Assembly: GCA_001464505.1 (NCBI GenBank)
Contig: LNEH01000114.1
Coordinates: 1 to 38,522 of the forward strand
DNA: 38,522 bases
Direction of reading: 5' to 3'
Source: Verrucomicrobia bacterium Ga0077533
GTDB taxonomy: Bacteria; Verrucomicrobiota; Verrucomicrobiia; Opitutales; Opitutaceae
The notes under the pieces are model-generated. The model saw nothing but the letters and a program-made list of their open reading frames with translations. It was not told where the DNA came from and made no database searches. The first letter of the stretch is position 1; every line of letters starts with the position of its first letter. A program made the position numbers and the translations under genes. Below are positions 1 through 38,522 of the stretch, piece by piece.

Positions 1-1667
<1,667 letters not shown>

Positions 1668-1851
1668 AGTGGCGGAACGTCCAACCAAACGACCCGCGCC
1701 ACACCGGGGCAACCAGATTTTGACCCCCTATGACACGGCAACGCCGCCCGGAGCTTTCAGCGCGGCCTCCGCCACACCTACTGGCACCGGGCAGCGATCT
1801 CCTTGTTTCGTCCCGCTGCGTGACCATGCCAGTTTGTAACGTATTATTAAA
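1668..1851. other. Intergenic gap between RT stop and aspS
   Basis: This 184-bp gap has no convincing ORF. It must hold any aspS-proximal promoter and any end signal for the retroelement transcript. The only clear structure is an AT-rich palindrome at its right edge (1832-1859), listed separately. I could not assign a -35/-10 pair with confidence. Confidence 0.5.
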
Positions 1852-1859
1852 TTACAAAC
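1832..1859. promoter_or_regulatory. AT-rich 8-bp inverted repeat at end of the DGR
   Basis: GTTTGTAA (1832-1839) and TTACAAAC (1852-1859) form a perfect 8-bp inverted repeat around a 12-nt AT-rich spacer, in otherwise strongly GC-rich DNA. The right arm contains the RT stop codon (TAA, 1852-1854 on minus). It could be a regulator-binding operator for aspS, or a weak transcription end for the retroelement. No T-tract follows on the minus strand, so a canonical intrinsic terminator is unlikely. The structure is seen directly; the function is a guess. Confidence 0.4.
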
Positions 1860-3054
1860 CGGTTTGGCCCGCTGGTGGGAGCCGGACACCGGCCGGTTCA
1901 GTCCGGCGGCGGGATAGGCCGCAGGGGTGAGCTGAGGGCGAGGCGGAAGCCGAGGTTGTCCCTGCGGTTGTCCGGATCATTCCTGTTGCGGTTGGCGGAG
2001 CGACAGTTGACGGCGTCATTCCTCCAACTGCCGCCGCGGTTGACGCGGTTGGAGCCCGATGGCCGGTGCCCGAAAACAAAATGCGCAGAACCGGCTCGCG
2101 CCGCGCCACCCGCGCGAAGGCTGACATGGCCAGCACCCGCCGTTGGGCCGCAGGTTCACCGATGCGTCCGCACGCCAGCGCTCCCTCGATCCACCGCCAG
2201 CTCCGCACCAACCGCCGACGCGAGGCGCGATTGAGCACACTGCCCGCCGGGTGAACGCGATAGCCCAGAAAATCCATGCCCTGCGCCGTGCGCTGGAGAT
2301 GCCAGTTGGATTTCACGGTGAGCCCCAGTCCGTCCCGCAGCAGTGCCTCGATCTGTTCCCTTGCCTCGATGAGCCGCTGCTTGTCGTCCGCCCACAGCGC
2401 CATGTCGTCCATGTAGCGGGCGTAGCCGGGCACACGGAGCGTGTCCTTCACGAGCCGGTCCACCGGGCCGAGATAAAAATTGGCCAGGTGCTGGCTGGTG
2501 AGCGCACCGATCGGCAGCCCCCGGCCGGGTGTCTTTTCATAAGCTCCCACAATCTGCGCCCATAGCGCCACCACCCGCCGGTCGCGAAACCTGCGCCCGA
2601 TCTCCGCCAACAGCACCGCCTGCGGGATGGAATCGAAATATTTCGCCACATCAAGTTTCAGGAACCAGCCGTGCCGCCGGGCATAGTGCTCGGCCCGGCG
2701 GAGGGCGGCATCACGGCCCTTGCCCCGGCGGCAGGCGTAACTGTCGTCAATCAGCCAACGCTCGAAGCCCGCCTCGCAAGGCCCGACCAGCGCATGATGC
2801 AGCACGCGTTCCCGGAAACACGGCGCGTGGATTCGACGCTCCTTGGGCTCCCAGATCGTGAATCCGGTGCCGTGGCCCACGGCCACGGTGCCGTGCAGGA
2901 TCTCTGTGCGCAGAGCCGCCAGTTTCGCGTCGAGGCTCGCCCGGAAGCTGACGACATCGCCCTTGTGCGCCTTGCCCCGACTCGCCCGCAAGAAGGCCTC
3001 GCGCAGATTCTCAGGGTCGGCGATCTGCTCCAGCCGGACTTTGCAGCTTTTCAT
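1852..3054 (-). CDS. DGR reverse transcriptase
   Basis: This 400-residue reverse transcriptase would make mutagenised cDNA from the template-repeat RNA. Visible motifs are a fingers region around 70-95 (KERRIHAPCFRERVLHHALV), motif A LDVAKYFDSI with catalytic Asp near 135, motif B PIGALTSQHLAN near 181-192, and motif C YARYMDDMAL with YMDD at 214-217. The IGxxxSQ form of motif B is the hallmark of DGR reverse transcriptases; group II intron and retroviral enzymes typically have QGxxxSP. A thumb-like region continues to about residue 325. From about 333 to 375 the frame is encoded by the template repeat, giving a low-complexity Thr/Ala/Ser/Pro tail that ends at 400. The ATG (3052-3054) overlaps the end of the HRDC gene by 44 bp, suggesting translational coupling. 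No maturase/X or endonuclease domain is seen, which argues against a group II intron. Confidence 0.95.
   Translation of the reverse strand: MKSCKVRLEQIADPENLREAFLRASRGKAHKGDVVSFRASLDAKLAALRTEILHGTVAVGHGTGFTIWEPKERRIHAPCFRERVLHHALVGPCEAGFERWLIDDSYACRRGKGRDAALRRAEHYARRHGWFLKLDVAKYFDSIPQAVLLAEIGRRFRDRRVVALWAQIVGAYEKTPGRGLPIGALTSQHLANFYLGPVDRLVKDTLRVPGYARYMDDMALWADDKQRLIEAREQIEALLRDGLGLTVKSNWHLQRTAQGMDFLGYRVHPAGSVLNRASRRRLVRSWRWIEGALACGRIGEPAAQRRVLAMSAFARVARREPVLRILFSGTGHRAPTASTAAAVGGMTPSTVAPPTATGMIRTTAGTTSASASPSAHPCGLSRRRTEPAGVRLPPAGQTGL
1896..1935. repeat. TR-side flank related to the VR hairpin in inverted orientation
   Basis: Reading plus strand, GTTCAGTCCGG (1896-1906) and GGGGTGAGCTGA (1924-1935) are separated by 17 bp. 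The same two blocks occur beside VR as the reverse complement of 3530-3558, with only 4 bp between them. The TR-proximal flank is therefore homologous to the VR flank but inverted. See the hairpin at 3530-3558. Confidence 0.75.
1932..2056 (-). repeat. DGR template repeat (TR)
   Basis: This 125-bp repeat matches the 3' end of the target gene (3558-3682) without gaps, at offset 1626. Twenty positions differ: 1956, 1959, 1963, 1969, 1971, 1977, 1980, 1981, 1986, 1987, 1992, 1993, 2007, 2008, 2016, 2023, 2040, 2041, 2049 and 2050. Every one is T on the plus strand of TR, which is A in coding sense; no C, G or T (coding sense) differs. TR has 27 such adenines, so 20 are substituted (11 to G, 5 to T, 4 to C). 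Read in the target frame, TR encodes the FGE-type motif SNRVNRGGSW at its start and ends in LGFRLALS, with Asn (AAY) codons at most variable sites. This is the diagnostic adenine-specific signature of mutagenic retrohoming. Confidence 0.97.
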
Positions 3055-3442
3055 AGTCGGTGACGGCGGCCAGCACGGCGGAGCCGTATTTCTCCAGCCG
3101 GGCCGGACCGATGCCGTCGATTTTCCCGAGGTCGCCGGGGGTGGCGCAGCGGGCCCTGGCCACTCCGGCCAGTTGCTCGTTGGTGAACACCGCGTAGGGC
3201 GGCAGATTTTCCTTTTCGGCCAGCGCCTTCCGCACCTCGCGCAGTTTGGAGAAGAGCGCGAACGTCTTTTCGTCGAGCACCGCCTTGTAGTCCACCTTGG
3301 CGGAGACCTCGGGCCCGCCGCCCGCCGGCGGCTGGTAAGTGGCGCAGAACGACCACACGCCCTCGTGGCACTGACGGTCGAGCGTGAGCACGCGGTGGCC
3401 CCGCAGAAAGCGGTTGAGGTCCTCGAGGAGGGCTACTTGCAT
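3011..3442 (-). CDS. HRDC-domain DGR accessory protein
   Basis: This 143-residue protein has a small N-terminal module (MQVALLEDLNRFLRGHRVL, then a segment ending WSFCATY) and a C-terminal HRDC domain at about 58-130: DEKTFALFSKLREVRKALA, then LPPYAVFTNEQLAGVARARC, then the helix-hairpin-like KIDGIGPARLEKYG. HRDC domains bind nucleic acid in RecQ helicases and RNase D. HRDC proteins are known as an alternative accessory gene in some DGRs, in place of the helical-bundle protein Avd. It lies between the target gene and the RT and overlaps the RT start by 44 bp, so co-expression is likely. No helicase or nuclease motor is attached, so a nucleic-acid chaperone or cDNA-targeting role is inferred, not shown. 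The ATG at 3440-3442 has no obvious Shine-Dalgarno sequence. Confidence 0.9.
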   Translation of the reverse strand: MQVALLEDLNRFLRGHRVLTLDRQCHEGVWSFCATYQPPAGGGPEVSAKVDYKAVLDEKTFALFSKLREVRKALAEKENLPPYAVFTNEQLAGVARARCATPGDLGKIDGIGPARLEKYGSAVLAAVTDYEKLQSPAGADRRP

Positions 3443-3481
3443 AATCGGAAATTTTGTTGCTCGCGGGTCTCTCGTCGCCTT

Positions 3482-3513
3482 GCCGGCCCATCGCTCCGCT
3501 CGGGCTGGCCGGC
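3482..3513. repeat. GC-rich inverted repeat between target gene and HRDC gene
   Basis: GCCGGCC (3482-3488) and GGCCGGC (3507-3513) form a perfect 7-bp stem with an 18-nt loop in the target-HRDC spacer. No T-tract follows on the minus strand. It may attenuate read-through from the target gene into the HRDC and RT genes, or be a chance GC-rich palindrome. Confidence 0.35.
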
Positions 3514-3529
3514 TCCTCTCGCCCCGCTC

Positions 3530-3558
3530 GTTCAGCTCACCCCACTACCGGACTGAAC
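3530..3558. repeat. Hairpin at the 3' boundary of VR
   Basis: GTTCAG (3530-3535) and CTGAAC (3553-3558) are perfect 6-bp inverted repeats around a 17-nt loop containing the target stop codon (TAG, 3545-3547 on minus). The structure directly abuts the 3' end of VR in coding sense. A hairpin or cruciform just downstream of VR is a known cis element for efficient retrohoming in the Bordetella phage DGR; the stem here is short. The interval is inverted relative to the equivalent TR flank (1896-1935). Confidence 0.6.
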
Positions 3559-4906
3559 TGAGGGCGAGGCGGAAGCCGAGGCTGCCCCCGCGGTAGCCCG
3601 GACCAACCCTGCGGCGGAGGGCGGAGCGACAGCGGACGGCGCCATTCCCCCAACTGCCGCCGCGGCGGACGCGGAAGGAGCCAGAAGGCGCGCCGGTCGG
3701 ATCGGTCACGCTGCCGCCGGGATAGTTGCCAAACAAGTCCGAGCACCATTCCCACACGTTGCCGTGCATGTCGTGCAGGCCCCAGGCATTGGCCTGCTTC
3801 TGTCCGACCGGGTGCGTCTGGTTGCCGCTGTTCGCCCCATACCACGCCATCGCGTCGAGGTTGCCCGCGTAGTCGCCAGTGGTGCCAGCCCGGCAGGCAT
3901 ACTCCCACTGCGCCTCCGTCGGCAGCGTGTAGGCAAGGTCGTCGGGAAGGCGTCCCGCCGCGCGCTCGCGCTCCGTCAGCTTCCGGCAGAACTCCATCGC
4001 GTCCTGCCAGCTCACTTGCTCTACCGGCCGGTCATCGCCTTGGAAACCGCTCGGGTTACTGCCCATCACCGCCGACCATTGCGCCTGCGTGACCTCGGTT
4101 CGGCCCAGCCAAAACCCGCGCGAAATCGTCACCTGTGTCACGGGGCGCTCGTCGCTGTCCCCGTTGGCACTGCCCATGGTGAAGGGGCCGGGCGCGATCG
4201 AAGCCAGATCAAGGCCGAGGCTCGTCACTCTGCGATCGGATCCACCGCCCATCGAGACAGCGCTGGCACTGCGGCGGGCGTGCGCCTCGGCATTCACGTC
4301 CTGAACTTTGCCTTCGAGGATATTGACGAACAGGTGGGTGCGCTGGCCGTCGGCAATCTCGAAGGTATGGTTCACGGTCTTGCCAAGGGCGGCGAAGGTG
4401 GCGGCATAGGTGCCGGTGGGCACTTTGTTGAACTCGATTTCATCCTGATCCTTTTCCTGGGCGCGGAGGCCGAGCGCATTGATCGTGATTTTGCAGGCCA
4501 CGGGAATGCTCTGGATCAGCAGGCTGCCGACCTTCTGCACGACCTGCTGCTGCTGGGCGGCGCCGCGCTGGGCGATCTCCAGTTTCGGGGTGAAGGGTTG
4601 CACCTTGAATTCCTTCACGCCACCGGCGCTGATCTCCACGTTGTTCTCCTGAGCTTGGAATCCCTCCTTCAGCACCTTGAGTTGATGCCGCCCCGGGGAA
4701 ACGCCGGCGAGGATGAGTCCGCCCTGTTCGGCGTTGGTCAGGCCCTTGAAGGCTCCGTCGAGAAACACCTGCACGCCGGGCTCGCAAGTGATCTGGATGT
4801 AGCCCGTGCCCGGCTGGGCATGGAGCGCGGTGACGCTGAACAGGCACCAAAAAGCCGCGAGGCACGGAAGCCACGCGGCGCGAAGAAAGGGAGGGAGGAA
4901 TTTCAT
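3545..4906 (-). CDS. DGR target: secreted PEGA/FGE-fold variable protein
   Basis: This 453-residue protein is the diversified product of the retroelement. The start chosen is the ATG at 4904-4906 because it gives a clean Sec signal peptide (about 1-31, ending VTALHA before Gln-Pro); an ATG 63 bp upstream would add an unlikely Pro-rich leader. Residues about 35-106 form a PEGA domain (ITCEPGVQVFLDGAFKG, then SPGRHQLKVLKEGF), and about 126-200 look like a second, more diverged PEGA-like unit. Residues about 235-450 form an FGE-sulfatase/C-type-lectin-like domain: GPFTMGSANGDSDERPV, LPTEAQWEYACRAGT, GLHDMHGNVWEWCSDLFGNY. The final part, 409-450, is the VR. Fourteen codons differ from TR: residues 411, 414, 420, 422, 425, 430, 432, 434, 435, 437, 438, 440, 441 and 442. 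There is no lipobox and no obvious anchor, so a periplasmic or surface/secreted ligand-binding role is inferred; catalysis is not expected. Confidence 0.93.
   Translation of the reverse strand: MKFLPPFLRAAWLPCLAAFWCLFSVTALHAQPGTGYIQITCEPGVQVFLDGAFKGLTNAEQGGLILAGVSPGRHQLKVLKEGFQAQENNVEISAGGVKEFKVQPFTPKLEIAQRGAAQQQQVVQKVGSLLIQSIPVACKITINALGLRAQEKDQDEIEFNKVPTGTYAATFAALGKTVNHTFEIADGQRTHLFVNILEGKVQDVNAEAHARRSASAVSMGGGSDRRVTSLGLDLASIAPGPFTMGSANGDSDERPVTQVTISRGFWLGRTEVTQAQWSAVMGSNPSGFQGDDRPVEQVSWQDAMEFCRKLTERERAAGRLPDDLAYTLPTEAQWEYACRAGTTGDYAGNLDAMAWYGANSGNQTHPVGQKQANAWGLHDMHGNVWEWCSDLFGNYPGGSVTDPTGAPSGSFRVRRGGSWGNGAVRCRSALRRRVGPGYRGGSLGFRLALSSVR
3558..3682 (-). repeat. DGR variable repeat (VR)
   Basis: This 125-bp segment encodes residues 409-450 of the target protein and is the adenine-substituted copy of TR (1932-2056). 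The last 24 bp in coding sense (3558-3581) are identical to TR, and 18 of these 24 bases are G or C. They contain a single TR-adenine position, as expected for the initiation-of-mutagenic-homing (IMH) end. Conserved scaffold residues (RGGSW, the Cys near 426, LGFRLAL) are unchanged, while 14 surface-loop codons vary. No TR-templated AAY codon can become a stop by adenine substitution, so the reading frame is protected. Confidence 0.96.
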
Positions 4907-5017
4907 GGGCGGGTAAGACGGTGGCAGTATGGAGGGTATCGGCGGGCGGTGACAATCCCTGATCGGCAAGCCAGGCGTTGCGCGGAGAGAAGCTCGTAAC
5001 CTATCGGAGATAATAGC

Positions 5018-6601
5018 TTATCGCAAAATGAGATTCTCCCCCGTCATTTCGGCCGGCTTGGGCAGGCCCATGAGCGCAAGCACGGTCGGGGCGATGTCGG
5101 CCAGGCGGCCGCCAGGGCGCAGCTTGGTTTTCCCGGCCACGAGTCCCTCGCCCACGACAAAGACCTCGACGAGATTCAGCGTGTGCGAAGTGTGCGGGCT
5201 GTTCGAGACCGGATCCCACATCTGCTCGGCATTGCCGTGGTCGGCCAGGACGACTGCCTTGCCTTTCTTGGTGGCCAGCGCGGCCAGCAACTCGCCTACT
5301 CCCTTGTCGGTCGCCTCCACGGCCTTGATGGCCGCGGGCAGCGAGCCAGTGTGGCCGACCATGTCGGGATTGGCATAGTTGACCACGATCAGGCCGTATT
5401 TGCCGGAGAGGATCGCGGCCTTGGCCGTCGCCGTCACCTCGGCCGCCGCCATCTCGGGCTTCAGGTCATAAGTCGGCACCTGGGGGCTCGGCGGGCAGGC
5501 ACGCTCCTCGCCGGGAAAGGGCTCCGCCCGGTAGTTGTTGAAGAAAAAGGTCACGTGCGGGTTCTTCTCCGTCTCGGCGCAACGGAACTGGGCGAGACCG
5601 GCCCGGCTCACGACCTCCCCGAGGATGTTCTTCAGTTTCTCCGGTTTGCCGGAAACCACCTGCACCGGCAATCCGGCTTCGTATTCGGTCATCGTGGCAT
5701 AATAAAGGTCGAGCTTCGGGCCGCGGTCGAAGCCCTTGAAACCATCCAGCACGAACGCCTTTGTGATCTCGCGCGGCCGGTCGCCGCGGTAGTTGTAGAA
5801 GAGCACGGCGTCGCCGTGGGCGATGGTCGCCACCGGCTTGCCCTCGGCGCCCACGACCGAGGTCGCGGGCACAAACTCGTCGCCGTTCTGCGTCGGACTG
5901 AGCGGATTGGCGTAATAGTTCGCCACCGCGGCCTCGGCGCTCGGCGCGGTGGTCGTGGCCTTGCGCCCGGTGAGCATGTCGTAGGCCTGCTGCACGCGCT
6001 CCCAGCGGTTGTCCCGGTCCATGGCCCAGAAGCGGCCGCACACGCTGGCAATTTTGCCCACGCCAATTTTCCGACACTCGGCCTCGACCTGCCGGATGTA
6101 ACCGCGCCCGCTTTGCGGCGGCGTGTCGCGGCCGTCGGTGAAAGCGTGGATGAACACCTCCGTCAGGCCGTCGGCCTTCGCCTGGCGCAGGATCCCATAC
6201 AGGTGCTCGAGCATGCCGTGCACGCCGGCGTCGGACACGATGCCCATCAGGTGCAGCTTCGATTTTCTTGCCTTCACCCGGTCGAGGATCGCCCGCCACA
6301 CCGGGTTGGCCGCGAGCTTCCCTTCCAGAAAAAGCTTGTTCAGGCGCACCAGCTCCTGATCCACGATCCGGCCCGCCCCGATGTTCTCGTGGCCGACCTC
6401 GCTGTTGCCCATGACCCCGTCGGGCAGGCCGACGTCGAGGCCGCTGGCTTTCACGAGGGTGCAGGGATATTTGGCATGCAGCATGTCGTCGCAGGGTTTC
6501 CTCGCCTGGACGACGGCGTTGAATTTATCCTGCTTCGGATCGGGATTCTTGCCCCACCCGTCGCGAATGACGAGCAGCACCGGCGCACGCATGGCAGTCA
6601 T
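5018..6601 (-). CDS. gpmI: 2,3-bisphosphoglycerate-independent phosphoglycerate mutase
   Basis: This cytoplasmic glycolytic enzyme interconverts 3- and 2-phosphoglycerate using two metal ions and a phosphoserine intermediate. The ATG at 6599-6601 (MTAMRAPVLLVIRDGWG) gives 527 residues, close to the family norm; an ATG three codons on is equally possible, and a further upstream ATG at 6640 would add an unconserved leader. Asp14 in IRDGWG and the nucleophile Ser67 in GVMGNSEVGH are visible, as are FTDGRDTPP, NYRGDRPREITKAF and the C-terminal metal site VVLADHGNAEQM. It lies on the same strand just upstream of the DGR target gene, with 111 bp between them; the stop TAA is at 5018-5020. The retroelement may therefore receive some read-through, but it probably has its own promoter in that gap. 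Confidence 0.96.
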   Translation of the reverse strand: MTAMRAPVLLVIRDGWGKNPDPKQDKFNAVVQARKPCDDMLHAKYPCTLVKASGLDVGLPDGVMGNSEVGHENIGAGRIVDQELVRLNKLFLEGKLAANPVWRAILDRVKARKSKLHLMGIVSDAGVHGMLEHLYGILRQAKADGLTEVFIHAFTDGRDTPPQSGRGYIRQVEAECRKIGVGKIASVCGRFWAMDRDNRWERVQQAYDMLTGRKATTTAPSAEAAVANYYANPLSPTQNGDEFVPATSVVGAEGKPVATIAHGDAVLFYNYRGDRPREITKAFVLDGFKGFDRGPKLDLYYATMTEYEAGLPVQVVSGKPEKLKNILGEVVSRAGLAQFRCAETEKNPHVTFFFNNYRAEPFPGEERACPPSPQVPTYDLKPEMAAAEVTATAKAAILSGKYGLIVVNYANPDMVGHTGSLPAAIKAVEATDKGVGELLAALATKKGKAVVLADHGNAEQMWDPVSNSPHTSHTLNLVEVFVVGEGLVAGKTKLRPGGRLADIAPTVLALMGLPKPAEMTGENLILR

Positions 6602-6691
6602 GTGGTTGTTGTCCGGTTTACCCGGAGAGCGGGCAACCAAAAACCTCCGGCCCCGGTTGACATTGCAGGCGTAACCCCGCCACTTTTCCCC

Positions 6692-7720
6692 ATGCCCAAG
6701 AAGGCCGTCCTCCTGCTCAACCTCGGTTCACCCGACTCCACGTCCGTGCCGGATGTGCGCCGCTACCTGAAGGAATTCCTCGGGGACGAGCGGGTGATTG
6801 ACCGGCCGGCCAGCACCTTCCTGCGCAGCCTGCTCGTCAACCAGATCATCTGCCGCTTCCGCGCGCCCAAGTCCGCCCACGCCTACGCGACCATCTGGAC
6901 GGACGAGGGTTCGCCCCTGATCGTCACCAGCAAGCGCGTGCAGCTGCGTTTGCAGGAAAAGCTGCCCGGCCTGCCCGTCACGCTGGCGATGAATTATGGC
7001 AACCCCTCCATCCCGGATGTGTTGCACCGGCTGGTCAACGACGGCGTCGACCGCCTGCTGCTCTTTCCCCAATACCCGCATTATGCGATGTCGAGCTGGG
7101 AGACGGTCGTCGCCAAGGTCCAGCGCGCGGCCGAAAAAATCGCGCCCGACATGAAGATCGAGTGCGTGCAGCCGTATTATGCGGACGACGACTACATCAC
7201 CGCGCTCGTCGAGAGCGCGCGCCCCTACCTCGCCCAGCCGCACGATCACCTGTTGTTCAGCTACCACGGCATCCCCGTGCGGCATCTGACCAAGGCCGAC
7301 AGCTCCCGCGCGCACTGCCAGGTCGTCGCGGATTGCTGCAACACCTGCTCCCCGGCCCACGCCACCTGTTACAAGGCGCAGATCACGCGGACCACCCAGG
7401 CCTTTGCAAAAAAAGCGGGCCTCGATCCCGCCAAATGGTCGATCTCCTTCCAGTCCCGGCTCGTCGGTGAGCCTTGGTTGTCGCCCTACACCGATCACCT
7501 TTTCCAAGAGCTGCCCAAGGCCGGTAAACGTCGTTTGCTGGTCATCACCCCGGCCTTCGTGACCGATTGCCTGGAAACTTTGGAGGAAATCCGCGTCGCG
7601 GGCGCTCAGTCATTCAAGACCGCCGGTGGGGCGTCGTTCACGCACATTCCTTGCCTTAACGATCAGCCTGTTTGGATTGACCTCTTGGTGAGTCGTTTGC
7701 GCGCCTGGCAAGCTGCCTGA
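6692..7720 (+). CDS. hemH: Ferrochelatase with internal cysteine cluster
   Basis: This enzyme inserts Fe2+ into protoporphyrin IX, the last step of protohaem synthesis. The ATG at 6692 gives 342 residues (MPKKAVLLLNLGSPDSTSV), typical for bacterial ferrochelatase. The catalytic His is in LLFSYHGIPVRHL and the catalytic Glu in TDCLETLEEI. Five cysteines fall in 18 residues (209, 215, 216, 219, 226; segment CCNTCSPAHATC). This matches the class of bacterial ferrochelatases that ligate a [2Fe-2S] cluster through cysteines in an internal segment, so an Fe-S cluster is likely though not demonstrated. The start lies 90 bp from the gpmI start in divergent orientation, so the two promoters share a short region. 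A long upstream extension of the open frame is only the antisense shadow of gpmI. Confidence 0.95.
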   Translation: MPKKAVLLLNLGSPDSTSVPDVRRYLKEFLGDERVIDRPASTFLRSLLVNQIICRFRAPKSAHAYATIWTDEGSPLIVTSKRVQLRLQEKLPGLPVTLAMNYGNPSIPDVLHRLVNDGVDRLLLFPQYPHYAMSSWETVVAKVQRAAEKIAPDMKIECVQPYYADDDYITALVESARPYLAQPHDHLLFSYHGIPVRHLTKADSSRAHCQVVADCCNTCSPAHATCYKAQITRTTQAFAKKAGLDPAKWSISFQSRLVGEPWLSPYTDHLFQELPKAGKRRLLVITPAFVTDCLETLEEIRVAGAQSFKTAGGASFTHIPCLNDQPVWIDLLVSRLRAWQAA

Positions 7721-7829
7721 GTCCGGGCCGGTTTCCTGATGCGGATGGGTGACTTTACCCATTCATTCGTAAATGCCGTATAAAGACTTCGTCTTAAAGG
7801 GTATCAGGGTTGGCGGCAGCTTAGGGCCC

Positions 7830-8312
7830 ATGCAATCTGACATTCCTTTGCGCACTCTCTATAACCAGTCCTCCCTCGGTGCACTGCTGGCCACCTGCGG
7901 CCCGAGCAACGCACAGACGCAAACGGCCACAGAGATTGGCCGCATCCTCTTCATGGACGACGATGAGCACATCCGCTCGCTCACCCACAGCCAGCTCGAG
8001 AATATGGGCTATGTTTGTGATCTCGCGAAAAACGGCGAAGAGGCGATTCAGCTCTATCGACGCCGCCTCGATTTCAACCGTTCTTACGACGCCGTCGTCA
8101 TGGATCTCACCATCATCGGTGGCATGGGCGGCGAAGAGACCTTCCGGGTGTTGCGCGCCATGCATCCCGGAGTGTGCGCCATCATTGCCAGCGGCCACGC
8201 CAATGAGGATATGACCCGCCAGTTCCTCCAGATGGGCTTCTCCGGCTACCTGACCAAGCCTTATCGCGCCAGTGAACTCGGCGAGACGATCAGAAAAGTG
8301 CTGGGCAGGTAA
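7830..8312 (+). CDS. Single-domain response regulator (REC)
   Basis: This 160-residue protein has an unrelated 35-residue N-terminal tail followed by a CheY-like receiver domain. The acidic pocket is at FMDDDEH (43-45), the phospho-acceptor Asp92 is in AVVMDLTIIGGMGG, the switch Ser121 is in IIASGHAN, and Lys143 is in YLTKPYRASE. No output domain follows, so it likely acts through protein-protein contact or as a phosphorelay intermediate. No histidine kinase is adjacent. The ATG at 7830 is preferred over one at 7773, but neither has a clear ribosome binding site. The loop after Asp92 (TIIGGMGGEE) is the form often seen in receivers fused to or partnered with hybrid kinases. Confidence 0.88.
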   Translation: MQSDIPLRTLYNQSSLGALLATCGPSNAQTQTATEIGRILFMDDDEHIRSLTHSQLENMGYVCDLAKNGEEAIQLYRRRLDFNRSYDAVVMDLTIIGGMGGEETFRVLRAMHPGVCAIIASGHANEDMTRQFLQMGFSGYLTKPYRASELGETIRKVLGR

Positions 8313-8324
8313 ATCTTCCCGCCG

Positions 8325-10280
8325 TCACCGCTCCACCGGACGGAAACGGGTCTCATCCCAGCCGAGCCCGACGGCAAAGTCCTTGGTCACGAAATCGAGG
8401 AAGTCCCGTCCGCTGATCACCAGGCAACTCGCCCCCCTGCCCAGCACCGTGACGGTGGCGGTCGCGATGCCGTCGCCCAGCAGGCTCATCTCGCCGAACC
8501 CGTCGCCCGTTTTCATCCGGCGCAGCTCCTCGTTCTTCACCGTCACCACCAGTTCGCCGCGATGCACCAGGTAGAACCAGTGGTTGTTGGCGCCCTCCTG
8601 CATGACGGCGGCGCCCTCGGCATACTCGACCAGCTTGGCCCGCTGCGCAAACGCCGTGAGCGTGGCCTGGTTCCAGTTGCGCGTCATCTCGATGTGCTGC
8701 AGAAAACCGACCTTCTGCACCGCGTCCTCCACGACCGTGCGCGACATCTTGGACAGCACCAGCCGCTCGAAGTCCGCTTTGTCCAGGCCCAGCAGCGTGC
8801 TGCGGGCGCGGCAGCGGACGGACCGGGTTCTCCGGCCGCCTTGCAACAACGCAATCTCGCCAAACACATCACCCTCGCCCATCTCCGCCACCGGTTCCGA
8901 CCGGCCCGGTGCATAGTCGCGCCGCACCTCGAGCCGCCCGGATAGCACCAGGTAGAGCCGCTCGCCCGCCTCCCCCTCGCGCACCACGAAGCTCCCGCGC
9001 TTGTGCTCCTCCGGTTTCACCGCCGCGGCCAGCGCCAGCAGGTCCGCCGCCGCCAGCTCGCGAAACAGCACGGTCCGGCCCAGCCATTCGGCGATAGTCT
9101 CGGCCGACACCAGCACGGCCGAGGGCCGCATTTTTCGCTCGGCGCGCTCGCGCGCCCAAACCCGGATGTGCCGGTAGGCGATCCAGCCGGCGGTGATGAC
9201 CGACGCCGCCACAAGCAGCCCGACAAAAACCAACAGGGTCAGCGCCGTGTAGCGCCAGCCGCCCGCCGCGTGGAAACGCGTCAGCAGCTCCGTCGCGTTG
9301 GTCTGGAGCAGCACGCAGCCGCCCAGGAAGATGACCAGCAGCCAGCCCACGGTGGCGACGGCGCACGCGAGCAGGTATTTTTGGTCGGCCAGCTGCTGCC
9401 GCGCACTGCGCAGCAGCGTCAAGAGCCGGTCCTGCGCCAGGACAAAGTCGTAGGAGGTGGCCAGCTGCGGGTCGTGGTAGAGCGCCCCGAGCAGATCGTG
9501 CAGCGGCGACTTCCACAACGGCGACAATTGCAGCAGCAGGCCGCCCAGCAGCGGGACCAGCAGTTCCGGCCCCTGCCAGGCCGCCACCGTGATGAAAACC
9601 GGGGCGGGGGCCAGCCGGGCCAGAGCGACGTTGATCTCCGTGTCGCGTCCACCCATGACGGCATCCGCCAGCTCCGCGCGGAAGCGCGGTGCCAGGGTCT
9701 TCCAGTCAAAGCGTGGGAAATAGACCTCGCCACCCGCCGCCCGCACCACCCCGGCGGCCAGCGCCCAGCCCGCGCTGGCGGCGGCGCAAGCCGCCAGCCA
9801 TCCAGCCACGAGCCAGCCCGGATGCTGGGGCATCTGCACTGGCCGCAACGCGAGACTGATGCCCGCCGCGACCAGGAAAATCGCCGTGACCCACCGGATC
9901 GCAGTGCCGTTGATCCGCAAGGGCCACCGTGACGACAACACCAGGGAAGGAGGAGGCTGCGCGTCGGTTTGCAGGATACCCGCCCGCACCGCTTTCACCA
10001 CCAGTTCATAAAATTCTCGCAGCGCCGGGCAACGCTGGGCTCCAATCACGGCGCAGAGCACGTTGGTGACCGTGCGCCCGGCCCCAAATTCCTGCAGCAT
10101 CTCCCACTGCTTGGGCGTCACAACCAGATAGCGGCGGCCGGGGGGATATTTCACGACCAGCCGGTCCCGGCGCAGTTTGACCGCAAGCACCTCCGGGCTG
10201 AGCCGCAACACCGCCTGGTTCAGCAGCGTGGCAAGTTCGGCGGCCGGCGGCGGCGGCTCGGGGGACGGCTGGGACTTCAT
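8325..10280 (-). CDS. Membrane protein, degenerate M50-like core with two cyclic-nucleotide-binding domains
   Basis: This 651-residue protein starts at the ATG at 10278-10280 (MKSQPSPEPPPPAAELATLL). The cytoplasmic N-terminal part (about 10-130) resembles the small domain preceding M50-type membrane peptidases in peptide-export proteins. Several hydrophobic segments follow at about 140-420. One stretch, LLQLSPLWKSPLHDLLGAL, looks like a degenerate version of the second M50 metal motif, and no HExxH is visible, so it is probably not an active protease. Two cNMP-binding (CAP_ED) domains follow at about 430-530 (FVVREGEAGERLYLVLSG, GDVFGEIALL) and 540-640 (GAAVMQEGANNHWFYLVHRG, GDGFGEMSLLGDG). 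A role as a nucleotide-gated membrane sensor is an inference. It converges on the response regulator gene with a 12-bp gap. Confidence 0.75.
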   Translation of the reverse strand: MKSQPSPEPPPPAAELATLLNQAVLRLSPEVLAVKLRRDRLVVKYPPGRRYLVVTPKQWEMLQEFGAGRTVTNVLCAVIGAQRCPALREFYELVVKAVRAGILQTDAQPPPSLVLSSRWPLRINGTAIRWVTAIFLVAAGISLALRPVQMPQHPGWLVAGWLAACAAASAGWALAAGVVRAAGGEVYFPRFDWKTLAPRFRAELADAVMGGRDTEINVALARLAPAPVFITVAAWQGPELLVPLLGGLLLQLSPLWKSPLHDLLGALYHDPQLATSYDFVLAQDRLLTLLRSARQQLADQKYLLACAVATVGWLLVIFLGGCVLLQTNATELLTRFHAAGGWRYTALTLLVFVGLLVAASVITAGWIAYRHIRVWARERAERKMRPSAVLVSAETIAEWLGRTVLFRELAAADLLALAAAVKPEEHKRGSFVVREGEAGERLYLVLSGRLEVRRDYAPGRSEPVAEMGEGDVFGEIALLQGGRRTRSVRCRARSTLLGLDKADFERLVLSKMSRTVVEDAVQKVGFLQHIEMTRNWNQATLTAFAQRAKLVEYAEGAAVMQEGANNHWFYLVHRGELVVTVKNEELRRMKTGDGFGEMSLLGDGIATATVTVLGRGASCLVISGRDFLDFVTKDFAVGLGWDETRFRPVER

Positions 10281-10344
10281 GGGCGGAGGTGACCGGGTGA
10301 TAAACGTAGGTTCAGGAGCGGAACTCAAGCGCGCACTTGTCTCG

Positions 10345-12026
10345 CTACTTTTGCAACAACCGGCGCGCCCGGACCACGGCCGCCTCGAGATCGGCGCCGA
10401 TATTTTCCCGGCCGAGCGCATCAAAGAACCCCGCCTTCTCCAGCATGAAATACGGCTGGGTGTGCGGCCCGCTCAACACGAGGTGCTTGCCGTGCCGACG
10501 CAGTTTCTCATGCAGGTTCTCGATCCGGTTGAGCGCCGTGGCATCCATCGCCGTCACCGCCGCCATGTGGAGGATGACCACTTGGGTGTCGCCGCCGGTG
10601 CGGCGGATGATGCTCTCGAGTTTCTCCGCCGAGCCGAAAAGCAGCGCCCCGAACACGCGGTAGATCATCACGCCGCGCGGCACGTCCTTCACCGGCTCGT
10701 GCCCCTGCCCGCCCGCCGCCGCCTGCTCGCCGGTCATCTCGTGGATCTTGGTGGTGTCCGCCACGCGCTTGATGAAAGAAAACGCCGCCAGCACCATGCC
10801 GACTTCGACGGCGACCGTGAGGTCGAACAGCACGGTCAGCCCGAAGGTTGTGAGGAACACTGCGGCATCGCTCCGGGGTTTCCGCCGGAGCAGCGGAAAT
10901 TCCTCCCATTCGCCCATGCGGAGAGCCACCACCGCCAGCACGGCCGCGAGTGAGGCGAGTGGCACATCGTTGAATAGTGGCGCAGCCACCAGCAACACCA
11001 GCAGCAAAAAACCGGCGTGCACGATGCCCGCCACCGGCGAACCAGCCCCGCTGCGGATATTGGTCGCCGTGCGGGCGAGCGCCCCTGTCACCGGAAGGCC
11101 GCCGAAAAGCGGCGTCACGAAATTCGCCACACCCTGCGCCATCAACTCCTGGTTCGAGTCATGCCGGTCGTCAATCAAGCCATCAGCCACCACCGCCGCC
11201 AGCAGGGACTCGATGGCGCCAAGCAGCGCAATGGTGAACGCCGGCCGGATCAGACTGCCAAGGTGTTCCCAATTGAATCCGGGAAAATTAAATTGCGGCA
11301 GTCCCTGCGGAATGCCGCCGAAGCGGCTGCCGATGGTGTCGGTGCTCCACCCGAGCCAATGATAAACTTGCACGAGCGCCACGCCCGCCGCCACCGCCGC
11401 GATCGAGCCCGGCAACCGGCTCCAACGCTTTGGCCAGAGCAGGATGATGGCCAGCGAGACCACCGACAACGCGACTGTGCTCCACTGGACGGTTGGCAAC
11501 GCCGCCGCCAACGCGCCCAGCTTGGGCAGAAATTCCGCCGGTTCGTGCGCCAGCTGCAGGCCGAACAGCGCGCGAAGTTGCGTGGAGAGGATGGTGATGG
11601 CGATGCCGCAGGTGAATGCGCGCCTTCCGCACTCAGATGCCCCGCGATGCAGTGGTCCAGCGCCCCCATGGCGAAAAGGATCACCCCCGCCATCATCGTG
11701 CATAGCAAGACATCGGCCACGCCGTAGTGCGCGACCATGAGGGCGATCAGCCCGACAAAGGCGCCCGCCGGTCCCCCGATCTGCACCCGGGAGCCGCCCA
11801 GCGCCGAGACCAGAAACCCGCCGATGACGCCGGCGTAGAGCCCCGCCGCCGGGGTGACACCTGAGGCGATGCCGAAACCGATGCAGAGCGACAGCGCCAC
11901 AATGCCCACCGTGAGCCCGGCGCCGAGGTCGGCCAGAAATTTATCCCGGGAATAATTCCGCAGAGTCTCAACCAGCCGCGGCTTGAAGCTGAATTTTTGC
12001 CCCGCCCAGGGTGGTGCTGTTTCCAT
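10345..12026 (-). pseudogene. SulP-family anion transporter with STAS domain, frameshifted
   Basis: Two overlapping frames together encode one SulP transporter. The N-terminal part starts at the ATG at 12026 (METAPPWAGQKFSFKPRLVE) and carries the first membrane segments (ADLGAGLTVGIVALSLCIGF, then GGPAGAFVGLIALMVAHYG and VILFAMGAL). It then loses homology near 11660. The rest is in another frame from about 11640 (FTCGIAITILSTQLRALFGL) through further membrane segments to a C-terminal STAS domain (MIYRVFGALLFGSAEKLE, then MDATALNRIENLHEKL) ending at 10345. The roughly 14 residues normally joining the halves (a conserved FIP-type helix) are not recognisable in either frame, so more than a single-base slip may have occurred. 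It is a pseudogene or a sequencing/assembly error. It starts 4 bp after the ruvC stop, as if co-transcribed. Confidence 0.8.
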
Positions 12027-12030
12027 GTTG

Positions 12031-12615
12031 CTAGGGCTGCCCGCGCCACGTCAGCGCATGGCACAGCGCCACACCCGCTGCATCGGCCTCGTCAAAGGCC
12101 ATCGCCCGGCCGTGGCCGAGCATCGCCATCACGGTGCGCGCCATCTGGTCCTTGCTCGCGCGGCCCTGCCCCACCACCGCCAGCTTCACGCGAAGCGGGG
12201 CATACTCGAAGATTTCCTTTTGCCGCAACGCCGCCGCCGCGATGGCCGCTCCGCGCGCCGCGCCGAGGATCTGCGCCGTCTGGAAGTTCTGCACGTAGAT
12301 GGTCTGCTCCAACGCCACGTGACGCGGGTCGAACTCCGTCACAAAGGCCGTCACCGCCCGGTTGATCTCACCGAGGCAGAATGCCAGGGTGGCCCGCGGC
12401 GCGACTTTTATGGTCCGGCACTGCAGCAGCACCGGTTGACGGCCCGGTATGAACTCAATCAAGGCCAGGCCCGTGCCCCGCAGACTCGGATCAATGCCGA
12501 GCACGCGGCCGGAAAACGCCGGCCGCGACAGCGTCGGCGCGTCCGGCCATGATTTGGCCGTGAGCTTCCCCTCCAGTTTCGCCTTCCACATTTGTCTGAC
12601 GGATGTTCGCGCCAT
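12031..12615 (-). CDS. ruvC: Holliday junction resolvase RuvC
   Basis: This is a 194-residue crossover-junction endodeoxyribonuclease that cuts Holliday junctions with RuvAB. The first acidic residue is in RVLGIDPSLRGTGLAL, the catalytic Glu in HVALEQTIYVQNFQTA, and the C-terminal acidic pair in FDEADAAGVALCHAL, all as in active RuvC. The N-terminus is about 35 residues longer than usual, so an internal start closer to GRVLGIDPS is possible. It sits between recF and the SulP gene on the same strand, 132 bp from the recF stop; ruvA and ruvB are not in the window. Confidence 0.93.
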   Translation of the reverse strand: MARTSVRQMWKAKLEGKLTAKSWPDAPTLSRPAFSGRVLGIDPSLRGTGLALIEFIPGRQPVLLQCRTIKVAPRATLAFCLGEINRAVTAFVTEFDPRHVALEQTIYVQNFQTAQILGAARGAAIAAAALRQKEIFEYAPLRVKLAVVGQGRASKDQMARTVMAMLGHGRAMAFDEADAAGVALCHALTWRGQP

Positions 12616-12747
12616 TTGCGCCTACACGAAACACCCGAACTTGGAGAAAGAAAAGCCGGGATTGGCCGCCGCCGCCAAGACGCGAAACGCCAGCGCAGGT
12701 TCTCCCGCGCCAATCGCGTAACCATGCACGAGCCGGCAAGATTGACG

Positions 12748-13878
12748 TCAGGCAGTGACCTTCCCTCCTACCACCTGCAAAACCTGCCAACCACCAGCCA
12801 CGACGGGCTGGCTGGTCCCGGTGGCGATGACTTGGGGCTCGTCCTCGAGTGACGCCCAAAAACACGCCCGCCGCGCCGGGTCGAGCTCGCCGAGCACGTC
12901 GTCACACAGCAACACGGGTGTGATACCGCCCTTGCGCTTGAAATACGCCGCCTGCGCCAGCCGCAGCGCAATCACGAGGCAGCGCTGCTGTCCCTCCGAG
13001 GCAAATTGCTTCGCCGGCTGGCCGCTGAGCAGCAGTTCCAAGTCGTCCCGATGCGGGCCGCGCTCGGTGGATTTCAGCAGCGTGTCGCGCGGCCGGTTTT
13101 GCACGAGCTGCGCGGCGAAATCCTCGCGGCTCGCGACCGCGGCATCTGGTGCGTAGACCAAACCAGCCGATTCAGCCCTGAGCCCGGCCGAAGGACCGCC
13201 TTCCGGGACCAGCCGAGCGTAGGCGGCCCGGAACAAATCACCCAATTCCGCGATCCCCGCCTCGCGTTTGACGAACAGCGTCAGCGCGTGTGTCGCCAGT
13301 TCATGTTCGAAGGCCTCCAGCGCCCCGGCATCGCGTCCGCCCTGCTTGAGCAGCATGTTCCGTTCGGCCACCGCCCGCGTGTAGCGTTGCAAAGCCGACA
13401 GATAGGTTGCGTCCATTGCCGCCAGCGTGAGGTCGAGCCAGCGGCGGCGCAGCGCAGGCGAGCCGCGCAAAAACTGATTGTCGTGCGAGGAGAACGCCAC
13501 CGTGGGAAATTTTCCGATAAAGTCCGCCAGCCGTGTCACCCGGCCCTGCTCCCACATCACCACCCTTTCCTGCAGGCTCAAGGTGATGCTGAGCCGGCTC
13601 TCGCCAAAAACTTCGTGCGCGATGGTGAAAGCCAGCCCCGTCTGGGGCTGCCCCAACCCGATGAGCGCCCGCGACTCCGCCCCGCGGAACGAGCGCAGCG
13701 CCGTCACATAGCCCAGCGCCTCAAGAAAGTTGGTTTTCCCCTGCGCGTTGGACCCGCGCAGGAACGTCCGCGAGCCGCTCAGCGGCACATCCACGAGCGA
13801 CAGGTTGCGAAAGCCCTGCAGGGTGATCCTTTGGAAACGCACCGCCCCAGTCAGGCCACCCCCGCCGCCTCTGTCCAT
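12748..13878 (-). CDS. recF: DNA repair and recombination ATPase RecF
   Basis: This 376-residue SMC-like ATPase promotes RecA loading at gaps with RecO and RecR. Visible features are an N-terminal RITLQGFRNL, Walker A GSNAQGKTNFLEAL (about 42-55), signature SEGQQRCLVIALRLA, and Walker B PVLLCDDVLGELDPARR (about 325-345). The annotated ATG (13876-13878) gives a Gly-rich leader; a GTG start nearer VRFQRITLQ is a possible alternative. dnaA, dnaN and gyrB, often near recF, are not visible. The start is directly flanked by multi-hairpin element 1, and its first codons lie in a 13-bp sequence repeated on the other side of that element. Confidence 0.95.
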   Translation of the reverse strand: MDRGGGGGLTGAVRFQRITLQGFRNLSLVDVPLSGSRTFLRGSNAQGKTNFLEALGYVTALRSFRGAESRALIGLGQPQTGLAFTIAHEVFGESRLSITLSLQERVVMWEQGRVTRLADFIGKFPTVAFSSHDNQFLRGSPALRRRWLDLTLAAMDATYLSALQRYTRAVAERNMLLKQGGRDAGALEAFEHELATHALTLFVKREAGIAELGDLFRAAYARLVPEGGPSAGLRAESAGLVYAPDAAVASREDFAAQLVQNRPRDTLLKSTERGPHRDDLELLLSGQPAKQFASEGQQRCLVIALRLAQAAYFKRKGGITPVLLCDDVLGELDPARRACFWASLEDEPQVIATGTSQPVVAGGWQVLQVVGGKVTA

Positions 13879-13887
13879 TTGGTTCTT
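13875..13887 (+). repeat. Direct repeat flanking element 1, left copy
   Basis: CCATTTGGTTCTT occurs here and again at 14219-14231, on either side of multi-hairpin element 1. Similarity continues imperfectly for about 20 bp beyond both copies (both run into CCGGGC(A/T)GC). The left copy includes the recF start codon. Confidence 0.6.
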
Positions 13888-13926
13888 CGCGCTGGGCAGC
13901 CGGGCAGCAAAACCAACCAGCAGCTT

Positions 13927-14190
13927 TTAACCACTAATGGGCTTCGCCAACGGCGAAGCCTTTTCCCGCCCCTTCGACTAATCGTCTCCGGAGTTGGTTC
14001 AGGGAGTCTGCTTATCGCAGACCATGAAAAATCAGCCCGCGATTTCAGCCGCAGCGCAGGCTGCGCGACTGATCCCGGGCTGCCAGCAGGCAGCAACAGG
14101 AAGCGGACCCCCGAAACTAATCCGTGGCAGCGATTAGCTGCCCCACACCAATTAGGATTCATCGGTTGATGAATCCATTAGTGGGTAACC
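13927..14190 (+). repeat. Multi-hairpin repeat element, copy 1
   Basis: The ends are near-perfect inverted repeats: TTAACCACTAATGG (13927-13940) and CCATTAGTGGGTAA (14175-14188), one mismatch. Inside is a string of hairpins: GGCTTCGCC/GGCGAAGCC with a 3-nt loop, GTCTGC/GCAGAC with loop TTATC, GGCAGC/GCTGCC with loop GATTA, and GATTCATC/GATGAATC with loop GGTT. A core near 13975-14004 (CTCCGGAG then TTCAGGG) aligns with the reverse complement of copy 2 (17732-17944). No ORF of useful length is present. It behaves like a non-autonomous mobile or REP-cluster element; no transposase is in the window. Confidence 0.75.
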
Positions 14191-14218
14191 ACCTCCGGGC
14201 TCGGTGGATTGGCGCACT

Positions 14219-14231
14219 CCATTTGGTTCTT
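14219..14231 (+). repeat. Direct repeat flanking element 1, right copy
   Basis: This is the second copy of CCATTTGGTTCTT (first at 13875-13887). It is longer and less perfect overall than a typical target-site duplication, so it may reflect a local duplication around the element insertion. Confidence 0.6.
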
Positions 14232-14269
14232 GCCGACTGGCACGCCGGGCTGCTTGTTGTGCGCCCTCC

Positions 14270-14791
14270 ATGAGTAATGCTCCCGCTAGCAACGAAGTCG
14301 CCGTGTTGAAGACCAGCTACGGCGAAATGACCATCGCCTTCTGGCCCGATATCGCGCCGAAGACCGTCGATAATTTCAAGAAGCTCGCCCTTGAGGGCTT
14401 CTATGACGGCACCGCCTTCCACCGCATCCTCAAGGGCTTCATGATCCAAGGCGGCTGCCCCAACACCCGGGCCGGCGAGACCGGCCTGCCCGGCACCGGC
14501 GGCCCCGGTTACATGATCAAGGCCGAGTTCAGCACCAAGTCGCACGTCCGTGGCGTCATCTCGATGGCCCGTTCGGCAGCTCCCGACTCCGCCGGCTCGC
14601 AGTTCTTCCTTTGCCATGGCGATGCCAAGTTCCTCGACCGCCAATACACCGCGTTCGGCCAGCTCATCAAAGGCGACGAGGTGCTGGAGCAACTCGCCAA
14701 CGTCCCGACCAAGGCCGGTGGCGGCGGCGAGAAGAGCACGCCGATCGAGCGGGTCGAACTCGTGAGCGTGACGATTGTCACGCAGTCGTAA
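14270..14791 (+). CDS. Cyclophilin-type peptidyl-prolyl isomerase
   Basis: This is a 173-residue single-domain cyclophilin that catalyses prolyl cis-trans isomerisation. The ATG at 14270 (MSNAPASNEVAVLKTSYGEM) is preferred over one at 14204, whose extra residues are encoded by the repeat flank. The active-site motif FHRILKGFMIQGG and the SAGSQFFLCHGD segment are intact, with YTAFGQLIKGDEVLEQL near the end. There is no signal peptide, so it is cytoplasmic. The longer TKSHVRGVISMARSAAPDSA segment is typical of bacterial cyclophilins of the PpiB type. It is a lone plus-strand gene between the repeat element and a convergent metallopeptidase gene. Confidence 0.95.
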   Translation: MSNAPASNEVAVLKTSYGEMTIAFWPDIAPKTVDNFKKLALEGFYDGTAFHRILKGFMIQGGCPNTRAGETGLPGTGGPGYMIKAEFSTKSHVRGVISMARSAAPDSAGSQFFLCHGDAKFLDRQYTAFGQLIKGDEVLEQLANVPTKAGGGGEKSTPIERVELVSVTIVTQS

Positions 14792-14875
14792 GAGCTGTGA
14801 CTGCGGCAAACCCAAGCCCACGCTGATTGCGCGGGCTTCCCCTGTTCCGCTGCACCAAAAGCCACAGGTCAATTG

Positions 14876-16480
14876 CTAGCTGTTGGGCGGAACGTTGACC
14901 CTTGGTGCCTGAATCTTCACCTTATTGTCGTCAGGAACAGCCGGGCGCAAATTCTCCCGTTTGATTGGGCGGTTTTCTATGAAAGCCCTGGTAGCTTCGA
15001 TCCCATAGACCTCCCATTCGTCCGGCTGCATAGTTTCCAAGTCCGTCAGTATTTCCAAGGCCTCTTCATTTTTCCCCAACCGCACGCGAACGAATGCGAG
15101 AGCCAGGGCGGTGCGTTGCTTGCGGGTAAGCGAGGGATACGCCCGTTGGACAGTGGTTACGTTCTTGATCGACGGTTCAGGGGCAAAGGCCTCCACCCAT
15201 GCGAGCATTTCATAGGCATCTGTCTGCTCCGGACTATATTCAATGGCCCGGAGGAGGTGACTCCTCATTCGGTCGGCTTTCTCTGCGGGAACGCGGAAAT
15301 GCACATCGAACTGGGAAAATACGGCGCGGCCCTCCATCAGTCCGAGTTCCCGGAATATCGCCGGATTCCGGGTGCCAAGGTTCACCGCCTCTTTCCAGCG
15401 CTCGCGTGCAGTCTGCTCGTCTCCATCCCGCAGCGCGTCTGCTCCCAAGGTCTCAAGGGGGCGGGTATCCGCTAGCATATGCTCCCGGACCTGGAGCAAA
15501 GCCAGTTTCGCCTGAGGAGAGCGGTTGATGCGCAAAGCCAATTCCGCCAGACGCAGTCGCATTTCTGGCCCTGAAACGCTTCGCGCTGCATAACTGGCCG
15601 CGGTGGGAATGGACGGCCAGGGCAACTTGCCCCAACCATAGCGGCCACTGGTGGCGTAACGCTCCAAACGTTTCAGCATTTCGGGATAGTCCAAGCCAAA
15701 GGTCTCCTGGAATCCCTGTCGCATTGCGTTAGCATCCTTGTATTGATGGGCGAGGACGCGGCTGACAAAAGCCGTCCTTCTCTCGGCAGGAATTTTCGAC
15801 TCCCCAAAATACAGATAGTGCAGCAGCGCCCACGACTGGGCATAAAATAATCCCGTATGCTCGCCCTGCCGCATAACAGGCGAATCTTGATCGACGGCAA
15901 AAAGTTGCTCCAGCGGCATCAGGGCTTGAGTCTGCAGCAGCCAGAGTCGGCCCAGAGCGGGATGTCCAAATTCCAGATTACCGGCTTTCGGCACGACCGT
16001 GGAATATAGGTCTGCGATGCCCTCGTTCAGCCATGACGGGGGATGTTGCTCGGCGACCCGAAACATATGGTGGACGTATTCGTGATAGATCAGTTGCCGG
16101 GTGGTTTCGGCATTCTCGCCGGGGCACAACAAGATGACCGCACGGTCAACCCCGGGCATGTATATTCCGGCGAAGTTATGCTTGGTCCCGTAAAGCTCTT
16201 TCAGATAAGCTCGAAAATCCGTTTCCTTCCGGAAGAAATAAATCGTCACCTCCAAGCGCCGTCGCTCCGTTAGTTTGAAGGTGTCGAAGAACATCGCATG
16301 CAGCAGTTCCAGGTCATGCAGCAGCTTCCGGGAGTCCGCTTCCGGGTTGCGCGAATAGAGCTCGAAATTGGGTGACTGCAGATGCCGCCACTTTTCATCC
16401 AAGCCCGGGAATTCCGGCGGGGCGCCAGAAAGCGACACGGACCAAACGACCACCCATAGCAGTAAAGAAATGCGCATCAT
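14876..16480 (-). CDS. Secreted DUF1570-like zinc metallopeptidase with TPR-like tail
   Basis: This 534-residue protein has a short signal peptide (MMRISLLLWVVVWSVSLSGA). The middle carries a gluzincin active site: HEYVHHMF with two zinc-binding His and Glu (about residues 148-155) and, downstream, WLNEGIADLYS supplying the third ligand. The preceding SPNFELYSRNPEA segment is typical of the DUF1570 family. From about 300 the sequence is helical with TPR-like repeats (AKLALLQVREHMLADTRPLE, then ALAFVRVRLGKNEEALEIL). The substrate is unknown; exported turnover of peptides or cell-surface protein is a guess. It starts 88 bp downstream of the ald stop and is separated from it by a terminator. Confidence 0.8.
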   Translation of the reverse strand: MMRISLLLWVVVWSVSLSGAPPEFPGLDEKWRHLQSPNFELYSRNPEADSRKLLHDLELLHAMFFDTFKLTERRRLEVTIYFFRKETDFRAYLKELYGTKHNFAGIYMPGVDRAVILLCPGENAETTRQLIYHEYVHHMFRVAEQHPPSWLNEGIADLYSTVVPKAGNLEFGHPALGRLWLLQTQALMPLEQLFAVDQDSPVMRQGEHTGLFYAQSWALLHYLYFGESKIPAERRTAFVSRVLAHQYKDANAMRQGFQETFGLDYPEMLKRLERYATSGRYGWGKLPWPSIPTAASYAARSVSGPEMRLRLAELALRINRSPQAKLALLQVREHMLADTRPLETLGADALRDGDEQTARERWKEAVNLGTRNPAIFRELGLMEGRAVFSQFDVHFRVPAEKADRMRSHLLRAIEYSPEQTDAYEMLAWVEAFAPEPSIKNVTTVQRAYPSLTRKQRTALALAFVRVRLGKNEEALEILTDLETMQPDEWEVYGIEATRAFIENRPIKRENLRPAVPDDNKVKIQAPRVNVPPNS

Positions 16481-16514
16481 AAGGGAAACTGTTTGGCCCG
16501 GCCTCGTATCTGAC

Positions 16515-16550
16515 CAATAATAAGCCCGGCGGCAAGGCTGCGCGCCGGGC
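16515..16550 (-). terminator. Intrinsic terminator after ald
   Basis: GCCCGGCG (16524-16531) and CGCCGGGC (16543-16550) form a perfect 8-bp GC stem. On the minus strand it is followed by TTATTATTGG, a T-rich tail, 19 bp after the ald stop. This fits Rho-independent termination of ald before the metallopeptidase gene. Confidence 0.65.
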
Positions 16551-16568
16551 CTGTGCTATCGATGGAGC

Positions 16569-17660
16569 CTACTTGTCGAAGCCGACGGCCTTGGCGACGG
16601 CGTCGTAGGTGATGCGGCCGTTGCGGGTGTTCACGCCCTTGGCGAGGCCCTTGTGCTCGCTCAACGCGCGCTCCACGCCCTTCTGCACCATCATGGCGAC
16701 AAACGGCTCGGTGGCCTGGGTGAGGCCCATGGTCGAGGTGCGGCCGACCAGCGCCGGCATGTTGGGCACCGCGTAATGGATGACGCCGTGCTCTTTGTAT
16801 GTCGGCTTGGTGTGCGAAGTGGAGCGGATCGTCTCGATGCAGCCGCCCTGGTCGATGGCGATGTCGCAGATGACACTGCCGGGACGCATGCGAACGACCA
16901 TCTGCTCGGAAACAACAATCGGCGCCTTGGCGGCGGGTATGAGCACCGCGCCGATGAGCAGGTCGCAGTCGGCGACCGCGTGCTCGATGTTGGCGGGGTT
17001 CGACATCAGTGTGACAATGCGGCCGCGATACTCGGTATCGAGCGCCTCGAGCTTGCGGGTGTCGAGGTCAAGCACGGTCACGCGGGCGCCCATGCCGGCG
17101 GCCATCTGCACGGCGTGAGCGCCGGAGTTGCCGGCGCCGACCACGACGACATGGCCGGGCATCGTGCCGGGGATGCCGCCGAGCAGCACGCCCGAACCGC
17201 CGTGTTGCGACTGGAGAAAATAAGCGCCTACCTGAATCGAAAGCCGGCCGGCGATCTGCGACATGGGCTTGAGCAGTGGGAACTGTCCGTCCGCGCTCTC
17301 GACGGTCTCGTAAGCGATGCCGAGTATGCTTTTCCGGCACAGCTCCCTGGCCAGCGCGGCGCCGGCGGCGAGATGCAGGTAGGTGAAGAGCGTCTGGCCC
17401 TGCTGCATGAGGCCGTATTCGGACTCGAGCGGTTCCTTCACCTTGAGAATCATGTCGGCGGTTTTCCAAACCTTGGCCGCGGTGGGGGCGAAGGTGGCGC
17501 CGGCGGATTTGTATTCGTCATCGGTGAAACCGGCGCTGAGGCCGGCACCTTTCTCGATCACCACCTTGCCCCCGAGCGCCGTCACGCGGCGGCACAAACT
17601 GGGGGTCATCGAGACGCGGGTTTCTCCGATCTTAACTTCCTTGGGGACTCCGATAATCAT
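16569..17660 (-). CDS. ald: Alanine dehydrogenase
   Basis: This 363-residue NAD-dependent enzyme converts L-alanine to pyruvate and ammonia reversibly. The N-terminus MIIGVPKEVKIGETRVSMTP is characteristic, as are MILKVKEPLESEY and TYLHLAAG in the catalytic domain, GGIPGTMPGHVVVVGAGNSG carrying the Rossmann glycines, and a C-terminal VPNMPALVGRTSTMGLTQAT. Length and motifs match the family closely. It is monocistronic by appearance: element 2 lies upstream and a terminator lies downstream. Lysine/saccharopine-type or transhydrogenase relatives are ruled out by the full-length match to the Ald pattern. Confidence 0.96.
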   Translation of the reverse strand: MIIGVPKEVKIGETRVSMTPSLCRRVTALGGKVVIEKGAGLSAGFTDDEYKSAGATFAPTAAKVWKTADMILKVKEPLESEYGLMQQGQTLFTYLHLAAGAALARELCRKSILGIAYETVESADGQFPLLKPMSQIAGRLSIQVGAYFLQSQHGGSGVLLGGIPGTMPGHVVVVGAGNSGAHAVQMAAGMGARVTVLDLDTRKLEALDTEYRGRIVTLMSNPANIEHAVADCDLLIGAVLIPAAKAPIVVSEQMVVRMRPGSVICDIAIDQGGCIETIRSTSHTKPTYKEHGVIHYAVPNMPALVGRTSTMGLTQATEPFVAMMVQKGVERALSEHKGLAKGVNTRNGRITYDAVAKAVGFDK

Positions 17661-17984
17661 AGGCGGCTAGGACAGGTGATTGTTCCGGGGCATGCAACCC
17701 TGTAGCGCGCCTGCTTCTCCAAGCTCCGGAGTTGGTTTTACCACTAATGGGATTCATCAAAGGATGAATCTTTCAGAGTGTGCGGCGCCTAATCGGCGCC
17801 GCCAATTGGATCTGGGGCCCGCTAATCGCGGGCTCTCTTTTCCGGTCTGCGATTAGCAGACCCCTGAATCTGTTCCGGAGACGATCAGTCGGAGGGGTAA
17901 CCCAAAGTTTCGCCTCTTGGCGAAACTCATTAGTGGTTAACCAAGTGGCTGTTGGCTTTGCCTCAAATCACGAGAAGCGACTAT
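17661..17984. other. Gene-free gap containing element 2
   Basis: This 324-bp gap lies between the ald start and the 3' end of the DUF885 gene. About 70 bp upstream of ald (17661-17731) probably hold the ald promoter. The rest is multi-hairpin element 2 (17732-17944), which could also end transcription from the DUF885 gene. No ORF is supported. Confidence 0.6.
17732..17944 (-). repeat. Multi-hairpin repeat element, copy 2
   Basis: This copy is in the opposite orientation to copy 1. The ends match as inverted repeats, TTGGTTTTACCACTAATGG at the left and TCATTAGTGGTTAACCAA at the right. Five perfect hairpins follow one another: GATTCATC/GATGAATC (loop AAAG), GCGGCGCC/GGCGCCGC (loop TAATC), GCCCGC/GCGGGC (loop TAATC), GGTCTGC/GCAGACC (loop GATTA) and GTTTCGCC/GGCGAAAC (loop TCTT). 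Three loops are the same pentanucleotide on one strand or the other. The core GATCGTCTCCGGA (reverse complement) matches copy 1. Confidence 0.75.
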
Positions 17985-19799
17985 TCAGCCCTTTTTCTGT
18001 GCCGCTACCCAGGCCTTAATCTGTGATTCCAGCACACTTAGGGGCACCGCCCCGTTTTTCAGCACCTCGTCGTGAAACAGACGGACGTCGAACTTTTTGC
18101 CCAGTTCCTGCGTGGCGTAGGCGCGCAGTTCCTTGATCTTCAGCTCGCCCAGTTTGTAGGCCAGGGCCTGACCGGGCCAGACGATGTAGCGGTCGATCTC
18201 GACCACGATGTCGTGCTCCGGCTTGCTGGAGTTGGCCTTGAAGTATTCGATCGCCTGCGCCCGCGACCAGCCGAGCGCATGCATGCCCGTGTCGACCACG
18301 AGCCGGACCGCGCGCCACATCTCGTAGGTGAGCTGGCCGAACTTGTCGTAGGGGTCGGTATAAAAACCCATCTCCTCGCCCAGACTCTCCGCGTAGAGCC
18401 CCCAGCCCTCGACAAACGCCGTGTAACCGCCGTAGCGGCGGAAATCGGGCAGATCGCCCAACTCCTGCGCCAGCGAGATCTGCAAGTGATGCCCCGGCAC
18501 GGCCTCGTGCAGGGTCAGCGGCTGCATCTCCCACTTGGGGCGGGTTTCCAGCGCGTAGGTGTTCGCGTAGAAATAACCCGGCCGGCCGGTGTCGGCCGCG
18601 CCGGGATTGTAGTAGGCCGTCGTCTGTGATTTCTCCGCGTAGGCCGGCACCGGGATCACGCCGTAGGGCGTTCGCGGCAGCGTCTTGAACAGCTTCATCA
18701 GCTGCGGGTCGGCGCGTTTCGCGATGTCGCGGTAGGCGCGCATCAGGTCCTCCTTGTCGGTGAAGAAGAATTTCGGGTCCGTCTGCAGATAGGTGAAGAA
18801 CTCCGGCAGCGGGCCCTTGAATCCGGTCTTGGCCTTGATCATCTCCATCTCGGCGCGAATGCGTTTCACCTCGGCGAGCCCGATCTCGTGGATCTGCCGC
18901 GCCGTCAGGTCGGTGGAAGTCTGCGTCTTGATCCGCCAGGCATAGAACGCCGCGCCGTCCGGCAGCGCCGTGGCCGCGATGGGACGGCGCGCGCCGGGCA
19001 GGTATTGCGTCGTGAGAAATTGCTCCAGCCGCTGGAAGGCCGGCCGCACCGTCGCGGTGTAAACCTTGGCCGCCGCGGCGCGCAGCTGCGTGCTTGGCTC
19101 GCCGGCGACCGTCGCCGGCAGGTCATTGAATCCCTGCAACAGCGGGCTTTTGAACGCGTCCTCGGGGATTTGGTTGCGCACCTGCTGCGCCACATCGCGG
19201 AGTGTGATCTGCGGCGGAGTGACGCCGCGCTTCAACCCTTCCTGCAGCAGGGCGATCACCTGATCCACGACGACCGGCAGCGCCTCCAACCGCGCAAGAT
19301 GGTTCTCCAACTGCGCCGCGGTCTGACTGGGCATCATGCTGAAGAGCTGGGCCGCGTCCTGCTGGATGCCGTTGAGCTGGGTGAGCTGGTAGTATTCCGT
19401 CGGGAAACGCACGCCTTCCAGCGCCTCCTCTGCCTGGCGTTTGAAGAGGTCGAAGTTGATCTGGTCCAGGGGCGGCAACTGCGAGCGGTCGATGGAGGCC
19501 AGCACCTGCAGCGGCCGGCCGGTCAGTGCCCGGCGCTCCGCGATGGCGGCGGGAGACAGGTCGGTCCATTTCCTGTCGTAGCCGGGCACCCCAAGGTAGG
19601 TGGCAAACTCGGGCGCGACGTCGATCGTGTAGGCCCAATCCACCTTGAACAGCTCGTGCAGCCGCGCCGCCTCGGTGGCTGTCCCTTTGGTCTCGACCAC
19701 GGCCTGATAGCGCGCGGCAAAGTTGTCGGCGCGGGCGGACACAACAAAGACGGCCAGGAACACCCAGGCCGCCGGGAAAAAACGAAGTTTGCTACGCAT
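17985..19799 (-). CDS. Secreted DUF885 family metallopeptidase-like protein
   Basis: This 604-residue protein starts at the ATG at 19797-19799 (MRSKLRFFPAAWVFLAVFVV), which gives a signal peptide ending SARA. DUF885 proteins have an M3-like helical fold and a zinc motif, seen here as LHEAVPGHHLQIS (about 420-432), with the third ligand in FVEGWGLYAESLGEEMG about 30 residues later. The N-terminal third (YLGVPGYDRKWTDLSPAAIA) and the C-terminal IEYFKANSSKPEHDIVVEID segment are family-typical. Substrate is unknown. It is divergent from folA with 42 bp between the start codons. The long upstream extension of the frame runs antisense to folA and was discarded. Confidence 0.88.
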   Translation of the reverse strand: MRSKLRFFPAAWVFLAVFVVSARADNFAARYQAVVETKGTATEAARLHELFKVDWAYTIDVAPEFATYLGVPGYDRKWTDLSPAAIAERRALTGRPLQVLASIDRSQLPPLDQINFDLFKRQAEEALEGVRFPTEYYQLTQLNGIQQDAAQLFSMMPSQTAAQLENHLARLEALPVVVDQVIALLQEGLKRGVTPPQITLRDVAQQVRNQIPEDAFKSPLLQGFNDLPATVAGEPSTQLRAAAAKVYTATVRPAFQRLEQFLTTQYLPGARRPIAATALPDGAAFYAWRIKTQTSTDLTARQIHEIGLAEVKRIRAEMEMIKAKTGFKGPLPEFFTYLQTDPKFFFTDKEDLMRAYRDIAKRADPQLMKLFKTLPRTPYGVIPVPAYAEKSQTTAYYNPGAADTGRPGYFYANTYALETRPKWEMQPLTLHEAVPGHHLQISLAQELGDLPDFRRYGGYTAFVEGWGLYAESLGEEMGFYTDPYDKFGQLTYEMWRAVRLVVDTGMHALGWSRAQAIEYFKANSSKPEHDIVVEIDRYIVWPGQALAYKLGELKIKELRAYATQELGKKFDVRLFHDEVLKNGAVPLSVLESQIKAWVAAQKKG

Positions 19800-19841
19800 G
19801 CGACCGAGCCTTGAACTTCCCCGATCCGACGCAATCCCGCA

Positions 19842-20369
19842 ATGCCCAAGCCACTGACCCTCATCGTCGCCTGTGCCGAGAACCGCGTCATCGGCCGCGC
19901 GCGCCAGCTTCCCTTCCACCTTCCGGAGGACAAGGCGTGGTTCCATGCCAAAACCGCCGGGCAAACCGTGGTGCTCGGCCGCATCTGCTTTGAGACGTGG
20001 CCCAGAGTGCTCGCCGACGGTCGCCAGCCGGTCGTCATCACGTCGCAGCCGGAGCGCATCCTGAGCGGCGCGGAACGGAGTCCGCGCCCTACCGGTAGGG
20101 CGGTCACTCCGCTGACCGCCGCGAATGTCCCAGCAGCCCTCGCCCTCGCCCAGACCCTGCCGGGCGAGATCATGATTTGCGGCGGCCAGCGCATCTACGA
20201 AGAGACGCTGCCGTTGTGCGACCGGCTCCTCCTCACGCTCGTCCACGCCGACGTGCCGGGTGACACGTTCTTCCCCGAGTGGCGGCACCTGCCCTGGCGC
20301 GAGACGTGGCGCAAAGAAAGCAGCGACGCGAACTACCGGTATACCTTCAGCGTGCTGGCGCGCGGTTGA
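19842..20369 (+). CDS. folA: Dihydrofolate reductase with repeat-derived insertion
   Basis: This 175-residue enzyme reduces dihydrofolate to tetrahydrofolate with NADPH. The start MPKPLTLIVACAENRVIGRA, substrate motif LPFHLPEDKAWFHAKTAGQT, VLGRICFETWP, and the NADPH segment EIMICGGQRIYEETLPLCDR are clear. Between the VVITSQPERI strand and the AALALA helix the protein is about 13 residues longer than usual. The extra stretch (residues about 76-93, SGAERSPRPTGRAVTPLT) is encoded by three back-to-back perfect hairpins at 20067-20120. This looks like a palindromic repeat captured in frame. It lies in a surface loop region of the fold, so function is probably retained. Confidence 0.93.
   Translation: MPKPLTLIVACAENRVIGRARQLPFHLPEDKAWFHAKTAGQTVVLGRICFETWPRVLADGRQPVVITSQPERILSGAERSPRPTGRAVTPLTAANVPAALALAQTLPGEIMICGGQRIYEETLPLCDRLLLTLVHADVPGDTFFPEWRHLPWRETWRKESSDANYRYTFSVLARG
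20067..20120. repeat. Triple-hairpin REP-like sequence inside folA
   Basis: Three contiguous palindromes are present: GGCGCGGA/TCCGCGCC (20067-20074 and 20081-20088, loop ACGGAG), the perfect 14-bp palindrome CCCTACCGGTAGGG (20087-20100), and GGCGGTCA/TGACCGCC (20099-20106 and 20113-20120, loop CTCCGC). All lie in the coding frame of folA. Such density of perfect stems is typical of extragenic repeats, not of coding DNA. Confidence 0.7.
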
Positions 20370-20375
20370 AGTCGA

Positions 20376-22025
20376 TCACTTCCGCGTCGCCCGTTGGTCA
20401 AGCCCTCCCTGATGGAGCACCAACGCCACCACTTTGCCGTTGGCATCACGCTGAAAGGTCAATGCCGCCTCGACCACGTCATAGGCGAATCGATCCTCGC
20501 GCTCGCAAAACACCGGATAGGCTGGCTGGCCGGTCAGCTTGACCATGAGCTGCCCTCCTCGCACCGTAACCTCGAAGAGGATGTCCGGGGTCAGCTCATA
20601 CAAGCCGGCGTAGGCGGCGAGCTGGGCGGCGTTAAGGGCGAGCACGGTGGGAATCGGTTTGGTCGTTCGCTTGGCCGGAACCTTGTGGCCGTTCTGATGC
20701 AGGGTGAGTGACTCGATTCTTCCTTCCCGGCCCCGGGTGAATTGATACTCGGCGGCGACGACCTTCAGAAAGAAACGGTCGTTCCCCATATGAAACGCCG
20801 GGAAAAAGGGCTGCCCGGTCAGCCGGATGGCGAGTCGGCCCTGCTGATCAATCATGGCGGTAAAGCTCGCTTTGTCGTCGATCGCAAACACACCGGCATA
20901 CTCCGCCAGTTTCTCAGGTGCGATTGCCTGCTCCGTCGGGCCGGTCCGCGATTTGCTGGCAGCGGGCTGCTCCCATTCGCGGATTTTCATGGCGACGTCC
21001 ACGCCCTCGTGATTGTCGTTGTTCATCAGGACCGCGAGAATTGCGCCAGTGGAAGCGGAGAATTCCAGGTAGCTTCGATAGCCGCCGGTGCCTCCGTCAT
21101 GTCCGTAGAACAGCTCGCCATTCCGCTCGGACATTATGACCCCCAGGCCGATCTTGCCGCCATAGGCCGGGAAGTCCGCGCGCGGCTGCCGGGCCAGTTG
21201 CCACGCGGCCTTGAGCGGACTGTCGGCCGCGGTAAGCCGCTCCACGAACCGCACCAAGTCGGCCGCGCTGGAGCGAATGGCGCCCGCCCCGGCGAAGACG
21301 TCGAACGTCCAGTGGGAGACGCGAACCTGGCCGGAATACGGCGCGGCCAGACGCTGCTTTTGCCCCGCATCAAGCACGATCACCGTGTCGCGCAGTCCCA
21401 GCGGACGCGTGATTTTCTCCTCCAGCAAATCCGCGTAACCACGCCCATAGACCCGGCTGAGCAGGTGCCCGAGCAGGGCGGCGCCGAGGTTGGAATAGTC
21501 AGAAGGACGCGGTGCCGGCTGCGCGAGCTTGAGCCGGCTGAGGGATGCGTGCAGCGCCGCCTCGTCGTAGTTCGCGTAGGGATCTCCGGGGTCGGCGGTC
21601 GGGAGGTTATCCGGCACCCTGGGCAGGCCCGAGGTGTGCGTGGCGAGTTGGCCCAGAGTGATGGCCGCCACATCCGGCGACAAGGGGAGATCGGCCGGCA
21701 AGTGTTGCGCGATGCGATCGTCGAGCGTCACGCGGCCTTCGACCACGGCCTGCGCCAGGAGCAAACCGGTAAAGACCTTCGTGATGGATCCGATCTCAAA
21801 CATGGTGTCAGCCGACATCTGGCTGGGATCCGCCGCGCCCAGCCGGCCGATCGGGACAAAGCTGACCGTGCCGGCCGCATCCTTCCGCGCTACGACTGCA
21901 CCGCCGGGATCCTCCGCGAATATTTTCGCCAACCCGGCTGCGAGCCCCGGCTTGGCGGCAGCGTGCGTAAGGTGCGGAGCGATGGCCTGAAGCAAGCCGC
22001 TGAGGGCAAGGATCATTCTTTTCAT
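20376..22025 (-). CDS. Exported serine hydrolase (beta-lactamase class C/PBP4* type)
   Basis: This 549-residue protein has a signal peptide (MKRMILALSGLLQAIAPHLTH). The beta-lactamase/D-Ala-peptidase fold covers about 30-340: SxxK as SITK in MFEIGSITKVFTGLLLAQ, YxN as DYSNLGAALLG, and the third motif as FYGHDGGTGGYRS. Two tandem DUF3471-like domains follow, each with a (L/V)xLTGQPxxPxF(H/C) pattern (ITGQP-type segments AIRLTGQPFFPAF and MVKLTGQPAYPVF). Families of this kind act as peptidases, esterases or on cell-wall peptides; the substrate here is unknown and true beta-lactam resistance is not implied. It converges on folA, separated by 6 bp. Confidence 0.87.
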   Translation of the reverse strand: MKRMILALSGLLQAIAPHLTHAAAKPGLAAGLAKIFAEDPGGAVVARKDAAGTVSFVPIGRLGAADPSQMSADTMFEIGSITKVFTGLLLAQAVVEGRVTLDDRIAQHLPADLPLSPDVAAITLGQLATHTSGLPRVPDNLPTADPGDPYANYDEAALHASLSRLKLAQPAPRPSDYSNLGAALLGHLLSRVYGRGYADLLEEKITRPLGLRDTVIVLDAGQKQRLAAPYSGQVRVSHWTFDVFAGAGAIRSSAADLVRFVERLTAADSPLKAAWQLARQPRADFPAYGGKIGLGVIMSERNGELFYGHDGGTGGYRSYLEFSASTGAILAVLMNNDNHEGVDVAMKIREWEQPAASKSRTGPTEQAIAPEKLAEYAGVFAIDDKASFTAMIDQQGRLAIRLTGQPFFPAFHMGNDRFFLKVVAAEYQFTRGREGRIESLTLHQNGHKVPAKRTTKPIPTVLALNAAQLAAYAGLYELTPDILFEVTVRGGQLMVKLTGQPAYPVFCEREDRFAYDVVEAALTFQRDANGKVVALVLHQGGLDQRATRK

Positions 22026-22074
22026 GGGCGTGGGGGGGTTGGTCGAGAATTGCCAGACGACGGTGGGTAGTGGG

Positions 22075-22683
22075 TCATAGTTCGATTTTCAGTGAAATTC
22101 TGATCGAGTTCAGCTCGCGCAACTTCGGCTCAAGCGAGGTTCGCACCGCCTCACGGTTGACCCAGATGATGAAGGCGGCAAATCCAAGCGTGCCGAGGCT
22201 GAACAAGAGCAGGCGCCACGACCCAAACAGGGGCACCGGCGCGGGCATGGCCGATCTCACACCCCAGAAGAGCAGGACGACGGCCAGCAGGAGGGGCAGC
22301 ACATACCAGAGCGCCACGGTGTTCAGCAGGCGGCATTGGTGACGCAGCTCGGCAATATCCGCCTCCAACCTGATGATCAGCGGCGCCTCCGGGGGCGGGG
22401 TCATGCGGCGTGTGCGGCGGCGCTCGCGGACGAAAAACGCGCTCACCCCCAGAATAAGAACCACGGAAATCCAACCCGGCCAAGCGGCGAGCCCCAGGGG
22501 AGCCAGCGCCACGGCGAAGAACACCGCGACCGCGATGCCCACCCCCGCTTCCAGCCAATCACGTCGGGCAAGAGTGCGGGCAAGACGGGCGCGTTGCAGC
22601 TCAAAATCAGCCGGATCCCAAGCCTGGGTTGTGACCACCGGTCGCTGGGTCTGCCAGAATAGCTGAAGTTCATTCCAGTTCAT
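22075..22683 (-). CDS. Membrane protein coupled to an ECF sigma factor
   Basis: This 202-residue protein has a roughly 45-residue cytoplasmic N-terminus (MNWNELQLFWQTQRPVVTTQ) and hydrophobic segments at about 45-65, 68-85, 125-145 and 155-175, ending in a basic/acidic tail. Its start overlaps the end of the sigma factor gene by 14 bp, so the two are translationally coupled. This position is typical of anti-sigma factors, but no ZAS zinc motif is visible. I infer a regulatory membrane partner; the family was not recognised. Confidence 0.65.
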   Translation of the reverse strand: MNWNELQLFWQTQRPVVTTQAWDPADFELQRARLARTLARRDWLEAGVGIAVAVFFAVALAPLGLAAWPGWISVVLILGVSAFFVRERRRTRRMTPPPEAPLIIRLEADIAELRHQCRLLNTVALWYVLPLLLAVVLLFWGVRSAMPAPVPLFGSWRLLLFSLGTLGFAAFIIWVNREAVRTSLEPKLRELNSIRISLKIEL

Positions 22684-23200
22684 TGAGCACTCCTTTCAGT
22701 TGTGCGGCGAGGCGCTGCCGGGCGCGGGTCAGCGCCACCCCGACGTGGTTTTCAGTCAGTCCGGTCACTTCGGCGATGTCCCGATACGAAAGACCGTCGA
22801 GCTGGAGCAGCAGCAGCGAGCGGTCGCCCTCCGGCAGAAGATGCATGACCCCATACAGCCGGTCCAGCAGGTCATTGCGCTCCGCGGCCAGTGCTGGGCC
22901 AGGTGAAGCGGCAGGAAGTCCCTCGACGGCGATCCCGGCATCATGACGCTGCTCCCGTCTCCCGGCATTGCGCCGCCAAGTCAGCGCCGTGTTGAGACAG
23001 ACGCGGTAGATCCAAGTGGCCGCTTTGGCCGTCCCGGAAAAACGGGGGACCGAAAGCCAGACCTGAAACATCAATTCCTTGGCCAGATCGGTCCGCTCGC
23101 GTTCCTCCCGGGCATAAGCTCCGGCCACCTTGGCCACAATGCCGCCATGCTCGGCCATCCAGGCGGAGAATACGGTGGCCGTGTCGGGTGCGGAGCCCAT
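22670..23200 (-). CDS. RNA polymerase ECF sigma factor
   Basis: This 176-residue ECF-type sigma-70 factor has region 2 at about 20-85 (LAKELMFQVWLSVPRFSG, then KAATWIYRVCLNTALTWRR) and region 4 at about 115-170 (LLPEGDRSLLLLQLDGLSYR, then DIAEVTGLTENHVGVALTRA), a helix-turn-helix reading -35 elements. Only regions 2 and 4 are present, as expected for ECF factors. It overlaps the membrane-protein gene by 14 bp, giving a sigma/putative anti-sigma pair. The serine hydrolase gene lies next on the same strand 49 bp further and may belong to the same transcript. Confidence 0.92.
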   Translation of the reverse strand: MGSAPDTATVFSAWMAEHGGIVAKVAGAYAREERERTDLAKELMFQVWLSVPRFSGTAKAATWIYRVCLNTALTWRRNAGRREQRHDAGIAVEGLPAASPGPALAAERNDLLDRLYGVMHLLPEGDRSLLLLQLDGLSYRDIAEVTGLTENHVGVALTRARQRLAAQLKGVLNELE

Positions 23201-23234
23201 GCAACTTGGTTAGTCGCCACCACCCGGGGGTAAC

Positions 23235-23777
23235 TTACAGGTTATTTTCCGGCGAGGCGCGCGCCGCGTGCGCCTGGGCCACCTTGATGTATTTCTCGGC
23301 CCAACCGCGCAGGCCGAGCAACTCCTGCCCCGTCAGCGGGCGCACCACCTGGGCCGGTGCACCAAGAATCATCGAACCGGGCGGCGCGACAAAGCGCTGC
23401 GTGACGAGCGAGTTTGCCCCGACGATGCAATGGTCGCCGATCTTCGCGCCGTCGAGGATGGTCGCGCCCATGCCGATCAGGCACTCGTCGCCAATGTCGC
23501 AGGCGTGGATGATGGCGCTGTGGCCAATGGTGCAATAGCGGCCGATCTTCACCCCATGGTCATCGGCCAGATGCACCATTGTCAGATCCTGGATGTTGGT
23601 GCCTTCCCCGATCTCGATCGAATTAATGTCGCCGCGCAGCACGCAGCCATACCAAACACTGCTCTTTACTCCGAGGGTCACATGGCCGAGCACCGTGGCG
23701 TTGGGCGCGACAAAGGCCGCGCGCGCCGTGTCCGGTTTTTTGGTGAAATGCCGGGCCAGCCGCTGCTCAAGATTCAT
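23235..23777 (-). CDS. Gamma-carbonic-anhydrase-like hexapeptide protein
   Basis: This 180-residue left-handed beta-helix protein starts at MNLEQRLARHF (ATG 23775-23777); an ATG 36 bp upstream is less likely. Hexapeptide repeats run from about 22 to 140 (VAPNATVLGHVTLGVKSSVW, then IGDHCIVGANSLVTQRFV). The His pattern MVHLADDHGVKIG and TIGHSAIIHACDIGD provides the three expected zinc ligands of the gamma carbonic anhydrase/YrdA group. The C-terminal helix with GLRGWAEKYIKVAQ is also typical. Activity in this subfamily varies, so carbonic anhydrase function is only probable. Confidence 0.88.
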   Translation of the reverse strand: MNLEQRLARHFTKKPDTARAAFVAPNATVLGHVTLGVKSSVWYGCVLRGDINSIEIGEGTNIQDLTMVHLADDHGVKIGRYCTIGHSAIIHACDIGDECLIGMGATILDGAKIGDHCIVGANSLVTQRFVAPPGSMILGAPAQVVRPLTGQELLGLRGWAEKYIKVAQAHAARASPENNL

Positions 23778-24107
23778 GCCTCGGCACGCTAGCCGGAGTC
23801 CGGCCCGCGCCAAGCCTGCAAAAGGCCGGTCGTGGGTCAGTTTGATTCTATCTCGGGTGCCGAGGCTTTTGTAGGTCGGGGTTTATCCCCGACATGTGGC
23901 GGTTGACTGTCGGGCATAAAGCCCGACCTACAGCAAACTGACCCACTACCAAAAGGCCGCCTATCCCGGATATTTCACATTCATGACGATCATTTTCATG
24001 AAAATATCCGTCTGCCCTCCGGGCCGAGCGACCTTGTCGCGGTTAGCCCCGACACAGTCGGCCCGACAGGGCGAACATTTCATACCTCTGGGTATGGAGT
24101 ATTCGGG
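23778..24107. other. Structured gene-poor gap with palindromes
   Basis: This 330-bp gap lies between the hexapeptide gene start and a small putative membrane ORF. It contains the nested REP-like element at 23832-23946. It is followed by an AT-rich inverted repeat, CGGATATTT near 23964 matching AAATATCCG near 24000, and a small hairpin CATACC/GGTATG near 24081-24096. No ORF with conserved features was found. The gamma-carbonic-anhydrase-like gene's promoter must lie in the first part. Confidence 0.5.
23832..23946. repeat. Nested REP-like palindrome, GTAGGTCGGG family, copy A
   Basis: An outer perfect 13-bp inverted repeat, GTGGGTCAGTTTG (23832-23844) and CAAACTGACCCAC (23934-23946), encloses an inner pair beginning GTAGGTCGGG (23871-23880) and ending CCCGACCTAC (23922-23931). 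Each inner arm is itself a hairpin: TCGGGG/CCCCGA with loop TTTAT and TCGGGC/GCCCGA with loop ATAAA. The inner unit recurs at 29983-30050. Confidence 0.8.
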
Positions 24108-24230
24108 CTATTTGGGCGGCACGGTTTTGCCACCGGCCAGCCACACCACCAGACCCACTCCGCAGACGGCACTGACCGCGCCGACGGCCAGCAAGCCGCC
24201 AACCAGCAGGATAAGATCAATCAAGTTCAT
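24108..24230 (-). CDS. Possible 40-residue single-pass membrane peptide
   Basis: The frame from ATG (24228-24230) to TAG (24108-24110) encodes MNLIDLILLVGGLLAVGAVS followed by AVCGVGLVVWLAGGKTVPPK. It is almost entirely one hydrophobic segment with a short Lys-rich end, which is unlikely by chance and resembles small bacterial membrane proteins. No convincing ribosome binding site is visible and no family was recognised. It is divergent from the CNT transporter gene. Confidence 0.45.
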   Translation of the reverse strand: MNLIDLILLVGGLLAVGAVSAVCGVGLVVWLAGGKTVPPK

Positions 24231-24334
24231 GACAGGTGCCCGTTGGTGAGACGACGAGGCCGTCGGGAAGTTACATCGGCAAAAGAATCTCGCACTCCGC
24301 GCCGGGATTCATAGTGGTTTGCCGGTCACCCCTC

Positions 24335-25636
24335 ATGGAACACCTCACCAACGTCCTCCGCGGCCTGCTCGGACTGGCCTCCTTTCTCGGTCTGGCCGTC
24401 CTCTTCAGTGAAAACCGCCGCGCCATCAACTGGCGCACGGTCGGCATCGGCCTGTCCCTGCAGTTCGTCTTCGCCGGCCTCGTTCTTTATGCGCCGCCGG
24501 TGCGTTTCGCCGTCGAAGCCGTGGGCAACTTCTTCATCATGCTGCTCGGCTTCACCGGTGAAGGGGTGAAATTCGTGTTCGGCTCGTTGGTGAACCAGGA
24601 GAAGCATGGCGTCGTTTTCGGTCTGAGCATCCTGCCGTCCATCATCTTTTTCTCCGCCTTCACTTCCGCCCTCTACTATCTTGGCATCCTCCAGAAAATC
24701 GTCTGGGCTTTCGCCTGGGTCATGACCAAGACCATGCGTCTTTCCGGCCCCGAGACGATGAGCGCCTCGGCCAACATCTTCCTCGGCCAGACCGAGGCTC
24801 CGCTGCTGATCAAGCCCTACCTGAACAGCATGACGCGCTCCGAGATCCTGTGCGTCATGATCGGCGGCATGGCCACGGTGGCCGGCGCCGTGCTGATCGC
24901 CTACATCAGTTTCCTCGGCGGCAACGACCCGGCGCAGCAGGTCATCTTCGCCACCCACCTGATCACCAAGTCGGTCATCTCCGCCCCCGCCGCGCTCATC
25001 ATCGCCAAGATCCTCGTGCCCCAGACCGAGGCGGTCACCACCGAACTCGCGATCAACAAGGAGAAGATCGGCACCAACCTGCTCGACGCCATCTGCCTCG
25101 GCACCACCGACGGCATCAGGCTCGCCGTCAACGTCGGCGGCATGCTCATCGTCTTCACCGCCCTGGTGGCCCTCGTGAACCATGTGCTCTCCCACTGGAT
25201 CGGCGATCCGCTCGGCCTCAACGCCTGGGTCGCCAGCCTCACCGGCGGCGCCTTCAAGGTGTTCTCCCTGGAATTCCTGCTCGGCATGCTGTTCGCCCCG
25301 ATCGCCTGGCTCATGGGCATCAGCAACGATGCGCTGCTCCAGTCGGGCGCGCTCCTCGGCACCCGCACCGTGCTCAACGAATTCGTCGCCTTCATCGACC
25401 TCGCAAAGCTCAAGGATGCCGGCATCTACACCGATCCGCGTAACCTGATGATCATGACCTATGCCCTCTGCGGCTTCGCCAACATCGTCTCGATCGGCAT
25501 CCAGATCGGCGGCATCGGTGCCATCGCGCCCGCGCAACGCGAGAATCTCGCCAAGCTCGGGGTCAAGGCGCTCCTCGGCGGCAGTCTGGCCTGTTTCATG
25601 GCCGCGGCCATCGCCGGCATCCTGGTGCCGGCCTGA
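24335..25636 (+). CDS. CNT-family nucleoside transporter (NupC type)
   Basis: This 433-residue inner-membrane concentrative nucleoside transporter starts at the ATG at 24335 (MEHLTNVLRGLLGLASFLG); an in-frame ATG 99 bp upstream adds non-membrane residues. N-terminal helices are followed by the gate domain with FGLSILPSIIFFSAFTSALY, the nucleoside-site motif GQTEAPLLIKPYL, and the C-terminal NEFVAFIDLAKL and LCGFANIVSIGIQIGG motifs. It imports nucleosides with H+ or Na+. The upstream gap is short and no purine riboswitch is seen. A hairpin follows 46 bp after the stop. Confidence 0.94.
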   Translation: MEHLTNVLRGLLGLASFLGLAVLFSENRRAINWRTVGIGLSLQFVFAGLVLYAPPVRFAVEAVGNFFIMLLGFTGEGVKFVFGSLVNQEKHGVVFGLSILPSIIFFSAFTSALYYLGILQKIVWAFAWVMTKTMRLSGPETMSASANIFLGQTEAPLLIKPYLNSMTRSEILCVMIGGMATVAGAVLIAYISFLGGNDPAQQVIFATHLITKSVISAPAALIIAKILVPQTEAVTTELAINKEKIGTNLLDAICLGTTDGIRLAVNVGGMLIVFTALVALVNHVLSHWIGDPLGLNAWVASLTGGAFKVFSLEFLLGMLFAPIAWLMGISNDALLQSGALLGTRTVLNEFVAFIDLAKLKDAGIYTDPRNLMIMTYALCGFANIVSIGIQIGGIGAIAPAQRENLAKLGVKALLGGSLACFMAAAIAGILVPA

Positions 25637-25682
25637 CCGGGCGGGACTCCCGACCGCGCCCGCGCACCCGCCAGGGCTCAAG

Positions 25683-25701
25683 CCGGCTGCAAAACAGCCG
25701 G
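25683..25701 (+). terminator. Possible terminator hairpin after CNT gene
   Basis: CCGGCTG (25683-25689) and CAGCCGG (25695-25701) form a perfect 7-bp stem with loop CAAAA, 46 bp after the transporter stop. A second hairpin, GCGCACCG/CGGTGCGC, lies at 25769-25787. No strong T-tract follows either, so the termination role is tentative. Confidence 0.4.
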
Positions 25702-25871
25702 GCCGCATAGTCCACTATCGCCTGATAAATGGTATTATTGAGGCTCGCCTTTCAGGCTGACAGGCAGGGCGCACCGGCCCGGTGCGCCGGGAACGCGCTA
25801 TTACTCTCGCGGCGGCGCCCTGCCGAAGACAAGGTCGGCGTCAGTCTGATACGCGAATCTCAATAAACCCG

Positions 25872-27284
25872 TTACTTGGGCGGCGATTCGAGGCCGAGGC
25901 TGAGGTATTTTTCCAGCGGGCCCGCGATATTGAGATCGAAGATGACCGGCGCATTGACGCCGGGATCCAGCGGCTCTCCGGCGAGATGCAATTGAGCGGA
26001 GTGGCCCGGCGGGGCGCCGGGTGGCCGGATCGCGAGGTGCAGCTCGGTGAGCCGCAGTTTGCGCCGGTCGCCGGTCGTGAACTGAAGCCGGGCCGGGACA
26101 CCGGGCATGAGCTCCAGCGAGCCGGGGCCGAGCCTCAGCCCGCTGCCGTCGATCCGGATGGGGAAACGTCCGCTCAGCCGGCCGGCGGCCACCACCGGCA
26201 GGTCCCGCGTAAGCGCCATGACCTCCGCGAGGCTGGCCCCGTCAACCAGCACCACCGCTTCCAGTTCGCGCCGCCCGGGGAAATAATCAAAGGATTCCAA
26301 TGCGACCGTGCCGCCGAGGGTCTGGAACGAGGCGTGGCTCACGGCGATCTTGTTGGCACCGTGCAAGGCCAGTTCGGCCTCAAGCCCACGCAGAACCAGC
26401 CGGCCCGTCCGCATCTCCCGGATGCGCAGGCTGCCGGGCTTGGTGCTGATCTGCGCGAGATCACTGAACTCCAGATCGGCCTCGATGCCCTCGCCCAGGA
26501 TGGCGCGCTGCCGGCTGGCCGCCCTGCCCTCGCGCCACCCCACCACTCCCGTGGCGGTAGATTGCTTGCCCAACCTCCGCCCCTCCGCGCGGCCGGTGAG
26601 CTGTCCCTCCAACTCCCAGGGGCCACCGGGCAGCAGGATGAGCCGCTGCACGAAATCCTGCCAGATTTTCAAATCGAGCGCCATGTCCGGCAACTTGAAA
26701 GTCAGGTCGTCCCTCGCCAGATCGTAGCTGCCCTCCGCCTGCACCGCCAGGCCGGGTCCGCCCGCCTGCGCCCGGAGCTCCCAGGTTTTTTGCGGCGACA
26801 GGCGCGCCGCGATCTTTCCGGTCAATACCCGCGCGGGCAGTGCCGCGGCTTGCACGACCAGTTCTCCGTCCACCGCCAGTTCGTCCAGGGGCATCCGCCA
26901 CGGCTGCACCTTCGCCCGGCTGTTTTGGTAGGTGGTCCAGTTTATCGCATTGGTGTCAGACCCGTCGATGGTCACGGGCACGCGGGCCTGCTCGACCCGC
27001 ACGGCGCCGAGCGAAGGCGTCCACCAGTGGCGGCGGGTGATGGTCACGCGCCGGGCCGCGAAAGCCTGGGTCCGCACTTTAAAACTCACCCCCTCAACCA
27101 CCACATGCCAGGGTGTGGCTTGCACGACATGGAAGCTCACCTGTGAAGCTCCGGATGATTTCAAGACCAGGTTTACCACCAGGCCGGCCAAGGCCTGGCG
27201 GGTGCCCAGCAGCACGACCAAGGCGACAAGCAAAAGCCCGCCGGTCCAGAGAAATAAACGGGATGGGTGCAGGGTCAGCGGCAT
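25872..27284 (-). CDS. AsmA/YdbH-like envelope protein
   Basis: This 470-residue protein starts at the ATG at 27282-27284 (MPLTLHPSRLFLWTGGLLLV). A single N-terminal membrane anchor (about 8-30) is followed by a long beta-rich region with repeated short strands. Segments such as WHVVVEGVSFKVRTQAFAAR, LDELAVDGELVVQAAAL and DGASLAEVMALTRDLPVVAA (before GRLSGRFPIRI) match the AsmA-like/YdbH pattern. The C-terminal part with the GRLSGRFPIRID and FDLNIAGPLEKYL motifs is the region conserved with YdbH-type bridge-like lipid transporters. A role in phospholipid movement between membranes is inferred from that resemblance. It lies 103 bp downstream of glgP on the same strand. Confidence 0.72.
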   Translation of the reverse strand: MPLTLHPSRLFLWTGGLLLVALVVLLGTRQALAGLVVNLVLKSSGASQVSFHVVQATPWHVVVEGVSFKVRTQAFAARRVTITRRHWWTPSLGAVRVEQARVPVTIDGSDTNAINWTTYQNSRAKVQPWRMPLDELAVDGELVVQAAALPARVLTGKIAARLSPQKTWELRAQAGGPGLAVQAEGSYDLARDDLTFKLPDMALDLKIWQDFVQRLILLPGGPWELEGQLTGRAEGRRLGKQSTATGVVGWREGRAASRQRAILGEGIEADLEFSDLAQISTKPGSLRIREMRTGRLVLRGLEAELALHGANKIAVSHASFQTLGGTVALESFDYFPGRRELEAVVLVDGASLAEVMALTRDLPVVAAGRLSGRFPIRIDGSGLRLGPGSLELMPGVPARLQFTTGDRRKLRLTELHLAIRPPGAPPGHSAQLHLAGEPLDPGVNAPVIFDLNIAGPLEKYLSLGLESPPK

Positions 27285-27387
27285 CGGCTTAATAGACTCG
27301 GCAGGTGGTCTGGTTTGGCAACTTGGGGTGGCCAATGCCAACAACCGCCCTGCCGTTTCGCCATGAATTGCCGCGCCGGCACCAAAG

Positions 27388-29895
<2,508 letters not shown>

Positions 29896-29982
29896 GAGAA
29901 GAAGGGAATTGAATCACAGACCCTGCCCACCCGGCAGGCAAGGCGGGATTAGGGCGTGCAGATCACGATGGCGTGAAGAATT

Positions 29983-30050
29983 GCAGGTCGGGGTTTATCC
30001 CCGACAAAGCTGGGCCGTCGTTGGATGTCGGGCATAAAGCCCGACCTACA
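29983..30050. repeat. REP-like palindrome, GTAGGTCGGG family, copy B
   Basis: The arms GCAGGTCGGG (29983-29992) and CCCGACCTAC (30040-30049) enclose two hairpins with loops TTTAT and ATAAA, as in copy A (23871-23931). It lies between the 3' end of mutL and the start of glgP, both on minus, so it may stop read-through from mutL. Confidence 0.8.
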
Positions 30051-30079
30051 TTCCTGGAAACGGATCCGTCGCCCGCGCC

Positions 30080-31879
30080 TCACCGCTCAAACCGCCGGCC
30101 CAGCTCCCCCTTGCTCAGCTCAAAATGCGTCGGTCGGCCCGCGGGGCTGGTGTGCGGCTGGCGGCAGGAGAAAAGTTGCGCGACCAGCGCCAGCGCCTCG
30201 GTCTCGCTGACGGCCGACGGCAGCCGCACGGCCTTTTGCGCCGCCAGCCGGGCCAGTTCCTCGTTGGCCAGGCCGGCCTTTTTCTCATCCAGCCGGCCCT
30301 CGCGCATCAGCCCGATGACATCGCGCAGGAAAATTTCCGCATCGGCGGGATCCAGCCAGACCGGGACGCCCTCGATCCGGAAAAAATTCCGGCCGAACTC
30401 GGCCACCTCCAAGCCATGGGCGTGCAGATATTTCAACCGGTCGAGCAAAAGGGCGCTCGCGATGGCATCCAATTCGACGGGCAGCGCAAACAACAGCCGC
30501 TGGCTGGCCACCTCGCCCCGCGTGAATTGATCCTGCAACCGCTCAAACCACACCCGCTCGTGGGCCGCGCGGCGGTCGAGCACCACCACCCCTCCGGGAG
30601 CTTCGAACAGCGCGTAGTCGCCGTGCGCCGTGCCCAGGAAACGCCAGCCCAGCAGACGCGAAGCGTCCGCGGAGTGCGGAGTGCGGAGTGCGGAGCGCAG
30701 AGTGGAAGACGGGACTGCGACCGGCGGCGACTGGATGGAGGGCGACCAAACCGGCGGCATTGGCGCAAAGGGCCGGAAGGGCTGGGCCATAACGCCGGGC
30801 GGCGGCGGGACTGATCCGGCTGGATCTCCGGGCATGGACTCCTCTGGCATTGGCGCCGGCCTGCCCTCCGTAGCCTTGGCGGAGGAGGGCGCGCCCCACT
30901 CCCGCAGCGCCTGCAAAACCGCCCGGATGACGAACCCGCGCACGGCTCCCTCGCTGCGGAAGCGCACCTCACGCTTCGCGGGATGCACGTTTACGTCCAC
31001 CGCCGCGGGATCGAGGTCAAGGAACAGCACGGCTACCGGATAGCGGCCCTTGCCCAGCGAGGTCGCATACGACTCGAGTATCGCGTAATTCAGGGTGCGG
31101 CTGTCCACCGGCCGGCGGTTGACGAACATCAGCATCTCGTGCCGCGTCGCGCGGCTGACGCCGGGCTGGCCGATCAGTCCGCTCAGTTTCAGCCCCGGCT
31201 CGTTCATCTCGACCGGCAGCAGATCGGACGCCAATTGACGGCCGAATATCTCCGCGACCCGTTCAGCCAGGGTCGAGCAGACGGGTGATTGGAACAGCAC
31301 CCGGCCGTCCTCCACGAGGGTGAAAGCCGTCGCCGGGCAGGCCAGGGCGTAGAGCCGCACCGTCTGGATGATGTGCGCCGACTCGGTCGCGTCACTCTTG
31401 AGGAATTTCCGGCGCGCCGGCACCGAATTGAACAGATGCGCAACCGTCGTGCGCGTGCCCGGCGCCAGGCCGCACTCGCGCACGTGGACCAGTTTGCCGC
31501 CGTTGATGACGATCTCGGTGCCGGGGCCGGTCGCGGGCCGGGTCTGCAGCTCGAAGTGCGACACGCTGGCGATGGACGGCATCGCCTCGCCTCGAAAACC
31601 AAAGGTGCCCAAACGGTCCAGGTCGGCGGTCTCGACCAGCTTGCTGGTCGCATGCCGTTCGAGCGAGAGCAGCGCGTCGTCCTTGGTCATGCCGCTGCCG
31701 TTGTCCTCCACGCGGATATGGCTGCGCCCGGCGTGGCGGAACTCCACCTCGATGCGCGTGGCCCCGGCGTCGAGGCTGTTCTCGACCAGTTCCTTCACGA
31801 CCGCCGCCGGCCGCTCGATGACCTCGCCGGCGGCGATCTGGTTCGCCACGCGATCCGAAAGGATGCGGATGGTCGGCAT
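30080..31879 (-). CDS. mutL: DNA mismatch repair protein MutL with repeat-bearing linker
   Basis: This 599-residue MutL homodimer coordinates MutS recognition with strand removal. The ATG at 31877-31879 gives MPTIRILSDRVANQIAAGEV. The GHKL ATPase carries VKELVENSLDAGATRIEVEF, VEDNGSGMTKDDA and GTFGFRGEAMPSI. The N-terminal transducer ends at VDVNVHPAKREVRFR near residue 300. A Pro-rich linker (about 320-410) follows, then the C-terminal dimerisation domain. In the C-terminal domain the usual endonuclease motif DQHA(x)2E(x)4E reads DRRAAHERVWFE, so Gln and His are replaced by Arg and nicking activity is doubtful. The linker contains a palindromic repeat (30863-30890) and a 7-bp tandem repeat (30669-30703). 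It starts 19 bp after the argH stop. Confidence 0.95.
   Translation of the reverse strand: MPTIRILSDRVANQIAAGEVIERPAAVVKELVENSLDAGATRIEVEFRHAGRSHIRVEDNGSGMTKDDALLSLERHATSKLVETADLDRLGTFGFRGEAMPSIASVSHFELQTRPATGPGTEIVINGGKLVHVRECGLAPGTRTTVAHLFNSVPARRKFLKSDATESAHIIQTVRLYALACPATAFTLVEDGRVLFQSPVCSTLAERVAEIFGRQLASDLLPVEMNEPGLKLSGLIGQPGVSRATRHEMLMFVNRRPVDSRTLNYAILESYATSLGKGRYPVAVLFLDLDPAAVDVNVHPAKREVRFRSEGAVRGFVIRAVLQALREWGAPSSAKATEGRPAPMPEESMPGDPAGSVPPPPGVMAQPFRPFAPMPPVWSPSIQSPPVAVPSSTLRSALRTPHSADASRLLGWRFLGTAHGDYALFEAPGGVVVLDRRAAHERVWFERLQDQFTRGEVASQRLLFALPVELDAIASALLLDRLKYLHAHGLEVAEFGRNFFRIEGVPVWLDPADAEIFLRDVIGLMREGRLDEKKAGLANEELARLAAQKAVRLPSAVSETEALALVAQLFSCRQPHTSPAGRPTHFELSKGELGRRFER
30669..30703 (-). 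repeat. 7-bp tandem repeat in the mutL linker
   Basis: On plus, GCGGAGT occurs three times perfectly (30669-30689), followed by GCGGAGC and GCAGAGT: five units. It encodes about residues 393-404 (STLRSALRTPHS). Seven is not a multiple of three, so gain or loss of one unit would shift the mutL frame before the C-terminal domain. Confidence 0.75.
30863..30890. repeat. Palindromic repeat in the mutL linker (KATEG-encoding)
   Basis: GCCCTCC (30863-30869) pairs with GGAGGGC (30884-30890) around a centre containing GTAGCCTTGGCGG. It encodes the out-of-character peptide SSAKATEGRPAP in MutL. The DNA resembles a dispersed palindromic repeat often seen between genes in GC-rich bacteria; that resemblance is from memory. 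Confidence 0.5.
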
Positions 31880-31898
31880 GGGGCGCGATTTCCTATTC

Positions 31899-33299
31899 CT
31901 ACCCGAGCAGCTTCTGCCAGCGTTTGAACTGCCGCGCCAGCTGCGCCGGGCCGGGCATGCCGGTGCCGGTGCGGCGGGCCATGGCCTTGGCCAAATCGAA
32001 TGAAGACGCCCAATCGCGGCCAAACGCGGGGTGAACCGATTTTATGTCGGCATAGGTCAACCGGTCGAGCGCCACCCGTTTTTGTTCCGCGAGCTTCACG
32101 ACCGCACCGACGGCATGATGGGCCGCACGGAACGGCACGCCCTTGCGCACGAGATAGTCCGCCAGATCGGTCGCCAGCAGCGCGGGATCGGCCACGGCGG
32201 CGGCGCACTTGGTGCGGTTCACCTTTAGTCCGGTGAAAATGGCGGCGAGCACCTCGAGGCACAGCGTCGTCTGGTCATGGCTGTCGAATACGGGCGGCTT
32301 GTCTTCCTGCAGGTCGCGGTTGTAGGTGAGCGGCAGACCCTTCACGAGCACGAGCAGCGTGTGCAGGTTGCCCTGCAGCCGCGCCGACTTGCCGCGCAGC
32401 AGCTCCGCCGAGTCGGGATTCTTCTTCTGGGGCATCAGGCTGGAACCGGTGCAGAACGCATCGGGCAATTCCACGAAATTGAATTCCTGGGTGGCCCAGA
32501 GAATCAGGTCCTCCGCCATGCGGGAGATATGCACGCCGGTCAGCGCGCAGGCCGCGGCAAACTCAATGAACACGTCGCGGTCGCTCACCGCATCCATGCT
32601 GTTCGGTGTGACGCGCGGCCGGCCGGCGCCGTCAACAAAGCCGAGCGCTTTCGCCGTGAACTCGCGGTCGATGGGCAGGGTCGTGCCGGCGAGGGCGCCG
32701 GAGCCGAGCGGGCACCAGTTGGCGTGGTCGGCGACGGCGGCGAAACGCTCCGCGTCGCGCGCCAGCATCTCGAGGTAGACGAAAAGATGGTGCGCCAGAA
32801 ACACCGGCTGCGCCCGCTGAAGGTGGGTGTAGCCCGGGATGAGCACGTCGCGATTTTTCAGCGCGACCTTGAGGATGGCGCGCTGGGCGGCGGAGATTTT
32901 GCCGATGAGGTCGGCGCAGGCGGCCTTGAAGTAGAGCCGCATGTCGGTCGCGACCTGGTCGTTGCGGCTGCGGGCCGTGTGCAGCTTGGCGGCGGCCGGC
33001 ACGCGCCGGGTCAGCGCCTGCTCGATGTTCATGTGGACATCCTCGAGCTTGGTCTGCCACTTGAATTTGCCAGTGGCGATTTCCCGGCCGATGGCATCGA
33101 GGCCCCGGTGGATGGCGTCACGCTCCTTTCGGGTGATCAGCCCGGCCTTGGCGAGCATGGCTGAATGGGCCTTGCTGCCGGCGATATCGAATGGCGCGAG
33201 CCGGCGGTCAAAGGAGACCGACTCGGAAAACCGCAGCATGAGCTCCGCCGGGCCCGCCGCGAATCGTCCCCCCCAGGTGGCTTGCGCCTTAATTGCCAT
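31899..33299 (-). CDS. argH: Argininosuccinate lyase
   Basis: This 466-residue enzyme cleaves argininosuccinate to arginine and fumarate, the last step of arginine synthesis. Visible features are [33 protein letters not shown], the [16 protein letters not shown] segment carrying catalytic residues, [16 protein letters not shown], and the fumarase/aspartase superfamily signature [19 protein letters not shown] near 280-298. Length is standard. mutL follows after 19 bp on the same strand, so the two are probably co-transcribed. argG is not in the window. Confidence 0.97.
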
Positions 33300-33362
33300 A
33301 GGCGGTCAAGCAACGGCCCGCCATCGGTCTTGGCAACGCGGAAATAGGTGCGGAGAGCAAAG

Positions 33363-33440
33363 ATCGCGGAAACGCGGAGGAGCGGAAACACCGAGCAAAG
33401 GCTCGGCTTCCGTGCCTCCGTTCTTTCGCGTTTCCGCGAT
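33363..33440. repeat. Long imperfect hairpin between divergent genes
   Basis: ATCGCGGAAACGCG (33363-33376) and CGCGTTTCCGCGAT (33427-33440) are perfect 14-bp inverted repeats. The interior continues pairing in part: CCGAGC/GCTCGG with loop AAAG at the tip. It lies between divergent argH and a small secreted-protein gene, so it is more likely a repeat element than a terminator. Confidence 0.65.
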
Positions 33441-33493
33441 TTGTCCGCGTAATTCCAGTTTGCCTGCAACTCACGCCCTCCCATGGTGACTTA

Positions 33494-33988
33494 ATGCGGA
33501 TGTCGCGATTGAAACTGTGCTTGATTCTGGCGCTGAGTGCTGTGGCGTCCCTGCGCGCCGACCTTCCCCTCCTCACCTCGCCGCGCGTCACGGTCGCACG
33601 GATGAAGACCTCGATCTACGTCGGCAGCATAACCCTCACGACCTCGGACTTTCTGCAGTCGGATGAGAGTTTCAAGGCCACCTACGAGGCCAAGGTCCGG
33701 CCGTGGTTCTTCTGGGGCGAGACGGGCAAGATCACCATCAAGCTGCCGGTCGCCGACCTGACCCGACTGGCGCTGGGTCAGTCCATCGATTTCACCGGCG
33801 AGGCCTCAAATCATAAAAACAAGCCGCGCACCGTCACCGGCCGCGCCCAACCCGGCACCGGCAACGGCGGCAAGATCAAGGTGCGCATCATGGCCGACGG
33901 CATCGAGCTGATCTTCAACGGCACTTATCAGTTGCTCGCCGGCCAGAATGCCGTCGAGGCGCCGCCTACGCCGCCCAGTGGAAAGTGA
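33494..33988 (+). CDS. Small secreted protein of unknown function
   Basis: This 164-residue protein has a signal peptide (MRMSRLKLCLILALSAVASL ending RA before DLP) and a beta-rich mature part (TSIYVGSITLTTSDFLQSDE, then IELIFNGTYQLLA) ending in a Pro-rich tail. No family was recognised. A second ATG two codons in is equally possible. Its stop lies inside the 3' end of the convergent OsmC gene, a 23-bp tail-to-tail overlap. Confidence 0.7.
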   Translation: MRMSRLKLCLILALSAVASLRADLPLLTSPRVTVARMKTSIYVGSITLTTSDFLQSDESFKATYEAKVRPWFFWGETGKITIKLPVADLTRLALGQSIDFTGEASNHKNKPRTVTGRAQPGTGNGGKIKVRIMADGIELIFNGTYQLLAGQNAVEAPPTPPSGK

Positions 33989-34379
33989 CCGGGCGCTCGA
34001 TCGCCGGATGCAGGCTGTGGTGGACCGGGCAGTTGAGCGCGGCCTTCTCGAGAATACCTTCGGGATCCTTGGTTTTCGGGATGGGCAGCCAGACGGTCGC
34101 CGCCATCCGCACGATACGGCGCGGGACGTCGGCGGACATTTCCTTCGTCACTTCCCACTTCATGCCGGGAAGGTCGAACCCGAGCCTGGTGCGCGCCGCG
34201 ATTGCCATGGTCGTGACCATGCAGGCCGCAAAGGACGCGGTGGTAAGATCCGTCGGCGAGAACGCCAGGCCGCGGCCGTGGTTGTCCTTCGGCGCATCGG
34301 TCTCGATCTGCTGGCCGGACGGGCCGTGCCTCAGCTGGCAGTTGAGTTCGCCTTGGTAGATGCCGGTGCTTTTGACCAT
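33966..34379 (-). CDS. OsmC family peroxide/redox protein
   Basis: This 137-residue protein starts at MVKSTGIYQGELNCQLRHGP (ATG 34377-34379); an ATG 24 bp upstream is less likely. OsmC-like features are FSPTDLTTASFAACMVTTMA with the first active Cys, and the second in EKAALNCPVHHSL. The family reduces organic hydroperoxides or acts as a general redox protein, as a dimer in the cytoplasm. It overlaps the 3' end of the convergent secreted-protein gene by 23 bp. Subfamily (Ohr, OsmC or YhfA type) was not resolved; the spacing resembles the YhfA/OsmC-like type. Confidence 0.9.
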   Translation of the reverse strand: MVKSTGIYQGELNCQLRHGPSGQQIETDAPKDNHGRGLAFSPTDLTTASFAACMVTTMAIAARTRLGFDLPGMKWEVTKEMSADVPRRIVRMAATVWLPIPKTKDPEGILEKAALNCPVHHSLHPAIERPVTFHWAA

Positions 34380-34442
34380 CCCAAGATGGAAACCACGAAA
34401 CATCCGAAAGACACGAAAAAACCGGGCCAGCTTGGATCGACC

Positions 34443-34502
34443 TGTAGGAGCGGCTTTACGCCGCGATTTCCTGTCCCGGTCGCGGCATAAAGCCGCTCCT
34501 AC
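34443..34502. repeat. REP-like palindrome, GTAGGAGCGG family
   Basis: GTAGGAGCGGC at the left and GCCGCTCCTAC at the right are perfect arms. Each arm is a hairpin with a 5-nt loop (TTTAC and ATAAA), the same architecture as the GTAGGTCGGG elements but with a different stem sequence. The right arm overlaps the stop of the PIG-L gene (34499-34501), so it may also end that transcript. Confidence 0.75.
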
Positions 34503-35341
34503 TGGAAACGCTTCAGCCGCGCGGCGACATCGGCGCGGAGCCGGTCGATATGGGCAAGGGTGTATTTCTCGACTGATAATTTGCTGTCCTGCACGAGCGG
34601 CGTCAGGTCCATCGCCCAGGTCAGCGCCGTGGCGCGGTCGGTGGTGTGGGAGGCGTGGAAGGTGGCGTTGGCGAGTCGGCGTCCGGCGATGGCCAGATCG
34701 TAGCGCTTGCCGCCGGCGATCTGCGATTCGAAGGCGCCGATGAGTTTCGCCGCGAGCCGCGGGTTGGCGGAGTCATTGAGCACGACCTTGTCGGCGTCGG
34801 GCAACCAGTCGAGGTTGCGCCACACTTCGCAGCCATAGACGGCCTTGGGGCGGAGCCGGGCGGGCAGCGAACGCAGCGCCTCGATACAGCGCCAGAAGCA
34901 GGCGACATGGGTGTCGTGCTTGTCGGCGGGATTATGCAGGTAGACGACCTCGGGCGTCGTGGCGCGGAGAATGGCGGCGAGGTCGGCCACGACCTCAGGG
35001 CGGCGCGGGTCTTTCACCACCGCGCTGGGGTGCGCCAGCTGGAGCTGGACCGCATAATGGCCCAGCCGCGCGGCGCGGCGTTGCTCGGCGCGGCGGACAC
35101 GTTTCATTTGTTCGTTGGAACAGTCCGTGAATCGACCGCTGCGCGGACTGCCTCCGCCATCGGTGATGACCACCCCGGTGAAAGTGCGCCGGCGGTAGCC
35201 CGCCGCGATGCCGTGGTAGGCCATGATCTCAATGTCGTCCTGGTGCGCCGCGAGGCAAAGGTGGGTCGTGCGCCGCAGGGCGGCCATGAGCGGCCGGCCA
35301 TCGGGCACATAGAGGTCGGCGGTTTGTTGGGAAAGTTGCAT
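34499..35341 (-). CDS. PIG-L family deacetylase
   Basis: This zinc-dependent N-acetyl-sugar deacetylase-like protein has 280 residues from MQLSQQTADLYVPDGRPLMA (ATG 35339-35341); an ATG 15 bp upstream (35356) lies in a small hairpin and is less likely. Zinc motif 1 is CLAAHQDDIEIMAYHG and the second is NPADKHDTHVACFW. GlcNAc-PI de-N-acetylase relatives include BshB and MshB of low-molecular-weight thiol synthesis, and many act on unknown glycans. No other thiol-synthesis gene is adjacent, so substrate is open. Tail GAFESQIAGGKRYDL and DRATALTWAMDLTPL are typical of a subgroup with a C-terminal helix. Confidence 0.87.
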   Translation of the reverse strand: MQLSQQTADLYVPDGRPLMAALRRTTHLCLAAHQDDIEIMAYHGIAAGYRRRTFTGVVITDGGGSPRSGRFTDCSNEQMKRVRRAEQRRAARLGHYAVQLQLAHPSAVVKDPRRPEVVADLAAILRATTPEVVYLHNPADKHDTHVACFWRCIEALRSLPARLRPKAVYGCEVWRNLDWLPDADKVVLNDSANPRLAAKLIGAFESQIAGGKRYDLAIAGRRLANATFHASHTTDRATALTWAMDLTPLVQDSKLSVEKYTLAHIDRLRADVAARLKRFQ

Positions 35342-35344
35342 GGC

Positions 35345-35370
35345 TGTAGCGGTCATAGACCGCCGCTACA
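35345..35370. repeat. Small REP-like hairpin near PIG-L start
   Basis: TGTAGCGG at the left pairs with CCGCTACA at the right, with an inner GGTC/GACC hairpin (loop ATA). It is similar in design to a single arm of the other REP-like elements here. It lies between the PIG-L start and the 3' end of the phosphoesterase gene. Confidence 0.55.
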
Positions 35371-35386
35371 ATATCGGAGCCGGATA

Positions 35387-36163
35387 TCATGTCCGCAGGC
35401 TAAGCCACTCGATGCGCTCGGCGCGACCAGATTTCGCGAACTCCACCAGCGCGGCCGACAGGCGGTTGTCGCCGATCGCGACATCAAAACGGCGCGGCAT
35501 GCCGTCGAGGAACCGGCCGACGACCGGCCCGATTTCCCGGCCCAACACCGATTCGTGGGGACCGGTCATGCCGACATCGCACAGGAAGGCCGTTTGCTTG
35601 CGCAGCAGCGATGCATCCGCCGTGGCGACATGCGTGTGCGTGCCCAGCACCGCGGTGGCGCGGCCGTCGAGATGCCAGCCCAGGGCCTGTTTCTCGGAGG
35701 TTGCCTCGGCGTGGATCTCCACCAAGGCCCCGTCGAACTTTCCGGCCAGTCGCATGAGCAACGCATCGGCGCAAAGGAACGGGCACTCAGCCTTGGCACC
35801 CATAAAACTGCGACCCAACACGGTGAACACGAGCAGCCGGAAGCCGTTTTTCTCGACGATGACATGGTCGTGTCCCGGGCAACCAGGCGGCAGGTTGGCC
35901 GGGCGGCAGACGCGATCGAACGTGGTGATTTCCTGCTCGAAGCCCCTCTGGTCCCACACGTGGTCGCCGAGCGTGATGACGTCGACGCCCGACTCGAGGA
36001 TCGATTTGCACAGGGCGCCGGTGATGCCGGCACCAGCGGCGGCGTTCTCGCCGTTGGCGATGACAAAATCAATGCCCCGCTCGGCGCGGACCTTCGGCAC
36101 CAACGCGCTGACAATTTCGCGCCCGGGCTTGCCGACGATGTCGCCGATGAAGAGGAGCTTCAT
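35387..36163 (-). CDS. YmdB-like metallophosphoesterase
   Basis: This 258-residue protein starts at [20 protein letters not shown] (ATG 36161-36163). It belongs to the TIGR00282/YmdB group of binuclear-metal phosphoesterases: metal ligands are in [32 protein letters not shown] and [11 protein letters not shown], with [14 protein letters not shown] and [13 protein letters not shown] towards the C-terminus. YmdB proteins hydrolyse cyclic nucleotides and influence RNA turnover and development in Bacillus, where the gene is next to rny; no rny is seen here. It starts 4 bp after the TolB-like stop, so the two share a transcript. Confidence 0.92.
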
Positions 36164-36167
36164 GGCC

Positions 36168-37349
36168 CTACGGCGAGAGGTAGGCGGCGCCGGAGGCGTT
36201 GCCGAGCGAGGTCGGGCTGAGGCGCGTGGCCCGGCCGGACTCGGTGTCGAGCAGCCAGAGGCTGCGGGTGTTGGCCGCGCGAAAGGTGCAGATGACGTGG
36301 CGGCCATCGGCCATCCAGACCGGCTCGATGGCGTCGGTGGGGGCCTTGGAGGCGATCTTGCTCGCGCGGGCCGCCAGGTCGAAAACGCCGATCTGGTAAC
36401 CGCTTCCCATCCTGGCGGTGAAGGCGATCTTGTTGGGATTCGCGGCGCTCCAGTCCGGCTCGGCGCAATAGCCGGAAATATTGGTGGCGAGGCGCGTCGG
36501 GGTGCCGCCGGTGGCGGGCATCGTGTAGAGCTGCGGGCCGCCGGCACTGTCGGACACGTAAACCAGGCGCGAGCCATCGGGCGACCAGGCGGGTGAAGCC
36601 TCGACGGCGGGCGTGTTGGTCAGCCGGCGGATCTGCCGGCCCTGGGCGTTGCCGACGTAAACCTCGGAGTTGCCTTCGCCGGAGAGCACCATGGCGACGC
36701 GCGAGCCGTCGGGGCTGTAGCGGCCGCCGCTGTTGGTGCCCTTGAAGCTCGCCAGCAGCGATATGCGACGATTGGTGAGCTCGAGCACGTAGATGTCGGG
36801 AAAACTGGTGCGGTAGCTCGTGAAGACGATCTTCGTGCCGTCGGGCGACCAGCGCGGGCTCATCGTCTGCTTGCCGTCGGCGGTCCAGCGCAGCACGTCG
36901 CCAAAGAATACATCGGAAGTGTAGATCTCGGTCTTGCCGGTCGTTTCGCCGACGAAAGCCAGCTTGCCCGCAAAGAAACCGCGCAGGCCGCTGGTTTTGG
37001 TCACGGCCACGTCGGCGGCGCGGAGCAGCGCGTTGCGCAGGCTGGTGCCGGTGACAGTCTCGGTATGCACCGGCGTCTCGGCGCTGCCTTTCGTGATGCT
37101 GACGGTGACCTGGTTGGCTCCCGCCGGGGCAAAGGTGAGATGGAATGAACCGCCGCTGGCGACGGGGCGGTAGCGGCCATGAGCGCCGAAGGCCTTGAGC
37201 GCGAGGTTTTGCAACTCGGGCGACGACGAGCTGAGCGTGATCGCGGTGGTCTGGGTGTCGGCGTTGACATCAACGATACCGATCTCGCGCTGCGCGAAGA
37301 GGGGCGCAGCGAGCACGAACCCGAGGAACAGGCGAAAGGTGGTCAGCAT
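36168..37349 (-). CDS. TolB-like periplasmic beta-propeller protein
   Basis: This 393-residue protein has a signal peptide ([20 protein letters not shown]) and the two-part TolB design. An N-terminal alpha/beta domain covers about 20-125. It is followed by a six-bladed WD40-like propeller with PD40 repeats: [54 protein letters not shown], and further weaker copies. TolB in the Tol-Pal system binds Pal and helps outer-membrane constriction. tolA, tolQ, tolR and pal are not adjacent, so I call it TolB-like. It is divergent from the Mrp gene and likely shares a transcript with the phosphoesterase. Confidence 0.86.
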
Positions 37350-37460
37350 GAGGGTGAGTCTGGAATTGATGGAGAAAGTTCACGGCCGGTTTTTGTTTTA
37401 CTCCCGGCAGCCTACTCACAAGGTCAAAGCCCACTCTTTTCCAAGCCATTTTCTCTCATT

Positions 37461-38519
37461 GTGACTGCCAATAACATCAAGGAAGCCCTCAAGCAGGTAA
37501 AGTATCCCGGATTCAGCCGCGACATCGTCTCTTTCGGACTCGTGCGCTCCGCGACATTCACCGACGGCACCGCCCAGGTCGCCGTGGCCATCACGACCTC
37601 GGACCCGAAGGTGCCGTTGACACTCAAGGCCGAGATCGAGAAATGCCTGCGCGCGCTGCCCGGCGTGAAAGACGTGATCATCGAGCTCGCCGTCTCCGCC
37701 GCCAAGGCCCCGCCCGCCGGCGGCACCGGCGGAGCCACCGGCACCGCCCCCGCCGGACTGAAACATTCCGTTGCCATCGCCTCGGGCAAGGGCGGCGTGG
37801 GCAAGTCCACCTTTGCGGTCAATCTTGCCTGCGCCCTCGCGCAGATTTTGGAAAAACGCGGCCGCCCCGGGCGCGTCGGCCTGATGGATTGCGACATCTA
37901 CGGCCCGTCCGTGCCCCTGATGATGGGCTTGCAGGGCCGGCCGGCCATCGACGGCGAGTCACTGGTGCCGCTGGAGCGCTACGGTGTCAAAGTGATGTCC
38001 ATGGGCTTCCTTGTGGATGACAGCACGCCGGTTGTCTGGCGCGGCCCGATGATCATGAAAACCATCCAGCAATTCGTCCAGAACGTGAAATGGGGCGAGT
38101 TGGACGTGCTGCTGGTCGATCTGCCCCCCGGCACGGGCGACGCCCAGCTTTCACTGGTTCAGACCCTCCCTCTTGATGGGGCCATCATCGTCACCACGCC
38201 CCAGACAGCCGCGACCAACGTCGCCCGGAAGGGCGGCCTGATGTTCCAAAAGGTCAATGTCCCGCTCTTCGGCGTGGCCGAGAACATGAGCTGGTTCGAG
38301 GACGCCAACGGCAACCGGCAGTCCCTCTTCGGCGAAGGCGGCGGGGCCACCACGGCCGAACTGCTCGGCACCGTGCTGCTGGGCCAGGTGCCGCTCCACC
38401 CGGAGATCCGGGCGGGCGGCGACTCCGGCCACCCCGTCACCGTCAACACCCCGGACAGCAAACCGGCGCAGGTTTTCCGCGAGATCGCGGAGAATCTGCT
38501 CACGCGGCTGAAATTGTAG
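37461..38519 (+). CDS. Mrp/ApbC iron-sulfur carrier ATPase
   Basis: This 352-residue P-loop ATPase carries and delivers Fe-S clusters. The start is a GTG at 37461 (TANNIKEALKQVKYPGFS follows), chosen because the open frame upstream is non-conserved. An N-terminal MIP18/DUF59 domain (about 1-80, ending PGVKDVIIELAV) and a Gly/Ala-rich linker precede the ATPase: deviant Walker A SGKGGVGKSTFAVNLA, GLMDCDIYGPSVPLMMG, VVWRGPMIMKTIQQF, Walker B-like VLLVDLPPGTGDAQLS, and AENMSWFEDANG. The CxxC that binds the bridging cluster in many Mrp proteins is absent at the MSWF site, which is not rare in the family. The stop is 3 bp from the window end. Confidence 0.95.
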   Translation: MTANNIKEALKQVKYPGFSRDIVSFGLVRSATFTDGTAQVAVAITTSDPKVPLTLKAEIEKCLRALPGVKDVIIELAVSAAKAPPAGGTGGATGTAPAGLKHSVAIASGKGGVGKSTFAVNLACALAQILEKRGRPGRVGLMDCDIYGPSVPLMMGLQGRPAIDGESLVPLERYGVKVMSMGFLVDDSTPVVWRGPMIMKTIQQFVQNVKWGELDVLLVDLPPGTGDAQLSLVQTLPLDGAIIVTTPQTAATNVARKGGLMFQKVNVPLFGVAENMSWFEDANGNRQSLFGEGGGATTAELLGTVLLGQVPLHPEIRAGGDSGHPVTVNTPDSKPAQVFREIAENLLTRLKL

Positions 38520-38522
38520 GTC

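Follow-up and report, generated by a model that had tools for sequence, protein, structure and literature searches.

The window, the whole 38,522-nucleotide stretch of DNA analysed here, carries a complete diversity-generating retroelement (DGR) on its minus strand (Table 1). In the coding direction, a TvpA-like target gene of the FGE/C-type-lectin kind is followed by a gene for an HRDC protein, a reverse transcriptase (RT), a template repeat (TR) and a structured spacer. As the initial annotation proposed from the sequence alone, RT, accessory protein, TR and a target with a variable repeat (VR) are all present, all frames are open and the RT motifs are intact. Its chromosomal, non-phage setting is also borne out. 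The cassette lies between gpmI and aspS, and these genes are directly adjacent, with no insert, in six of 14 same-genus loci. The host genome is an Opitutae-like MAG that is 82.75% complete, and a search of it yields two matches, the TR and VR described here, and no others.

Table 1. Features of the cassette and its flanks (window coordinates)
Feature	Position	Strand	Basis or remark
Flank taken to be aspS (class II tRNA synthetase)	3..1712	-	tRNA-synt_2, GAD and anticodon-binding domains; cut by contig end
Structured spacer RNA	1715..1931	-	Downstream of TR; fold -108.2 kcal/mol
Conserved RNA element	1742..1796	-	P1 stem, AGUA/GAA internal loop, P2 hairpin
Extra AT-rich spacer hairpin	1829..1863	-	Not in close relative L033
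First non-A difference past TR	1931	-	C at TR side, T at matching VR base 3557
Template repeat (TR)	1932..2056	-	Adjoins 3' side of conserved RT; alignment
DGR RT, conserved part	2080..3054	-	IGALTSQ, YMDD; ORF open down to 1852
HRDC-type accessory (helix, beta hairpin, HRDC)	3011..3442	-	Pfam HRDC E 5.3e-19; predicted model mean pLDDT 90.8
Region after VR with imperfect GGA-tipped hairpin	3443..3557	-	Fold z = 0.14, not significant
Target gene	3545..4906	-	Pfam; best solved relative 2y3c
Variable repeat (VR)	3558..3682	-	3' end of target gene; alignment
TR/VR-identical 24 nt, IMH-like position	3558..3581	-	3' end of repeat; alignment
Target FGE-sulfatase/C-type-lectin domain	about 3563-4201	-	Pfam E 3.5e-47
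Target PEGA/CarboxypepD_reg-like domain	about 4607-4780	-	Pfam
Target signal-peptide-like N-terminus	about 4817-4906	-	By eye
gpmI (phosphoglycerate mutase), flank	5018..6640	-	Pfam

In direct alignment, TR and VR are ungapped minus-strand 125-mers with 20 mismatches, and on the coding strand TR has an A at every one of them (A to G, 11; A to T, 5; A to C, 4). The strict adenine-only divergence that had been claimed is exactly reproduced: 20 of 27 TR adenines are changed as opposed to 0 of 98 other positions, and the substitution-bias test suggested in the initial annotation gives a one-sided Fisher P of 1.2e-17. By our own arithmetic, a random base at each adenine would be expected to change 20.25 of them. 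All 27 adenines occupy positions 1 and 2 of target-frame codons (14 and 13, respectively). The repeats end in an invariant stretch, after which TR and VR diverge asymmetrically as C and T. The base just past TR is C in 38 of the 46 TR/VR pairs of loci with TR downstream of RT.

VR closes a gene whose FGE-sulfatase domain agrees with the C-type-lectin/FGE fold first assigned to it. The best solved relative of its product is Treponema denticola variable protein 1 (PDB 2y3c, E 9.6e-37). Position 4906, where the initial annotation ended the cassette, is the ATG that begins a signal-peptide-like N-terminus; judged by eye from this segment, the product is probably secreted, and its fold points to a binding protein.

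The accessory gene and the RT start share 44 nt. HRDC proteins are known DGR accessories, as described in portions of PMC10053308 and PMC4891356, and the accessory of this cassette, where either Avd or HRDC might occur, is HRDC. An iterative profile built here finds no Avd at distances up to 2.5 kb from the RT of the window, which places the cassette outside the Avd-type DGRs. When the predicted HRDC model is used in a fold search, the top 31 of the 50 matches listed are HRDC proteins (RecQ, BLM, WRN, RNase D and Rrp6/exosome). Those below rank 31 are mostly chance, with E above 0.7, and Avd is absent among the 50.

Relatives were drawn from three sources: 387 sampled genomes of the phylum at E 1e-40, plus named contigs; the best 80 of 116 Bordetella-type loci; and the best 80 of at least 542 confirmed phage relatives, plus five others, with near-copies included. 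One locus (L041) had no RT match and was dropped. On the RT tree a single change accounts for HRDC, as it does in all 200 bootstrap trees, and two changes account for Avd. The 51-row tree is midpoint-rooted, contains nine hand-chosen outside rows, has weak forks ordering L172 and L040 (88/46 and 90/82), and was counted for HRDC and Avd without the four rows that carry neither accessory. A 77-row tree excludes RTs that score below 200, along with two in every three of the phage rows L077-L156. On the RTs sampled, HRDC is best read as a single gain. Three loci carry both accessories (Pfam-confirmed), and such relatives, of the L039, L172 and L040 type, suggest how HRDC came to replace Avd.

The spacer folds far more stably than expected (z = -5.27), and none of 200 shuffles is equally low. 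Within it lies an element, downstream of TR, that covaries among relatives as a long stem, a GUA/GAA internal loop and a hairpin, and that recurs 57-166 nt past TR in both HRDC-type and Avd-type DGRs. A descriptor, by which the seed copies had to have P1 pairing, GUA and GA, finds it in 19 of 37 TR-downstream loci versus 0.0 expected from shuffles. With a covariance model, 30 of 32 matches are placed 61-166 nt past TR, and the other two, at loci without a TR call, are correctly placed relative to RT. The placement at L193 is generous because the TR call there is weak (56 nt). L040 and L181 have the element by descriptor without a model match. Alignment A2, made with MAFFT from the six elements first in hand, had misaligned rows and was set aside, and L181, misaligned in A3, was excluded from A4. 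Three alignments of best-scoring model matches preserve GUA and GAA.

The model detects the element in TR-downstream loci of every accessory composition: HRDC-only (23 of 28), dual (2 of 3), Avd-only (3 of 3) and accessory-less (1 of 3). Among Avd loci with TR upstream of RT the count is 35 of 65; on all these counts, the element is not universal at the model's sensitivity. In the phage set (the best 80 of at least 542 relatives, plus five), 26 of 27 matches are correctly placed, five of them at loci that lack a TR call. With phage sequences kept out of its training, a model gives 20 matches in 86 loci (85 viral contigs, including the best 80 of at least 542 relatives, and one Bordetella phage), and 19 lie directly before RT. 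Since the E-values of these 19 range from 2.8e-6 to as high as 4.6, and near-copies are among them, the phage case rests on position. The window's own 2.9-Mb genome yields one model match, and a genome-wide scan of 194 phylum genomes yields only five at E 1e-3. Rfam gives no match at gathering score in six relatives. In the window, between 1600 and 3700 and at E up to 1, its one match is to a miRNA family, below threshold (E 0.23), and lies at 2189-2311, away from the element. On a contig of genome G298 that lacks an RT, the element flags an apparent DGR relic with a TR-like end seen by eye.

Known systems share different parts of this arrangement. The T. denticola DGR also has an HRDC gene overlapping the RT start (by 47 nt, according to part of PMC4891356), and its TvpA is likewise an FGE/C-type-lectin variable protein. 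However, its accessory lies between TR and RT, and in the window TR follows RT instead of preceding HRDC and RT. One relative, L159, has the order VR-TR-HRDC-RT. Bordetella phage BPP-1, represented here by its sister BIP-1 (L197; 16 TR/VR differences, 11 at A and the remainder in the 3' end), resembles the window in its TR/VR pair, a kindred RT and a foldable spacer past TR. In excerpts of PMC12875486, the Bordetella spacer folds and recruits RT and Avd, and that DGR, unlike the window, uses Avd and has TR upstream of RT. Its spacer shows no detectable element when scanned with covariance model R2 with filters off (best 7.6 bits). A same-genus Avd-type DGR (genome G510, locus L319) has an RT of the wider lineage and, by the model alone, the same RNA element; unlike the window, it carries bAvd and has the element upstream of RT. 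The TR of that DGR was recognised solely by eye.

The Bordetella DGR also differs from the window in having a GRNA hairpin after VR, as given in part of PMC3240598. Among TR-upstream loci, 21 of 76 VRs are followed by such GRNA-loop hairpins; among TR-downstream loci, the window included, 0 of 46 are. The hairpin is better taken as a feature of phage DGRs than as a strict requirement for a DGR. After 44 VRs of TR-downstream loci, GGA triloops with a stem of at least 5 occur six times versus 0.1 expected; a search for GGA- or GAA-triloop hairpins after VR finds none in the window. A purine-rich stretch after VR is common to the window, L033 and L037.

Four same-genus FGE genes with VR-like ends were compared with the window TR. 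Adenine bias is strong in L303 (21 of 27 adenines and 12 of 98 other sites differ) and L304 (21 of 27 and 24 of 98), and slight in L302 (13 of 27 and 23 of 98, P 0.013) and L310 of genome G071 (15 of 27 and 29 of 98, P 0.0125). Part of this bias may reflect sites that vary in any such FGE gene, which weakens the case for all four as former DGR targets. L303 is likely to be one, and L304 less surely so. Because TR and VR in the window are identical at 98 of 98 non-adenine sites, and the same-genus ends differ from its TR at 12-29 of 98, homing appears to have been recent. Activity at present is likely.

Several other readings of the locus were weighed. An RT of retron, group II intron or defence type beside an unrelated repeat has a probability close to nil. 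Models of group II, retron and DRT enzymes are listed by NCBIfam and PADLOC, but every NCBIfam score is far under its cut-off (best 88 versus 300), and the TR/VR divergence is adenine-only. DGR-type RTs are recognised by a motif 4 with SQ together with YxDD. The window RT has both motifs and, in the DGR phylogeny that had been suggested, takes its place in trees that also hold the Bordetella RT and contain no non-DGR RTs. The initial annotation had put TR in the RT gene, and the RT frame is indeed open through TR, as would be expected if RT were translated into a functional TR-encoded tail. TR in fact lies beyond the conserved RT, with the frame merely open across it. In 36 of 37 TR-downstream loci, TR is 41-409 nt past the RT match; the other, L188, reads 648 nt because its RT match is split. 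RT stops before, inside or after TR in seven loci (RT stop minus TR start of -13, +14, +51, +162, +185, +202 and +311), and TR frames differ among them. The open frame is therefore incidental, and these stop positions and frames speak against a functional fusion, to which we assign a very small probability.

It is improbable that the element serves the RT operon solely as a transcription terminator. It does have a GC-rich stem at the operon's 3' end, and T-runs follow several copies (L166, L175 and L159). However, no T-run follows the window copy, the best-scoring model matches conserve GUA/GAA, and in Avd-type loci the element comes after TR but ahead of the RT start, where transcription has to continue into the RT gene. 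A DGR whose sequence is intact but whose homing has recently ended in this lineage deserves more weight, though we still regard it as unlikely. The cassette has a patchy distribution within the genus: a search at E 1e-3 gives no RT match in six same-genus genomes, and in alignment A1 RT is missing from G503, G505, G506, G071 and G113, with only divergent RTs in G510 and G511. G503 still has a target at this locus, but neither an RT nor an HRDC gene is near it. Compared with the window TR, a VR-like target end in G510 differs at 21 of 27 adenines and 12 of 98 other sites (P 1.4e-10), and nothing in the region surrounding G510's own DGR matches that end closely. Against silencing stand the open frames, the intact RT motifs and the lack of any non-adenine TR/VR difference here, when other copies have drifted at such sites.

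We hold with high confidence that the cassette is a cellular DGR working by the following mechanism. RT and the HRDC protein would bind a transcript spanning TR and the structured 3' spacer. By analogy with the Bordetella spacer, this spacer, with its P1-GUA/GAA-P2 element, would dock RT and direct priming to the 3' end of TR. A cDNA with random bases opposite TR adenines would then replace VR, a step visible here as its outcome in sequence. The product would be a secreted TvpA-like lectin-fold protein altered at 20 of 27 template adenines, in codon positions 1 and 2. In this RT lineage, represented here mostly by Verrucomicrobiota and Planctomycetota, TR and spacer usually lie 3' of RT, and HRDC, gained once on the sampled tree, would have replaced Avd while the RNA element was retained.

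As one more cellular DGR, the cassette is of a kind already known. Less ordinary are the folded, conserved RNA beside the template and the exchange of the helper protein. We lean, with moderate confidence, towards the view that DGRs of very different make-up share one folded RNA core past TR (P1, a sarcin-ricin-like GUA/GAA loop and P2). This core would move with TR to either side of RT and survive replacement of the accessory, HRDC being gained once beside Avd and then displacing it. If so, the constant component of the machinery would be its RNA and not its accessory protein, and the Bordetella prototype would represent a form that has diverged. The series from Avd through Avd plus HRDC to HRDC offers natural intermediates for questions of accessory function. 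The signature makes DGR template RNAs searchable across HRDC and Avd types, and the roles of spacer RNA and accessory testable beyond the Bordetella phage.

The cassette in the window is a real diversity-generating retroelement (DGR), ordinary in kind, arranged on the minus strand in the order target, HRDC accessory, reverse transcriptase (RT), template repeat (TR) and spacer. TR and the variable repeat (VR) of the target align without gaps over 125 nt, and each of the 20 mismatches lies at a TR adenine (11 A>G, 5 A>T and 4 A>C). With 20 of 27 adenines and none of the 98 other positions changed (Fisher P 1.2e-17), the alignment and substitution-bias test suggested in the initial annotation bears out the adenine-only divergence described there. 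Replacing every TR adenine with a random base would yield 20.25 changes on average, and codon positions 1 and 2 hold all 27 adenines. The lack of drift at other sites argues for recent homing, which does not by itself prove present activity; the DGR has probably been active recently. The final 24 nt at the 3' end are the same in both repeats. At the first non-adenine difference TR has C where VR has T, and the TR base at this point is C in 38 of 46 TR/VR pairs from loci with TR downstream of RT, several of which have a TR in common. The window's own genome (2.9 Mb, 226 contigs, 82.75% complete), of which the window makes up contig C114 in full, yielded no TR or VR beyond this pair; several compared loci (L037, L164, L170, L171, L174 and L179) have two or three VRs to a TR.

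The target protein carries PEGA/CarboxypepD_reg-like and FGE-sulfatase domains, and among solved structures it is closest to T. denticola variable protein 1 (2y3c, E 9.6e-37). The accessory protein matches HRDC (E 5.3e-19), and its gene shares 44 nt with the start of RT. The protein is predicted to fold into a helix and a beta hairpin together with an HRDC domain resembling those of RecQ and BLM (mean pLDDT 90.8, pTM 0.67). HRDC is already a known DGR accessory, according to the accessible portions of PMC4891356 and PMC10053308. The RT matches RVT_1 (E 1.3e-14), carries the motifs IGALTSQ and YMDD, and has its closest full-length relative in a genome of the same family (G091). A complete DGR with TR inside the RT gene had been proposed. 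RT, HRDC, TR and VR target are indeed all present, but the conserved part of RT stops just upstream of TR, and what continues across TR is the open frame. In seven TR-downstream loci the position of the RT stop relative to the start of TR ranges from -13 to +311 nt, and the TR reading frame also varies; the overlap is incidental.

The cassette has gpmI on one side and, on the other, a gene for a class II tRNA synthetase, read as aspS. We compared 14 same-genus loci around gpmI (L199-L212), with gene names assigned by eye. In six of these (L201, L202, L203, L206, L208 and L211) BLAST ends put just 23 to 254 bases between the two genes, leaving the gap near-empty. Elsewhere it holds a transposase-like gene, a zeta-toxin-like ATPase, a lone target or, in the window, the full DGR. 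Within the genus, the gap has the appearance of a small hotspot for insertions.

Positions of the features of the window and of compared loci (contents of the L199-L212 gaps read by eye)
Feature	Locus	Position	Description
TR	window	2056-1932 (-)	
VR	window	3682-3558 (-)	
RNA element	window	1742-1796 (-)	stem P1, GUA/GAA internal loop, hairpin P2
Spacer hairpin	window	1829-1863	extra, AT-rich; absent in L033; contains RT-frame stop
gpmI-aspS gap	window	1712-5018	full DGR
gpmI-synthetase gap	L199, L200		transposase-like gene
gpmI-synthetase gap	L205, L212		zeta-toxin-like ATPase
gpmI-synthetase gap	L209 (G503)		target gene without RT or HRDC
Region after gpmI	L210, L207		transposase-like / zeta-toxin-like ATPase kinds again; synthetase outside stretch compared
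Region after gpmI	L204		another gene; synthetase outside stretch compared
FGE gene with VR-like end	L303 (G510)	C60:557184-557570	
RNA element	L298 (G298)	C232, at 4300	TR-like 3' end, spacer and element; no RT on contig; located by RNA model alone

Four same-genus FGE genes have VR-like ends. Compared with the window TR, adenine-site bias is strong in L303 (21/27 adenines and 12/98 other sites differ; P 1.4e-10) and L304 from G505 (21/27 and 24/98; P 6.8e-7), and slight in L209/L302 (13/27 and 23/98) and L310 from G071 (15/27 and 29/98; P 0.0125). By its substitution pattern, L303 looks like a one-time target of a related template that drifted afterwards. In the genes with slight bias, the pattern may come merely from sites that are variable in any such gene.

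Among 134 loci with an RT match, TR lies downstream of RT in 37 and upstream in 72, and 25 have no TR call. HRDC is present in 31, 1 and 4 of these, respectively; the sole TR-upstream case is L159 (order VR-TR-HRDC-RT). Avd-like proteins occur in 65 of the 72 TR-upstream loci. The TR-downstream loci comprise 28 with HRDC only, three with both accessories (L039, L040 and L172), three with Avd only (L184, L187 and L194) and three with neither. All six of their Avd proteins pass the Pfam bAvd cut-off, as do the HRDC proteins of the dual loci for HRDC. A 98/95 branch in a 77-row RT tree sets apart 36 of 37 TR-downstream rows plus six others, with L181 on the opposite side. L181 is one of five RT matches of the window RT's lineage in a single genome, G442 (with L164, L168, L170 and L171). 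In a 51-row tree, leaving four rows without either accessory out of the counts, HRDC presence requires one change (support 100/95, recovered in all 200 bootstrap trees) and Avd presence two. With the midpoint root as drawn, the simplest reading is that HRDC was gained once beside Avd, which was then lost in two lines, one including the window. Since Avd-only loci also have TR downstream of RT, the move of TR is not tied to HRDC.

The 217 nt downstream of TR have a folding energy of -108.2 kcal/mol (z -5.27), which none of 200 shuffles reached. A descriptor of the element within this spacer (P1, GUA, P2 hairpin, GA, P1') reached threshold in 19/37 TR-downstream, 1/25 no-TR and 7/72 TR-upstream loci; the numbers expected on the basis of dinucleotide shuffles are 0.0, 0.0 and 0.1, respectively. 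Covariance model R1, built on 17 copies, has 92.4% of seed cells paired and a covariation score of 0.884 versus 0.251 shuffled, partly by construction as the descriptor selected paired P1 stems. The corresponding values for 48 model matches, fitted to the same structure, are 89.1% and 0.789 versus 0.236. No Rfam family matches the element. Its GUA/GAA loop may resemble the sarcin-ricin (bulged-G) motif. By eye, a GCCAGAAG-like box appears repeatedly soon after TR in phage spacers (for example, L098, L122 and L123), and a UGAACCGG-like box recurs in HRDC-type spacers (for example, the window, L033 and L165).

In 50 loci (509 kb, both strands), R1 gave 32 matches at E up to 5, of which 30 lie in sense 61-166 nt after TR and two, lacking a TR call, are correctly placed relative to RT. 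A second set of 86 loci (688 kb) joined Bordetella phage BIP-1 to 85 viral contigs (the best 80 of at least 542 confirmed relatives plus five more, near-copies among them). Here R1 gave 27 matches: 21 in place, five correctly placed without a TR call and one elsewhere. Outside the R1 seed, a strict placement rule left 16/17 and 19/25 in place in the two sets. R3, built on 15 copies with none from phage, gave 20 matches at E up to 10 on the same 86 loci; by coordinates, 19 are in sense just upstream of the RT start and one is elsewhere. With R2, built on the 48 matches, 26 of 27 matches in the 86 loci are in place. By model, the element occurs in 23/28 HRDC-only, 3/3 Avd-only, 2/3 dual and 1/3 accessory-free TR-downstream loci, and in 35/65 Avd TR-upstream loci. 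R2 found a single match in the window's own genome and a single one, at E up to 0.5, in four same-genus genomes; the latter belongs to G510, where it precedes an Avd-type RT. Its genome-wide sensitivity is low, since only 5 of 194 phylum genomes, the window's own included, matched at E 1e-3. Another of these, G298, retains a spacer and a TR-like end with no RT on its 5.6-kb contig, an apparent DGR relic. Among 81 Bordetella-type RT loci (the best 80 of 116 plus the phage), R2 gave eight weak matches (E 1.4-4.7), five just upstream of RT and four of these equal in score; the Bordetella spacer itself scored 7.6 bits.

Triloop hairpins also follow VR in TR-downstream loci, with GGA loops in L160, L162, L165, L174 and L188 and GAA loops in L187 and L181. 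They lie 10-83 nt from VR, several near 50 nt. GGA triloops with a stem of at least 5 number six against 0.1 expected, and none follows the VRs of TR-upstream loci. In the text available, PMC3240598 covers GRNA hairpins downstream of VR, and PMC8867640 mentions a trailing RNA of ~200 bases with predicted conserved structure. The accessible portions of PMC8144416, PMC6642488 and PMC10907252 do not describe the element, nor do titles or abstract openings from literature searches; we claim neither it nor the RT-then-TR order as unpublished.

In the Bordetella DGR, cDNA synthesis is primed by a folded spacer that also recruits RT and Avd (PMC12875486, in the portion accessible). By analogy, the window spacer would dock RT and fix where copying begins at the TR end; the part played by HRDC, like homing itself, is inferred. 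The DGR itself is ordinary, and it is the RNA element and the accessory history around it that are unusually informative.
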